Below the pieces are notes generated by a model. That model searched no databases. It had not been told where the DNA came from and saw nothing but the letters and a program-made list of their open reading frames with translations. DNA of 57,052 bases from the NCBI GenBank assembly GCA_024451685.1, contig JAMXCW010000002.1:173541-230592 (forward strand), read 5' to 3'. This document shows, one piece after another, positions 1-57,052 of the stretch; position 1 is the stretch's first letter; each line of letters opens with the position of its first letter. The stretch comes from Candidatus Bathyanammoxibius amoris (lineage in GTDB: Bacteria > Planctomycetota > Brocadiia > Brocadiales > Bathyanammoxibiaceae). A program made the translations under genes and the position numbers.

Positions 1-776
1 GCCATTATGGCCGCGCCCAGGGCGCCGACTATCTGGGGTTCGTCCGGCAGGTTAACGCTCCTGGGCGAGAACTCCTCTCTAAGTTTCTCGCACACACCCG
101 CGTTTTTCATCACGCCGCCGGTCAGCGTAATCTCCTCCTCTATGGGCACCCTCTGCACCAAGCTCAAGACCTTACGGGTAATGGCCGTGTGGAGGCCGCT
201 TATTATGTCCTCCTTGGGGAGTTTCTGATGTATCAGGCTGATAACCTCGGACTCGGCGAATACGGTACACATGCTGCTTATAGAGACCTCCCGCGACGAC
301 TTCCGCGATAGCGCCCCCAGGTCCTGTATGTCAACGTCCAGCACCCCTGCCATAACCTCAAGAAACCTGCCCGTACCGGCCGCGCACTTGTCGTTCATGA
401 TAAAGTCCACTACACGGGCATCTCCGTTACCTTTACCCACTATGGCAATGGCCTTCGAGTCCTGACCGCCAATGTCTATTATAGTCCTTGTACGGGGAAA
501 GAGGTGGTGGGCGCCGAGCGCGTGACAGGTAATCTCCGTAACGGATTTATGGGCAAAAGGCACGTTGTTCCGCCCGTAGCCGGTCGCTATTATGGAGTCT
601 ATGTCCTCGAGCCTGAGGTGCGCCTGTTCCAGGGCCATGTCCAGGGCCTCCCGCGCCGTCTTCTCCACATCGACCTGGGACTCCATAATGGAGAAACCCA
701 GTATCTCACCGTCGTTTTCCCCCATAACCACTACCTCGGTAGAAACCGAGCCTATGTCAATCCCTGCCGTAATCAT
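1..776 (-). CDS. 2-hydroxyacyl-CoA dehydratase activase, BadF/BadG/HgdC family (3' end cut by window)
   Basis: Translated by hand from an ATG at 776-774; the reading frame runs off the left edge after about 258 residues, close to the usual family length of about 260, so only a few C-terminal residues are missing. The ASKHA ATPase fold is seen as DIGSVSTE (8-15) and DIGGQDSK (101-108). Two cysteines, Cys131 in NDKCAAGTGRF and Cys170 in SSMCTVFAESEV, match the pair that holds the single [4Fe-4S] cluster shared by the homodimer. Activases of this family use ATP to push a low-potential electron onto a partner dehydratase or aryl-CoA reductase. The two genes upstream on the same strand (848-3281) encode such a partner, so the three probably act as one cytoplasmic system; the substrate cannot be told from the sequence. 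Confidence 0.9.
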   Translation of the reverse strand, partial: MITAGIDIGSVSTEVVVMGENDGEILGFSIMESQVDVEKTAREALDMALEQAHLRLEDIDSIIATGYGRNNVPFAHKSVTEITCHALGAHHLFPRTRTIIDIGGQDSKAIAIVGKGNGDARVVDFIMNDKCAAGTGRFLEVMAGVLDVDIQDLGALSRKSSREVSISSMCTVFAESEVISLIHQKLPKEDIISGLHTAITRKVLSLVQRVPIEEEITLTGGVMKNAGVCEKLREEFSPRSVNLPDEPQIVGALGAAIM

Positions 777-847
777 TCCTAAATATTTCTTTCTCCTGTA
801 AGACTAGACATACCTAAAGGTTCGTTTCAAAATCTTCTTCTCTCCCC

Positions 848-2104
848 TTATTTGCCTTTCTTCTCCGTCAGTATCTCGATAAAGGCGTCGAGACGGGTCC
901 GCACCTGCTCCCTGGAATAGTTCCTCTTGTCTACGCACTCAAGGTCCAATATAAAAAACGGGACGTCTACCTCCCTGCGGAGGCCCTCCTTTACCAGTTG
1001 CGAGAGGCTGTTAAAGTGCCTGCAGCCCCACGGGGCCATCCATATGACCCCGTCTATCTCGTAGTCCCTCACCATCCTGGCAACCCAGTGGGTCATCCGC
1101 TCGCACGGGCCTATGGCCGGGTTCGCAAGCAGCTTCTCGGCCAGTGACCGGAAGGGCTTCTGCGGGTCCATCTCGTCCCACGTTATCAGGTTTACGCTTT
1201 CGAAGGCCACCACCGCCCTGTGGTCAAGTTCAAGATAGTTAAACACCTCGTCATTATAGTACGGTCTCAGGTGACACCACAGGAGTCTTAGCTGCTCGTC
1301 TTCCACTGCCGCTACACCCCTGTCAATACGTTCCTCCAACTCCTCGCATAACAGCCTTGATATCCTCACCAGTTCCCTTGAACCCCAGAGCTGTGATATG
1401 GAGCCGATATGGTCTATGGCCTCGCAGCCCAGCATGGGGCTGGGCGTGTGCTTCCTCAGTTCCATGGCCCGCCTGAAATAACGGCATGCCTCGTTAGAGT
1501 TCTCTATTACCTCCGACATCTTATCCCGGTCAAACTTCTTATCCGTTACGCGGGCAAGCTCCGCGGTCATCTCTTCAAGCTGCTCCGCCAGCATGTCACG
1601 AGACCACTCCTCATCAACCATATACGGAACATGCAGATAAAAGTGCGGCTTCTTATATTCCTCGGCGAATATGTCGAATATCTTGGGGTCGCCGTCGCAG
1701 TAGTACGCGGTTGATACCAGCGCATCGGGCCGCGGCAGTATATCCTTGAACGACGCCCCCATTACCCCCCTGAGAAACGTGCATGAATCCCTGGACAGCC
1801 CATGATTCTCGGAGGCGTCGAGTATCTCCGGGCAGATGCCCACGGCCGAGGCGGTGGCGCTGAAGCTCTCTATAAACAACGGGATGGCGCCGAGGGCATA
1901 TATGATCTCGGACGGCACAAACGTGCTCTTCCATATGACGGTTGAGGTGTCCCTGAAGCTCTCCATCAGCAGTTTGAACATCGCCCGCTCCCTGGCCCGA
2001 GAGCTTTTCAGGGGAGAATAGCTGCGCGACCTCCTCATTCGCTTCTGGAACTGGAGGCTGAAATACTGACGCTGCTTCTGTCTATCGGTCTCTACTACCG
2101 CCAT
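848..2104 (-). CDS. 2-hydroxyacyl-CoA dehydratase / benzoyl-CoA reductase family, cluster-bearing large subunit
   Basis: A 418-residue HgdA/HgdB/BcrB-type protein. I prefer the ATG at 2104 over a GTG 27 bases upstream, because AGGG lies about 8 bases before it. Three cysteines sit where this family holds its [4Fe-4S] cluster: Cys108 (DSCTFLRG), Cys136 (YYCDGDPK) and Cys361 (PWGCRHF). The ending with DLECVDKRNYSREQ...LDAFIEIL is also family-typical. In known members this cluster binds the CoA-thioester substrate during radical dehydration or ring reduction. The activase gene follows and a second large subunit precedes it, all on the minus strand, as expected for an operon. Substrate class (2-hydroxyacyl-CoA, aromatic-CoA or a double-cubane-type small molecule) is unresolved. 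Confidence 0.85.
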   Translation of the reverse strand: MAVVETDRQKQRQYFSLQFQKRMRRSRSYSPLKSSRARERAMFKLLMESFRDTSTVIWKSTFVPSEIIYALGAIPLFIESFSATASAVGICPEILDASENHGLSRDSCTFLRGVMGASFKDILPRPDALVSTAYYCDGDPKIFDIFAEEYKKPHFYLHVPYMVDEEWSRDMLAEQLEEMTAELARVTDKKFDRDKMSEVIENSNEACRYFRRAMELRKHTPSPMLGCEAIDHIGSISQLWGSRELVRISRLLCEELEERIDRGVAAVEDEQLRLLWCHLRPYYNDEVFNYLELDHRAVVAFESVNLITWDEMDPQKPFRSLAEKLLANPAIGPCERMTHWVARMVRDYEIDGVIWMAPWGCRHFNSLSQLVKEGLRREVDVPFFILDLECVDKRNYSREQVRTRLDAFIEILTEKKGK

Positions 2105-2183
2105 TACATATACCCTAGTCCCTTCGCACACGGTTTATGGGTGCCGCGGGGCTTAAGCCCTTTGACACCATAAAAACAGCATC

Positions 2184-3281
2184 TCAACTAAGCATTTCTA
2201 TAAACGCCTGCACACGGGTCTCTATCTGGCCGAGACTGGTCCAGAAATTCTCGGCTTCAATGAACAAGACCGGGTAGCCCGCCTTCTGAAATTTGTCCCT
2301 GATGTGGGGATATTCAAAGAGGTATATGTCGTCAAATTTCAGGGTAAAATACACGACCCCATCTACCCGGAAGTCCTCAGCCGTCCGCAACAGGTAGTCC
2401 CATCTGGACTCCGTGTCCACCATCCTTGCCGTGGGTATGGTCAGATACCTCTCTGCAAGGGCGTCGAGGGGTTGCCGGCGAGAATCCTCGTCCACCAGGG
2501 TTGAGAAATACTGCATCCCCGTACAGAGGTCCTCACACACCACCCTTGCGCCCAGTCTCTCCATAAGTGAGCTAAGTTCAGGCGAACTCATGAAGCTCCC
2601 CGTCAGCATTATCCTGGGGCCGTCTGCTACGCTCCCCTTCGCGCCTTTAAGCTCTTCCAGGTATCCTCTGAGTGCATCGTTAACCACGTGCTTGTCGTGG
2701 GTCTGGCTCCACCTGACCACCTCAAAGAACCTTTTGGCGGAGAACGGTGGTGCACTCTCTTTTCTCATGTCACTCAGCCTCCTGAAGAGGAGCCGGGTCT
2801 CATTACACAGCCTGATAGCGCTGCGCAGGTTCTCCTCCGAGATTTTTACGGCAAACGCCCGTTCCATATCCCTTACCAGGGTGGAGAGGGCCAGCCGAAA
2901 CGCCTTCAGCCTGAGCGCGTCGGCGCCTTTGGGGACGTCGAGGAAAAAAACCTCCATCGAGTCCACCCCCAGCCTCCACGCGTCATAAAGCCGGCGGTGG
3001 GCATCGCTCACATTGGCCACAACCACACCATCAAGAAATTTATAGCTCCCGTCCAGGGCCCCCTCAAGGCTGTCGAGCACGTGGGGGTCAAAGGTCTTGG
3101 GGAGGTACGCGTTGGCCAGTTTGGCGGGTTTGCCGGTGCCGTAGATGCGGAAAGGCACCCTGCCGCCCGCCGCGATGATTATCTCCTCCGGCACGTAGAC
3201 GGAGAGATATCCTACCGCACCCTCTATATCCTGTGAAGAACGCCGTTCTTCATCTAACGCAATATCCGAAAGCATTTCCAT
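2184..3281 (-). CDS. 2-hydroxyacyl-CoA dehydratase family large subunit lacking the usual cluster cysteines
   Basis: A 365-residue homologue of the HgdB/BcrC-like subunit. The fold markers are clear: GSFMSSPELSSLMERLGARVV, a CEDLCTG stretch, GVVYFTLKF and a C-terminal GQIETRVQAFIEML. The three positions that normally carry cluster cysteines do not: Asp65 stands in a DP where CP is usual, Ser92 in an SD where CD is usual, and Asp317 in KFDD where KFCD is usual. It is first in the operon, followed by the cluster-bearing subunit and the activase. By inference it is a structural or substrate-shaping partner with no Fe-S cluster of its own. The family assignment is firm; the loss is read by motif alignment from memory. 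Confidence 0.8.
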   Translation of the reverse strand: MEMLSDIALDEERRSSQDIEGAVGYLSVYVPEEIIIAAGGRVPFRIYGTGKPAKLANAYLPKTFDPHVLDSLEGALDGSYKFLDGVVVANVSDAHRRLYDAWRLGVDSMEVFFLDVPKGADALRLKAFRLALSTLVRDMERAFAVKISEENLRSAIRLCNETRLLFRRLSDMRKESAPPFSAKRFFEVVRWSQTHDKHVVNDALRGYLEELKGAKGSVADGPRIMLTGSFMSSPELSSLMERLGARVVCEDLCTGMQYFSTLVDEDSRRQPLDALAERYLTIPTARMVDTESRWDYLLRTAEDFRVDGVVYFTLKFDDIYLFEYPHIRDKFQKAGYPVLFIEAENFWTSLGQIETRVQAFIEMLS

Positions 3282-3433
3282 GGGGTGCCTATACTATCAC
3301 AGCCTTAGCCTGACAGTCAAACATTCTGGGAGATGGCTCTGGCCGACGATGTAGCTGAGACCGATAAACTTCTAAGGAAACCCGTTATCACGGACGGATA
3401 TTGCGTGATACTGTAACGGTTAACAGCCTGCTG

Positions 3434-4147
3434 TCAGAGGATGTCTTGCAGGCTGATATTGTCGTGCAGATAGGTGGCAATGCCCCCTGAGGTGGGGCTG
3501 TGTATGTATGGGATACTGGCGATGACCGGTACGCCTGAGAGCTTTTCTATCTCTATCTTATTGGTCTCTTCCAGCAGTGTACCACCGCCTATCTTTGTGT
3601 TGTTGAATATAACGCCCTTTATCTTCAATCCTCGCGACCTGGCGACCTCTATCGTAAGCAAGGTATGGTTTATGGTCCCAAGGGTGGGTCTGGAAACGAT
3701 TATCAGGGGCAGCTTCATCTTGCGTGCCATGTCAGCCACATACAGGTCGTCCGTTATGGGAACGAGCAGCCCTCCTATTCCTTCCACCACGAGATGATTA
3801 TATTTTTTACTAAGTGTTTTGAACGCCGACCAGATGGTCTTCCAGTCGACCTGCAGCCTGTCCACCCTGGAGGCCACGACGGGCGCCATCATCGAGGGGA
3901 GGCATATGGGGTTAATCAGTGAATATTCATCTCTCGAGTGGGCGGCCTCCTTCATCATTATTGCATCGTCCGAGACCAGCATGTCGGACTTCCGGCTGCC
4001 GCCCGTGGCAACAGGTTTCATCACACCCACCTTTAGGCCAGAGCCATGCAGGAGGCATGCTATACCCGCCGCCACCAGTGTCTTTCCCACACCGGTATCC
4101 GTACCCGTAACAAAGATACCTTTTCCCTTAAGGACGTTTTGTTTCAA
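3434..4147 (-). CDS. bioD: Dethiobiotin synthetase
   Basis: A 237-residue P-loop ATPase that makes dethiobiotin from 7,8-diaminopelargonate, CO2 and ATP, the penultimate step of biotin synthesis in the cytoplasm. The N-terminal FVTGTDTGVGKT is the BioD-type Walker A; VVEGIGGLLVPI and the VSRPTLGTINHTLLT stretch are also typical. The start appears to be TTG at 4147: no ATG or GTG is in frame before an upstream stop. It lies 56 bases after phoU on the same strand and may be co-transcribed with the phosphate genes. Its partner bioA (12578-13951) is on the far side of the phosphate cluster; bioB and bioF are not in the window. Confidence 0.93.
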   Translation of the reverse strand: MKQNVLKGKGIFVTGTDTGVGKTLVAAGIACLLHGSGLKVGVMKPVATGGSRKSDMLVSDDAIMMKEAAHSRDEYSLINPICLPSMMAPVVASRVDRLQVDWKTIWSAFKTLSKKYNHLVVEGIGGLLVPITDDLYVADMARKMKLPLIIVSRPTLGTINHTLLTIEVARSRGLKIKGVIFNNTKIGGGTLLEETNKIEIEKLSGVPVIASIPYIHSPTSGGIATYLHDNISLQDIL

Positions 4148-4203
4148 GGTATTTGGGGAAAAATTTGAGGTGGAATAAAAGCCACTGCGAGCCCTCTAAC
4201 CGG

Positions 4204-4902
4204 CTAACTATCGGACTCTGCTTCCTTGTATTTAGTCTTCTCCATCTCCAGGGTCTTATGCCTTACGTCGCGGCCCTGTACCATATAGATAACGTCTTCG
4301 GCGATGTTTGTCGCATGGTCGCCAATGCGCTCAAGGTTCCTGGATATAAGGATAAGCGAGATGGCCCTGTCGATGGTGCCCGGGTCTTTAATCATGTATT
4401 TAAGGAGTTCCATAAATATCTTGTCCTTCAATTCGTCCACCTTGTCGTCCTCGTCAAGGACCCTCTGCGCAAGGGCTACGTCCTTGTTGACGAATGACTT
4501 TATGCTCTCACAGACCATCCACTCGGCCATATCTGCCATGATGGGTATGTCTACGTGTGCTTTAAGTTCAGATTTTGCCAGGACAAAGTGGGTGCTCTCG
4601 CACATGTTTACCGTCAGGTCCGCAATCCTCTCGAGTTCGCTGTTTATCTTTATAACCGTAGCAAGAAGCCTGAGGTCTGTTGCCATGGGCTGGTGAAGGG
4701 CCAGAAGCTTCATGGCGGTTTCATCTATCCCTATGTGGAGGCGGTTTATCTCGTCTTCCATCCTGAAGACGTCTTTTGCCGTGGATTCGTCCCTCTCCGC
4801 CAAACCCTTTGCCGCGTAGTTAATCATCTTCTGGGTCACCGAACCCATCTTGAGGACTTTTTCCTTCAAACTCGCGAGTTCTTCGTCGAAATGCCTTTCC
4901 AT
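4204..4902 (-). CDS. phoU: Phosphate signalling regulator PhoU
   Basis: A 232-residue protein of two PhoU four-helix repeats with the metal-binding pattern of the family (RMEDEINRLH in repeat 1, LIL-ISRNLERIGDHATNIAE in repeat 2). It links PstSCAB transporter state to the PhoR kinase and represses the regulon when phosphate is plentiful. I start it at ATG 4902, because AGAGG lies 5 bases upstream; that site overlaps the pstB stop, which suggests coupled translation. A GTG two codons earlier is the alternative. It is the last gene of pstSCAB-phoU, the classical position. Confidence 0.95.
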   Translation of the reverse strand: MERHFDEELASLKEKVLKMGSVTQKMINYAAKGLAERDESTAKDVFRMEDEINRLHIGIDETAMKLLALHQPMATDLRLLATVIKINSELERIADLTVNMCESTHFVLAKSELKAHVDIPIMADMAEWMVCESIKSFVNKDVALAQRVLDEDDKVDELKDKIFMELLKYMIKDPGTIDRAISLILISRNLERIGDHATNIAEDVIYMVQGRDVRHKTLEMEKTKYKEAESDS

Positions 4903-4910
4903 CGCCACCT

Positions 4911-5780
4911 CTAACCAAATCTGCCAGTTATATAATCTTCAGTGAGTTTTTCTTTCGGCACGGTAAAGAGCTGGGAACTGTCTCCGAATTCTACCAGCTC
5001 CCCCATGAGCATAAAGCCCGCGTAATCCGAAATCCTTGCAGCCTGTTGCATGTTGTGAGTAACCATTATGACAGTATATTTTTTCTTCAGCTCCAATACA
5101 AGTTCTTCAATCTTTGCCGTAGCGATCGGGTCCAGAGCCGAGCACGGTTCGTCCATGAGGATAACCTCCGGGCCCACCGCGAGGGCCCTTGCGATGCACA
5201 ACCTCTGTTGCTGGCCGCCTGAGAGCGCCAGGGCACTCTCGCGAAGGCGGTCTTTCACCTCATCCCAGAGGGCGGCCCGCCTCAAGCTCTTTTCAACCAG
5301 CTCATTTAACGTCTTCTTACTATATTTATTATGAAGCCTCAGACCAAAGGCAACGTTGTCGTAGATAGACTTGGGAAACGGATTGGGTTTCTGGAACACC
5401 ATGCCTATGAGCCGGCGCAATTCTACCACGTCTACGTCCCTGTCGTACACGTTTTTTCCTTTGAACAGGATCCTGCCCTCAACCTTCATTTTGCTGCTTA
5501 TTTCATTTACGCGGTTTATGGACTTTATGAGGGTGGACTTGCCGCAGCCGGAAGGCCCGATTATGGCGGTTATCTTGTTCTTATAGAAGGGCAACGTTAC
5601 CTTTTTTACGGCAATCGCGGTGCCGTAATAAACGTTGAGGTCTACCGCTTCAACCTCCCTGTTGTTCAGCTCTTTCGGCATGGCAATAATTCCCTTTTGT
5701 CCTGAAGGGGTTTTGTCCCTGACTATTCTATTGTTATTAATTCCTTTTGCAAGGGCCGTTGCGTTTTGAACCGGTGTCAT
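4911..5780 (-). CDS. pstB: Phosphate ABC transporter ATP-binding protein PstB
   Basis: A 289-residue ABC ATPase powering high-affinity phosphate import. Visible motifs are Walker [10 protein letters not shown], signature LSGGQQQRL, Walker [13 protein letters not shown] and the switch His in [26 protein letters not shown] is PstB-specific. The family is usually about 250-260 residues, so the first 33 residues are extra. Start 5780 has AGGGAGG 12 bases upstream, and an internal ATG at 5681 (MPKELNN) has AAGGGA about 10 bases upstream; either could be used. The gene sits between pstA and phoU. Confidence 0.95.
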
Positions 5781-5862
5781 TATCCCGTTGAACCTCCCTT
5801 TAAAGGCACCTTCGGCAGTATTTCAAGGGTATTCCAAAAAAGGTTCTTAGCGCCTGGTTTCA

Positions 5863-6768
5863 TTAGAATAGCTTCTTCTGGTATTTATTACGCAGCCAGA
5901 TGGCCACTCCGTTCATGAACAGCAGGACGACAAGCAGGACGATGCTGCCCGCCGCGGCGTTTATGGCGAAGGCCTTCTGCGGGCGTGAGACCCAGTTAAA
6001 TATCTGTATCGGCAGTGCGGAGAAGGGAGAAAGAGGCCCGTCCGGCAGGAACGCCACATAGGCCAGTACACCAATGGCAATCAGGGGCGCGGCCTCGCCA
6101 ATCGCCCTGGAGAGCGCTAGAATCGTGCCCGTTAATATCCCCGGAAATGCCAGCGGCAGGACATGGTGCCTAATGGTCTCCCAGCGCGTGGCACCCACCG
6201 CAAACGACGCCTCACGGATGGATATGGGAATGGTCCGTATGGCCTCACGGCTGGTTATGATTATCATTGGTAACACCAGGAGCGCAAGTGTGCACGCGCC
6301 CGCAAGAAGGCTTTGCCCCATATGCATAAAACGGACAAATATCTCCAGGCCTAAAAGGCCGTAAATGATGGACGGCACACCGGCAAGGTTGGCGATGTTT
6401 ACCTCGATTACCTTGTTGAGCCAGTTGTTGCCGGCGTACTCCTCAAGATATATCGCCGCACCCACACCTAAAGGAAATGCGATAACACCCGTCAGGAATA
6501 CCAGATAGACGCTCCCCACCAGGGCCGGGAGGATGCCCGCCATCTCCGGCTTGCGCGACGGATAGTGCGAAAGGAAGGTCCAGTTCAGGCGTTGCACTCC
6601 ATCCATAAATATGTCCACCAGCAGGAGTATCAGCACCGAGATGGTTATAACCAGCGCAGCGATGGCCACCGCCTGAAAGACAACGTTGCCCCATCGGCGT
6701 TTGGGCCCCCTCGCGCCCAGACGGGCTTGCCTCAGCGGACGCCCCTTTACCAGTGTTTGCGGCGCCAT
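5863..6768 (-). CDS. pstA: Phosphate ABC transporter permease PstA
   Basis: A 301-residue inner-membrane permease with about six transmembrane segments and the ABC-coupling EAA-type loop around EASFAVGATRWETIRHHVLPLAFPGILTG. It forms the phosphate channel with PstC. Its ATG overlaps the pstC stop by one base (TGATG), and AGAGGTG lies about 8 bases upstream inside pstC, so translation is coupled. The N-terminal 30 residues are basic and cytoplasmic. Nothing unusual was seen. Confidence 0.94.
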   Translation of the reverse strand: MAPQTLVKGRPLRQARLGARGPKRRWGNVVFQAVAIAALVITISVLILLLVDIFMDGVQRLNWTFLSHYPSRKPEMAGILPALVGSVYLVFLTGVIAFPLGVGAAIYLEEYAGNNWLNKVIEVNIANLAGVPSIIYGLLGLEIFVRFMHMGQSLLAGACTLALLVLPMIIITSREAIRTIPISIREASFAVGATRWETIRHHVLPLAFPGILTGTILALSRAIGEAAPLIAIGVLAYVAFLPDGPLSPFSALPIQIFNWVSRPQKAFAINAAAGSIVLLVVLLFMNGVAIWLRNKYQKKLF

Positions 6769-7715
6769 CAGCTATACACCTCTCTGTACCTCTCACGCAG
6801 CCACTGGCTTATAACGTTAAGAACAAAGGTACTCAGAAAAAGCATCATGCCCACGACGAAGATGGTCTTGTATCCTATGGTCCCGTGGGGGGTGTCCCCC
6901 AGACTCACCTGAACGATGTAGGCGGTCATCGTCTCGACAGGCTCGATGGGATTAATCGTAAGGCGGGGCTGCAGGCCCGCGGCGATGGCAACAATCATGG
7001 TCTCGCCTAACGCCCTTGATACGCCCAATATAAACGAGGCGGTGATACCGGAGAAGGCCGCCGGCACCACGGTCCGTAACGATACCTGAAGTTTTGTGCC
7101 CCCCAGCGCGTACGCCCCCTCCCTGAGGCTCTGGGGCACGGCGTACATCGCGTCCTCGCTGAGCGAGGAGATTATGGGGAGTATCATAATCCCCATGACT
7201 ATCCCGGGGCTCAGGGCATTGAAACCAGCCATGCCCGGTATGATTTTCTGCAAGAGGGGCGTGACAAACAACAGGGCAAAGTAGCCGTACACCACGGTGG
7301 GGATACCCGCAAGTATCTCAAGCATGGGCTTTACCACCTTCCTTACACCGGTGGGGGCGTATTCGCTCAGATAGACCGCGCATAACAACCCAACAGGCAG
7401 GGCTACAATCATCGCGATTACGGTCACCAGTAACGTCCCGACAAAGAGCGGCCATATGCCGAAATGCTTGCTCGCGAAGAGCGGCGTCCACTTCGTATCG
7501 CCGAAGAATTGCATAAACGAGACCTCGCGGAAGAACTCAACCGTCTCGTACATCAATATTCCTAATATGGCAAATGTGGTGAATATAGACAGGATACCGC
7601 AGGCCATGAACACCGCATGGACGGCCACCTCTTTTACGCGAGAGCCTTTTCTCCGTCCCCGTAAGTCGTGTTCAACTATACGGGGCTCCGGCTTTTTTGG
7701 GTTACCTGTAGTCAC
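6768..7715 (-). CDS. pstC: Phosphate ABC transporter permease PstC
   Basis: A 315-residue permease with a cytoplasmic basic N-terminus and about six membrane helices. The coupling loop [27 protein letters not shown] and [17 protein letters not shown] are PstC hallmarks. It starts with GTG, two bases after the pstS stop, and overlaps pstA by one base, so pstS-pstC-pstA are tightly coupled. It pairs with PstA to form the membrane pore. Confidence 0.94.
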
Positions 7716-7717
7716 TG

Positions 7718-8749
7718 TTATTTGCTGAGCAGGTCTTCAACGCTTACACCGGCCGTGTCCTTTTTGCCGGCAAAAATAGAACCGGTCTCACCCCTCTTAA
7801 AACGTTCGTCCACCAGCAGGTAGGCCCTGTCTGAAAGCGGTATAAAACCCACCTCCTCGACCAGGGGGCCGCCGCTGTTCATATAAAAATCAATGAACTC
7901 CACCGTCTCCGGGCGCCCGGCCGCCTCCTTGCTTACGTAGATAAACAGCGGCCGAGACAGCGGCTGATAAGTATTGTTTTCCACGGTCTCCAAAGACGCC
8001 TTAACAGGCCCGTCTCCGTTGGATGCGTCCCCGTCATCAACGCCTATCAGCTTCAGCATATCCTTATTGGCCTCATAGTACGCAAGGCCAAAATACCCCA
8101 GCGCCCCCTCATCATTGGCAATGCCCTGGACAAGTATGTTGTCGTCTTCACTGGGCGTGAAATCGCCCCTGCTCGCACCGGACTCTCCACAGATGATCTC
8201 AGTAAAGTAATCAAACGTCCCTGAATCTACGCCCGGCCCGAACAGACGTAGTTTCTTATCCGGCCATTCCGGGCGTATCTGGTTCCATTTCATTATCTTC
8301 TCTTCCGCCTCTGGCTCCCATATCTTCTTCAACTCCTCTACCGTCAGGGAATCACACCACGTATTTTTTGGGTTTACCATCACCGCAAGCCCGTCATAGG
8401 CAACAGGCAGTTCGATATATTCAATTCCTTTCTCCCCAATCATCTTCACTTCACTGGGTTTTATGGGACGGGAGGCGTTGGTAATGTCCACCTCTCCCCT
8501 GCTGAACTTTTTAAAGCCCCCGCCGGTGCCGGAGACGCCTATCGTTATCCTCACCCTGGGGTGTTTCACCTGGAACTCCTCGGCAACCGCCTCGGTTATC
8601 GGATAGACGGTGCTTGAGCCGTCGATCCTTATACGGCCCTTTAAGTCGTCGGCCAGAACCGCTTTAAGGGGTAAGGATATGCAGAAAACCGTTACAATAA
8701 GGAATGCAAGCGCTGAATGGGCGCTATTTCTTTCATTCTTTGTTTTCAT
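7718..8749 (-). CDS. pstS: Periplasmic phosphate-binding protein PstS
   Basis: A 343-residue secreted binding protein. An N-terminal signal segment ([20 protein letters not shown]) is followed by the PstS opening [19 protein letters not shown] and the phosphate-contacting [17 protein letters not shown] and [12 protein letters not shown] stretches. No lipobox cysteine is evident, so it should be soluble in the periplasm. I start at ATG 8749, with AGGGA 4 bases upstream, rather than the GTG at 8761. It heads the pst operon and has a four-unit Pho-box-like array about 80 bases upstream (8831-8869). Confidence 0.95.
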
Positions 8750-8830
8750 CTCTTCCCTCACTTTTGTATTTTTCTTCTCTCTTAATCATCTTCCACCTGA
8801 TATTAATAATGGAAACGCCGGGGGAGTAAA

Positions 8831-8869
8831 GTTAAGTTTCTATTAAAGTAATATTAAGGTTCCGTTAAC
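8831..8869 (-). promoter_or_regulatory. Putative Pho box: four TTAA units at 11-bp spacing, upstream of pstS
   Basis: On the plus strand TTAA occurs at 8832, 8843, 8854 and 8865, exactly 11 bases apart; read toward pstS the units are TTAAC, TTAAT, TTAAT, TTAAC. Eleven-base direct repeats are the known geometry of PhoB/PhoP sites, and TTAA-cored units resemble the cyanobacterial Pho box more than the E. coli CTGTCAT form. The same four-unit pattern precedes the porin gene, which supports it being a real operator for PhoB (11700-12383). Confidence 0.8.
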
Positions 8870-8934
8870 AACCAGTGGCCTGATGATGACGCCGGCCCGC
8901 CGTTCCGGCGCGGATATGTCCCTAAGTCAATTCC

Positions 8935-10359
8935 TCAGAATATCACCTGGTACTGCAGTCTGACCTCCATGTCATGCAGGTCGCTACTCGACGCCCGTTC
9001 CCTGGTTATACGCATTATGTCCGCCTGCAATTTGTTATTGTTGCCCTTGAAGTACCACCCCACACCGCCGCCCACCTCACGCTCACGGTCACCACTCGTA
9101 TTGGTATCAGGCTCAATGAAACTGTAGCGCCCAGCGGCCTCCAGGTGTTTCCGGACGTACGGAAGCGGCACGAAATACCCTGCCTGAGACGTATAGCCGT
9201 AGCCCACATTGCTGCCCTGTTGGAAAAGCGTCCCGCCGGCGTGCGCGCCTACGTTCCTCCAGTAAAATTCCCCTAACAACGAGAATCCACGCCACTTGAA
9301 TCTGAGGTCGGCCGTGTACTGGCGCAGGGTAATGTTCCTGTTAAAGTCCCTGATTGCACCTCTGACGAACATCCTCCTGCCGTTATTCCAGACAAACGCG
9401 CCACCTAACGCAAGCTTTGGGTCCTCTTCGTATACAAGATCAGGCTCCGAATATGCGTCAAACTTCCCCAGCGGATTTACCGCCACCCTGGCCGCATACA
9501 TAAACTCGTTGTTGCTGTTTCTCACCTGATTTATACCGGCGCCCTGCAACATCGCCAGGTCATACTCAAACAGACCGTTCATGGGCGTGGCGTGCGCCAT
9601 GACACCTATATCCCTGCCCAGCTCAAACTCATTATTCGCAAGGGCCCTGACCACAAATTGCAGCTTGGCTGAAGAATTCAGCTTCTGGCGGTTAAACGGC
9701 ACCTTAAATTGCCCCCCGCGCAACCGGAGAAAGTCTTCTATCCTGTAATTTACGTAAACGTCCTTGAGTCTTCCTCTACCTTCAAACGCTGGAAGGCCCC
9801 ACTGGACCTTGTAGGTCAGGTCCTTTGTAAAGGCGTGGCCTGCGAACGTGATCCTGCTACGGGGGATACGGAATGAGTTGGTGTCTCTTAAGTCGTCGCT
9901 GTCCTGATAGGTGTAGCGGATCTGAATCCTGTTTTTTATCTGCAGCTTGAACTTTTCGTCAAGCGTCTCGAGATAAAAGCCCTTGCCAATCTTGTACCCC
10001 GCCTTGATTTTCGCCGGGGAGGCATCGGTTATGAGCTCCCGGCCCTGCTCGGTCTCCAGATAGCTTTTTACCGCGTCTTGTAGTTCTTCCCCTGAAACCC
10101 CGTATTCAGGGTCCGCGGTATTATTGGACCTGTATGCGACGGGTTCATATCTTGAACCCTTCCTAATAAGCCCCCGGCCGGTCTTCAGCGCCTCTATCTC
10201 GCCCCTCTGCACCTTAATTTCCTGTCTCTGGTCCTTGACCGTTTCCTCAAGGGCCTGCATGCGTTCAATCAACTGCTGTATGTCGGGGTCCTGGGCCGCA
10301 AGTGCCGTACCCGCCAGGGCAGGCACAATAAATAATACTATCAGAAATAATCGCCTCAT
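8935..10359 (-). CDS. Phosphate-selective porin, OprO/OprP-like
   Basis: A 474-residue outer-membrane protein. A signal peptide (LFLIVLFIVPALAGTALA) is followed by a coiled coil at about 25-60 (IQQLIERMQALEETVKDQRQ) and then a beta-barrel domain with family features such as the RIPRSRITFAGHAFTKDLTYKVQW stretch and a terminal aromatic (QVIF). The family forms trimeric channels, often anion or polyphosphate selective. The coiled coil may reach through the periplasm. It has a strong ribosome site (GGAGGT, 8 bases from ATG) and its own Pho-box array at 10459-10497, and lies between phoR and pstS, so phosphate uptake is the likely role; actual selectivity is inferred. Confidence 0.85.
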   Translation of the reverse strand: MRRLFLIVLFIVPALAGTALAAQDPDIQQLIERMQALEETVKDQRQEIKVQRGEIEALKTGRGLIRKGSRYEPVAYRSNNTADPEYGVSGEELQDAVKSYLETEQGRELITDASPAKIKAGYKIGKGFYLETLDEKFKLQIKNRIQIRYTYQDSDDLRDTNSFRIPRSRITFAGHAFTKDLTYKVQWGLPAFEGRGRLKDVYVNYRIEDFLRLRGGQFKVPFNRQKLNSSAKLQFVVRALANNEFELGRDIGVMAHATPMNGLFEYDLAMLQGAGINQVRNSNNEFMYAARVAVNPLGKFDAYSEPDLVYEEDPKLALGGAFVWNNGRRMFVRGAIRDFNRNITLRQYTADLRFKWRGFSLLGEFYWRNVGAHAGGTLFQQGSNVGYGYTSQAGYFVPLPYVRKHLEAAGRYSFIEPDTNTSGDREREVGGGVGWYFKGNNNKLQADIMRITRERASSSDLHDMEVRLQYQVIF

Positions 10360-10458
10360 TTTCTTTTACCTCCATTTCCAGAACGGCGAAGACAAGCCAC
10401 TCTCCGAAAGGTCATATCCAACCCGCCGCTTTACCTGTAGAAATTCTACCAGCAGGTT

Positions 10459-10497
10459 GTTAAAGCTGAATTAAGACCGCATTAAGATTTGGTTAAT
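10459..10497 (-). promoter_or_regulatory. Putative Pho box: four TTAA units at 11-bp spacing, upstream of the porin gene
   Basis: TTAA occurs on the plus strand at 10460, 10471, 10482 and 10493, each 11 bases from the next, in the same order of flanking bases as the pstS site (TTAAC, TTAAT, TTAAT, TTAAC toward the porin). A further TTAA at 10501 is out of register. Ten bases after the last unit, reading toward the porin, TAGAAT (10443-10448) could serve as the -10 element, which is the spacing expected when PhoB replaces a -35 contact. Confidence 0.8.
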
Positions 10498-10623
10498 GTA
10501 TTAACACCCCCGAAAAACCCTGAATAATCGACATGCCTGTAATAAGGCTTCATCTCAGGAATTCAGAACGCTACATGAATATTGGTGTGATTTTCGCGAA
10601 GGTCCAGGGGAAAGGTACGGGAT

Positions 10624-11697
10624 TCAACTGCCTGACTTTGGGAAGGTAATGGTAAAGGTGCTGCCGTGGCCCGGCTTGCTCCCGGCAAAGACTGTTCCCC
10701 CGTGAGCCAGCGCGATGTGTTTTACGATGGCAAGCCCGAGACCCGTACCGCCCACTTCCCTGGAGCGTGCCTTGTCTACCCGATAAAAACGTTCAAAAAT
10801 ACGGGCAAGTTTTGCCTCCGGTATACCAATCCCGGTATCAGAAACGGATAGTTCCACCTGCCCGTTCTTTTCGTTCGCTGAGATGGTTATTTCCCCGCGA
10901 GACGGTGTATACTTTATGGCGTTATCCAGAAGATTTGCCAGGGCCTGGTCCAGCAGGGTCACATCGGCATATATAGAAGTCAGACCTTCCGGTATGTCCA
11001 CCGTAACGGTATGTTTCTTTTCGAGGATATGGTCGTCAAAGGTCCCGATGATCTTGTTTATAAACGGCCGGAGCTTTGTCTTTTTCAGTTCCAGTGGAAT
11101 CTGCCCCGATTCTATCTTTGAGAGGCTGAGGAGGTCGCCAACCAGGTTGTTTAAGCGGTTGGTGTGCCTTTCAATAATAGAGAGGAATTTTCGGGCGTTC
11201 TCCGGCTCTTCAAGCGCGCCGTCCTTTAGTGTCTCCACGAACCCCTTTATGGAGGCCAGCGGCGTCTTAAGCTCGTGGGAAACGTTTGCCACAAAGTCCA
11301 CCCGCATCTTCTCGAGTTTCTTCAGCTCGGTAATGTCGTGGGCTATTATGGCAACCCCCAGTTCAGTATTAGACTCCCTTATGGGTATTACGTGCAGGCG
11401 GAATATCCTCTTGCCTGGAATAAGGTCTGTGCTCTCAAACTTATGGACATTGCCGCTTATCAGCGTCTCCTTTATAAGTGTATTTAACTTTTCATTATCG
11501 AAGACCTCACGGATATACCTGCCCATGGTCTTTTTGCGGTTAAGACCGAACATCTTACAGGCGGCCCTGTTAATGAGGAACGCCTTCCCCTTCCTGTCTA
11601 CCGCAAGTACCCCTTCCGTCATGCTCGAGAGGGTGGCGGTAAGCCTGTCCCTTTCACGGACCAGTTCCGGAAAATTTTCCTGCAATTTTGCTGCCAT
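10624..11697 (-). CDS. phoR: PhoR-type sensor histidine kinase without membrane segment
   Basis: A 357-residue kinase. A PAS domain spans about 20-125, HisKA follows with VSHELKTPL (His141), and the ATPase domain shows NLLDNAIKYTP, DTGIGIP and GGTGLGLAIVKH. Standard PhoR has one or two transmembrane helices and a Cache-like or linker region before PAS; none is present here, and an in-frame upstream stop (the phoB stop, 2 bases before the ATG) excludes a longer form. AAGGA precedes the start. It overlaps no other gene and directly follows phoB, whose product it should phosphorylate. Phosphate information presumably arrives from PhoU/Pst. Confidence 0.88.
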   Translation of the reverse strand: MAAKLQENFPELVRERDRLTATLSSMTEGVLAVDRKGKAFLINRAACKMFGLNRKKTMGRYIREVFDNEKLNTLIKETLISGNVHKFESTDLIPGKRIFRLHVIPIRESNTELGVAIIAHDITELKKLEKMRVDFVANVSHELKTPLASIKGFVETLKDGALEEPENARKFLSIIERHTNRLNNLVGDLLSLSKIESGQIPLELKKTKLRPFINKIIGTFDDHILEKKHTVTVDIPEGLTSIYADVTLLDQALANLLDNAIKYTPSRGEITISANEKNGQVELSVSDTGIGIPEAKLARIFERFYRVDKARSREVGGTGLGLAIVKHIALAHGGTVFAGSKPGHGSTFTITFPKSGS

Positions 11698-11699
11698 AT

Positions 11700-12383
11700 C
11701 TAATCCTTGAACCTATAGCCTACACCACGCACCGTCACTATATACGGGGCATACTTGCCCAGTTTCTTGCGGAGGGAGGCAACGTGTACGTCAATGGTCC
11801 TGTCTACCACCACAGAGTGCTCACCCAGGACACCACTCATCAGGTCGTCCCTGGTAAACACCCTCCCCGGCCTCTCGGCCAGGTAGTGGAGGAGTTTGAA
11901 CTCTGTTACGGTGAGCGGTATGCTTTTCCCGTTCAATGAAACCTCATGCCGCGCCGTATCGATGACAAGACCGTCTACCTTTATAAATTTTTTGGACCTT
12001 GCATCTCTCTCCGGCCTCCTCAACACCGCCTTCACCCTGGACGTGAGGATTCTGGGGCTGAAGGGTTTTGTGACGTAATCGTCCACGCCCAGCTCAAGAC
12101 CCGCTACGACATCGGCCTCAGAATCCTTGACCGACAGGATTATGATTGGTATGTCGGCCGTCTTGGGGTCTTGCTTGAGTCTCCTGCAAACCTCAAGGCC
12201 GTCGAGCCTGGGCAACATCAGGTCGAGGAGCACGAGCGATGGATGCCTGCTCCTGGCAATCTGGAGCCCCCCCTCTCCGTCATAGGCGTACACCACCTTG
12301 AAACCCTCTTTTTCAAGGTTGTACTGTATCAGCTCCACCAGGTCCTTCTCGTCTTCTATTATGAGAATGTATTTCTTTGGCAT
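11700..12383 (-). CDS. phoB: Phosphate regulon response regulator PhoB
   Basis: A 227-residue OmpR/PhoB-family regulator. The receiver domain has the acidic pair at 11-12, phospho-acceptor Asp54 in LVLLDLMLPRLDG and the conserved Lys in DYVTKPFSPRIL. The C-terminal winged helix ends with SVVVDRTIDVHVASLRKKLG and TVRGVGYRF, which is PhoB-like. It is the likely reader of the two 11-bp TTAA arrays (8831-8869 and 10459-10497). phoR follows after 2 bases. Confidence 0.92.
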   Translation of the reverse strand: MPKKYILIIEDEKDLVELIQYNLEKEGFKVVYAYDGEGGLQIARSRHPSLVLLDLMLPRLDGLEVCRRLKQDPKTADIPIIILSVKDSEADVVAGLELGVDDYVTKPFSPRILTSRVKAVLRRPERDARSKKFIKVDGLVIDTARHEVSLNGKSIPLTVTEFKLLHYLAERPGRVFTRDDLMSGVLGEHSVVVDRTIDVHVASLRKKLGKYAPYIVTVRGVGYRFKD

Positions 12384-12474
12384 TTTGCTGAATAGATTTT
12401 TAACCCTGTACGGGGTCTTGTCAATGATATTTCCGGTCTTTTTTAGAAACTTGATTTATATCGACTCTGTTGAG

Positions 12475-12541
12475 GCAGGGTGTGCGTCGTCCGCCTCTGG
12501 TCGAAAATCTGCCATGTTTGGAGGCAGGCGGACGTCCCTGC
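12475..12541. repeat. Imperfect inverted repeat between bioA and phoB
   Basis: GCAGGG at 12475-12480 and CCCTGC at 12536-12541 pair, and inside them CGTCCGCC (12487-12494) pairs with GGCGGACG. The stem is interrupted by a short bulge and closes a loop of about 30 bases. It lies in the 194-base bioA-phoB spacer. It could be a transcript-end structure or a member of a dispersed palindrome family; no T-run follows on the minus strand, so an intrinsic terminator is not supported. Confidence 0.5.
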
Positions 12542-12577
12542 AGTTATTAAATCAAACCAGGAAGAGTCAATCACTCC

Positions 12578-13951
12578 TTAGCGCGTACGTGCCGTGGCCG
12601 CCTCAATAGACTCATATACTATACCCGTCAGTTCCGTCAACTTATCCGTGGTTATGGATAACGGCGGCATGATTACAATTATGTCGTCCAGAGGTCTTAA
12701 AAACGCCCCTCTCTTCCTTGCCTCCAGTATCACCCTCTGCCCCACTTCTTCCTCCGGCGGATACATTTTCTTCGTCCTCTTGTCTTTCACCAGCTCAATC
12801 CCGGCGATAAGGCCCAGCTGGCGGACGTCACCGACGGACTCTAATTCATTGAACCCGTTCAAACACTCTGTAAGAAGTTTTATCTTCGGCTGAAGTTTTT
12901 CGAGTACATCCTCATCCTCGAACAACTCAAGACTGGCAAGGGCGGCGGCACACCCCAGCGGGTGTCCCGTGTACGTGTGGCCGTGGTAGAACGTCCTGCC
13001 GCTGTCCCCCAGGAACGCCTCAAATATCCTGTCCGTCGCGAGGGTGGCGGCGAGCGGCATGTAACCCCCGTTAATGCCTTTGGAAAGGCACATAATGTCC
13101 GGTGACACGTCTTCGTGCTCGCAGGCGAACATCCTGCCCGTCCTGCCGAAGCCGGTCATTACCTCGTCAGCAATCAGCAAGACGTCATATCTGTCGCACA
13201 ACTCCCTGACACCTTTTAAAAAACCGGGGGGATGTACTATCATCCCGCCCGCCCCCTGCACGAGCGGTTCCATGATTAATGCGGTGGTCTCACGGCTGTT
13301 TTCCTTCATTATCTCTTCTAGCTTCTCCAGGCAGGCCAGCCTGCACGTCTCACTGGAATCCCTGTGCAGGGGACACCTGTAGCAGTAGGGCGCGGGGGCA
13401 AATGTGACGTCGAAGAGCAGCGGTTTATAAAGCTCGTGAAATGATTGTATCCCGCCTGCACTTACGGCCCCCAGCGTATCGCCGTGGTAACTGTAATCCA
13501 GGGCGATAAACCTCTGTTTCAGTGGTGAACCCGTCTGCTGCCGGTATTGGAACGACATCTTCAGCGCCACCTCTACGGCGGTAGATCCGTTGTCTGAATA
13601 AAACACCTTGTTCAGCCCTCCGGGCGTTATCTCTACCAGCCTCTTTGCCAGTCTCACCGCGGGCACGTTGGACAGGCCCAACAGGGTGGAGTGCGCCATT
13701 TTATCCAGTTGCGACTTCACGGCTTTATCTATGTGCCTGTTGCGGTGGCCGTGGATGTTGCACCACATTGAGGATACGCCGTCTATGTACTCGTTTCCGT
13801 GAACGTCCCTCAGGGTCACACCCTCCGCTTCTTTTATTATGATGGGCCCTTCCGCCGCCAGGAGGTCCTTCATCTGGGTAAACGGGTGCCAGAGATATGC
13901 CTTATTCCATTCTTCCAGTTGATGGGTTTCTTTTAGACAAGTCTTTTTCAT
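12578..13951 (-). CDS. bioA: Adenosylmethionine-8-amino-7-oxononanoate aminotransferase
   Basis: A 457-residue PLP enzyme of class III aminotransferases that converts KAPA to DAPA in biotin synthesis, normally with SAM as amino donor. BioA-specific features are the N-terminal LWHPFTQMK, DGVSSMWCNIHGH and YSDNGSTAVEVALKM; the PLP lysine is in LSKGINGGYMPL, preceded by IADEVMTGFGRTG. Product and substrate are cytoplasmic. It is on the same strand as, and 9 kb from, bioD, with the phosphate regulon between. No biotin-operator-like sequence was recognised upstream. Confidence 0.94.
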   Translation of the reverse strand: MKKTCLKETHQLEEWNKAYLWHPFTQMKDLLAAEGPIIIKEAEGVTLRDVHGNEYIDGVSSMWCNIHGHRNRHIDKAVKSQLDKMAHSTLLGLSNVPAVRLAKRLVEITPGGLNKVFYSDNGSTAVEVALKMSFQYRQQTGSPLKQRFIALDYSYHGDTLGAVSAGGIQSFHELYKPLLFDVTFAPAPYCYRCPLHRDSSETCRLACLEKLEEIMKENSRETTALIMEPLVQGAGGMIVHPPGFLKGVRELCDRYDVLLIADEVMTGFGRTGRMFACEHEDVSPDIMCLSKGINGGYMPLAATLATDRIFEAFLGDSGRTFYHGHTYTGHPLGCAAALASLELFEDEDVLEKLQPKIKLLTECLNGFNELESVGDVRQLGLIAGIELVKDKRTKKMYPPEEEVGQRVILEARKRGAFLRPLDDIIVIMPPLSITTDKLTELTGIVYESIEAATARTR

Positions 13952-13984
13952 AAACGCTCAATAGTGGTTACGTCGACACGTAAC

Positions 13985-14326
13985 CTAGTTTACCCTGCTC
14001 CTCATGGCATTTCTTTTGATATTTTCTTTCTCTTCTTCATTCAAGTCGGGTAGAGTCTCGAGGTATTCATCAACGCCCTTTGACCCTTTAGCCTTGTATA
14101 CCTTATGGGCATCCTCAGTACGATTTAATATATATTGCCCTCTGGATGTTAACGCCGCCTCTTTTGCCGCTTCAGCAGTATCCTTTGCACTGGTGGCAGA
14201 TTTCTCTGCAGCTTGCGCGGAACGTTCTGAAGCATTTGTTGACCGGTAAGCAAGGTACGCACAAATAATTGCTATAGCTAAACTGATGCAGCTGATTACA
14301 TCCATTAAATCAAACTCCCATTTCAT
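13985..14326 (-). CDS. Small hypothetical protein: membrane anchor plus Ala-rich helix
   Basis: A 113-residue protein of no recognised family. One transmembrane helix (VISCISLAIAIICAYLAYR, about 10-28) is followed by an alanine-, serine- and glutamate-rich stretch (NASERSAQAAEKSATSAKDTAEAAKEAA) that should form a long amphipathic or coiled-coil helix, then a charged tail. Such layouts are common in membrane-tethered scaffolds; no function is implied. It has its own start and stop between bioA and the palindrome-rich spacer, and no overlapping better frame. Confidence 0.6.
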   Translation of the reverse strand: MKWEFDLMDVISCISLAIAIICAYLAYRSTNASERSAQAAEKSATSAKDTAEAAKEAALTSRGQYILNRTEDAHKVYKAKGSKGVDEYLETLPDLNEEEKENIKRNAMRSRVN

Positions 14327-14359
14327 TTTTCTTCTATCCTACGACATTTTCAAAAAGAT

Positions 14360-14451
14360 GTAGCGTGCGAGCTTGCTCGCACGTTGAGACTCCAACTCGA
14401 CAGACAGAGTTAACTCAACCTATTGAACGTGGCAGCAAGCTACCACGCTAC
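14360..14451. repeat. Two facing copies of a 24-bp palindromic repeat
   Basis: Copy 1 (14360-14383) starts GTAGCGTG and contains a perfect 9-bp stem, CGTGCGAGC-TT-GCTCGCACG. Copy 2 (14428-14451) is the same element on the opposite strand with one stem mismatch. A third copy is at 55660-55683. The rest of this 275-base spacer (14327-14601) holds further short palindromes, including AGGCAGGTC/GACCTGCCT near 14512-14536 and GGTGCGTC/GACGCACC near 14550-14566; I see no gene in it. Confidence 0.75.
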
Positions 14452-14601
14452 ACAGAAAACTGCTTTTTGATGTAGGGACAATCCGTATCGGGTAGCACGG
14501 GGTCGTGCCAGAGGCAGGTCAAGAAGACCTGCCTTACCAGCCTCTCTGGTGCGTCGAGACGCACCCTGCTTCTGTGAAATAATCAGCCGTATACGCAGCA
14601 C

Positions 14602-15405
14602 CTAGTCCCCATCAAACGCCACACTCACTTTGTCCCCCCTGGAGCAATTTAGTGATTCGCTTGCGCTGCCGCAGTTTACGGCCACCTCGAGATGTCCGGA
14701 GCTGCCAAAGAGCGCGAGCGGCTCGCCCGGACGGCCGTCCTGATATGTGGTGCTTAATTTACCGATTTTCTTGCCGCCAACAGTTACAGACGAGACGTGC
14801 GATTCAGACCTTCTAACCAGACCATGGTCAATGTTGGTAATCAGGTTTCCGAAATGGTCCACGTGGATCACCTCTCCGACCAGGGTGCCGTCTGGAGAGG
14901 TCTCGGGTGCAGGAAGGTTCACCTTCTTCAACAATCCTTTCAGGCTGCCCCCCAACTCCTCAGGTTTAACGCCCAGCGACAGGTGCGCGGCAACGGGTGC
15001 AAAGACGTCCCTGCCGTGAAACGTGTCACTTATTTCAGGCAGAAAAAACTCCGGGTTAGAAACCTCCACCAGTGACAGCACCTTTTCCCGGGCCACAATT
15101 GGTCCGAGGATACCGTTATCGGGTGCGAGGAAGATGTATCTGTGCGTCTGAACGCACACAATCTTTCTCTCCCCCCCTACGCCGGGGTCCACGACGGCCA
15201 CGAAGATAGTGCCGTCCGGAAAGAATTTGTAGGAAGAACTTAGCAAGAACGCACCCCCCATGACGTCTTGCGGCCGGACGCCGTGGCAGAGGTCTATTAC
15301 AAGTGCCCCGGGGTTGATACCGGCGATGACGGCCTTCATCGTGCCGACGTAGCCGTCGTCGAGGCCGAAGTCCGTGAGCAGGGCTATCGCTTTACCTTTA
15401 GACAT
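14602..15405 (-). CDS. SAM hydroxide adenosyltransferase (DUF62 family)
   Basis: A 267-residue protein of the SAM hydroxide adenosyltransferase/chlorinase-fluorinase family, whose common bacterial members hydrolyse S-adenosylmethionine to adenosine and methionine. The opening ALLTDFGLDDGYVGTMKAVI, VVDPGVGG and LAPDNGILG are family hallmarks, and DHFGNLITNI begins the C-terminal domain. The reaction is cytoplasmic; its physiological purpose is unclear even in studied species. It stands alone, 79 bases after a radical SAM gene on the same strand. Confidence 0.88.
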   Translation of the reverse strand: MSKGKAIALLTDFGLDDGYVGTMKAVIAGINPGALVIDLCHGVRPQDVMGGAFLLSSSYKFFPDGTIFVAVVDPGVGGERKIVCVQTHRYIFLAPDNGILGPIVAREKVLSLVEVSNPEFFLPEISDTFHGRDVFAPVAAHLSLGVKPEELGGSLKGLLKKVNLPAPETSPDGTLVGEVIHVDHFGNLITNIDHGLVRRSESHVSSVTVGGKKIGKLSTTYQDGRPGEPLALFGSSGHLEVAVNCGSASESLNCSRGDKVSVAFDGD

Positions 15406-15484
15406 TTTCCCAGAAACTTCCCCCTACAGGGATGGGGTGGTCCCTTGCAAGGAGCACGGCATAGCCGTGCCCTACCCCCCGTTC

Positions 15485-16522
15485 TTAGATACTTCCCACC
15501 ATCGGAAATGGATGGTCACAGAAACGGCACTTCTTGTCCTCAAGTCCCACTATGTTCACGTAGTACCCGAGCCGTTCTATGAGTAGTTGTGCGCAGTTTG
15601 CGCAATACGTATTCTCGCCCGGGTGGTCTGCCACGTTCCCTATGTATACGTAGTTCAGTCCCGCATTCCGTCCTATGTCCCAGGCCTCCTCCAGCTTCTC
15701 CACGGGCGTAGACGGCAGGTGTGATAAATCCAAATAGGGATGGAACCGGGTGACATGCCAGGGCGTATCCGCTCCCAGGTTTTCTTTGATGGTCCCGGCA
15801 ATCTCCTTTAGCTCCTCCGGGCTGTCGTTATAGCCGGGAACTACGTTTGTTATTACCTCCACGTGCATGTCCCACTTATTCTTTGCGCGTATTGTGGCAT
15901 CAAGAATGGGCCCCGGGTCTTTTATCTTTGCCACCTCTTTATAGAAGCGGCTGCCGTCGAATCTTCCCTTAAAGTCAACGCGGAACGCGTCAAGATAAGG
16001 GCCTATAGCGTCCAGCGCCCCGGCCTCCACGTAGCCGTTTGTAACAAAGACCGTATAAAGTCCCTCTGCCTTTGCCAGCTTTGCGCCGTCAATGGCGTAT
16101 TCCATCCATATAACGGGCTCGTTATAAGTCCATGCGATACCCTGGCTACCGCTCTTCTTGGCATTGTTAACGAGCTGTTCGGGTGAGAGTGTTTCTGTTC
16201 TCTCGGCGGACTTATCCGCCACCGCGTGGGCAATCTGCCAGTTCTGACAGTCACCGCATCGCATGTTGCAGCCCAGCGAGCCTATGGAGTAGGCGGCGCT
16301 GCCGGGGTAGAAGTGATACAGGGGCTTTTTCTCGATTGGGTCAGCACATACAGAGGAAACACGTCCGTATATGAGTGAATACAGCTTGCCGTCGACATTT
16401 TGCCTTGCCCCGCAAAGCCCCAGCCTTCCGGGCGCAATTACACAGCGATGCGGACAGAGAAAACACTGCAGCCTGTTGTCCCCTCCGGCCGGCTCATAAA
16501 ACAGGGCTTCGTGTTTGAACAT
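15485..16522 (-). CDS. AmmeMemoRadiSam-type radical SAM enzyme (AmrS-like)
   Basis: A 345-residue radical SAM protein related to pyruvate-formate-lyase activases. Its cluster motif is CNMRCGDC (Cys85, Cys89, Cys92; CxxxCxxC). An N-terminal zinc-like set (CFLCPHRCVI and CGARQN) and a C-terminal CANC...CRFC ribbon match the AmmeMemoRadiSam system enzyme. AMMECR1 and Memo partners, which give the system its name, are not in this window. The ATG follows the upstream MBL-fold gene's stop by one base (TAAGATG), so the two are translationally coupled. Confidence 0.85.
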   Translation of the reverse strand: MFKHEALFYEPAGGDNRLQCFLCPHRCVIAPGRLGLCGARQNVDGKLYSLIYGRVSSVCADPIEKKPLYHFYPGSAAYSIGSLGCNMRCGDCQNWQIAHAVADKSAERTETLSPEQLVNNAKKSGSQGIAWTYNEPVIWMEYAIDGAKLAKAEGLYTVFVTNGYVEAGALDAIGPYLDAFRVDFKGRFDGSRFYKEVAKIKDPGPILDATIRAKNKWDMHVEVITNVVPGYNDSPEELKEIAGTIKENLGADTPWHVTRFHPYLDLSHLPSTPVEKLEEAWDIGRNAGLNYVYIGNVADHPGENTYCANCAQLLIERLGYYVNIVGLEDKKCRFCDHPFPMVGSI

Positions 16523-16523
16523 C

Positions 16524-17264
16524 TTACTTATAAGTTGGGACTACGATCTCGGTTTCGTCGGGGAGTGTGTCTTTGCTTACCGTCATGGTATCCCCCCCGA
16601 GAACCCGGACGTTTTCCTTGTCTTTAAGAAACCGCTTAACCCCGAACAGGGTAAATTTGCAGTCGGGCGTCTTGAAATGCATGGGTATTACTACGCTCGG
16701 TTTCAGCTGGTCTATAACCGACGCCGCCTCCAGGTATTCTATTGTGTACGCGCCGCCCGTGGGTATAAACAGTACGTCCGGCTTCCCTATGGCCTCTATC
16801 TGCTCCTTACTGAGCAGGTGGCCAAGGTCGCCAAGATGAACTATCTTCAGCCCGTCGACGTTAAACACAAAGACGGAGTTCTTCCCGTCTCTTCTGCCCT
16901 GGACGTCATCATGATACGTACCAACGTTGTAGATTTCTATGTCTTTTACGGTCTCCTTTATCGTCTGCCAGCCGCGTCCATGAAAGTCTTCGCCTCTCAG
17001 TATAACGGGATTGTTTGTATAAGGACGCACGTAATTATGGTCAAAGTGCTCGTGGCTGATGGTTATTACGTCGGGCATGACGTCGGGCAGGTCGTAGCCC
17101 GTCTCCTCACCCATAGGGTCTGTAAGCAACTTCGTGCCCTGGGACGACTCTATCAGAAAGCATGAATGTCCAAACCACTTTATAGTAACCTCGCCCGACG
17201 CGTGAACTACGCCACACCAAAAAATTAAACCAGTAAATAATACCAGCCAGAATAGTTTTTTCAT
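16524..17264 (-). CDS. Secreted MBL-fold metallohydrolase (UPF0173-like)
   Basis: A 246-residue metallo-beta-lactamase-fold protein. An N-terminal hydrophobic segment (LFWLVLFTGLIFWCGVVHA) predicts export. The metal-binding HxHxDH is at 71-76 (HEHFDH), with further ligands likely in HLGDLGHLL and in VVIPMHFK. Domain layout resembles the L-ascorbate-lactonase-like/UPF0173 group, which hydrolyse small molecules of mostly unknown identity. It lies between a Cys-rich microprotein gene (stop one base before its ATG) and the radical SAM gene, both tightly coupled. Confidence 0.8.
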   Translation of the reverse strand: MKKLFWLVLFTGLIFWCGVVHASGEVTIKWFGHSCFLIESSQGTKLLTDPMGEETGYDLPDVMPDVITISHEHFDHNYVRPYTNNPVILRGEDFHGRGWQTIKETVKDIEIYNVGTYHDDVQGRRDGKNSVFVFNVDGLKIVHLGDLGHLLSKEQIEAIGKPDVLFIPTGGAYTIEYLEAASVIDQLKPSVVIPMHFKTPDCKFTLFGVKRFLKDKENVRVLGGDTMTVSKDTLPDETEIVVPTYK

Positions 17265-17265
17265 C

Positions 17266-17439
17266 TCAGTTAATCTCTTTCTCCGTTTTCGTGCGTCTTC
17301 TTATAAAGAAAGGGCAGTGCGGCCAGCAGGCCACTTTCACTACCCTGTTTTGTCCACAGCAGTAAGCGCAAAGCCAGTCGCCGAGTGTGACGCATAACCT
17401 TTCGGCAGCCAGCCTGCCACAAAACACACAGTTAGTCAT
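17266..17439 (-). CDS. Cys-rich microprotein, putative zinc-binding
   Basis: A 57-residue protein from ATG 17439 (AGGA 3 bases upstream; a GTG at 17454 is the alternative). It has the pattern CVFC...C...CAYCC...C-x3-C (CGRLAAERLC, LCAYCCGQNRVV, CWPHCPFF), suggesting one or two zinc sites. The CCG-x2-R...C-P-x2-C-P layout recalls a small zinc-binding module I have seen in other proteins, but I cannot name a family. It ends one base before the MBL-fold gene starts and so is probably co-translated with it. Confidence 0.6.
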   Translation of the reverse strand: MTNCVFCGRLAAERLCVTLGDWLCAYCCGQNRVVKVACWPHCPFFIRRRTKTEKEIN

Positions 17440-17559
17440 ATTCCTCGTCTTCACGTGAACGGGGAACGTTAAGATTGCAGGGGCAACCTTTTATGGTTGT
17501 CCGCAAACCCGGCGCGTCAAGACGTATCCCGTACCGTTATTAAGCCTTCTTTCCGTACC

Positions 17560-19179
17560 TTATTTTTCCTTATTGTATCTATAACCCTGGGCTATGGGCA
17601 TTCTCCTGCCATGCCCGAAAGCCTTGGACGTTATCCTCAGGGCAGGGGGGGCCTGCTCCCTCTTATACTCGTTTTTATCAATCATTTCAATGACATGCCT
17701 GACCGTTGGCTCATCATAACCCATAGACACGATTTCATCCACAGTCTTCAACTCTTCCACGTACGCCTTCAAAATGCCGTCCAGCGTGTCATACTCCGGC
17801 AGGCTGTCCTGGTCGATCTGGTTGGGCCTGAGCTCGGCAGATGGAGCCCTTGTAATGATACCCCTTGGGATAATTTCTCTGTCACGGTTGATATAGTCTG
17901 CAAGCTCGTAGACCATGGTCTTGGGTACGTCTGCTATTACCGCAAACCCGCCGGAGAGGTCACCATAAAGGGTGCAATAGCCGCAGGCAAGCTCACTCTT
18001 GTTACCGGTAGCCACCAATAGGTGGCCGAATTTGTTGGATAAAGCCATGAGTATGTTGCCCCTTATCCTGGCCTGGATATTCTCCTCCGCCAGGCCGGGT
18101 GAAGTGCCCATAAACGCGTCAAACAAGTCCTCCAGGTACTTGTCATACAAACCCTTGATGGGTATCTCACTCAGGGTTATGCCCAGGTTCTCTGCAAGTT
18201 TTTTTGAATCCTCGACACCCTCTTTTGAGGAAAACGGTGAAGGCATTGTCACGGCTGTTACGTTCTCACTGCCAAGGGCCGCAACCGCCAGAGGCACCAC
18301 TACCCCCGAATCGATGCCGCCGCTAAGGCCGACAATCACCGTCTTGAACCCGCACTTTCCCGCATAATCCCTCAGACCCAGCACCAGGGCCTTATAGACG
18401 GCCTCTATGGGTTCGACCTGTTCCGCCGGCAGCTCCTTCAGCGGCCCTTTAAGGTCTACCACCACCAGATCCTCTTCAAAATCCCTGGCCCTGGCCACCA
18501 GCCTGCCCCAGTGGTCTAACACGCAACTGCGACCGTCATAGACCAGCGTGTCGTTTCCGCCCACCTTGTTCACGTACACAAGGTCGACGTTGCAGGATGC
18601 CGCACACCCGGAAAGGACCTTCACTCTGGCCGCATAATCGTCCATCGAATACGGAGTGGCAGCTATGTTTATAATCAGCCTCGCGCCCTGACTTATCAAC
18701 CTCTTTACCGGGGCCGGGTCTCCAAGTAACTCATCCCCGATAGTAATGCCGATGTTCCTACCGTTAAAATGTATCGTAGAGAGGGCCGGGCCTTGCTCAA
18801 AGTACCTGTCCTCATCATAAATGTCATAGGAGGTTAGCACGGATTTGTGGTGTACGGACGTTATCCGGCCGTATTCTATAAACGCCGCGGCATTGTAGAT
18901 GGTCTTTGAGCCCTTGTTCTTATCTCTGTCAACAAAACCGACTACGGCGGCTATGCCCGAGGTCTTTGAGGCCACCATCTCAAGGGCCTCAAGATTCTCT
19001 TGTATCAGCTTCGGGTTTTCAAGGAGGTCTTTCGCCGGTGAGCCCATAACGGCCATCTCCGGGAATACGACCAGGTCCGCCTCAAGACGTTTGGCCTTTT
19101 CTATGGCCGTCGTGATGAGTTCAACATTCTTATCGAACGCCGCCACGGTAGGGTTAATTTGTGCCAGTGCAATCTTCAT
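17560..19179 (-). CDS. nadE: Two-domain NAD+ synthetase with a defective glutaminase site
   Basis: A 539-residue enzyme that amidates nicotinate adenine dinucleotide to NAD+. The N-terminal nitrilase-like domain should release ammonia from glutamine using a Glu-Lys-Cys triad. Glu41 (FPEM) and Lys112 (HHKSVL) are present, but the usual ICED motif reads IGDE, with Gly148 (codon GGG, 18736-18738) in place of the nucleophile. The synthetase domain is intact, with VGLSGGIDSG, TGNKSELACGYCTLYGD and the C-terminal RRMPIAQGYRYN. It probably works with free ammonia. It follows pncB after 4 bases, so the operon is for NAD salvage. Confidence 0.92.
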   Translation of the reverse strand: MKIALAQINPTVAAFDKNVELITTAIEKAKRLEADLVVFPEMAVMGSPAKDLLENPKLIQENLEALEMVASKTSGIAAVVGFVDRDKNKGSKTIYNAAAFIEYGRITSVHHKSVLTSYDIYDEDRYFEQGPALSTIHFNGRNIGITIGDELLGDPAPVKRLISQGARLIINIAATPYSMDDYAARVKVLSGCAASCNVDLVYVNKVGGNDTLVYDGRSCVLDHWGRLVARARDFEEDLVVVDLKGPLKELPAEQVEPIEAVYKALVLGLRDYAGKCGFKTVIVGLSGGIDSGVVVPLAVAALGSENVTAVTMPSPFSSKEGVEDSKKLAENLGITLSEIPIKGLYDKYLEDLFDAFMGTSPGLAEENIQARIRGNILMALSNKFGHLLVATGNKSELACGYCTLYGDLSGGFAVIADVPKTMVYELADYINRDREIIPRGIITRAPSAELRPNQIDQDSLPEYDTLDGILKAYVEELKTVDEIVSMGYDEPTVRHVIEMIDKNEYKREQAPPALRITSKAFGHGRRMPIAQGYRYNKEK

Positions 19180-19183
19180 TGTT

Positions 19184-20587
19184 TCATTTCTTTATCGTAA
19201 TCGCCTGGGATTTATTGGCCTCTTTAAGGCCCTCTTCCGTATGTCTTCTGAGCTCCTCGAGCCGCTCACTCTTTCTTACGGTATAAGCTTGAGAGCTCCT
19301 GACGTCCTTAAGCCCCTCAGGCAGACGGGATATAGACTCTCTGGCCCTGTCCTGGATCTCTTTTATACCGGGCAGGTCTACTGTAATCTCCCCCTTCTCA
19401 ACGACACGCTCCAGGAGGGGAACTCCCCCGCATGTCTCATTTTCCAGACAAAGTACGTCGTGCGTGTAAACACCGTTCCTGTCAGATAACCGGCAGACCT
19501 GTTTCCTTGAGGGATAAAAGACCTTGTCCTCGCTGAACTTCATCCTTGGTGTCATCTTACCATCCCGTTCCTGCTCCACAAGTTTGTATATGCCGCCAAG
19601 GGCGGGCTGGTCCCTGGAGGTCACCATCTCCGTGCCGACCCCGAAGATGTCTATCGGCGCGCCCCCCTTGAGGAGTTTGTCTATAAGATACTCGTTAAGG
19701 TCGCCACTTGCCATGATTTTTACGTGAGTAAGGCCGTCGTCATCCAGTATCTTTCTGACCTTCTTGCTCAATTCCAGCAGGTCGCCGCTGTCAAGCCTGA
19801 CGGACAGGAGCCGGTCCTTTGTGACTACCCGTTTTGCAAGGTGTGCACCCCTGACGGTGTCGTAGGTATCTATAAGCAGCGCTGTATTCTCAGGAAAGAC
19901 CTTGTAGAAGCGGCGGAACGCCTCTTCCTCGGTATCAAAGGCCATGACCCATGAGTGCGCCATGGTGCCAAGGACGGGTATCCCCAGTTCGCGCCCGGCA
20001 AGCACGTTGGACGTGGAGGTACACCCGCCGATAAAACAAGCCCTGGCCGCAAGCACCCCTGCCTGCGGGCCGTGCGCCCTGCGGCTGCCAAAGTCGGTCA
20101 CCTCCCCGCCCCTGGCCGCAAGCACCACGCGGGCCGCCTTGGACGCCACCAGGGTCTGGTAATTTATCGTCGCCAGTAGATACGTCTCCACCACCTGGGC
20201 CTCTATCATCGGCGCGGTCACCCTTAATAGCGGCTCCTCCGCAAAGGCCACCGTGCCTTCAGGCATGGCGTACACGTCTCCGCTGAAACGGAAATCCCCC
20301 AGATAATCAAAAAATTTCTTCCCCACCCCCTTAAACGACGGATGCCGTCTCAGATAGTCTATGGAACCCTCAGAAAACCTCAGCGTCTTTAAATAATGAA
20401 GGGCCTGTTCAAGCCCCGCCGCAACCAGAAACGAACGGTTTTCCGGCATCTTCCTCACAAACAGCTCAAACGTGGCCCGGGTGTTTACATCATTTTGAAA
20501 ATACCCGGCCGCCATGGTAAGCTGGTACAGGTCCGTAGCGAGACCGATGTTGTCATCTGTAATAAATAGGGATTTTGGTTCTCTCAC
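19184..20587 (-). CDS. pncB: Nicotinate phosphoribosyltransferase
   Basis: A 467-residue enzyme making nicotinate mononucleotide from nicotinate, PRPP and ATP. The opening LATDLYQLTMAAGYF, FGSRRAHGPQAGV with the phosphorylated-His context, and VRLDSGDLLELSKKVRKILDD are typical of the bacterial type II-like form. The start is GTG at 20587. A good promoter lies just upstream (20626-20654), leaving a leader of roughly 30 bases. It is the first gene of a two-gene salvage operon with nadE. Confidence 0.94.
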   Translation of the reverse strand: MREPKSLFITDDNIGLATDLYQLTMAAGYFQNDVNTRATFELFVRKMPENRSFLVAAGLEQALHYLKTLRFSEGSIDYLRRHPSFKGVGKKFFDYLGDFRFSGDVYAMPEGTVAFAEEPLLRVTAPMIEAQVVETYLLATINYQTLVASKAARVVLAARGGEVTDFGSRRAHGPQAGVLAARACFIGGCTSTSNVLAGRELGIPVLGTMAHSWVMAFDTEEEAFRRFYKVFPENTALLIDTYDTVRGAHLAKRVVTKDRLLSVRLDSGDLLELSKKVRKILDDDGLTHVKIMASGDLNEYLIDKLLKGGAPIDIFGVGTEMVTSRDQPALGGIYKLVEQERDGKMTPRMKFSEDKVFYPSRKQVCRLSDRNGVYTHDVLCLENETCGGVPLLERVVEKGEITVDLPGIKEIQDRARESISRLPEGLKDVRSSQAYTVRKSERLEELRRHTEEGLKEANKSQAITIKK

Positions 20588-20625
20588 AGGCGCAGTGTCC
20601 AGACTGGAATATTTAGTGCAAACAA

Positions 20626-20654
20626 ACTATAGACAAATAAGGGCATTTTGTAAA
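20626..20654 (-). promoter_or_regulatory. Sigma-70-type promoter of pncB-nadE
   Basis: Reading on the minus strand, TTTACA (20654-20649) and TATAGT (20631-20626) are separated by 17 bases, one mismatch from consensus in the -35 and one in the -10. The pncB start codon begins 39 bases downstream of the -10. Confidence 0.75.
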
Positions 20655-20789
20655 TATGAAAAAGTTCTTGACCGCCGCGTCCTAAATAAGCAGTAATATT
20701 GCAGGTTTTGTACTCTGTAGCAGTAGTTCTGGCAGTATCAGGGAGGGGAACCAGGTGCTGTACGGCAAATCTATCTCTGGAGGAAATAA

Positions 20790-21320
20790 ATGGTGGAAGA
20801 GATTCGTGGTCTGAGGGTGGCGGCGGAACTCGCGGCCGTAGCGGCGCGCACGGCACCCAAATCAAGGGGTGAAGATTTTGTAAAGATAGCTATCGTGGAG
20901 GGTGATGAGCTCAAGCGGCTTGCCGACGCCATGGTGGATTACGGTGTTAAGAAGGGCAACAAGGGCTTTGAAAGGGACGGCGGCAACGTGCGCGATTCGG
21001 CGGCCATGCTCCTTATCGGCCTGAAGGACGCCACGCAGCTTGGGCTCAACTGCGGCGCCTGCGGCTTCCCGACCTGCGACGAGCTCAAGGCAAAAGAAGT
21101 CGAAGAGTTTAAGGGCCCGCAGTGCGCATGGAGACATCAGGACCTGGGCATAGCAGTGGGCTCGGTCGTAAAGACCCTCAGTATACTTAACATAGACAAC
21201 CGGATTATGTACCGCGCCGGCGTGGCGGCCAGAAAGTACGGCTTCTGCGACTGGGACATGGTCATGGGCATACCCATGTCAGTCACCGGCAAGAACATCT
21301 TCTTCGACAGGAAGGCGTAG
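20790..21320 (+). CDS. DUF2148 ferredoxin-domain protein
   Basis: A 176-residue protein of the DUF2148 family. The cluster-like motif CGACGFPTC (about 88-96) resembles Fe-S motifs of the carbon-monoxide-dehydrogenase gamma type, and a conserved CAWRHQDLGIAVGS stretch follows. Family members occur in anaerobes; the function is unknown. The start has a strong site (GGAGG, 6 bases before the ATG). It is transcribed away from pncB from a 200-base divergent spacer. Confidence 0.8.
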   Translation: MVEEIRGLRVAAELAAVAARTAPKSRGEDFVKIAIVEGDELKRLADAMVDYGVKKGNKGFERDGGNVRDSAAMLLIGLKDATQLGLNCGACGFPTCDELKAKEVEEFKGPQCAWRHQDLGIAVGSVVKTLSILNIDNRIMYRAGVAARKYGFCDWDMVMGIPMSVTGKNIFFDRKA

Positions 21321-21344
21321 TATTTATGGCCTGTCCGTATTCCC

Positions 21345-21450
21345 CTCCCCCTTGACGGGGGGAGTTTATTGTCTCACCCTCCCCCTTGACGGGGGAGGGT
21401 GGGGTGGGGGTGAATAATCACCCTCCCCCTACCCCCTCCCATCAAGGGAG
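21345..21450. repeat. CCCTCCCCC tandem and inverted repeat cluster
   Basis: Several copies of CCCTCCCCCTTGACGGGGG occur as direct copies and partly complementary versions (GGGAGGGTGGGG, CCCTCCCATCAAGGGAGGGGG) in the DUF2148-coaB spacer. The segments can pair into G/C-rich hairpins. Origin and role are unclear: it may be a dispersed element or a transcript-end structure. Confidence 0.6.
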
Positions 21451-21562
21451 GGGGATAAAAAGCAACACGTCAGAAACAAAAAGAGGCACACTAATTATGA
21501 GGGAAAGAAACCAAACGTAATGAACAAGAACATAGTATCCTACAAAGTTTTGGACTAAGACT

Positions 21563-22231
21563 ATGAACACACTTTCAGGCAAAAAGGTATTGGTGACTTC
21601 CGGGCCCACCAGGGTGCCGCTGGACGACGTGCGCTTCATTAGCTCCAGGTCGTCAGGCAGGCTGGGCGTGGAGATTGCGCGTGAACTCGTCTCGCGGGGC
21701 GCCGAGGTAACCTTTCTCTATGGTTCCGGCAGTATGCGGCCCGACTCTGACGAAGGAAAAGGAGTGCGCCTTATAGAGGTGGAGACGGTTGACGAACTGA
21801 TAAGGGCCGTGAAGGATTTGGGGCAAGAGGCATACGATGCGATATTCCATGCCATGGCCGTCTCCGACTTTGCCCCTGAGAACACGAGAACGGGAAAGGT
21901 CTCAACACGGGAAGAAGAGGCATGGGAGATAAGACTGGTTAAGACGCCGAAAGTAATCGGCCTTATCAGGGAGACCTGGCCGGGCGCTATACTGGCGGGC
22001 TTTAAGCTTGAGGCGGGCCGGGGCCGGAAAGAGTTATTGGTCGAAAAGGCCAGGGAACTGATATCAAGCTCGGGCGCGGACCTTGTCATTGCCAACGACC
22101 TTACTGAGATTAAGGGAGACCGGCACGTGGCCTACATCGTCTCCAAAACGGGCGAGGCGGTGGAGACCGCTCATACGAAGAAGGAAATAGCCGCCAAACT
22201 GGTGAGACTTACGGAGGACAGGCTTCGCTGA
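21563..22231 (+). CDS. coaB: Stand-alone phosphopantothenate-cysteine ligase (CoaB domain)
   Basis: A 222-residue protein matching only the C-terminal half of the usual CoaBC fusion. TSGPTRVPLDDVRFISSRSSGRLG is the nucleotide-binding opening, AMAVSDFAP and GFKLEAG cover the active site, and LVIANDL contains the conserved Asn-Asp. It joins 4'-phosphopantothenate to cysteine with CTP or ATP on the way to coenzyme A. The CoaC decarboxylase domain is absent from this gene and from the window, so it must be encoded elsewhere. A separate DUF2148 gene is upstream on the same strand. Confidence 0.85.
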   Translation: MNTLSGKKVLVTSGPTRVPLDDVRFISSRSSGRLGVEIARELVSRGAEVTFLYGSGSMRPDSDEGKGVRLIEVETVDELIRAVKDLGQEAYDAIFHAMAVSDFAPENTRTGKVSTREEEAWEIRLVKTPKVIGLIRETWPGAILAGFKLEAGRGRKELLVEKARELISSSGADLVIANDLTEIKGDRHVAYIVSKTGEAVETAHTKKEIAAKLVRLTEDRLR

Positions 22232-22255
22232 GACGTCCAAGCCTTCCCGGGGACG

Positions 22256-22837
22256 TCAGAAGCCCTTGACAAACTTTATGTCAAAATCGGCGACGTCTCT
22301 GGCATTAACGCCGTAGATGGTAATCTTGAACGGCTTGGTCGTACCCGTCGGCACATCGGTAATGTTCAGCACGTTGTCTCCCAACGGTCTTCCCTTTTCA
22401 CCATAGACCACCATCTTGATAAGCACGAACTGGTAATTCTTTGTGCCGCTGTTTTCCAGTTTCCCGGTGAAGATGGTGTTTTCGACTATGCCTTTGTACT
22501 CTAAATTAGTTACATAAAACCCCTGCCCTATATCTATCAGCTTTTTCGACTTCTTCGTAGACGGTATCTTTCTGGGCTTCGCCGCCTTTGGTCCCCCGCG
22601 CCGCGCCGGCAGACCCTTCTCCAGGGCCGTTACCCGCCTGTCAACGTCCTTTATCTGCGACATAAGCTCCTGCAAGGTCTCCTCCAGGGCAATTATCTTC
22701 TCCATAATCCTGGCCTGAGAGTCATCAGCCATCAATAAACCATCACGCGAACCCAGAAGCATAAACAGAAACAACGCCGCCATGGGCAGGTTAAATCTCC
22801 AACCGGTACCGCTTTTACCTCCATGTCCCGCACACAT
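22256..22837 (-). CDS. Secreted FxLYD-like protein with N-terminal coiled coil, paralogue 1
   Basis: A 193-residue protein from ATG 22837 (a GTG at 22873 is the alternative). A hydrophobic export segment (LPMAALFLFMLLGSRDGLLMA) is followed by a coiled coil (RIMEKIIALEETLQELMSQIKDVDRRVTALEKG), a basic Lys/Pro linker and a C-terminal beta domain starting GFYVTNLEYKGIVENTIFTGKLEN, with the layout of FxLYD-type domains. These add extracytoplasmic beta modules of unknown function. It is followed on the same strand, 43 bases away, by paralogue 2, which shares this design. Confidence 0.65.
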   Translation of the reverse strand: MCAGHGGKSGTGWRFNLPMAALFLFMLLGSRDGLLMADDSQARIMEKIIALEETLQELMSQIKDVDRRVTALEKGLPARRGGPKAAKPRKIPSTKKSKKLIDIGQGFYVTNLEYKGIVENTIFTGKLENSGTKNYQFVLIKMVVYGEKGRPLGDNVLNITDVPTGTTKPFKITIYGVNARDVADFDIKFVKGF

Positions 22838-22880
22838 TGTTACCTGCCGCCTTTCAGTTTGTTTGAATAACACGACATCT

Positions 22881-23630
22881 TTAAGAACCCCTCAGGTAAC
22901 GCATGTCATACTTCTTGACCCAGTGGGCCTTCGGCCCTTTTATCAGTGTCTCAAAAGGCCTGGCCTCGCCAATCTCGACATCATGGAGCTTAAAGGCCTT
23001 TGTGCCTAACATCTTGCCGTCGCCGTCGAAGACTACTATCTCAAACTCAACGATATCTTTTCCCGCAGAACTGTTGTTAACCATCTCGCCCTTAAAAACA
23101 GTGCCATCCGGGGTAGTTTCATATATGAGACCCTTGATCTTAAACCCGTGTCCCAGATATACGTCGCCCTCCTCGAAACGCGTCTGCGCGGGCGTGGGGG
23201 GTGCGGGAGGTTCACCCGGCACGTGCATGGGTCCCGGTGGTGCCGCCTCAAGTTTTGCAATCCTTTCTTCCATTTCACTCACTTTTTCCGCAAGCTCATT
23301 CTTCATCTCACCTACCTCTCCTGCCATGAACCAGAGCGCGTCCTCAAGCTCTATTATTTTCTCCAGGAGTTTTATGGCAAACAGCTCATCCAGGGGCTGC
23401 GGCTCCAATTCCTCCAAAGTGGGCTCCTCGAGGGGCTGTGGCTCCAATTCCTCCAAAGTGGGCTCCTCGACGGGCTGCTCCGTGGTAGACTGCTCAGTGG
23501 CAGAAGGTTCTTCAGCGCCGACGGTTTCAAGAAATGAAGTGGTAGACGGGAACGCCGAAATACACAACCCCAACACAAGAACCCTGAGTGTCTCGCCCAA
23601 CCGTTTTATAGCCATATATACCAGGTGCAT
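22881..23630 (-). CDS. Secreted FxLYD-like protein with coiled coil, paralogue 2
   Basis: A 249-residue protein with the same order as its neighbour: N-terminal hydrophobic segment (LRVLVLGLCISAFPSTTSFL), acidic low-complexity region, coiled coil (LLEKIIELEDALWFMAGEVGEMKNELAEKVSEMEERIAKLE), Pro-rich linker and a C-terminal beta domain (GFKIKGLIYETTPDGTVFKGEMVNN). The acidic region has a duplicated 13-residue unit, EEPTLEELEPQPL. The start is ATG 23630 or 23615; neither has a clear ribosome site. Function unknown; a cell-envelope location is inferred. Confidence 0.65.
   Translation of the reverse strand: MHLVYMAIKRLGETLRVLVLGLCISAFPSTTSFLETVGAEEPSATEQSTTEQPVEEPTLEELEPQPLEEPTLEELEPQPLDELFAIKLLEKIIELEDALWFMAGEVGEMKNELAEKVSEMEERIAKLEAAPPGPMHVPGEPPAPPTPAQTRFEEGDVYLGHGFKIKGLIYETTPDGTVFKGEMVNNSSAGKDIVEFEIVVFDGDGKMLGTKAFKLHDVEIGEARPFETLIKGPKAHWVKKYDMRYLRGS
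23392..23469. repeat. 39-bp tandem duplication inside the FxLYD-like paralogue 2 gene
   Basis: 23392-23430 and 23431-23469 are two adjacent 39-base copies with one mismatch. They encode the repeated EEPTLEELEPQPL, and 39 bases keep the frame. The near-identity suggests a recent slippage event. Confidence 0.9.
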
Positions 23631-23801
23631 TATCCGGCCTTCAGCCCCCTAGGCCCCCTTCGACGGCATGTAATAACATCTGAACCCCCATTATGATCTG
23701 GCGCATATATTAGCATATAACACACCCAATAGTAAACATTCCACTCTCTTGGAACAATCCGACTGAACAGGACAAATATTACGCCAGGACCATATTTTGT
23801 G

Positions 23802-23831
23802 TAGACATATCCCGTTTTTTTGCCATATAAT
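23802..23831 (+). promoter_or_regulatory. Sigma-70-type promoter of the FmdB-like gene
   Basis: TAGACA (23802-23807) and a perfect TATAAT (23826-23831) are 18 bases apart, about 45 bases upstream of the start at 23877. The rest of the 23631-23876 spacer shows nothing else I can name. Confidence 0.7.
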
Positions 23832-23876
23832 AGCGGATTAAGTTTGTGTTGTCTTCTTGTTTACGGAGGGAAATGC

Positions 23877-24164
23877 ATGCCCACCTATGAGTATGAATGT
23901 AAGGACTGCGGCCATGTTTTTGAACGTTTCGAGTCCATAAAGGCTGGCAACAGAAAGAAGTGCCCTGAGTGCGGCAACACGGCCAACAGGCTTATCGGTG
24001 CCGGTAGTGCAATACTATTCAAGGGCAGCGGGTTTTATCAGACCGACTACCGCAGCAAAGAATACAAGCAGAAGGCCAAGGCCGAAAAAGGGGGCTCCAC
24101 GAAGAAGGGAAACGACACCGCTAAAAAAGGGAAATGCCCAAATAAAGATTCAAGCACCCCTTAA
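23877..24164 (+). CDS. FmdB-family zinc-ribbon regulatory protein
   Basis: A 95-residue protein. The start MPTYEYECKDCGHVFE is the classic opening of the FmdB/CxxC_CxxC_SSSS family, with a second CxxC in KKCPECG; together they should bind one zinc. The C-terminal half is Lys-rich and probably unstructured. The family is often linked to regulation of other genes, but its function is mostly unproven. The start at 23877 is fixed by GGAGGG (23865-23870); an in-frame ATG at 23820 lies in the promoter and is unlikely. Confidence 0.9.
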   Translation: MPTYEYECKDCGHVFERFESIKAGNRKKCPECGNTANRLIGAGSAILFKGSGFYQTDYRSKEYKQKAKAEKGGSTKKGNDTAKKGKCPNKDSSTP

Positions 24165-24362
24165 CCGCCGCGGGTATTCCCTGCCGCTATAAACCCTCGC
24201 CTAATTAACATACCGGGTGTAGCCCGGTAGCCCAGGGAAACACCCGGATTTTGTCATGAATTGCCACAGTTCACGCCTCAGTCGAAGCAAATAACACACC
24301 ATCCCGGGGCGAGTTACTCAGAACTACCACTTTACCGGGAATCCGGGGATTTACGTAAACCC

Positions 24363-24390
24363 TTGACAGGCTTTATTTTCTTGATAAAAT
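24363..24390 (+). promoter_or_regulatory. Sigma-70-type promoter of lysS
   Basis: TTGACA (24363-24368, perfect) and TAAAAT (24385-24390) are 16 bases apart, 40 bases before the lysS ATG. The preceding spacer (24165-24362) contains a weak inverted repeat around 24211-24250 (CCGGGTGT/ACACCCGG) but no gene that I can see. Confidence 0.8.
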
Positions 24391-24430
24391 TAGCTGGCCG
24401 TTATTGCACATATACGGCCCAAGACCTATC

Positions 24431-25894
24431 ATGGAGAAGTTTGAACAAGATCGCCTAGAGAAGCTAAGAAAGTTAAGAGAGAAGGGCATAGACCCTTACG
24501 GTAAGAGCTGCAACGGGCTTAAAAGCCTGGAATCCATTGTAGCGGGCTACAATAACACGGGCGAGGGAGAAGCCAACGCCAGGGCCGCAGGCCGAATATC
24601 CAGCCTCAGGCCACACGGTAAGGCGGCCTTCGCTGACATAAGGGACTGGACGGGAAAGGTCCAGATCTACATCAAACAAAACAACGTAGGCGAAGACCTG
24701 TTCGGGACCTTCAAACTCCTTGACCTTGGCGACATTATCGCCGTCGAAGGCACGGTATTTAAAACAAAAACGGGTGAGATAACCATCATGGTGGAAGACC
24801 TAACGGTGCTCTCCAAGGCATTACTGCCGCCGCCCGAGAAGTGGCACGGGCTAAAAGACGTTGAGATCAGGTACAGACAGCGCTATCTGGACCTCATCGC
24901 CAACGAAGAGTCTATGAAGAAGTCTCTCGACAGGATAAAGATAATCAAAAGGATAAGGAACTTTTTTGAGGACAGGGGCTACGTAGAGGTGGAAACACCT
25001 ATGATGCAGCCTATCCCCGGAGGCGCGGTAGCCAGGCCCTTTGTAACACACCATAATACGCTCGATATGGACCTGTACCTGCGTATCGCCCCGGAACTGT
25101 ATCTAAAGAGACTGCTGGTCGGTGGTATGGAGCGCGTATATGAGATAAACCGTAACTTCCGTAACGAGGGAATCTCAACACGCCACAACCCCGAGTTCAC
25201 TATGCTGGAGGCGTACGAGGCATACGGCGATTACAATGGCATGATGGAGCTGACGGAAGAGCTGGTTTCCGCTCTCGCCTCAGAGCTGGACTGCGGCCAC
25301 GAACTCGCGTTCGGGGATAACAAGGCCGTAAACATAACCACACCCTGGAGAAGGGCAAAATATAGAGAGTTGCTAAAGGAATACGCCGGAGTGGATTTTG
25401 ACGATGAGGCCGCACTCAGACAAAAAGCCGGAGACATCGGGCTTGAGACCGGTAACGCGCCCCGAGACATCGTCGCCGACGACATCTTTGAAGAAGAAGT
25501 CGTACCGAAACTCAGCAACCCCACGTTCGTTATAGACTATCCGGCCAGTCTGTGCCCCCTGACGAAGCTATGTGAAGACGACAAGCGGTTCGCCCAGCGT
25601 TTCGAGCTTTATGTCGCTTCAATGGAAATCGCCAACTCCTATACGGAACTCAACGAGCCGCTGGAACAGGAAAAAAGGTTCATAGAACAAATCGGCGGGA
25701 AGCAGGACTGGGGAAAACTTGACGAGGACTTTATACTGGCGCTCAAATACGGCATGCCCCCGGCCGGCGGGCTCGGGATAGGCATCGACAGGCTTGTGAT
25801 GATTCTGACGGGCAGCACGTCGATACGCGACGTGATACTCTTCCCGCTGCTTCGCGCGACCACAAGACCAACGTCAGAGGAAACGACACAGTAG
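24431..25894 (+). CDS. lysS: Class II lysyl-tRNA synthetase
   Basis: A 487-residue enzyme that charges tRNA-Lys. An OB-fold anticodon domain (RISSLRPHGKAAFADIRDWTGKVQIYI) precedes the catalytic domain with class II motifs: FFEDRGYVEVETPMM (motif 1), YEINRNFRNEGISTRHNPEFTMLEAY (motif 2) and GGLGIGIDRLVMILTG (motif 3). I use the ATG at 24431; a TTG 27 bases upstream would add an unlikely leader. The stop abuts the lolD start codon with no gap. Confidence 0.96.
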   Translation: MEKFEQDRLEKLRKLREKGIDPYGKSCNGLKSLESIVAGYNNTGEGEANARAAGRISSLRPHGKAAFADIRDWTGKVQIYIKQNNVGEDLFGTFKLLDLGDIIAVEGTVFKTKTGEITIMVEDLTVLSKALLPPPEKWHGLKDVEIRYRQRYLDLIANEESMKKSLDRIKIIKRIRNFFEDRGYVEVETPMMQPIPGGAVARPFVTHHNTLDMDLYLRIAPELYLKRLLVGGMERVYEINRNFRNEGISTRHNPEFTMLEAYEAYGDYNGMMELTEELVSALASELDCGHELAFGDNKAVNITTPWRRAKYRELLKEYAGVDFDDEAALRQKAGDIGLETGNAPRDIVADDIFEEEVVPKLSNPTFVIDYPASLCPLTKLCEDDKRFAQRFELYVASMEIANSYTELNEPLEQEKRFIEQIGGKQDWGKLDEDFILALKYGMPPAGGLGIGIDRLVMILTGSTSIRDVILFPLLRATTRPTSEETTQ

Positions 25895-26629
25895 ATGGAA
25901 AGACGCAAAGAAGCCCTTATCTATTCACAGGACATAACCAAAGACTACAAAGTGGGCAAAAGTACTCTAAGGGTCCTTGACAAAGTCAGCCTTGAGATAT
26001 GTAAGGGTGATATCCTCATAATACTTGGGCCTTCGGGAGCGGGTAAGAGCACGTTGCTGCATATCTTCGGGTTGCTGGATACACCGACGTCCGGCCAGGT
26101 GATTTACAGGGGAGAGAATCTGAGCAGGCTCAGCGCCAAACAGCAGGCCGAGAGGCGGAACAGGCACTTCGGTTTCGTGTTCCAGTTCTATCATCTGCTG
26201 CCAGACTTTACGGCCCTTGAGAACGTTATGATGCCACGGCTTATTGGGCGAACCGCGTTGCCACAAACCGACAACAAGACGAACAGGGAAATGGCAGCGG
26301 AGTTCCTGGACCTGGTCGGAATGAAGGACCGGGCATCTCACCGTCCAGACCAGCTTTCGGGAGGCGAGAGACAAAGGGCCGCCTTCGCGAGGGCCCTGGT
26401 AAATGAGCCTGAGGTCCTGTTCTGCGATGAACCGACAGGGAATCTGGACATGAAGAACTCGAAAGACATCCAGGATCTCATCCTGCGGCTAAACGCCCAG
26501 AACGACCAGACCTTTATTATAGTAACGCACGATGAAAACTTCGCCAGACTGGGAAAAAGGCGAATAAGGCTCGTAGACGGCAGGATAGTAGATCAGTCAA
26601 CAACGGCCCCTCAGAAAGGAGAGGGTTAA
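25895..26629 (+). CDS. LolD-like ABC transporter ATP-binding protein
   Basis: A 244-residue ATPase of the LolD/MacB class. Walker A is GPSGAGKST, signature LSGGERQRAAFARAL, Walker B VLFCDEPTGNLD and the switch His in VTHDENFARL; FGFVFQFYHLLPDFTALENVMMP is characteristic. LolCDE extracts lipoproteins from the inner membrane; related pumps move other substrates. The gene starts directly after the lysS stop. The LolC/E permease often found with lysS and lolD is missing here, so the membrane partner must be elsewhere. Confidence 0.82.
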   Translation: MERRKEALIYSQDITKDYKVGKSTLRVLDKVSLEICKGDILIILGPSGAGKSTLLHIFGLLDTPTSGQVIYRGENLSRLSAKQQAERRNRHFGFVFQFYHLLPDFTALENVMMPRLIGRTALPQTDNKTNREMAAEFLDLVGMKDRASHRPDQLSGGERQRAAFARALVNEPEVLFCDEPTGNLDMKNSKDIQDLILRLNAQNDQTFIIVTHDENFARLGKRRIRLVDGRIVDQSTTAPQKGEG

Positions 26630-27538
26630 ATGTCCCTTAAAGTATATATAAACGGTAAGCTCATGCCACAGGAAGAGGCAAAGGTGTCTGTCTTCGACCA
26701 TGGCCTTCTTTATGGTGACGGCATCTTTGAAGGGTTACGAGCCTACCACGGAAGGGTATTCAAGCTGACCCAGCACCTCGAGAGGCTCTTTGATTCGGCC
26801 AGGGCTATATTCCTCGAAATACCCATGACCATTGACGAACTTAAAGAGGGAATATTCGCCACCCTCAGGGCCAATAACATGAAAGACTCTTACGTCAGGC
26901 TGATAGTCACACGGGGTGAAGGAAAGCTTGGGCTGGAACCCGGAAAGTGCCGCAACCCGCAGGTAATAATCATCACGGACACCCTCCAACTGTACCCACC
27001 GAAGCTATATAACGAGGGGATTGACATCGTCGCCGTGGCTACGGTCCGCAACCACCCGGAGGCTCTAAACCCCAGAATAAAATGCCTTAACTACATGAAT
27101 AACATCCTGGCAAAGACAGAAGGCATTAACGCCGGCGCGACAGAGGCCCTCATGCTTAACAAGGACGGCTTTGTGGCGGAATGTACCGGCCAAAACATCT
27201 TCATGGTTAAAGGCAACGAGCTTTATACGCCTCATCCCAACTCCGGAATACTGAAAGGCATAACCAGGGATACGGTTATCGGACTGGCAAAAGAAGCTGG
27301 TATAAAGGTAAGAGAAGATTTCCTCACCAGATACGACCTCTATCTGGCCGAGGAGTGTTTCCTCACCGGGACAGCCGCGCAGATCGTGCCGGTAGTCAAG
27401 GTAGACGCCCGCATAGTAGGAGACGGAAAACCCGGCCGTATCACACGCGAAATGCTCAGAAAATACAGGGAACTCCTGACTAATCCAGAGGTTTCCGAGG
27501 TCTTTGAGACCCTCGAGCCAGGGTATTCAAGATCATAA
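26630..27538 (+). CDS. ilvE: Branched-chain amino acid aminotransferase
   Basis: A 302-residue class IV PLP aminotransferase that interconverts Leu, Ile and Val with their 2-oxo acids. The N-terminal FDHGLLYGDGIFEGLRAY, the likely PLP lysine Lys151 in RIKCLNYMNN, and GATEALMLNKDGFVAECTGQNIF are diagnostic. It starts immediately after the lolD-like stop. Its 3' end overlaps the convergent lspA gene by 59 bases. D-amino-acid aminotransferase is an alternative, but the size and motifs favour IlvE. Confidence 0.9.
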   Translation: MSLKVYINGKLMPQEEAKVSVFDHGLLYGDGIFEGLRAYHGRVFKLTQHLERLFDSARAIFLEIPMTIDELKEGIFATLRANNMKDSYVRLIVTRGEGKLGLEPGKCRNPQVIIITDTLQLYPPKLYNEGIDIVAVATVRNHPEALNPRIKCLNYMNNILAKTEGINAGATEALMLNKDGFVAECTGQNIFMVKGNELYTPHPNSGILKGITRDTVIGLAKEAGIKVREDFLTRYDLYLAEECFLTGTAAQIVPVVKVDARIVGDGKPGRITREMLRKYRELLTNPEVSEVFETLEPGYSRS

Positions 27539-27986
27539 CGGCCACGCCAAGACATATCAGCACGTCAGCGACATTAAACGTAGGCCAATGTCTTGCGCCG
27601 ACGTGAAGGTCTATAAAATCCCTGACATAGCCGTAGCACATCCTGTCTATTAAATTACCCGTCGCACCCGCAAGTATACCCCCCATGGCAATCGTGGTAA
27701 CATAATCAAGGCCTGCAGACTTAACGTACATCCAGAGGATTACGAATACGGCCACGACGGACAGGGCTATAAAAAATATACCGCCCCCCTTAAAGACCCC
27801 AAAGACACCGCCCTCGTTATAACTGAGGACAAGGTTTAGAAAAGAAGTGAGTTCGAAAAAATTACCGGGGTAGCGGGGATCGGCGAGATATTTAAAGGCG
27901 GCCCATTTCGTTGCCTGATCCAGGACAACGCCCAAAAGGACCACAACGGAAAGACGCCCACAGGGGCCTGCAAATCTATTCGGCAC
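27480..27986 (-). CDS. lspA: Lipoprotein signal peptidase II
   Basis: A 168-residue inner-membrane aspartic protease with four membrane helices that removes lipoprotein signal peptides. The two catalytic aspartates are in GNLIDRMCYGYVRDFI and FNVADVLICLG; SYNEGGVFGVF is the N-terminal conserved loop. It overlaps the upstream dksA-like gene by 11 bases, a common DksA-LspA arrangement, and its end overlaps ilvE on the other strand. Confidence 0.94.
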   Translation of the reverse strand: MPNRFAGPCGRLSVVVLLGVVLDQATKWAAFKYLADPRYPGNFFELTSFLNLVLSYNEGGVFGVFKGGGIFFIALSVVAVFVILWMYVKSAGLDYVTTIAMGGILAGATGNLIDRMCYGYVRDFIDLHVGARHWPTFNVADVLICLGVAVMILNTLARGSQRPRKPLD

Positions 27987-28359
27987 CAGCCTCCAGCTCT
28001 TCCTTCCTCTGACATTCTAGACACAGCTTGGCATAAGGTAATGCCGTGAGACGGGCCTTAGATATCTTCTTGTCACAGGTCTCACAAATACCGAAGGTCT
28101 TGTCCTCAATCTTCTCCAGGGCGTCATCTATGGACTTCAGCTCCTCCTCACCGTTCTGGATGAGGTGGATCATAATATCACGTTCGTAGTTGTCAGTACC
28201 CAGGTCAGCCATATGGAAAGGCACGTTAGAGAGGTCGCCGGCCGCATCCTGCCTGGACTTTTTCAGCGCTTCGCCTTCCATTGAATTCACGTTTCCAGCC
28301 AGCTTTTCCCTCACAGAAAGCAGCACCTTCTTGATAGTAGCCAGCTCTCTAGCCTTCAT
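27976..28359 (-). CDS. DksA/TraR-family zinc-finger protein
   Basis: A 127-residue protein from ATG 28359, chosen because AGGAGA lies about 10 bases upstream (a TTG start at 28395 is less likely). An N-terminal helical hairpin precedes a C4 zinc finger, CETCDKKISKARLTALPYAKLCLEC, typical of this family, which binds the RNA polymerase secondary channel or acts as a general stress protein (YteA-like). Located upstream of lspA and overlapping it. Confidence 0.85.
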   Translation of the reverse strand: MKARELATIKKVLLSVREKLAGNVNSMEGEALKKSRQDAAGDLSNVPFHMADLGTDNYERDIMIHLIQNGEEELKSIDDALEKIEDKTFGICETCDKKISKARLTALPYAKLCLECQRKEELEAGAE

Positions 28360-28523
28360 CTCTCTATGTCTCTCCTGCAAAAAAAACCGTACCAAACTCC
28401 AATGACATTCCTAAGCCAATGCTAAGAAAATCCACCGAGGAAGTCAAGAAGAAAGCCTCTCCGGCCCCTTCCACAGGGACTGCAACTACCATGCGCTAAT
28501 ATTTCAAGTCAAGAAAAATTTCC

Positions 28524-28552
28524 TTGCATACCCCAGGGGGGTATCTAGTACC
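28524..28552 (+). promoter_or_regulatory. Copper-type (CsoR) operator inside a weak promoter, copy 1
   Basis: TTGCAT (28524-28529) is followed by ACCCCAGGGGGGTAT, a near-palindrome of the TACCCC...GGGGTA kind bound by CsoR-type repressors. A weak -10 (TAGTAC or AGTACC, about 28546-28552) ends it. The layout matches copy 2 at 31352-31380. No plus-strand gene follows before the end of the convergent copA, so this copy may be a relic. The spacer 28360-28737 otherwise contains only a G-run (28562-28571) and no gene that I can see. Confidence 0.65.
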
Positions 28553-28737
28553 ACACCCTGCAGGGGGGGTAAGGTCAGTGAGAAGGCACGGCCTCGACGA
28601 TGTCGGTTACGGCTGTTATTCATGCCTTCAGGAGGATCTCCATCCGACAGCCCATACTACTTACTACATTCTCAAAAATAAAAAGTGGGTGATATTCTTG
28701 CCTCGCCCTTATTAATTCACGTATATCAACTGAATAC

Positions 28738-31065
28738 TCACCGAAACCTTTTAAGCCGCAAGGAGTTAAGTACAACCGTAATTGACGAAAACGACATAGC
28801 TGCAGCCGCAAAAATCGGATTAAGTAAAATCCCAAAGAATGGGTATAAAACACCGCCGGCGATAGGGATTAATGCTGAATTATAGAAGAATGCCCAGAAA
28901 AGATTTTGCTTGATAATCCTTAAAGTTGATTTAGAAAGTCTAATTGCATCCACTAATATTGATAAATTACCGGACACCAAAATAATCTCACCTGCTTCCT
29001 TAGCAACGTCTGTTCCGGTGCCCATGGCAATACCAACATCCGCTTGTGCCAACGCCGGCGCATCGTTTATGCCATCACCCACCATTCCAACTAAAACACT
29101 GCCTTTTGCCTGTAACTTCTTAATTTCTTCGGCTTTCTGTTCTGGTAAGACTCCAGCTATTACCCTTTCTATACCGACTTCTTCGCCGATTGCCTCGGCT
29201 GTTTTTTGATTGTCGCCGGTTATCATGATCGGTGTGATTCCCATGTTTGTAATAGACTCTATCGCCTTATGAGAATCTTCTTTAAGCACATCAGCTACGG
29301 CTATAACACCTAAAGGCTTGCCACCCAAGGCCAAAACCATCACAGTTTTTCCCTGGCCTTCTAAGGCACTTATTGTTTGCAACTCACCCTTGCTTAAGCT
29401 GATATTTTCGCTTGTCATCAATTTTCTGTTGCCCAAAAGTGCCTTATGCATGCCTTCTCCCAGTGAAATTTCTCCCGTAAGTCCGTAGCCGGGCACAGCG
29501 GAAAAATTCTCAACTTCCAACAATGTCAGTTTTTCTTTTTGGAATTCTTCTTTACTTGCCTCATCCAGAGGACGAGAAGAGTTTTTGCCCGATGAGGCCG
29601 CAAAACGTAGAATGGCTTCCGCAATTGGATGCTCTGAATATTTCTCTAAACTTGCTGCAATCCTTATAATCTCTTGTTTGCCGGCACCACTAAATTCTTT
29701 AATGTCAGTTACAGCCGGCTCACCTTTAGTCAAAGTCCCGGTCTTATCCAAAACCAGGACTTTTATCTTATGTAAAAGCTCCAGGGCCTGAGCATTCCGA
29801 ATAAGTATTCCCTTCTCTGCACCTTTTCCAGTGCCTATCATAATTGCCGTAGGCGTTGCCAGACCTAACGCGCAGGGACAGGCAATAATTAAAACAGCGA
29901 CAAAATTAACTAAAGCAAAGGTAAATGCCGGCTCCGGCCCAAAAAACAACCAAACCAAAAAAGTGACAACGGCAATCAAAATGACTGCCGGCACAAAATA
30001 TTGAGAAACCCTGTCTGCCAGTCGTTGGATAGGCGCCTTGGAACCCTGAGCTTCTTCTACTAACTTAATGACCTGAGCCAAAAACGTGTCTTTTCCGACC
30101 TTGACAGCGCGAAACTTAAATGCCCCGGTCTTGTTAACTGTCGCGCCGATTACCTCATCACCGGACTTCTTATCAACCGGCATTGACTCGCCCGTAACCA
30201 TGGATTCATCAATAGTAGAACTCCCTTCAATAATTATACCGTCAACTGGCACCTTCCAACCAGGTTTCACGACAATAACATCGCCAACCGCAACTTCATT
30301 AACAGGAATTTCTACTTCTTTGCCATCTCTGACAACCAGAGCCTTTTTTGCTGAAAGTTTGGCTAACTTCTTAATGGCTTCCGATGCCTTACCTTTGGCC
30401 TTTGCCTCCAAATACTTGCCTAGAATTATTAAAGTAATGATTATTGCCGCCGTATCAAAATATACGTGAGCCGCTCCTAATTTCACAAACATATCAATAT
30501 GTAGAGCAGTCATCAGGATAACTACAAAGCTGTAAATAAACGCGGAAAGCGTGCCAATTACAATCAGCGTATCCATATTGGGCCGTAAATTTTTCAAAGC
30601 ATACCAGGTGCTCCTGTAAAACTGCAAACCAACCCAAAACTGAACCGGTAGCGCCAGGGCAAACAATGTCCATAAACGCGCCTCTTCCGGCATCCATTTA
30701 ATAAAAACAAACCACTCGGGAAAGCTAAAGATGAAAATAACAGAAGAAAGTGAGGCACCGACTATGAGTTTTATCTTCAGTGCCGCCATTTCTTTTTCTT
30801 TAAACATCGCATGATGGTCATGAAGCCTGACTTCTTTACCCGGCGGTTGGGCTTCCAGGTCAGCCAGCTTATAACCCAAACCCTTTACGGCCTTTCGAAC
30901 TGCATCCAAACTCAACACCTTCGCATCGTACTTCAAAGACATATTTTCCGTAGCAAAATTCACCATTACCTCTTTGATGCCGGGCAGTTTCTTTAAGGCG
31001 TCTTCAATAGTCCCCGCACAAGTCGCGCAATGCATCCCCTGTACTGGCAAAATAATTGTTTTCAT
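28738..31065 (-). CDS. copA: Copper-exporting P1B-type ATPase (intact), probably horizontally acquired
   Basis: A 775-residue pump from ATG 31065 (the frame continues upstream but [16 protein letters not shown] is the natural N-terminus). One HMA domain (GMHCATCAG), eight predicted membrane helices, the ion-path [14 protein letters not shown], the catalytic DKTGTLT, HP in [10 protein letters not shown] and [22 protein letters not shown] are all intact, so it should export Cu(I). By eye the DNA is clearly poorer in G+C than its neighbours, and Leu/Pro codon use differs. It is on the opposite strand from the other metal genes and lies between two similar copper operators. Confidence 0.93.
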
Positions 31066-31351
31066 GTTTTTACCAATTACCGGTGCTGATGACATAAAAT
31101 GCAGACGTTTAGTTTGGGCTGACAACGAATCTGTCACCTGGATTCTCTCCCCTATCCTCCATAAAATCAACAATATTATCCGTTGCTTAATAAAAGAGGC
31201 CTTTTGCAAGGCTGCCTGACAAAAGTTTGCCGCCCTTCTTTGCCAGGCGTTTAGTCGCCCCACTCTACCGAACATATCAGAACCTCAGAAAGACTCTAAC
31301 GAGACCCGCGGAGGACTCTAAAAAAATATTTTGCGGCAACAGAAATTCCCC

Positions 31352-31380
31352 TTGCATAGGGTAGGGGGGTATGGTATACT
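31352..31380 (+). promoter_or_regulatory. Copper-type (CsoR) operator inside a strong promoter, copy 2
   Basis: TTGCAT (-35, 31352-31357) and TATACT (-10, 31375-31380) are 17 bases apart, and the spacer contains AGGGTAGGGGGGTATGG, a CsoR-like operator. A bound repressor would block polymerase directly. A second GGGTATACC (31399-31407) follows. This promoter faces the Rieske gene (31517) and csoR (32253). The region 31066-31351 shows no convincing gene. Confidence 0.72.
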
Positions 31381-31417
31381 TCCAACGGCTTGGGGGGAGG
31401 GTATACCTTTCGGGGTG

Positions 31418-31495
31418 ATGAAGGGCCATATAGCCGTACTTCAGAGCCCTTATGCAGCCATGATTTATGCTTTTAAGCTCAAGAGGAAGAAGTAG
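31418..31495 (+). CDS. Possible 25-residue leader ORF
   Basis: ATG 31418 to TAG 31495 encodes a short basic peptide (MKGHIAVLQSPYAAMIYAF then KLKRKK). GGGG is just upstream, though rather close to the ATG. It falls between the copper promoter and the Rieske gene, where a leader could act in control; it may equally be chance. No family recognised. Confidence 0.25.
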   Translation: MKGHIAVLQSPYAAMIYAFKLKRKK

Positions 31496-31516
31496 TTTTG
31501 AAGAGGGGATGAGAAA

Positions 31517-32083
31517 ATGAGTATCTGGCAAAGGGAGAGCAGGGTATCGGATACGGAGAAGAAGGTAGTCCAGGGCGTACTTGGAGCGCTTTCAAGGAGG
31601 TGGATGCTGCTTATCATTGGATTTGTAGGACTCCTCACCTTCGCCGGGCTTGCCGCCCTTTTAACGATGGTGGACTTTCTAAAGCCAAAGGTCCTCTTTG
31701 GCCCTTCAAGCAAGTTTAAGGCAGGCTTCCCCGATGAATATCAACCGGGCAAGGTCAGTACCAGGTGGATGAAGGAACAGACGGTATGGATAGTAAGGAA
31801 CAAGGCGGGAGGTATTTATGCCTTTTCGGCTATATGCCGTCATCTGGGTTGCATTCCAACCTGGGTAGAGGACGAACAGCTCTTCAAGTGTCCCTGCCAC
31901 GGGAGCAACTACAATATTGAGGGAGACGTAGTGGCGGGTCCTGCCCCCAGACCCCTGTGGAGGTTTGGTCTTAGTTTTGCAACGGACGGGCAGATAGTCG
32001 TCAACAAGACCGTTAGAGAAGACACCCCGGGTAAAAGGGAGAAAGGCCCGTTCATGATACATGATAAGGGTCTAAGTGTATGA
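31517..32083 (+). CDS. Rieske [2Fe-2S] protein
   Basis: A 188-residue protein. A basic cytoplasmic N-terminus and one membrane helix (WMLLIIGFVGLLTFAGLAALLT, about 29-50) anchor a C-terminal Rieske domain with CRHLGC (107-112) and CPCHGSNY (125-132), which provide the two Cys and two His ligands plus the disulfide pair. The family works in quinol:cytochrome c oxidoreductases, beside cytochrome b. No cytochrome b gene is in the window; a tiny frame beginning in the stop codon (32080-32202) may be a remnant. It is directly downstream of the copper-type promoter. Confidence 0.88.
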   Translation: MSIWQRESRVSDTEKKVVQGVLGALSRRWMLLIIGFVGLLTFAGLAALLTMVDFLKPKVLFGPSSKFKAGFPDEYQPGKVSTRWMKEQTVWIVRNKAGGIYAFSAICRHLGCIPTWVEDEQLFKCPCHGSNYNIEGDVVAGPAPRPLWRFGLSFATDGQIVVNKTVREDTPGKREKGPFMIHDKGLSV

Positions 32084-32202
32084 GCGAAGAACTTAAGAGG
32101 GCGAAGGATAGAGCTGTACATACCCACCCGGGTCTGGCGCTCGGTATTCCGCCAAGGCTGGCCAACCACCGGGGGAAGTGTTGGTGTCGACACCCTGATT
32201 AA
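32080..32202 (+). pseudogene. Short ORF overlapping the Rieske stop; possible truncated partner gene
   Basis: The ATG at 32080 overlaps the Rieske TGA (ATGA), the layout of a coupled next gene, but the frame ends after 40 codons (MSEELKRAKDRAVHTHPG and on to HRGKCWCRHPD). In another frame, reading continues from about 32170 as SVGVDTLINLYGTNITEPLDKL. A deletion or frameshift that removed the body of a partner such as cytochrome b is possible; I cannot identify the family. Confidence 0.4.
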
Positions 32203-32252
32203 TCTCTATGGCACGAATATCACAGAACCTTTAGACAAGTTGAGGACGTATC

Positions 32253-32549
32253 ATGCCAAAAGCAACTCTTACAAAACGTGGGACAGGGCATTCGGAGGAA
32301 ATAATACGCCTGAAGAGGATTGAAGGCCAGGTGCGCGGCATCCAGAAGATGATAGACGACCGCAGGTACTGTGTGGACATAATTACCCAGCTTCAGTCCA
32401 TCTCCTCCGCAGTCGCGCGTGTCCAGGAACGCATCCTCAAGAGACACGTCGAGCATTGTGTAGCAGAGGCCATACGCTCCGGAGTAGAAGAGGACAAACA
32501 GGAAAAGATTGAGGAGATTATAGAAGTCCTGAGAAACTTTGGGAAATAG
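32253..32549 (+). CDS. csoR: CsoR-type copper-sensing repressor (DUF156)
   Basis: A 98-residue all-helical repressor. The Cu(I) ligands Cys40 (RRYC), His65 and Cys69 (RHVEHC) have the C-x24-H-x3-C spacing of M. tuberculosis CsoR (Cys36, His61, Cys65), so copper rather than nickel or formaldehyde is the expected signal. It should bind the TACCCC/GGGGTA-type operators at 28527-28544 and 31358-31374 and release on Cu(I). GAGGA lies 7 bases before the ATG. copZ and copA follow on the same strand. Confidence 0.9.
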   Translation: MPKATLTKRGTGHSEEIIRLKRIEGQVRGIQKMIDDRRYCVDIITQLQSISSAVARVQERILKRHVEHCVAEAIRSGVEEDKQEKIEEIIEVLRNFGK

Positions 32550-32561
32550 GAACCTGACAAA

Positions 32562-32795
32562 ATGTACACAATATCTGGAAATGACCCAAAAATAAGCCTC
32601 TCAATAACAGGGATGAAATGTGTATCCTGCGCAGGCAAGATAGAAAAGGCCCTGCTGGAAGTACCCGGCGTGGAGGAAGCACAGGTAAACTTCGCCACGG
32701 AGCAGGCCACTGTAACCGGAAGCGCAACACGGGAGGCACTCGAGGCGGCAATTGAGGTGCTGGGCTACAATATAAAGAAAGAAAATGCAGGATGA
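32562..32795 (+). CDS. copZ: Copper chaperone, HMA domain (CopZ-like)
   Basis: A 77-residue single heavy-metal-associated domain with GMKCVSCAG (CxxC) that can carry Cu(I) to the pump or to CsoR. A 96-base stretch is identical to the HMA segment of the next gene. Its stop overlaps the next ATG (ATGA). An AGGAA ribosome site precedes the start. Confidence 0.88.
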   Translation: MYTISGNDPKISLSITGMKCVSCAGKIEKALLEVPGVEEAQVNFATEQATVTGSATREALEAAIEVLGYNIKKENAG

Positions 32796-32944
32796 CAAAT
32801 AAACAAAAGACAGACCTGTCGATAGCAGGAATGAGGTGCGCTTCTTGTGCAGGCAAGATAGAAAAGGCCCTGCTGGAAGTACCCGGCGTGGAGGAAGCAC
32901 AGGTAAACTTCGCCACGGAGCAGGCCACTGTAACCGGAAGCGCA
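32631..32944 (+). repeat. 96-bp perfect direct repeat shared by copZ and the second copA
   Basis: 32631-32726 and 32849-32944 are identical over 96 bases, offset 218. They encode the conserved part of the HMA domains, after the CxxC. Flanking bases diverge. A recent gene conversion or domain duplication fits; assembly collapse is an alternative. Confidence 0.9.
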
Positions 32945-35011
32945 GCACGGGAGGCGCTCGAGGCGGCTATAACGGCATCAGGTTACAGTACAAAAGATGA
33001 AGCAAAGAAAGAGCTCCCGGAATTATTTACCCCGGCAAGGCGGCTTATTCTCTCCGTCATCTTAACCGTTCCGGTCCTTGTTATAGCCCTGTTCATGCTG
33101 GAGTTCCCGAACTCCGATTACGTCCAGCTCGTTTTAACCACCGTGGTGGTATTTGGTGCGGGCTCCGAATTCTTCACAGGGGCCATTCGCCAGCTCCGGT
33201 TTTTAAGGGCCAACATGGACACCCTGATAGCCATGGGCAGCGGTACCGCCTACACATACAGCGCATTAGGGCTTATGAGCGGTGGCGGGGACTTATATTT
33301 CAAGAGCGCAGCCATGATAATAACCCTGGTGCTCCTTGGCCGTTATCTTGAGGCAAATGCCCGGGCAAAGACCACCAGGGCCCTGGAGGAACTGGCCTCA
33401 GTAGCGCCGCCGACGGCCGCCTGCATGAGAGACGGCAAAGAGGTAGTGGTAGAGGCTGGTGAGCTTAGGCTGGGAGACAGGGTAATCATAAAACCGGGCG
33501 ACAGGATCCCCGCTGACGGCGTAGTGACAGAAGGACAGACCACTGTAAATGAGTCTATGCTCACGGGAGAAAGCATCCCCGTTGAGAAAGTAAAGGGTGA
33601 TGAGGTACAGGCAGGGACGATTAACAATAACGGCAACATCGTCTTTAAGGTGGACAAGCTGGGTGAAGACACCACGCTCGCCCGCATAGTCCGGCTTGCG
33701 AGGGAGGCCCAGGCGTCAAAGGTGCCGACAGAGTCACTCGTTGACAGGATAGCCGGAGTCTTTGTGCCCCTCGTATTGGCCGTAGCCGGAGCAACCACAC
33801 TGGTCTGGCTCTATCTTGGCCATCCGCTTCCGTTGGCACTCAGCGCGTCCACAGCCGTCTTACTGATAGCCTGCCCGTGTGCGCTTGGGCTTGCCGCCCC
33901 TACTGCGGTTGCGGCAGGGATAGGGCGCGCCGCGGAGATGGGCATACTGATAAGAAACGCCCAGAGCCTGGAAGATGCCTCGGGGCTGAACACCTTGATA
34001 TTCGGTAAAACAGGCACAATAACCCGTGGCGAGACCGGTGTCACAGACTTTTATAACGCCTCGGACATGCCCGAAGACGAGCTGCTCTCTATCATCGCCT
34101 CCGCCGAGACGCCCTCGGAACATCCCCTCGCGCGGGCCATGATAGAGTACGCCACGAAGAGAAACGCCACTATCAAGACCGTGACAGACTTCGAGGCCGT
34201 CAGCGGGGAAGGGATAACCGCCGACCTGAACGGCACAAGAATTATTATCGGCAACGAAAGGATGTTGAGAAACAGGGATATAGATACCACTTCCGTTAAT
34301 AACAAGGTCTCAGAAATGAAAAAGGGCGGTAAGACACCCGTCTACGTAGCAACTGACGGGCGCGTAGTCTCCGTCTTCGCGCTTCAGGACGTCCCGCGGG
34401 AAAAGACGGGCGATGCCATCGCGGCGATAAAATCTTTCGGCATAGAACCCGTTATGTTGACGGGTGACAATGAAGCCACCGCCCGTGAGATAGCGAAGCA
34501 GGTCGGGATTCAGAGGTTCAAGGCGGGGTTGAAACCGGAAGAGAAGGTGGCCGAACTACGCCGGGAAAAGGATAAGGGGAAAAAGGTCGGCATGGTAGGC
34601 GACGGCATAAACGACGCCCCCGCGCTGGCTGCCGCGGACGTCAGCTTTGCCATCGGTACGGGGGCAGACGTGGCTATAGAGACGTCGCAGGTCACACTGG
34701 TAAAGGGAGACATAAAGAAGGCCGCCGAGGCCGTGGCCCTGAGCCGGCAGACGATGAGGATAATAAAACAAAACCTCTTCTGGGCCTTCTCATATAACAT
34801 TGTGGCCATACCACTTGCCGCCACGGGATTTCTGAACCCCATGATAGCGGCAGGGCTCATGGCCTTCAGCTCTGTACTTGTCGTGTTTAATTCACTCAGG
34901 CTCAGGGGGTACCAACCGTCGTTTGGGATGACCCCCGGTGCGTCAACAAAGAGTCCATTGAAATGTTGTAATCTGAATAAGTCTGACGTGAACGTTTTCG
35001 GAAGGAGGTGA
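32792..35011 (+). CDS. Second copper P1B-type ATPase, catalytic Asp replaced by Gly
   Basis: A 739-residue pump homologue with one HMA domain (GMRCASCAG), CPCALGL in the ion path, TGES, HP (SEHPLARAM), and [22 protein letters not shown]. The phosphorylation motif reads IFGKTGTIT instead of DKTGT: residue 405 is Gly (codon GGT at 34004-34006; GAT would be Asp). All other P-type motifs are intact. As read it cannot form the phospho-enzyme, so it should not transport. Same operon as csoR and copZ. A sequencing error at one base is possible. Confidence 0.93.
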   Translation: MTNKQKTDLSIAGMRCASCAGKIEKALLEVPGVEEAQVNFATEQATVTGSAAREALEAAITASGYSTKDEAKKELPELFTPARRLILSVILTVPVLVIALFMLEFPNSDYVQLVLTTVVVFGAGSEFFTGAIRQLRFLRANMDTLIAMGSGTAYTYSALGLMSGGGDLYFKSAAMIITLVLLGRYLEANARAKTTRALEELASVAPPTAACMRDGKEVVVEAGELRLGDRVIIKPGDRIPADGVVTEGQTTVNESMLTGESIPVEKVKGDEVQAGTINNNGNIVFKVDKLGEDTTLARIVRLAREAQASKVPTESLVDRIAGVFVPLVLAVAGATTLVWLYLGHPLPLALSASTAVLLIACPCALGLAAPTAVAAGIGRAAEMGILIRNAQSLEDASGLNTLIFGKTGTITRGETGVTDFYNASDMPEDELLSIIASAETPSEHPLARAMIEYATKRNATIKTVTDFEAVSGEGITADLNGTRIIIGNERMLRNRDIDTTSVNNKVSEMKKGGKTPVYVATDGRVVSVFALQDVPREKTGDAIAAIKSFGIEPVMLTGDNEATAREIAKQVGIQRFKAGLKPEEKVAELRREKDKGKKVGMVGDGINDAPALAAADVSFAIGTGADVAIETSQVTLVKGDIKKAAEAVALSRQTMRIIKQNLFWAFSYNIVAIPLAATGFLNPMIAAGLMAFSSVLVVFNSLRLRGYQPSFGMTPGASTKSPLKCCNLNKSDVNVFGRR

Positions 35012-35013
35012 AA

Positions 35014-35058
35014 ATGACCAAAAAACCAGTTTTCACCTGTTGTACTGATTCGACGTAA
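35014..35058 (+). CDS. Possible 14-residue peptide MTKKPVFTCCTDST
   Basis: A minimal ORF right after the ATPase stop, with a strong site (GGAAGGAGGTG, 3 bases before ATG), unusual in this window. The peptide contains an adjacent Cys pair. It may be a leader or metal-binding micropeptide; it could also be a chance frame under a ribosome site. Confidence 0.35.
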   Translation: MTKKPVFTCCTDST

Positions 35059-35086
35059 CACTTCAGTATTTAAGGAGGGTAAAAAG

Positions 35087-35551
35087 ATGAAGTTCAGCAT
35101 AATTATGGGATGCCTGTTGGGTATCCTGGCACTGGGCGTTGTGTCAACGGATTATAGCGGCACGGCCCTGGCCCAGGAATCCATTAAGGCAGTATGCCCC
35201 AACTGCGCGGAAAAGGACATGCACATGAAGGGCATGGGCGCCATTCCGCATGAAAAGACCATGAGCTGTCCCGACTGCAAGGGCAAAAGCGCTGGGCACG
35301 TCTGCGAGAAGCGCAGTGCCGAAAAACTCACTTGTCCTATGCACAAGAAGGTTGCGGCATCAGTGGAAAGAGAGACTACCGAGGCAGTGTGTCCTACCTG
35401 CAAGGAAAAGATCGTCCTGAAGAAGGGTATTGGTATTACCCCTCTGAAGAGGGAGATGGTATGCATCGACTGCAAGGGTAAGGGTGCTGAGCATGTCTGC
35501 AAGAAGTGCGATGCAGAGGCACTGGCATGTCCAAGATGCAGTAAGGCCTAG
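35087..35551 (+). CDS. Secreted Cys-rich repeat protein, putative copper/silver binder
   Basis: A 154-residue protein. A signal peptide (IIMGCLLGILALGVVSTDYSGTALA) is followed by two copies of a roughly 60-residue unit with the pattern AVCP-x-C-x-EK...KG-x-G...M-x-C-x-DCKGK-x-A-x-HVC-x-K...L-x-CP. The first unit is richer in Met and His (MHMKGMG). No family recognised; the layout suggests soft-metal binding outside the cytoplasm. AAGGAGGG precedes the start. Directly before cusC. A partial third unit is seen just downstream (35572-35610). Confidence 0.7.
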   Translation: MKFSIIMGCLLGILALGVVSTDYSGTALAQESIKAVCPNCAEKDMHMKGMGAIPHEKTMSCPDCKGKSAGHVCEKRSAEKLTCPMHKKVAASVERETTEAVCPTCKEKIVLKKGIGITPLKREMVCIDCKGKGAEHVCKKCDAEALACPRCSKA

Positions 35552-35571
35552 ACGGCCGGGGCATACATAGT

Positions 35572-35610
35572 AAGGGCTGTTTGTCCTATCTGCAAGAAGA
35601 CAATTTAGTT
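35572..35610 (+). pseudogene. Remnant of a third Cys-rich repeat unit
   Basis: Downstream of the stop at 35551 a frame reads IVRAVCPICKKTI then stop (TAG at 35608-35610), matching the repeat opening TEAVCPTCKEKIVLKK. It has no start codon of its own and looks like a decayed further unit. Confidence 0.5.
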
Positions 35611-35632
35611 AGTTTCTGGAGGGGTAAGTAGT

Positions 35633-35673
35633 GGCAGGGGGCCTCGGTTCAGTTCTGACCGCGGTCCCCTGCC
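35633..35673. other. GGCAGGGG...CCCCTGCC hairpin between the Cys-rich gene and cusC
   Basis: Eight-base arms (35633-35640 and 35666-35673) flank a 25-base loop. No T-run follows, so it is not a standard intrinsic terminator; it may shape operon read-through. Confidence 0.4.
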
Positions 35674-35718
35674 CCTTCAGATAGAGAGGAGCGTATTGTT
35701 ATTTCTCAGGAGATAAAA

Positions 35719-37017
35719 ATGAGAAACCCTAAACACACATTTTTTTCACTGGTGTTCCTCTGCTTCCTCTTTATGCCCGGCTACACCACTGCTCAGGAGG
35801 AGGAATACCTGGAATCCCAGGAGCCCCCGCTGACGCTGCGCTGGGTGGTGGAAGAGGCCGTGGACAATAACCCCGACATAAGGGCGTCCCTCAACCGCTG
35901 GGAGGCGTCTCAGGAGGCCATCGACGCCGCCAGGTCTCTCGACGACCCCAGGGCCGGCTTCCAGATAAGAAACGCAAAGTCCCCTATACAAGTGGAGGGG
36001 CCGGGCTGGAATAGATACCGGCGCATGGGCGGTGTCTCTCAAAAGATACCCTTCCCGGGAAAGCTACGTCTCAGGGGAGAGATAGCGTCTCAAAGCTCTG
36101 AGATGTCCAAAAGTAACTGGGAGGAGACGATAACGACCATAACGGCAATGGCAAAGTCGGCATACTACAACCTTCACTACGTCCATAAGGCCATAGACAT
36201 AAGCAGGGAAGACAAAGACCTGTTAAAGAACCTGGCAAGGACGGCGGAAACACGATACCGTGTGGGCAAGACCCCGCAGAGGGACGTCCTGGCGGCACAG
36301 GTAGAGCTTGCAAAGGTTATAAACAACCTCATGGTCCTGGAAGAAGAAAAGCTGTCCATGGAGACCAGGATAAACACCCTCTTAAACCGGGACCCCGAGG
36401 CGCCGCTTGGGAGGCCGGAGGACTATACACAACACAAACTGGCCGTCACCCTCGAGGACACACAGGCACTGGCCATTAAGAACAGACCTGAACTCAAGAA
36501 ATATGATTTCGCAGTAAAGAGGAATAAATCCACCCATAAGCTGGCCAAAAAGGACCTCTATTTCCCCGACCCGGAATTCGCCATCCATTACATGCAGTCT
36601 GATACGATCGCAGACAGCTGGAGGTCGCAGGTCGGTATGAATATCCCGTGGATATGGGGCAAACACAGGGCAAAGGTAAGGGAGACCAAAGAGAACGTCC
36701 AGGCCGCCGAGGCCGACTACCAGGCCGTACAAAATGACGTGTTGTACGAGGTAAAAGACCTCTGGGTAAAGGCCATCAACGCACAGTCTACCGCCAAGAT
36801 ATACTCAGAGAACGTAATACCCCTTGCGGAACAGTCGCTCAAGGCCGCCATTACCGAGTACAAGACGGGGAAGTTAGACTTCCTCACGTTAATGGACAGT
36901 GAGAGGACGCTGCTTGACGCGGAGCTTGTATACTACCGCGCACTGGCAGACTTTGAGATAAACCTGGCGGAACTGGAGCGGGCCGTAGGTATCCCGCTGA
37001 CACAGGACGGATTCTAA
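35719..37017 (+). CDS. cusC: CusC-like outer-membrane efflux channel (TolC family)
   Basis: A 432-residue protein. A signal peptide (LVFLCFLFMPGYTTA) precedes two OEP repeats with long coiled-coil helices (RWVVEEAVDNNPDIRASLNRWEASQEAIDAARSL and the second at about 230-430). It forms the outer-membrane duct of a tripartite efflux pump. No lipobox Cys follows the signal. Good site (CAGGAG) before the ATG. Its TAA overlaps the adaptor's ATG (TAATG). Confidence 0.88.
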   Translation: MRNPKHTFFSLVFLCFLFMPGYTTAQEEEYLESQEPPLTLRWVVEEAVDNNPDIRASLNRWEASQEAIDAARSLDDPRAGFQIRNAKSPIQVEGPGWNRYRRMGGVSQKIPFPGKLRLRGEIASQSSEMSKSNWEETITTITAMAKSAYYNLHYVHKAIDISREDKDLLKNLARTAETRYRVGKTPQRDVLAAQVELAKVINNLMVLEEEKLSMETRINTLLNRDPEAPLGRPEDYTQHKLAVTLEDTQALAIKNRPELKKYDFAVKRNKSTHKLAKKDLYFPDPEFAIHYMQSDTIADSWRSQVGMNIPWIWGKHRAKVRETKENVQAAEADYQAVQNDVLYEVKDLWVKAINAQSTAKIYSENVIPLAEQSLKAAITEYKTGKLDFLTLMDSERTLLDAELVYYRALADFEINLAELERAVGIPLTQDGF

Positions 37018-38963
37018 TGGACTACAAAAGAAAAATGAAAATATTTGATGGAAAGACAACTCTGCAAAAGTCCACAAATACCATATGCCGGATTCTTCGG
37101 TCGTTTTCACTCCCTCAGAATGACAGTTATGTGGGGTTTTTCAGAGGTCTTAGAAGATTAATGATGCCGCTGGCCGTTATGGTGGCCGTCACCGGTCTGG
37201 CCTTCCTCGATACAAGCGCCACCGGCATAAACACGGACGCCGCTTCAAGACTGCTCTGGGCCGAGTCGGAAGGGGTGGTAGAGTACGAGTACTTCTGCGC
37301 CATGCATCCACAGGTGGTTTCGGACAAGCCGGGGAAGTGCCCCATCTGCGGCATGCCCTTATCGAAGAGGACCAAGGCCGGTAGAGGGACCGAAGAAGAG
37401 GGACTACCCGAGGTGCCGATGGTACAGCTCAGCCCACGGCAGATACGCCTGGCCGGGGTCAAGGTTGAACCCGTAACTTACCGCAACCTGGTCAAGACGA
37501 TATACACGGTGGGCAACATGACCTATGACGAAAGGCGGCTCGCGTACGTTACCGCGTGGGTGGGAGGCCGGGTGGACAAACTCTTTGTAGATTTCACCGG
37601 GCTTGAAGTGAAAGAGGGTGAACCGCTTGTCTGGATATACAGCCCCGAACTCGTATCCGCCCAGCAGGAATACCTGCTGGCCCTTGAGACCCGGGAAAAG
37701 ATGAAAAGCAGCTCCCTTGATGAGATAGTAAGGAGCACAGACTACCTGTTTGACGCAAGCCGCGACAGGTTGCTCCTGTGGGGGATTACCGGGAAACAGA
37801 TACAGCAACTGGCTGAGACCGGAGAGGTGCAGGACCATATGACCATCTACGCCCCCATAACGGGTACGGTCATCAAGAAGGACATCCTTAAAGGACAGTA
37901 CGTGAAAGAAGGCACGCAGATGTACACGATATCCGACCTCACAGAGCTGTGGATGATGGCGGACGTGTATGAGTATGAAATGTCGCTTGTCAAGCTGGGC
38001 CAGAAGGTTGAGATAACCACGGCCGCCTTCCCCGGCCAGACATTTACCGGCACGATCATCTTCATAGACCCATTTCTGAATGAGACCACCCGGTCGTTAA
38101 AGGTAAGGGTAGACGTTCCAAACCCTGAGCGGAAACTGAAGCCCGCCATGTTTGTTAACGTCACCATAAAAGTACCGTTGGTCGACTTGAAGGAACTCGC
38201 AAAAAGGCCCGCAGGGGTACTGTCCATACAGCGTTCAGCGGTACTGGATACGGGGCTCAGAAAGCTTGTCTACGTGGAGAGGAAAAAGGACCTGTTTGAG
38301 CCAAGGGAGATAGTGACAGGTTTTAAGGCTGAGGGTTATGTCGAGGTTTTGGAAGGACTTACAGAAGGCGAGAAGGTGGTTACCCGGGGGGCATTCCTTA
38401 TTGACGCCGAGTCACAGTTAGGGCCCGGTGTGGGCACGCAGTACTTCGGCGCAACCGGCGGCCCTGAAAAAGTGGCACCACCGCCGCATGCCCACGGCGT
38501 GGCACCGCGCACCAGGGCACCAAAAAAACCAGAAAAACTGAAGAAAGAAAAAGAGGACAAGAAGATTACAAAGGCCCCGGCAGAGGTATCAAAAGAAACT
38601 AGACCCGTCCCGCGAGGTACAACCCCGGTAGACCCTGTCTGCGGTATGACTCTGGAGGGATTTGAAGAGTTAAGCACAGAGTCTGACGGCAAATTGTTCT
38701 ACTTCTGCACGGAAGATTGCAGAAAAAAGTTTGAGGATGACCCCGATTCCTTCATCAATAAGACCTGGGCATTCAACATAGGTAACACGGTCGACCTGGT
38801 GTGCGGCATAAGGCTGGACAAGTCACGAGGTACCAAATTCACCTACCGCGATAAAGAGTACTACTTCTGTTGTAACCACTGTAAGCGTCTGTTCAAGAAG
38901 AATCCGGAAGAGTACTTAACAAAAGAGATTCTCGGCGAAGGCCAAGAACTCCACAGGCATTAG
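37017..38963 (+). CDS. cusB: CusB-like RND adaptor fused to heavy-metal-binding and YHS domains
   Basis: A 648-residue periplasmic adaptor. A membrane anchor at about 49-66 is followed by a heavy-metal-binding domain (FCAMHPQ...KCPICGMPL, about 93-114), an HlyD/CusB barrel and lipoyl core (to about 480), a Lys/Pro linker and two tandem YHS-type domains (DPVCGMTL...YFCTEDC and DLVCGIRL...YFCCNHC, about 540-640). CusB moves Cu(I)/Ag(I) to CusA. The C-terminal pair is unusual for an adaptor. The first 48 residues include a stretch from a dispersed DNA repeat (37092-37126), so ATG 37161 is an alternative start. Confidence 0.88.
   Translation: MDYKRKMKIFDGKTTLQKSTNTICRILRSFSLPQNDSYVGFFRGLRRLMMPLAVMVAVTGLAFLDTSATGINTDAASRLLWAESEGVVEYEYFCAMHPQVVSDKPGKCPICGMPLSKRTKAGRGTEEEGLPEVPMVQLSPRQIRLAGVKVEPVTYRNLVKTIYTVGNMTYDERRLAYVTAWVGGRVDKLFVDFTGLEVKEGEPLVWIYSPELVSAQQEYLLALETREKMKSSSLDEIVRSTDYLFDASRDRLLLWGITGKQIQQLAETGEVQDHMTIYAPITGTVIKKDILKGQYVKEGTQMYTISDLTELWMMADVYEYEMSLVKLGQKVEITTAAFPGQTFTGTIIFIDPFLNETTRSLKVRVDVPNPERKLKPAMFVNVTIKVPLVDLKELAKRPAGVLSIQRSAVLDTGLRKLVYVERKKDLFEPREIVTGFKAEGYVEVLEGLTEGEKVVTRGAFLIDAESQLGPGVGTQYFGATGGPEKVAPPPHAHGVAPRTRAPKKPEKLKKEKEDKKITKAPAEVSKETRPVPRGTTPVDPVCGMTLEGFEELSTESDGKLFYFCTEDCRKKFEDDPDSFINKTWAFNIGNTVDLVCGIRLDKSRGTKFTYRDKEYYFCCNHCKRLFKKNPEEYLTKEILGEGQELHRH
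37092..37126 (+). repeat. Dispersed repeat fragment inside the start of cusB
   Basis: The bases from ATTCTTCGGTCG through CTCAGAATGACAG resemble the CTCAGAATGACA-type dispersed repeat seen in many bacterial genomes. In cusB they translate to ILRSFSLPQNDSYV, which is not adaptor-like. An insertion near the gene start that kept the frame is likely. Confidence 0.5.
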
Positions 38964-38981
38964 TATAAAAGCATATCCTCT

Positions 38982-41900
38982 ATGATTAACGCCATCATAA
39001 AATTCTGCATAAGGAACAGGATGCTCGTCCTGTTCTTCTACGCCATCGTAGTGGTGGTAGGGATATACTGTCTCCGCAATACCCCTATGGACGCCATACC
39101 GGACCTGAGCGAGAACTTTCAGATAGTGTTCACCGACTGGCCCGGCAGGAGCCCCCAGGACGTGGAGGACCAGATAACCTATCCCCTGAGCGTCCAGCTC
39201 CAGGGTCTGGCCGGGGTGAAGACCGTGCGGTCTACCTCGGACTTCGGGTTCTCCGTGGTAAACATCATATTCGAGGATGGCGTGGACTATTACTTCGCCA
39301 GGGAACGCATCCTGGAGAGGCTTAGCCTGGCCACGAGTTTTCTGCCGCCCGGTGTCGTGCCCTACCTCGCCCCGGACGAAACGGCACTGGGGCAGATATT
39401 CTGGTACACCGTGGAAGGGGAGGGCTACGACCTTGGGGAACTGAGGGCCATTCAGGACTGGTACGTCCGTTATCAGCTTAACTCCGTCCCCGGTGTCGCG
39501 GAGGTGGCCAGCGTGGGCGGCTTCGTTAAGGAATACCAGATAGACGTAGACCCTAACAAGCTCGTCGCCTACAACATCCGTCTCAGTGAGGTCTTTAAGA
39601 ACGTGATGGCCAGTAACAGGACGGTGGGGGCGAAGGTAATTGAACAAAACGATATGGAGTACCTGGTCAGGGGACTGGGCTGGATAGAAACGCTGGAGGA
39701 TATAGAAAACATAGTCGTCGGCTCAAGGGACAACATACCGATATTCGTGAAAAACATCGCTAACGTACAGGTTGGCCCCGCCTTCCGCAGGAATGTCTTG
39801 GAGAAGAACGGCAGCGAGGTCACAGGCGGCGTGGTGATAATGAGGTACGGTGAGGATGCACTTTCAGTCATTAAAAGGGTAAAGGAGAAGATAAAGGAGT
39901 TGAAGCCGGGCCTACCACCAGGGGTAGAAATCGTCCCAGCCTATGACAGGACAGACCTTATACACAGGTCCATTGGCACCCTGGAGCACACACTCATACA
40001 CGAGGCCATAATTGCCCTTATCTGCATCGGTATCTTCCTGATGCACTTCCCAAGCACTATCATCATTGTCCTGACACTGCCCCTTGCCATACTGATATCC
40101 TTCACGCTTATGTACCCCCTGCACGTAACCGCAAACATCATGTCCCTCTCGGGTATCGCCATTTCCATAGGCGTGCTGGTGGATGCAAGCATCGTTATAA
40201 CGGAAAACGCCTTCAGGAATCTTACGCTTAAATTCGGCAAGAAAAAGGTAAGGGGCGATATAAGGGATACTGTGCTGGAGTCCTCCAAGTTGGTGGGCAC
40301 GCCCATCTTCTTCTCTGTGATGATAATGCTCCTGTCTTTCGCCCCGATATTCGCCCTCAGAGGCATCGAGGGAAGGCTCTTTCATCCCCTGGCCTTTACC
40401 TTCGTTATGGCCATGATAGGCACGGCCATAATATCCATAACCCTGGTGCCTGTCCTGGGAACCCTCATGATAAAGGGAAGACTCCTCAACGAGAGGGAGA
40501 ACCCGGTAGTACGCTTTTTTATGGCCATATACAACCCTGTCTTAAGGAAGGCACTCAGATTCAAATGGGTCACAATAGGCCTGACCGTCGCCCTCATCGG
40601 GGCCGCCGTATTTCTCTCTACCCTGATAGGCAGGGAGTTCATGCCCCCGCTGGACGAGGGTTCCATACTGGACATGCCCGTGTCCCTCCCCAGCGCCTCT
40701 ATCACAAGGGTAGCCGAAGACCTGAAGAAGCGAAATGCCTTGATACGTACCATCCCTGAGGTGGACATGGTGCTTGGGAAGGCCGGCAGGGCGGAGACCC
40801 CGACCGACCCCGCACCACTTGAGATGATTGAGACCATAATCACCCTGAAGCCCAAGAAGGAGTGGCGGAAGGGTATGACCAAGGAAAAGATCATCCAGGA
40901 ACTGGATACCGTGGTAAGGATCCCCGGCTGGAGCAACATCTGGACACAGCCCATCATAAACCGCGTAGATATGCTGGCAACAGGCATCAGGACGCAGGTA
41001 GGGGCCAAAATATTCGGCAGCGACCTGTACGTGCTGGAGGACCTGGCGGACCAGGTGGGAGACATCTTAAGAACAGTCCCCGGCGCCGCGGACATCTACC
41101 CCGAAAAAATAGTGGGCGAAAATTATCTGGAGATAGACATTGACCGTGCCGAGGCGGCCAGATACGGCATAAACCTGGGAGACGTCCATGACGTCATAGA
41201 AGTTGCCATGGGCGGGAAAACCGTCACCTGGACGGTGGAAGGGCGCGAACGCTTTCCCGTAAGGATACGGTACGGAAGGGAGTTGAGGACCGACGTTGAC
41301 TCCATAAAGAGAATACTGGTGGACACCGTCCGCGGGGCGCAGATACCACTCTACCAGATAGCCGACATACGCGTAACGCCGGGACCAACTAAGATAAAGA
41401 GCGAAGACGGGCTCCTGAGCGTCTACGTGCTCTTTAATGCCCGGGGCAGGGACGTGGTCGGCCTGGTAGAGGAGGCAAAAAAGGACGTCTATGAGAAGGT
41501 AGACTTCCCGCCCGGTTATTTTGTGGTGTGGAGCGGACAGTACGAACACCAGATGAGGGCAAAAAAGACGCTCATGTTCATAATGCCCATAGTCATCCTC
41601 ATCATGTTCATGCTTTTGTATATAACCTTCAACTCCTTCGCCGACACGTTAATCATAATGCTTGCCGTGCCCGCGGCCCTGACCGGCGGGATGCTCCTGC
41701 TTTTTTTCATGGGCTATAATTTCAGCGTTGCCGTCTGGGTGGGCTTCATAGCCCTCTTCGGTATATCAGTGGAAACGGGCGTTGTAATGGTGGTCTTCCT
41801 CAGGGAGGCGCTGGAAAGGAAGGGCTCAGAAAACATAAAGGAGAAAAAAGATGTTACCGAGGCGATAATGGAGGGCGCCTCACTCAGGCTGAGACCCAAG

Positions 41901-42197
41901 CTCCTGACCGTGTCTACCACGTTCTTTGCCCTGCTTCCCATGCTGTGGGCCACCGGCACGGGTTCAGAGATAATGAGGCCCCTGGCCGTACCCATGATAG
42001 GCGGGATAATCACCTCGGATGTCGTAGTCCTGCTGGTCATACCCGTACTTTACCACATGTGGATGGAGTTTAAACTACTGCCGCGCAAAAGGCCGAAGAA
42101 GGGTAAGAAGAGAGGCTGGTTCGGGAAAAAGAAGAAGTTAGCAAGTACTGTGACCGGAGGCTCCGGGTCCCCGGGGAATCCGGGTGAGATGAAGTAA
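38982..42197 (+). CDS. cusA: CusA-like heavy-metal RND efflux pump
   Basis: A 1071-residue inner-membrane pump with 12 predicted helices and two large periplasmic loops. HME-RND hallmarks are NTPMDAIPDLSENFQIVFTDWPG, the proton-relay Asp in GVLVDASIVITENAF and Glu in GISVETGVVMVVFLREAL. The C-terminus is Lys-rich. It exports Cu(I) or Ag(I) with CusB and CusC, whose genes precede it. Substrate preference among Cu, Ag, Co, Zn and Cd is inferred from context (CsoR, CopZ). Confidence 0.93.
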   Translation: MINAIIKFCIRNRMLVLFFYAIVVVVGIYCLRNTPMDAIPDLSENFQIVFTDWPGRSPQDVEDQITYPLSVQLQGLAGVKTVRSTSDFGFSVVNIIFEDGVDYYFARERILERLSLATSFLPPGVVPYLAPDETALGQIFWYTVEGEGYDLGELRAIQDWYVRYQLNSVPGVAEVASVGGFVKEYQIDVDPNKLVAYNIRLSEVFKNVMASNRTVGAKVIEQNDMEYLVRGLGWIETLEDIENIVVGSRDNIPIFVKNIANVQVGPAFRRNVLEKNGSEVTGGVVIMRYGEDALSVIKRVKEKIKELKPGLPPGVEIVPAYDRTDLIHRSIGTLEHTLIHEAIIALICIGIFLMHFPSTIIIVLTLPLAILISFTLMYPLHVTANIMSLSGIAISIGVLVDASIVITENAFRNLTLKFGKKKVRGDIRDTVLESSKLVGTPIFFSVMIMLLSFAPIFALRGIEGRLFHPLAFTFVMAMIGTAIISITLVPVLGTLMIKGRLLNERENPVVRFFMAIYNPVLRKALRFKWVTIGLTVALIGAAVFLSTLIGREFMPPLDEGSILDMPVSLPSASITRVAEDLKKRNALIRTIPEVDMVLGKAGRAETPTDPAPLEMIETIITLKPKKEWRKGMTKEKIIQELDTVVRIPGWSNIWTQPIINRVDMLATGIRTQVGAKIFGSDLYVLEDLADQVGDILRTVPGAADIYPEKIVGENYLEIDIDRAEAARYGINLGDVHDVIEVAMGGKTVTWTVEGRERFPVRIRYGRELRTDVDSIKRILVDTVRGAQIPLYQIADIRVTPGPTKIKSEDGLLSVYVLFNARGRDVVGLVEEAKKDVYEKVDFPPGYFVVWSGQYEHQMRAKKTLMFIMPIVILIMFMLLYITFNSFADTLIIMLAVPAALTGGMLLLFFMGYNFSVAVWVGFIALFGISVETGVVMVVFLREALERKGSENIKEKKDVTEAIMEGASLRLRPKLLTVSTTFFALLPMLWATGTGSEIMRPLAVPMIGGIITSDVVVLLVIPVLYHMWMEFKLLPRKRPKKGKKRGWFGKKKKLASTVTGGSGSPGNPGEMK

Positions 42198-42226
42198 CCT
42201 GAGGTAAATTGAAAGGAGAAAGACAG

Positions 42227-42607
42227 ATGAAGTTATGCTTGAGAGTCGTGCTGTTATTGTTTTTCGTATTGACAGTTTCTTTTGTGAGCGTTTACGTAGC
42301 ACAAGAAGGCGCAACCGTACAGGCCGCCGAGGAGAAGGTTACAGACCCGGCATGCGGTATGGAAATAGACAAGTCGTCTGCCATCGCCGTTGAGTTTGAA
42401 GGCAACACCTACTACGTCTGCTCGGAGGTGTGCAAGGCAAAATTTGAAAAAGACCCCGGAATATACGCTTGCCTATGCACTGCAGGAGCAATGCCCGTAT
42501 GCAAATGCGGCCATTGCCAGAAAACGGCGGATAAATGCGATTGCGGGTCAGAGTCCGCAGGGCAGAAAGGAGAAGGACAACACCACGAGGGGGAACACCA
42601 CCACTAG
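42227..42607 (+). CDS. Secreted YHS-domain protein with Cys/His-rich tail
   Basis: A 126-residue protein from ATG 42227 (AAAGGAGAAAG upstream). A signal peptide (VVLLLFFVLTVSFVSVYVA) is followed by a YHS domain (DPACGMEIDKSSAI...YYVCSEVCKAKFEKDP), then a tail of C-x-C and C-x2-C motifs (CLC, CKCGHC, CDCG) ending HHEGEHHH. It should bind soft metals in the periplasm. Last gene before the terminator. Confidence 0.8.
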   Translation: MKLCLRVVLLLFFVLTVSFVSVYVAQEGATVQAAEEKVTDPACGMEIDKSSAIAVEFEGNTYYVCSEVCKAKFEKDPGIYACLCTAGAMPVCKCGHCQKTADKCDCGSESAGQKGEGQHHEGEHHH

Positions 42608-42617
42608 TTCGATATGG

Positions 42618-42650
42618 AAAGGGCAGTCGCTTTGCGACTGCCCTTTTCTA
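42618..42650 (+). terminator. Strong intrinsic terminator of the copper operon
   Basis: AAAGGGCAGTCGC-TTTG-CGACTGCCCTTTT: a 13-base perfect stem with a 4-base loop and a T-run. The symmetric A/T runs let it end transcription from both sides, including the convergent trxA gene. Confidence 0.93.
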
Positions 42651-42708
42651 TCAACATTTTATCCAGGACGTTGTGCCTGTAGCCCTGAACCGGCAACGTG
42701 GAACGCTG

Positions 42709-43032
42709 TCAAACAACCACGTTGAGTTTCTCTTCCAGCTTGTCCTTTGCCACCACGCCCACCATGCGCTCGGCCTCCTTACCATCCTTAAACACGACCA
42801 GGGTGGGAATGGCGGTTACGCCGTACTGCGAGGCGGTGCCCGTGCCCTCGTCCACGTTAAGCTTTACTATCTTCACCTTGCCCTTGTAGTCATCGACAAG
42901 CCCCTCCAGGATTTCTGACATCTGCTTGCAGGGCGCACACCAGGTGGCCCAGAAGTCCACAAGGACGGGGGTGCCGCACTCAAGCACCTCTTTCTTGAAA
43001 CTGTCATCATTGATGGATGATACCCCTGCCAT
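42709..43032 (-). CDS. trxA: Thioredoxin
   Basis: A 107-residue thioredoxin with DFWATWCAPCKQM (Cys32, Cys35; CAPC rather than the usual CGPC) and the cis-Pro in VTAIPTLVVF. It reduces disulfides in the cytoplasm and could feed electrons to DsbD. It follows dsbD after 11 bases on the same strand. GGAGGG precedes the start. Confidence 0.93.
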   Translation of the reverse strand: MAGVSSINDDSFKKEVLECGTPVLVDFWATWCAPCKQMSEILEGLVDDYKGKVKIVKLNVDEGTGTASQYGVTAIPTLVVFKDGKEAERMVGVVAKDKLEEKLNVVV

Positions 43033-43043
43033 ATTTGGCCCTC

Positions 43044-44513
43044 CTATCTTATCGCTCTAGCTCTCTCAAGAAATATTTTGGGGCCAGTATAACCCTCAAT
43101 CGAATAATCCTCAAGATAATTCCCCTTCGAGTCAAAAAAGGCCATAAAGGGCATGGCAAAGGACTTGAACCTCTCTATCCTGAGTTTATTGTAAGGACTG
43201 TCGTCCTCAGAACAATCCAGCTTTATGGCCACAAACCTCTTGGCCTCTTCTATCACCTCCTTGTTCGACCAGGTCTGCGCGTCCATCACCTTGCAGTCCG
43301 TGCACCACTCGGCATAGAAGTCTACAAAGGCCGGTTTACCCTCTTTCCTGGCCAGATTCAAGCCTTCATCAAAAGACGTTACCCACTTTATGCCTTTCAC
43401 AGGCCCAAGTTCAGGGGCCTCTCTTAGCACACCGCCCACCCCCAGTACTCCCAGGTAAAGAGCATAAGCCCCCCCAAGTGCCAGCAGTATGCCGATCACC
43501 CTGCCAGCTATGTTCCAGACTGTTACCTGCTTCCAGGTCAAGATGTTTAAAAAGACGCCCATACCCACAAGGATCATTCCGCCCAGGACCATGGCAATAC
43601 CCACGGGAACTACCTTAGACATGAACCAGACGGCAACCAGCAGCACTATCATCCCTGCAAATTGCTTCACCCTTATCATCCACTCCCCCGCCCCGGGCAG
43701 CCCCGCCAGGGACTTGGCGAAGATGGCCAGAAACAGATACGGCATACCCAGACCGAGGGCAAAGCTGAACAGGGTAATAAGCCCGATGGGTATGCTGCCC
43801 GTGGTGGCGACAAATCCCAGAATGGAGGCAAGGAACGGACCCACACAGGGGGCGGCAATGAAACCCAGTACAAGCCCCATAACAAACGTACTCGCAATGC
43901 CCGTCTTCTGCCCGGCACCGGACACGCGGTTCGTTATAAAACCGGGGAGTTTTATCTCATAAAGCCCGAACATACTCAGGGACATGGCCACCAGAAAGGC
44001 CACAAACGGTCCGATGAAGAAAGGATTGCCCATAAGGGCGCCGATATTCTTGCCGGCCATGGCAGATGCCACCCCGAGGGGCGCGAACAGCGTAGCTATA
44101 CCCAGTACGTACACACAGGCCAGAAGCACGGTATAACGTTTGCCCCTTGTCTCACCCTGGGTGGCGAAATAGGCCACGGTTATCGGCACAAGCGGAAAGA
44201 CACAGGGTGAACCCACATTGGCCAGCAATCCCCACCAGAACGCAAAGACGATGGCCAATGCAAGACCGTACTTCTCCATTACGCCGGTAAACTTCTCCTG
44301 CCGCTCTGGCCGCGGGGGAGGGGTTTCACCCCCTACTACTCCTACTACTTCTTCTTCCGCCGCCATCGCTACAGATCCATCGGACACGTAAGTGCCCGCG
44401 CCGGGCAGGTCATATACCACAAAATATAACGTGCTCAGGATGAAAATAGAGGCCGCTATCAACCTCATGGCGAGGTTTCTCCTTATGGCCTTTTTTGGGC
44501 CTATACTCATCAT
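43044..44513 (-). CDS. dsbD: Thiol:disulfide interchange protein DsbD-like
   Basis: A 489-residue protein from ATG 44513 (next ATG at 44510). One N-terminal helix and a short periplasmic stretch replace the usual alpha domain; the CcdA-like membrane core has the two redox cysteines in NVGSPCVFPLVP and AAPCVGPFLAS; the C-terminal thioredoxin domain has EWCTDCKVM. It moves electrons from cytoplasmic thioredoxin to periplasmic thiols, used in cytochrome c maturation or metal protection. The trxA gene follows. Confidence 0.9.
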   Translation of the reverse strand: MMSIGPKKAIRRNLAMRLIAASIFILSTLYFVVYDLPGAGTYVSDGSVAMAAEEEVVGVVGGETPPPRPERQEKFTGVMEKYGLALAIVFAFWWGLLANVGSPCVFPLVPITVAYFATQGETRGKRYTVLLACVYVLGIATLFAPLGVASAMAGKNIGALMGNPFFIGPFVAFLVAMSLSMFGLYEIKLPGFITNRVSGAGQKTGIASTFVMGLVLGFIAAPCVGPFLASILGFVATTGSIPIGLITLFSFALGLGMPYLFLAIFAKSLAGLPGAGEWMIRVKQFAGMIVLLVAVWFMSKVVPVGIAMVLGGMILVGMGVFLNILTWKQVTVWNIAGRVIGILLALGGAYALYLGVLGVGGVLREAPELGPVKGIKWVTSFDEGLNLARKEGKPAFVDFYAEWCTDCKVMDAQTWSNKEVIEEAKRFVAIKLDCSEDDSPYNKLRIERFKSFAMPFMAFFDSKGNYLEDYSIEGYTGPKIFLERARAIR

Positions 44514-44842
44514 AAAGGCTTCAGAAATTTTTCTAAAATTGTCATTCAAGCTGCCTTTTCCCAAGGCCTTATTTATATCATTTCACGAAAGGCCCGCTGT
44601 ATTCCACTATTCCCAGACTTCTTAAAGGATATAGTATACCCGACCTGCGCACCCATAATCCACAATTTATGACCAAAGCCCTAACTCCTTATTAATTGAA
44701 AGGTTGGACGAGAACTGTTAATATTGTTGCGCTAAGATGAGGGACAGCCAAGGTCGTTCGAGTACTATCTGAGATTCTCGGCAGTATGGGCGTCCCGGCG
44801 GGTCGCCCCTGCTCATCGCAATCACTATAATACAAAAAACAA

Positions 44843-45469
44843 ATGGAGCAACCAGACATAAGCGTCTTTATCGCTGTCTTTACCATAGCCCTGATTCATG
44901 CGGTACTCCCCCATCACTGGATACCGTTTGCCCTGGTGGGTAAGAGTCAGGGTTGGTCGCTGACCAGGACACTGGGCGTAACCGCCGTAAGCAGCCTTGG
45001 CCACTCACTGGCGACCACCGCCATGGGTGTGATGGTGGCATTTCTGGGCTTCCAGGTAGCCCGGTACGCTGAGGCCACAGACGTAATAACGGGCGTTATT
45101 CTGATAGCGATGGGCCTCGTCTATATAAGTATAAGCAAGAAACACACGCATAACCACGGACCCATCGACCCCGCCCTGTCCGACAGGGCGGCCGCCGTTT
45201 CACTCTTCACCATGGTAACCCTATCGCCATGCGTGGAACTCCTGCCGATGTTTCTGGTTGTGGGCAACTTCAGCTTGTCGTCACTCGCCCTCATGGGTAT
45301 GGCGCTGGCAGCGGCCAACGCCATAGGCATGCTTCTCTTAACCGGTCTTGCATACAAGGGGGTACAACGGTTAAGATTAGATAGGCTGGAACACCACGAG
45401 AAAACAATTATCGGCTCCGTGCTGTTAATTATCGGTGCGGGACTTATACTGTACCACTTCTCACAATAA
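44843..45469 (+). CDS. NicO/RcnA-like membrane protein, possible metal transporter
   Basis: A 208-residue protein with about six helices. LIHAVLPHHWIPFAL, SSLGHSLAT and TLSPCVELLPMF carry conserved His and Cys of a NicO-like layout; a His-rich cytoplasmic loop (KKHTHNHG) lies in the middle. Ni, Co or another ion may be moved; the substrate is unknown. Ten bases before selA on the same strand. The spacer 44565-44842 shows nothing else I can name. Confidence 0.6.
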   Translation: MEQPDISVFIAVFTIALIHAVLPHHWIPFALVGKSQGWSLTRTLGVTAVSSLGHSLATTAMGVMVAFLGFQVARYAEATDVITGVILIAMGLVYISISKKHTHNHGPIDPALSDRAAAVSLFTMVTLSPCVELLPMFLVVGNFSLSSLALMGMALAAANAIGMLLLTGLAYKGVQRLRLDRLEHHEKTIIGSVLLIIGAGLILYHFSQ

Positions 45470-45478
45470 AATAATAAG

Positions 45479-46891
45479 ATGAGCAAGAAAGAATTGAGAA
45501 ACATACCCTCTGTAAGCGCGCTGCTGGAGATGCCGGAAATATCCGAATTCTGCGCCGGTTACCCGAGGCCGCTGGTCGTCTCCACCATTAGAGAGGTGCT
45601 GGACGGGCTGAGGGAGTCTATCGCCGGTTCGGAGAATACGGATACAGACCTATTATTATCCCCCGCATCCATACTCCCCCTGGTAAAGGGCAGGCTGATT
45701 GAGAGGGGAAAGCTGCCTATAAGACGTGTCATCAACGCCTCCGGCGTCCTGGTGCACACCGGTCTGGGGCGCTCCCCTCTGGCCGATGAGGCCCTTAAAG
45801 ACCTACAGGAGATAGCAAAGGGCTACAGTTCCCTGGAGGTGGACGTCTCGACCGGCAAAAGGGCCTCCAGGGGAGACCATATCGAGGCCCTTGTAACCGC
45901 TCTCACCGGCGCGGAGGCCGCGATGGTGGTAAACAACAACGCCGCCGCCGTGCTCCTCGCCCTGGATACACTTGCCAGGGACAGAGAGGCCGTCATATCG
46001 CGCTCTCAACAGGTAGAGATTGGCGGGTCCTTCCGCATGCCGGAGGTGATGGCCAAGAGCGGGGCAAAAATGGTCGAAGTGGGCACCACAAACAGGACAT
46101 ACATATCCGACTACAGAGGGGCAATAACGCCCGACACCGCCCTCCTCCTCAATGTCCACTCAAGCAACTTCCGTATCGTGGGTTTCACCACTTCCGTAAA
46201 GATAGAGGAGCTTGTACGGCTGGGCCGGGAATTTGAGATACTGGTGGTGTATGACCTGGGCAGCGGCGCGTTATTTGACCTGGAGACGTATGGACTCCCT
46301 TACGAGCCGACGGTGGTGGAGGCTGTAAGCTCTGGCGTGGATATAGTCACCTTCAGCACCGACAAGCTGCTGGGCGGGCCCCAGGGCGGGCTCATCGTGG
46401 GAAAGAAGAGGTCCGTTGACCTGATGAAGAGAAACCCGCTCGCAAGGGCCTTGAGGGTCGACAAACTGACCGTAGCCGCTCTTGAAGCCACACTAAAACT
46501 CTACACGGATAGACCTGAGGCCGCGCGGCGCGTACCCATACTCAAAATGCTCACCAGGCCGCTTAAAGAAATAGAAAAAGAGTCTAAACGATTTATAAAG
46601 GAGCTTTCCAAGAGGAGTGACGGCAGGATAAACGCCACCCTGGAAGACGGTACCTCGGCCGTCGGTGGCGGCTCACTGCCCGGGGAAGAAATCCCTACAA
46701 AACTTATCTTCATAAACACAGAAAAACCCAGCACGCAAGAACTCTCCGACAGGCTCAGGCAAAATGACCCGTCTATCTTCGGACGCATAGAACACGACAG
46801 ACTGCTCCTGGACCTCCGCACCGTAACCGACAGGGCCGACGTGGAAGAAATCCTTAACGCCATCCTGAGAATTTTTGGTGGAGTTGCATAG
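45479..46891 (+). CDS. selA: L-seryl-tRNA(Sec) selenium transferase
   Basis: A 470-residue PLP enzyme that turns Ser-tRNA(Sec) into Sec-tRNA(Sec) with selenophosphate. The PLP lysine is in [17 protein letters not shown], and [16 protein letters not shown] and [29 protein letters not shown] are typical. Its TAG overlaps the selB GTG by one base. No clear ribosome site. tRNA(Sec) and selD were not found here. Confidence 0.95.
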
Positions 46892-48807
46892 TGAAGAAAG
46901 TAGTTATCGGTACGGCAGGGCACATTGACCACGGAAAGACCGCCCTCATTATCGCCCTTACGGGCATCGACACCGACCGCCTGCCGGAGGAAAAGGCCCG
47001 CGGTATAACCATAGACCTGGGTTTCGCCTACATGGATATAGATAAAGACCTCCGGGCCGGTATCGTGGACGTGCCCGGTCACGAACGTTTCGTAAAGAAC
47101 ATGCTGGCAGGGGCGACCGGTATCAACCTGGTCGTGCTGGTGATTGCCGCGGACGACGGCGTGATGCCGCAAACGGTTGAACACCTTGAGATACTGGAAC
47201 TCCTGGGCATAAAACACGGGGTGCTCGTGATCACAAAAAAAGACCTGGTGGATAAAGACTGGCTTGAACTGGTCAAAGGAGACGTAAAAGCTCTAGTAAG
47301 TAAGACCTTCCTCCGGGACGCGCCGATGAGAGTCGTATCGTCCGTCACAGGTGAAGGGATACCCGAACTCAGGGAAACCCTCAAAGAACTTATCCTCAGC
47401 CTGCAGGAGGAACAACTCCACGGCGTCTTTCGTATCCCCGTCGACAGGGCCTTCACCATCCAGGGTTTTGGCTGCGTGGTAACGGGTACGGTCTCCAGCG
47501 GAGAGGTGCGGGTAGGCGATGAGGTGGAAATCCTGCCCACAAAAGAGACTGCGCGGGTAAGGGGTATCGAGGTCCACGAAGAGAAGACCGGTTTTGCGCA
47601 CCGCGGTCAACGTGCCGCGCTCAACCTCTCAGGGGTCAAGACGTCCGAGATACACAGGGGGTACCAGCTTTCCGTTCCCGGCTATCTGGAACCCGTACGG
47701 ATGGTGGACGGTTACCTCAATTACCTTACTACCGCACGCAAGCCCCTCGGAAACGGGGAAAGGATCAGGTTTCACATCGCCACCAGCGAGGTGATGGGCA
47801 GGGCCGTGTTACTGGACAAAGAGGTGCTGAAACCCGGAGAAAACGCCTTCGTGCAATACAGGCTTGAGGAACCGGTTGTAGCTGAAAGAGGCGAACACTA
47901 CGTGATACGCTCCTATTCCCCCTGCCGTACCATCGGCGGCGGAGAAGTATTGAGGAGCACGCACACCAGAAAACTACGGCGTTTAAAAGAGGAGACACTG
48001 GCGCCGTTGCGGCTCCTGCATGAGGGAACGGAAAAAGAGATCATAGAAAAAACCTTTCTTGAACCCGGCCGCTATCTTCTCTCTGATGAAGAGATTTCGA
48101 GGCTCCTCAACATATTTCTCCCCAGGACAAGAGAGATAATCAATGAGCTTACAGAGAAGGGCATCCTCGTGAACATGAAAGAGAATTCGAGGGCTTTCAG
48201 CATACACAAACAAACATTGTCGGCCACCCGGGCTGAAATCCTCAAACGCCTGGAAGAATACCACCGGGCGAATCCGATGAAAAGGGGGGCTGAAGATGCC
48301 GCGTTGCGAACAAGGATGCCAAAAGACATGCCCGGCCAGTTGATATCACGGGTCCTGGCGGATTTGCAAAAGGAAGGCGCCATTACCTCCTCAGGGCAAA
48401 GGTTTGCCATCACCGGCCACCGGGTCGAGCTGTCCGAACCGGACAAGAAGACCATGAAGTCGATAGAGGACTCCTTTTTGAAAGATAAGTTTGCCCCACC
48501 GTCCCTGGAAAAGATATCCCCCAAAAACCCCTCTGAGAGGGACAGGTTCCGGTCACTTCTCAATATACTGGTAGAAGAAGGCACGCTGATTGAGGTGAAA
48601 CCGGGGCTCTATTTTCACTCCAAAGTCATCGATGAGCTGAAAAAAAGTCTGGAAAAGTCAATCCGGGAAAGAGGGGCAATAACGGTGGCGGAATTCAGAG
48701 ACCTTGTCGGCACCTCGCGCAAATACATGGTACCGCTCTTAGAACACTTCGACAGCATACGTCTCACAAAGCGAGTGGGAGACAAAAGGGTACTCTACAA
48801 CACCTAA
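46891..48807 (+). CDS. selB: Selenocysteine-specific elongation factor SelB
   Basis: A 638-residue GTPase delivering Sec-tRNA to UGA codons with a SECIS. The G domain has [19 protein letters not shown] and TKKDLVD; domains II and III follow; the C-terminal half (about 380-638) holds winged helices that bind the SECIS hairpin. The start is GTG at 46891. The 3' end shares its stop region with the convergent DUF1571 gene. Confidence 0.95.
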
Positions 48808-49616
48808 AACTTATACTCCTCGTTATCCTTGTCGAAGTGGAATGGCGGCAACTTCACGTTCAACTTTACGTCACTAAAGGTGAGTATCTCCGCGGTATCA
48901 TCCTCCCACAACCAGAACGTCGCCTTAATGGGGAGGTTGCTCTGGGTGTCGTAGTATTGTATAGAACTGCGGCAGTAGAAGCCGTTCTCTTCGCCTTCTT
49001 CGTTCACTACCAGCACCAGCTTGTAAGCAGGCCGGCCTTCAATTTCGGACATGGTGACCTGGGCTGCGGAGACAAAGCCCTGTTTTTGCGCGTTCTTAAA
49101 CGCGTTATATGACGTATCAATAACCCCGGCAAAGCCCACTTCCCATATAGAGTGTTTGGTAAACTTTCTTAGCCAAAAACCGTTGGGGTCCATCTCCATA
49201 GTGCCAAAGACTTTTTTGAGAAAACCACCGCCCTTGCGGATTATCAGCTTGTCGTCGTACTTCCCCTCAACGAACAGGAGCTGCGTGCCTTTATTCTTGC
49301 CGGAGAGCCATTTCAAATATACCTTAAACGGTTTCTGGAACTTTATTATCGTCTCCTCGTCCTTTACCCGCTCCCCGTCCTTGTATTCCTCTTTATGTAT
49401 AAGGGCTGTATAGTCCTTGAGTTTGGCGTAACTCTCCCGGGCCTTATCTAATATCTGCATGACCTGTTCCACCTGCCAAGTCAGGTCTTCCTGCTCCTGA
49501 GGTTTGTTGGCCTCCGCCCACGAACTAACGCAAGGAGAAAGACTAACCATGGCAAAGGACAATCCTGCTACCACAAAAACAGCTCTAACAACCCCAAAAA
49601 ATTTACACAAATACAT
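48804..49616 (-). CDS. DUF1571 secreted protein
   Basis: A 270-residue protein from ATG 49616 (GAGGAGG about 13 bases upstream). A signal peptide (VVRAVFVVAGLSFAMVSLSPCVSSWA) precedes a LolA-like beta domain typical of DUF1571 (YTALIHKEEYKDGERVKDEETIIKFQKPFKVYLKW). I know this family mainly from Planctomycetes. Function unknown; envelope or lipid-related roles are guesses. Its stop overlaps the selB stop by three bases. Confidence 0.8.
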   Translation of the reverse strand: MYLCKFFGVVRAVFVVAGLSFAMVSLSPCVSSWAEANKPQEQEDLTWQVEQVMQILDKARESYAKLKDYTALIHKEEYKDGERVKDEETIIKFQKPFKVYLKWLSGKNKGTQLLFVEGKYDDKLIIRKGGGFLKKVFGTMEMDPNGFWLRKFTKHSIWEVGFAGVIDTSYNAFKNAQKQGFVSAAQVTMSEIEGRPAYKLVLVVNEEGEENGFYCRSSIQYYDTQSNLPIKATFWLWEDDTAEILTFSDVKLNVKLPPFHFDKDNEEYKF

Positions 49617-49647
49617 TTGCAACCACCACCTCCTCAAAAAAACCCGC

Positions 49648-49884
49648 CTATTTAGCGCCCTCAGTCTCAGGAGCCGCTTCCTCCTCTTTAGGCTGTTCCT
49701 TTTCTGCCGCGGGTTTACTTCTCTTCTTTATACGCATAGACTTGACCTTGGGCAGACCAAATACAGATTCTTCTTCGTTCCACCTGCCTTCGGTCTCCAG
49801 CATCTTGACACGCTCGGCCCTTCTTAACACGTTGCGAGTCCTGCCCAACCTGCCTCTTATTACCAGACTTTTGTCAATACTCAC
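49648..49884 (-). CDS. PVC-type small basic protein (TIGR04137-like)
   Basis: A 78-residue protein with GTG start. The opening SLVIRGRLGRTRNVLRRAERVKMLETEGRW and VFGLPKVKSMRIKKR match, from memory, the small basic protein found across Planctomycetes, Verrucomicrobia and Chlamydiae. The C-terminal tail is rich in Glu, Lys, Pro and Ala. Role unproven; a ribosome-linked role has been suggested by its profile. A useful lineage marker. Confidence 0.75.
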   Translation of the reverse strand: MSIDKSLVIRGRLGRTRNVLRRAERVKMLETEGRWNEEESVFGLPKVKSMRIKKRSKPAAEKEQPKEEEAAPETEGAK

Positions 49885-49898
49885 GTCTTGCCCTTCTT

Positions 49899-50615
49899 CT
49901 ATTTTAAACGAACCGGATAACTGGTTATAAACTGCTTCCTGTTCTCATACTCAAACGCCCTTACCTGTTTCTGCAGTTCCAACAGGTCGGGGCTTCTCTT
50001 TGAGCCAAACTCACCAAGGCATACCACCAACTTGTTACCCAACCTGGCCACAAAGGCATCGTAACCGGTAGCATTCTGCAAGAAATCCGCCACGGCAGCA
50101 GCCCTTTCGAGGTTCTTCTGCACGTCGGAATATGAGATTATCCGGAGAGTCCATGTGTCCGTAGTCGCAGGTGGTGGCGCAACGACTGGCACAGGTGCTT
50201 TCGCAACCTGTTTTTCCTGCTTCTTAACGATCTTTGGCCTTTCCGGACCGCCAGACTCCTGTATTACCTTCGGAGCCGTAGTCTTCCCGGGGGCCTTTAC
50301 CGTTATCTCATCACTGGGGGGCTTGGCTCCACTCCCCAGACTGTGACCCAAAAAGAACATTCCAATCGCCAGACCCACACCACATGCGGCGCCTATGATT
50401 ATCGCAACCACCTTGCCCTTGCCGGAACCTCCCCCCATCGCAGGAGGTATTTCGGCTATGTCGGAAATAACAATAAGGTCTTCGCCTTCAAAAACAGGGA
50501 AGTCTTCGATTATCTTTTCCTTGCCGGCCTTGCCGCTGACCGGTACCTCACTGCCCTTGTGTGATTGTGAGCCATATACCTCGAAAAAGGTCTTACCTGG
50601 CTTGCCCTTCGCCAT
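49899..50615 (-). CDS. Membrane protein with SPOR-like C-terminal domain
   Basis: A 238-residue protein: an about 70-residue cytoplasmic part, one helix (VVAIIIGAACGVGLAIGMFFLG, about 79-100), a Lys/Pro/Ala-rich periplasmic linker and a C-terminal alpha/beta domain (WTLRIISYSDVQKNLERAAAVADFLQ...) like SPOR or related peptidoglycan-binding repeats. GGAGC precedes the ATG. The gene for the small basic protein follows 14 bases later. Confidence 0.55.
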   Translation of the reverse strand: MAKGKPGKTFFEVYGSQSHKGSEVPVSGKAGKEKIIEDFPVFEGEDLIVISDIAEIPPAMGGGSGKGKVVAIIIGAACGVGLAIGMFFLGHSLGSGAKPPSDEITVKAPGKTTAPKVIQESGGPERPKIVKKQEKQVAKAPVPVVAPPPATTDTWTLRIISYSDVQKNLERAAAVADFLQNATGYDAFVARLGNKLVVCLGEFGSKRSPDLLELQKQVRAFEYENRKQFITSYPVRLK

Positions 50616-50735
50616 TCACAAGCTCCTTATGTATAAGTACCCTACGCCCCTCAACTTAGAAAAGCACCACCCTTGTTCCCAAGACTAGGCTTAACCGTGA
50701 TTTATAGCAAAATACACATCAAAGTCAAGCCTTTA

Positions 50736-50763
50736 TTGACAGTACCCCGAAAAATGATATACT
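50736..50763 (+). promoter_or_regulatory. Sigma-70-type promoter of ligA
   Basis: Perfect TTGACA (50736-50741) and TATACT (50758-50763), 16 bases apart, about 48 bases before the ligA ATG. Confidence 0.8.
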
Positions 50764-50778
50764 CTATCGATATTCTAA

Positions 50779-52839
<2,061 letters not shown>

Positions 52840-52884
52840 ACCCTGTGCGCACAAGATGTTACCCATACCGGACGAGGCGTAACT

Positions 52885-54252
52885 ATGGAACAAGCGATAA
52901 AAAGTGCACTAAAATCGGCGAAGGCCGATTACGATTACATTGAGATACGGCTCCAGGAAGGATACGCCACCGGCATAAACTATGTCGGCAAGGAGTTGGA
53001 GACTATATCGGAGGGCAACGTTATCGGCGGTTCCGTCAGGGCGCTGGTCAACGGCGGGTGGGGCTTCACCGCATTTAACGATATAGAGAATCTCACGGAT
53101 TACGTCCACTCCGCCGTGGAGCAGGCCAGACTCCTGGGTGGTGGAGACGAGTCTCTGGTGCCCGTACCTCCAACCACAGACCACGTGAGACCACAGGTCG
53201 AGTTAGACCCGAAAGACGTATCACTCGACGACAAACACGACCTCTGCAAGAAATATAATGACATCATACTCTCACACAAAGACATTCAAACCACTAGCGT
53301 CCGCTATGCGGACGGTCACGGCACAACCTGCTTCGGCAATTCGGAAGGCAGTCTAATAGTACAGGAGACAATCTTCTGCGGGGCCATGGTGCTCGCCATG
53401 GCCAAAGACGGGATGAACGTTCAGCGCGCGTGGGAATCGGTCGGCGATCTCAGGGGATACCGGAACGTCCTGGGTCTTGAGGAAAAGTGCGAAGAGGTGG
53501 CCCGCAAGGCTATTGAACAACTGGCGGCAAAACCGGTGGAAGCGGGTATATATACCGTCATCGCAGACCCCAGACTCTCCGGGGTCTTTGCGCATGAAGC
53601 ATTCGGCCACCTTAGCGAGGGAGATTTTATCTACGAAAACGAGAAGTTGAAGGAGACAATGCAGATTGGCAAGCGCTTCGGCCGTGACGACCTCTCCATA
53701 GTAGACGATGGTTCACTGGCGGGAGAGGCCGGCTACAACAAATACGACAGCGAAGGCACCCCGACACAGAAGACCTACCTCATAAAGGACGGCATACTTA
53801 CCAGCCGCCTCCACTCCAGGGAGACGGCCATAAAGATGGACGAAAAACCCACCGGCAACGCCAGGGCCATTAGCTACGCGAACGAACCGATCGTCAGGAT
53901 GACCAATACATACATAGAGCCGAGGAACTGGACGTTTGAAAAGATGCTCGAAGACACGCCGGACGGCATATACTGCATAGGCTCGGTGGGCGGCATGACC
54001 AACACGGAGATGTTCACCTTCAGCGCCGCCGAGGCATTCCGTATCAAGGACGGTAAACTCGCGGAAAGACTCCGCGACGTGGTGCTCACGGGGAACGTGT
54101 TCCAGACCCTTATGGACATCGACGCCATAGGCGACGACATGGCCCTCTTCGGCGGGCTGGGAGGCTGCGGCAAGGGCGGACAGTCGCCCCTCAGGGTCTC
54201 CGACGGCGGGCCGCACATAAGGATTCGAAACGTGGTAATCGGTGGAACATAA
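52885..54252 (+). CDS. tldD: TldD metalloprotease subunit
   Basis: A 455-residue TldD protein with the zinc motif HEAFGH (FAHEAFGHLSEGDF) and ending GCGKGGQSPLRVSDGGPHIRIRNVVIGG. It pairs with TldE to cut unfolded peptides and mature some ribosomal peptides. GAGGCG precedes the ATG. tldE follows after 4 bases. Confidence 0.93.
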   Translation: MEQAIKSALKSAKADYDYIEIRLQEGYATGINYVGKELETISEGNVIGGSVRALVNGGWGFTAFNDIENLTDYVHSAVEQARLLGGGDESLVPVPPTTDHVRPQVELDPKDVSLDDKHDLCKKYNDIILSHKDIQTTSVRYADGHGTTCFGNSEGSLIVQETIFCGAMVLAMAKDGMNVQRAWESVGDLRGYRNVLGLEEKCEEVARKAIEQLAAKPVEAGIYTVIADPRLSGVFAHEAFGHLSEGDFIYENEKLKETMQIGKRFGRDDLSIVDDGSLAGEAGYNKYDSEGTPTQKTYLIKDGILTSRLHSRETAIKMDEKPTGNARAISYANEPIVRMTNTYIEPRNWTFEKMLEDTPDGIYCIGSVGGMTNTEMFTFSAAEAFRIKDGKLAERLRDVVLTGNVFQTLMDIDAIGDDMALFGGLGGCGKGGQSPLRVSDGGPHIRIRNVVIGGT

Positions 54253-54256
54253 TCAC

Positions 54257-55567
54257 ATGACGATAGAAGAACAGGTACTGGAACTCGCCAAAAAGAAGGC
54301 CGACTCCGCAGAGGTAATATTCGAGCAGGGCGAATCGAAATCCGTCAGCTTCGAGAATAACAAGCTGAAATACATAACCAGCAACTCCGTAAAAGGTATC
54401 GGCCTGCGGGTGATAAAGGAAGGAAGGATAGGCTTCACCACCACCACGGACCTAGGAGACCCGGAGCGTCTTGTGGGCAAGGCCGTCCGGTCTGCTAAGT
54501 TCGGCCAGGAGGCCCAGTTTGAGTTTCCCTGCCAGAGCGCCTTTTCCGAGATAAAGATATTCGATAAAGCCGTGGTGGACTACCCCACCGAGGACGCGAT
54601 CTCCGGGGGAAAAGAGGCCATAGAGAAATCCCTGGCCGTGTGCCCCGAGTACCTCTGCGGTGTGGACATAGGCACTACCGTGTGGAAGAGAAGGCTGTTG
54701 AACTCCAACGGGCTGGACGTCTCCAAGGCGTCAACGTCGTTCGGCACGGGCTACAACGTCATGCTGATGAAAGACAAGGGGCTCATCGCGATATCCGAGG
54801 GTGAGGGTTCAAGGAAGATAACGACCGGTCTCATGGGCCATGTGGCGAAGTCCCTGGAGAAGATGCGCCTCTCAGAGAAGGAGGTCCGTGTCCCGCCGGG
54901 GAAATACCCGGTCATCTTCGCGGCAAAAAACATGAGTCTCCTCCTTGCCACGTTCGAGATGGGCTGCAGCGGCAAGCTGGTGCAAAAAGGCATCTCGCCT
55001 CTTGCAGGCAAACTCGGAGAAAAGCTCCTGGATGAAAGGGTGTCAATCTATGACGACGCGACTATAGACTTTGCCACGGGCAGCTACCCCCTGGACGGTG
55101 AGGGCACCCCGTCCCAGCGCACACCGTTATTTGAAAAAGGAGTGCTCAAGAACTTCCTCTTTGACCTGCAGACGGCCGGAATTATGTCAACAAAGACGAC
55201 CGGCAGCGGCAGCCGCGGGTTTACGTCGCAGCCCTCACCGGGCTGCACAAACGTGATTGTCGAGACGGGCGACATGAAACTGGAGGACATGATTAAGGAC
55301 ATCCGCTACGGCGTGCTGGTCGACCAGGTGCTCGGCGGCGGCCAGTCGAACATGCTGGCCGGCGAATTCTCCGTAAACATCGACCTCGGCTTCCTCATCG
55401 AAAACGGCGAGTTCGTGGGCAGGGTAAAGGACTGTATGATAGCCGGTAACGTCTTCGACACCTTTAACAACATAATCGCCATCGGCTCCGAGGCCGAGTG
55501 GCACGGCTCCGACCTCATCCCCCCGTTCTACTTCAAGGACCTCCGCATCATAGGCCAGGAGGGCTGA
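54257..55567 (+). CDS. tldE: TldE/PmbA protease partner
   Basis: A 436-residue PmbA-like protein from ATG 54257 (GTG 54242, which overlaps tldD, is the alternative). It keeps the family fold but no HExxH motif, as expected for TldE. The C-terminal half has YPLDGEGTPSQRTPLFEKGVLKNFL and GAEFSVN-like stretches. Forms a heterodimer with TldD. Confidence 0.92.
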   Translation: MTIEEQVLELAKKKADSAEVIFEQGESKSVSFENNKLKYITSNSVKGIGLRVIKEGRIGFTTTTDLGDPERLVGKAVRSAKFGQEAQFEFPCQSAFSEIKIFDKAVVDYPTEDAISGGKEAIEKSLAVCPEYLCGVDIGTTVWKRRLLNSNGLDVSKASTSFGTGYNVMLMKDKGLIAISEGEGSRKITTGLMGHVAKSLEKMRLSEKEVRVPPGKYPVIFAAKNMSLLLATFEMGCSGKLVQKGISPLAGKLGEKLLDERVSIYDDATIDFATGSYPLDGEGTPSQRTPLFEKGVLKNFLFDLQTAGIMSTKTTGSGSRGFTSQPSPGCTNVIVETGDMKLEDMIKDIRYGVLVDQVLGGGQSNMLAGEFSVNIDLGFLIENGEFVGRVKDCMIAGNVFDTFNNIIAIGSEAEWHGSDLIPPFYFKDLRIIGQEG

Positions 55568-55922
55568 TTCCCCATATAGTAGCGGCAAAGATTACCCCGC
55601 CAACACTGTAGCGGCAGAGTTTACTCCGCCTGTACATCATTCTGCCTGTACATCATAATGTAGCGTGGCAGCTTGCTGCCACGAAAAAAACAAAGGGCGA
55701 CCACAGGGAGTCGCCCCTACAATTCGATTGTAGCTGCCCCATTTATGGGGCGCGTATAAATTGCCTGATAAATCAGGCAGCTACAGAAATATTATTGTGG
55801 CGGCAGAGTTTACTCTGCTTCAACGACCGTAAATATCATTGCCTACGTCTACCAATAATAGTCGAGCAAGCCTTCGGCCTGAGGCCCTCCAGGCCGAAGG
55901 CTCGACCACGACAAACAAATAT
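55568..55922. repeat. Palindrome-rich spacer with several short repeat families
   Basis: No gene. It holds a third copy of the 24-bp palindrome (55660-55683), repeated TAGCGGCA-A/G-AGTTTACTCCGCC-like units (about 55579-55602, 55608-55630 and 55800-55820), a direct GCCTGTACATCAT pair (55629-55655), GGGCGAC/GTCGCCC, GTAGCTGCC/GGCAGCTAC and a hairpin with GCCTTCGGCCT/AGGCCGAAGGC (55871-55902). Such clusters mark mobile or replicating small palindromes. Confidence 0.75.
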
Positions 55923-56891
55923 TTACCGCCGTTTCAGCTCGTCCATTATGACTGCTATCAGGATGACGATGCCCTTTATGACCCACTGGTAGAACGTGGA
56001 GACGCCCTTGAGTAAAAGTCCGTTCTCAAGCACGCCCATAAATAGGGCGCCGTAAATGGTGCCTATCACCGAACCCCTGCCGCCGAATAAACTGGTGCCG
56101 CCAAGCACCACGGCCGCGATTGATATGAGTTCGTACATATACCCCAGCTTGGGGTCGCCTGAGCCGAGTCTTGCGGCGAGTATCAACCCGCAGACGCCCG
56201 CGCACATACCGCTTATCACGTAGACCCAGAACTTTGTGTACGCGACGTTAACCCCCGAGAGCCGGGCCGCCTCCTCGTTGCCCCCCACGGCGTAGACGTA
56301 CCTGCCAAACACAGTATAGCGCGTAATTACAAACAACCCCCCGGCAATCGCGGCCATTATAAACACGGGTGCGGGGATATCCCCCACCGAGGCCGTGCCA
56401 ATCAACTTAAACTCGATGGGGAGATGGCCGATGGGCCTCGCGTCGCAGTAGATATTTGCCATGCCCCGCGCCATGGTCATCATGGCCAGCGTGGCTATAA
56501 AAGGGGGTATCCTGAAGACCGTAATCATCACCCCGTTAAACGCGCCAAGCAGCCCGCCGATTCCCACGGCAACAAGGGTCACAACCGGTATCAGCCCGTA
56601 CGAATACCCGGCCATGTGTTTTGACACGTCAGCGGCTACGACCGCGCTCAAGGCAAGTATGGAACCCACGGAGAGGTCAATCCCCGCCGTTAGAATCACA
56701 AGCGTCTGGCCCAGGCCGAGTATTATGTAAACGGAATTCTGGTTGAGTATATTCGTCAGGTTCTCAAGGGTGGGGAACCCCCGCGCGTCTACCGCGTAGT
56801 ATATGGACATCACGGCCAGCGCGATGAGTATGGCATAGTCAAGCGCAATGGCCTTTACTTTGGAGGCCTTGGAGGCTTTTATTTCCTTCAT
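55923..56891 (-). CDS. Ribose/monosaccharide-type ABC transporter permease
   Basis: A 322-residue permease of the RbsC/AraH family with about eight to ten helices. ILTAGIDLSVGSILALSAVVAA, the coupling loop region YAVGGNEEAARLSGVNV and LGGTSLFGGRGSVIGTIYGAL are typical. The sugar cannot be told. Its ATG overlaps the stop of the upstream ATPase gene (ATGA). Confidence 0.9.
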   Translation of the reverse strand: MKEIKASKASKVKAIALDYAILIALAVMSIYYAVDARGFPTLENLTNILNQNSVYIILGLGQTLVILTAGIDLSVGSILALSAVVAADVSKHMAGYSYGLIPVVTLVAVGIGGLLGAFNGVMITVFRIPPFIATLAMMTMARGMANIYCDARPIGHLPIEFKLIGTASVGDIPAPVFIMAAIAGGLFVITRYTVFGRYVYAVGGNEEAARLSGVNVAYTKFWVYVISGMCAGVCGLILAARLGSGDPKLGYMYELISIAAVVLGGTSLFGGRGSVIGTIYGALFMGVLENGLLLKGVSTFYQWVIKGIVILIAVIMDELKRR

Positions 56892-57052
56892 GTCTTTTTA
56901 CGTGTTTGGCTTACTACCTGCCCACCCGCAGGGGACATTCCGGCGGCAACCGGTGTGTCATCCGCCCGGTCCCTGCCGCCCATCGCCAGGAACAACATTT
57001 TATCCAAGGAGGACTCCGCCCTGGACAGCTCTCCCTCCACCCTGCCCGCGTG
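56888..57052 (-). CDS. Sugar ABC transporter ATP-binding protein, C-terminal end (5' part outside window)
   Basis: The last 54 codons of an RbsA/MglA-type ATPase: HAGRVEGELSRAESS followed by DKMLFLAMGG resembles the usual end of the second ATPase domain. It then has an extra Gly/Ala/Pro-rich tail to the stop at 56888-56890. The permease start codon overlaps this stop. Confidence 0.75.
   Translation of the reverse strand, partial: HAGRVEGELSRAESSLDKMLFLAMGGRDRADDTPVAAGMSPAGGQVVSQTRKKT

Follow-up and report, generated by a model that had tools for sequence, protein, structure and literature searches.

A fused NAD synthetase lacking the glutaminase nucleophile in Candidatus Bathyanammoxibiaceae and its predicted dependence on free ammonia

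Results

The nadE locus

The window, i.e. the whole 57,052-nucleotide stretch of DNA analysed here, comes from a genome of Candidatus Bathyanammoxibius amoris (2.07 Mb in 26 contigs, 95% complete). It contains a complete open reading frame for a two-domain NadE (Table 1), which matched the NCBIfam model NF010588 with 650.6 bits (cut-off 479) and PDB entry 5kha with an E-value of 4e-128. Matches to PF00795, PF02540 and NF010588 all exceeded the curated cut-offs, giving the fused CN_hydrolase and NAD_synthase architecture. The gene follows pncB on the same strand after a 4-base gap, and the two likely form one NAD-salvage operon; the pncB-nadE order was found in all seven relatives from the same family and in at least nine loci from sister families. 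A conserved block of genes also lies beside nadE at 14602-17264 (- strand), encoding a SAM hydrolase-like protein, an AmmeMemoRadiSam-type radical SAM enzyme and a metallo-hydrolase, and its order is kept in most family relatives.

Table 1. Features of the nadE locus in the window.
Feature	Position	Strand	Evidence
nadE, fused NAD synthetase with inactivated glutaminase domain, 539 aa	17560..19179	-	NF010588, PDB 5kha
Glutaminase domain (CN_hydrolase, nitrilase), residues 2-244, predicted inactive	18448..19176	-	PF00795 3e-26
Gly148 codon GGG, nucleophile position (Cys176 of M. tuberculosis NadE)	18736..18738	-	
Glu41, triad acid/base, kept	19057..19059	-	
Lys112, triad lysine, kept	18844..18846	-	
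Ser47; Tyr in Cys-type enzymes (Tyr58 of M. tuberculosis NadE, tunnel constriction 1)	19039..19041	-	
Thr175; Cys-type enzymes have an invariant Ser here (S-A-S-P motif), family members Thr, Asn or Phe	18655..18657	-	
NAD synthetase domain, residues 262-510, intact	17650..18396	-	PF02540 3.9e-75
ATP pyrophosphatase P-loop SGGIDS, residues 286-291	18307..18324	-	
pncB, nicotinate phosphoribosyltransferase, directly upstream of nadE	19184..20587	-	NF006696 581 bits

Loss of the nucleophilic cysteine

The nucleophile of the NadE glutaminase is a Cys (PMC6946656). When the protein was aligned by HMMER to the solved NadE structures 5kha, 4f4h and 3n05, the segment GITIGDELL fell opposite their ICED motif, with Glu41 and Lys112 in triad register, which confirmed the original prediction that these two residues of the Glu-Lys-Cys triad are kept and that Gly148 occupies the position of the nucleophile. 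The triad is incomplete in the same way throughout the family, which comprises five genera: the seven relatives that carry the gene (65-80% identical) have IGDE or IGEE at the nucleophile motif in place of the canonical ICED, and the codon at the nucleophile position was GGG or GGA in all eight family genomes. Besides the window, Gly was found in 9/9 family rows of the comparison (seven genomes, two of them represented twice) and Cys in 151/151 other NadE rows (sister Brocadiales families, Planctomycetota families across the phylum and loci of other phyla, with a few rows being one gene entered twice). Chance is excluded as the cause of this split.

It had also been predicted that a single sequencing error was unlikely to account for the GGG codon, and a check of whether relatives share the Gly had been proposed. 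The codon is two changes from TGT or TGC, and all seven relatives carrying the gene have Gly, a family-wide pattern that rules out both a sequencing error and a lone pseudogene. We also looked for a nearby Cys that could have taken over the role of nucleophile, the outcome that would have spoken against the prediction. There was none within the IGDE/IGEE segment of any family member, and another Cys as nucleophile was ruled out, as none lies near Gly148 in the family.

A separate substitution was observed elsewhere in the window, where a Cu-type P-type ATPase (32792-35011, + strand) has GKTGT instead of the phosphorylation motif DKTGT (codon GGT at 34004-34006). Its six closest family homologues (59-76% identical) have Asp (GAC/GAT) and, unlike the family-wide Gly of NadE, this Asp-to-Gly substitution is a one-base change private to the window genome, which may represent either a recent inactivation or an assembly error.

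Decay of the glutamine pocket

Columns were considered conserved when they were at least 90% conserved outside the family (43 in the glutaminase domain and 81 in the synthetase domain). Of these columns, the clade has lost 12 of 43 on the glutaminase side and 2 of 81 on the synthetase side (Fisher p = 5e-5), and the same test on sister clades f5, f3 and f4 gave 0-2 losses in the glutaminase half. The synthetase core thus retained 79/81 conserved columns, and its P-loop SGGIDS is intact, as had been predicted.

Losses were concentrated at the glutaminase pocket and included Tyr47, Pro116, Cys148, Asp150, Trp151, Ser173 and Ser175; Tyr118 and Glu123 of the YRE loop and Pro176 are still present. 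The lost Pro116 immediately precedes the YRE loop, Ser175 adjoins the constriction Pro, and Trp151 would lie in the region of the glutamine-tunnel gate residue (Trp179 in the human enzyme, Phe180 in M. tuberculosis). The roles of these pocket and tunnel residues (constriction 1, gate) were taken from PMC6946656, and their assignment is putative in that positions were mapped by their distance from the triad residues. Gly148 is followed by an acidic pair (D/E then E) that is conserved in the family. The short loop that follows the nucleophile position was rejected as a diagnostic feature, since the intact Cys-type enzymes L002, L032 and 5kha have similarly short loops.

Because the triad Cys and the pocket residues have been lost, the protein does not belong with the active glutamine-dependent NadEs, and the glutaminase of this Gly-type NadE is predicted to be unable to use glutamine. 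The automatic label "glutamine-dependent NAD synthetase" would be wrong on its nitrogen donor.

Family placement and phylogeny

One genome of the window's family (G004) has the same NadE as a contig (L005) from the MAG RIFCSPLOWO2_12_FULL_50_35, a member of Ca. Bathyanammoxibiaceae, which is a deep-branching Brocadiales family with key anammox genes (PMC9723696). The window genome belongs to this family, as it shares the family of that MAG and encodes hydrazine synthase. The hydrazine synthase alpha model PF18582 was matched in the window genome at 3e-19; matches occurred in this and five other family genomes and in 0/14 control genomes. Hydrazine synthase and the placement in an anammox family indicate that the window organism most likely lives by oxidising ammonium. 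Sister anammox families, including Brocadiaceae and other Brocadiales families, keep the NadE Cys.

In a maximum-likelihood tree, the eight Gly-type NadEs formed a single clade (SH-aLRT 100) nested within the Brocadiales NadEs (support of 88 for all of these together and of 81 where the clade joins families f3 and f4). As judged from sequence comparison, Gly-type NadE is the ancestral Brocadiales gene of the pncB-nadE locus and descends vertically from Cys-bearing ancestors. The most parsimonious account is that the Cys was lost once, at the root of the family.

Other NadE copies and routes to NAD

The only further full NAD_synthases found in the family were the intact copies in the window genome (G000) and G004. 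Six of the eight family genomes showed Gly-type NadE only, including G006 (96% complete) and G007 (94%), although the family genomes are MAGs and the absence of a second NadE is provisional. The second NadE of the window genome (contig C14, 14012-15673, - strand; L002, 1423-3117) is a glutamine-type enzyme of 564 aa with an intact ICED motif, is ~47% identical to the dead copy, and within the family is shared with G004 only. It grouped with an Omnitrophota sequence in the maximum-likelihood tree and was probably acquired horizontally. The genes around it are common to both genomes, which speaks for a gene that genuinely belongs to them and against contamination. This copy looks like a partial re-gain of glutamine use and, given its presence, NAD in the window genome may not come chiefly from the dead NadE.

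A second, divergent Cys-type NadE was also observed in a sister-family Brocadiales genome, G027 (L112; contig C57, 23781-25421). It fell outside the Brocadiales clade on a long branch, and its placement is unsure. Brocadiales may thus have acquired additional NadE copies on more than one occasion.

NadV, which serves the nicotinamide route, was absent from the family genomes, ruling out NAD supply through this enzyme, and NadD scored above its cut-off in 6/9 genomes; thus, the step from NaAD to NAD is needed. Since six genomes show no other NadE, NAD synthesis there would have to run on ammonia. A general abandonment of glutamine amidotransfer was ruled out, because the catalytic Cys is retained in nearly all of the family's class I GATase loci that were read (assigned by motif and length to the TrpG/PabA, CarA, GuaA, PyrG and HisH types); the Cys motif was not recovered in L124.

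Retention of the dead domain

All eight family genomes keep a conserved glutaminase domain, so that Gly-type NadE is not a single-domain type N enzyme, and the nadE reading frame is open in each of them. Approximately 100 of the 248 positions in this domain are invariant within the family. For the least saturated pairs, dN/dS in the glutaminase half was 0.098 (G003-G007) and 0.087-0.107 (to G006), compared to 0.05-0.064 in the synthetase half; over all computable pairs, the values for the glutaminase half were 0.04-0.29, with dS saturated for many pairs and several distant pairs saturated or undefined. The dN ratio of the two halves was 1.2-2.5 in the family, relative to a sister median of 1.16 (5-95%: 0.97-1.57). 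The dead half is under purifying selection that is somewhat relaxed compared to the sisters but far from absent.

An AlphaFold2 model built from 23 sequences (mean pLDDT 77) showed the expected nitrilase and synthetase folds, and a Foldseek search with this model placed fused NadEs on top (5kha, TM 0.77). The YRE loop had a pLDDT of ~50 in the dead protein compared to ~70 in the intact sister control L068, which is a weak hint only.

Discussion

We consider it very probable that the enzyme studied here is a Brocadiales type F NadE whose glutaminase was inactivated once, in the ancestor of Ca. Bathyanammoxibiaceae, and which now uses ammonia with its glutaminase domain kept. In that ancestor, the nitrilase-type glutaminase would have been disabled when the nucleophilic Cys and the glutamine pocket were lost. 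The synthetase half would adenylate deamido-NAD with ATP, and amidation would then be accomplished by free ammonia, presumably drawn from the bulk substrate that anammox cells handle. Free ammonia is the most likely nitrogen donor of Gly-type NadE, given that fused NadEs also accept it (PMC6946656), that the synthetase half is intact and that six genomes show no other NadE. The dead domain would be kept mainly for packing against the synthetase, through an interface of C-terminal loop and helix, and its remaining channel may perhaps still lead ammonia to the synthetase site.

The original prediction had proposed an ammonia-dependent NadE that retained its large domain. This proposal gained support from the joint decay of the pocket, the family-wide Gly, the status of the gene as sole NadE in six genomes and purifying selection, with the ammonia-dependent activity itself being predicted from these observations. 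The accompanying suggestion that such an enzyme suits an ammonium-rich niche held only in part: it agrees with membership of an anammox family and with hydrazine synthase, but the sister families keep the Cys and the window genome has a second, intact NadE. Bulk free ammonium in the anammox cell would make loss of the Cys tolerable. However, since sister anammox families have not lost it, an ammonium-rich metabolism is better regarded as permission for the loss than as its cause.

Several other explanations were weighed. The original prediction had named a new binding role as an alternative, and the dead domain could have taken on a regulatory or ligand-binding function (such as glutamine or NAD sensing, or PII docking) and been kept for it. 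Purifying selection and the many invariant positions agree with such a role, and PII is known to bind and regulate dimeric NadE-Gln in Azospirillum (PMC7196632). Nevertheless, we regard it as rather unlikely, since neither a gene for PII nor one for another regulator was recognised next to nadE, where the conserved neighbours are pncB, the metallo-hydrolase and the radical SAM enzyme, and constraint on the glutaminase half is below that in the sisters. Structural packing would account for retention of the domain without any new function, and a dead domain retained as structural partner of the synthetase is the simpler explanation. It is also unlikely that the old glutaminase domain now acts as a dedicated entry point or regulator for free ammonia, an open funnel that would suit an anammox cell and couple NAD synthesis to the catabolic substrate. 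Under that scheme, the change to smaller residues at constriction 1 (Tyr to Ser) and at the nucleophile position (Cys to Gly) and the loss of the gate Trp would open the old glutamine tunnel; given the low confidence of the YRE loop with only 23 sequences, we make no claim on tunnel geometry.

The intact ICED-type NadE on contig C14 and its counterpart in G004 would fit a Gly-type gene that is a decaying, replaced copy, but this is very unlikely for an enzyme that is the only NadE in six family genomes, with an open reading frame in all eight, a fully conserved synthetase half and dN/dS well below 1. Two-subunit NadEs are known (PMC3376133), and a glutaminase acting in trans, as in the Thermus enzyme, might dock on or beside the dead domain. 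No convincing candidate subunit was found in the family genomes: the stand-alone nitrilase-family protein of most of them resembles an omega-amidase (ICYDLRFPE), its gene has a comF-like gene instead of nadE as its neighbour, and neither G006 (96% complete) nor G002 yielded a copy. The dead domain already fills the docking surface, and a trans-acting glutaminase is highly improbable. Finally, that the glutaminase is still active, with the conserved acidic pair after Gly148 or a water standing in for the Cys, is scarcely credible, as pocket residues besides the Cys are lost and nitrilase-superfamily amidases work through a Cys thioester.

The proposed inactivation of the glutaminase in place, with a return to ammonia, can be compared to several known systems. 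Gly-type NadE resembles the type F enzymes of A. baumannii (5kha), B. thailandensis (4f4h) and M. tuberculosis in domain order, fold, synthetase, P-loop, extended C-terminal loop and the Glu and Lys of the triad. It differs from them in having Gly for Cys and in the loss of the constriction-1 Tyr, the Trp after the nucleophile and the pocket Ser. With the single-domain, ammonia-dependent NadEs of E. coli and Salmonella (type N; PMC3376133) it would share free ammonia as the sole nitrogen donor, but unlike typical type N enzymes it keeps a full glutaminase domain and interface elements. M. tuberculosis NadE C176A (3sez, 3seq, 3sdb and 3szg) is likewise a fused NadE without the nucleophile, and these mutants fold and bind synthetase ligands; they are engineered single substitutions, whereas the loss in Gly-type NadE is natural, old and accompanied by pocket decay. 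The mammalian mitochondrial carbamoyl phosphate synthetase CPS1, a urea-cycle enzyme, keeps a glutaminase-like domain that is dead through loss of the catalytic Cys (Ser294) and takes ammonia from its surroundings (PMC4655335). Both enzymes retain a dead glutaminase-like domain, and free ammonia is the predicted donor for Gly-type NadE, but CPS1 is an unrelated enzyme with a class I amidotransferase domain, making it a parallel and not a relative.

In the literature, which was covered in part, we found no earlier report of a fused NadE whose glutaminase is naturally dead, nor of a link between anammox and such an enzyme, and a fused NadE that turned ammonia-dependent while keeping its glutaminase domain appears to be new here. 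The mosaic of NadE forms has been attributed to genes being lost or transferred horizontally, with no additional fusion or fission events (PMC3376133), so that in the published scenario the donor switches through loss or transfer of whole one- or two-domain genes, in contrast to the in-place inactivation of the glutaminase proposed here. With the Cys retained in close sisters and an intact copy gained by two of its genomes, the clade offers a natural experiment for asking under what conditions NAD synthesis can do with free ammonia, and what keeps dead amidotransferase domains in place.
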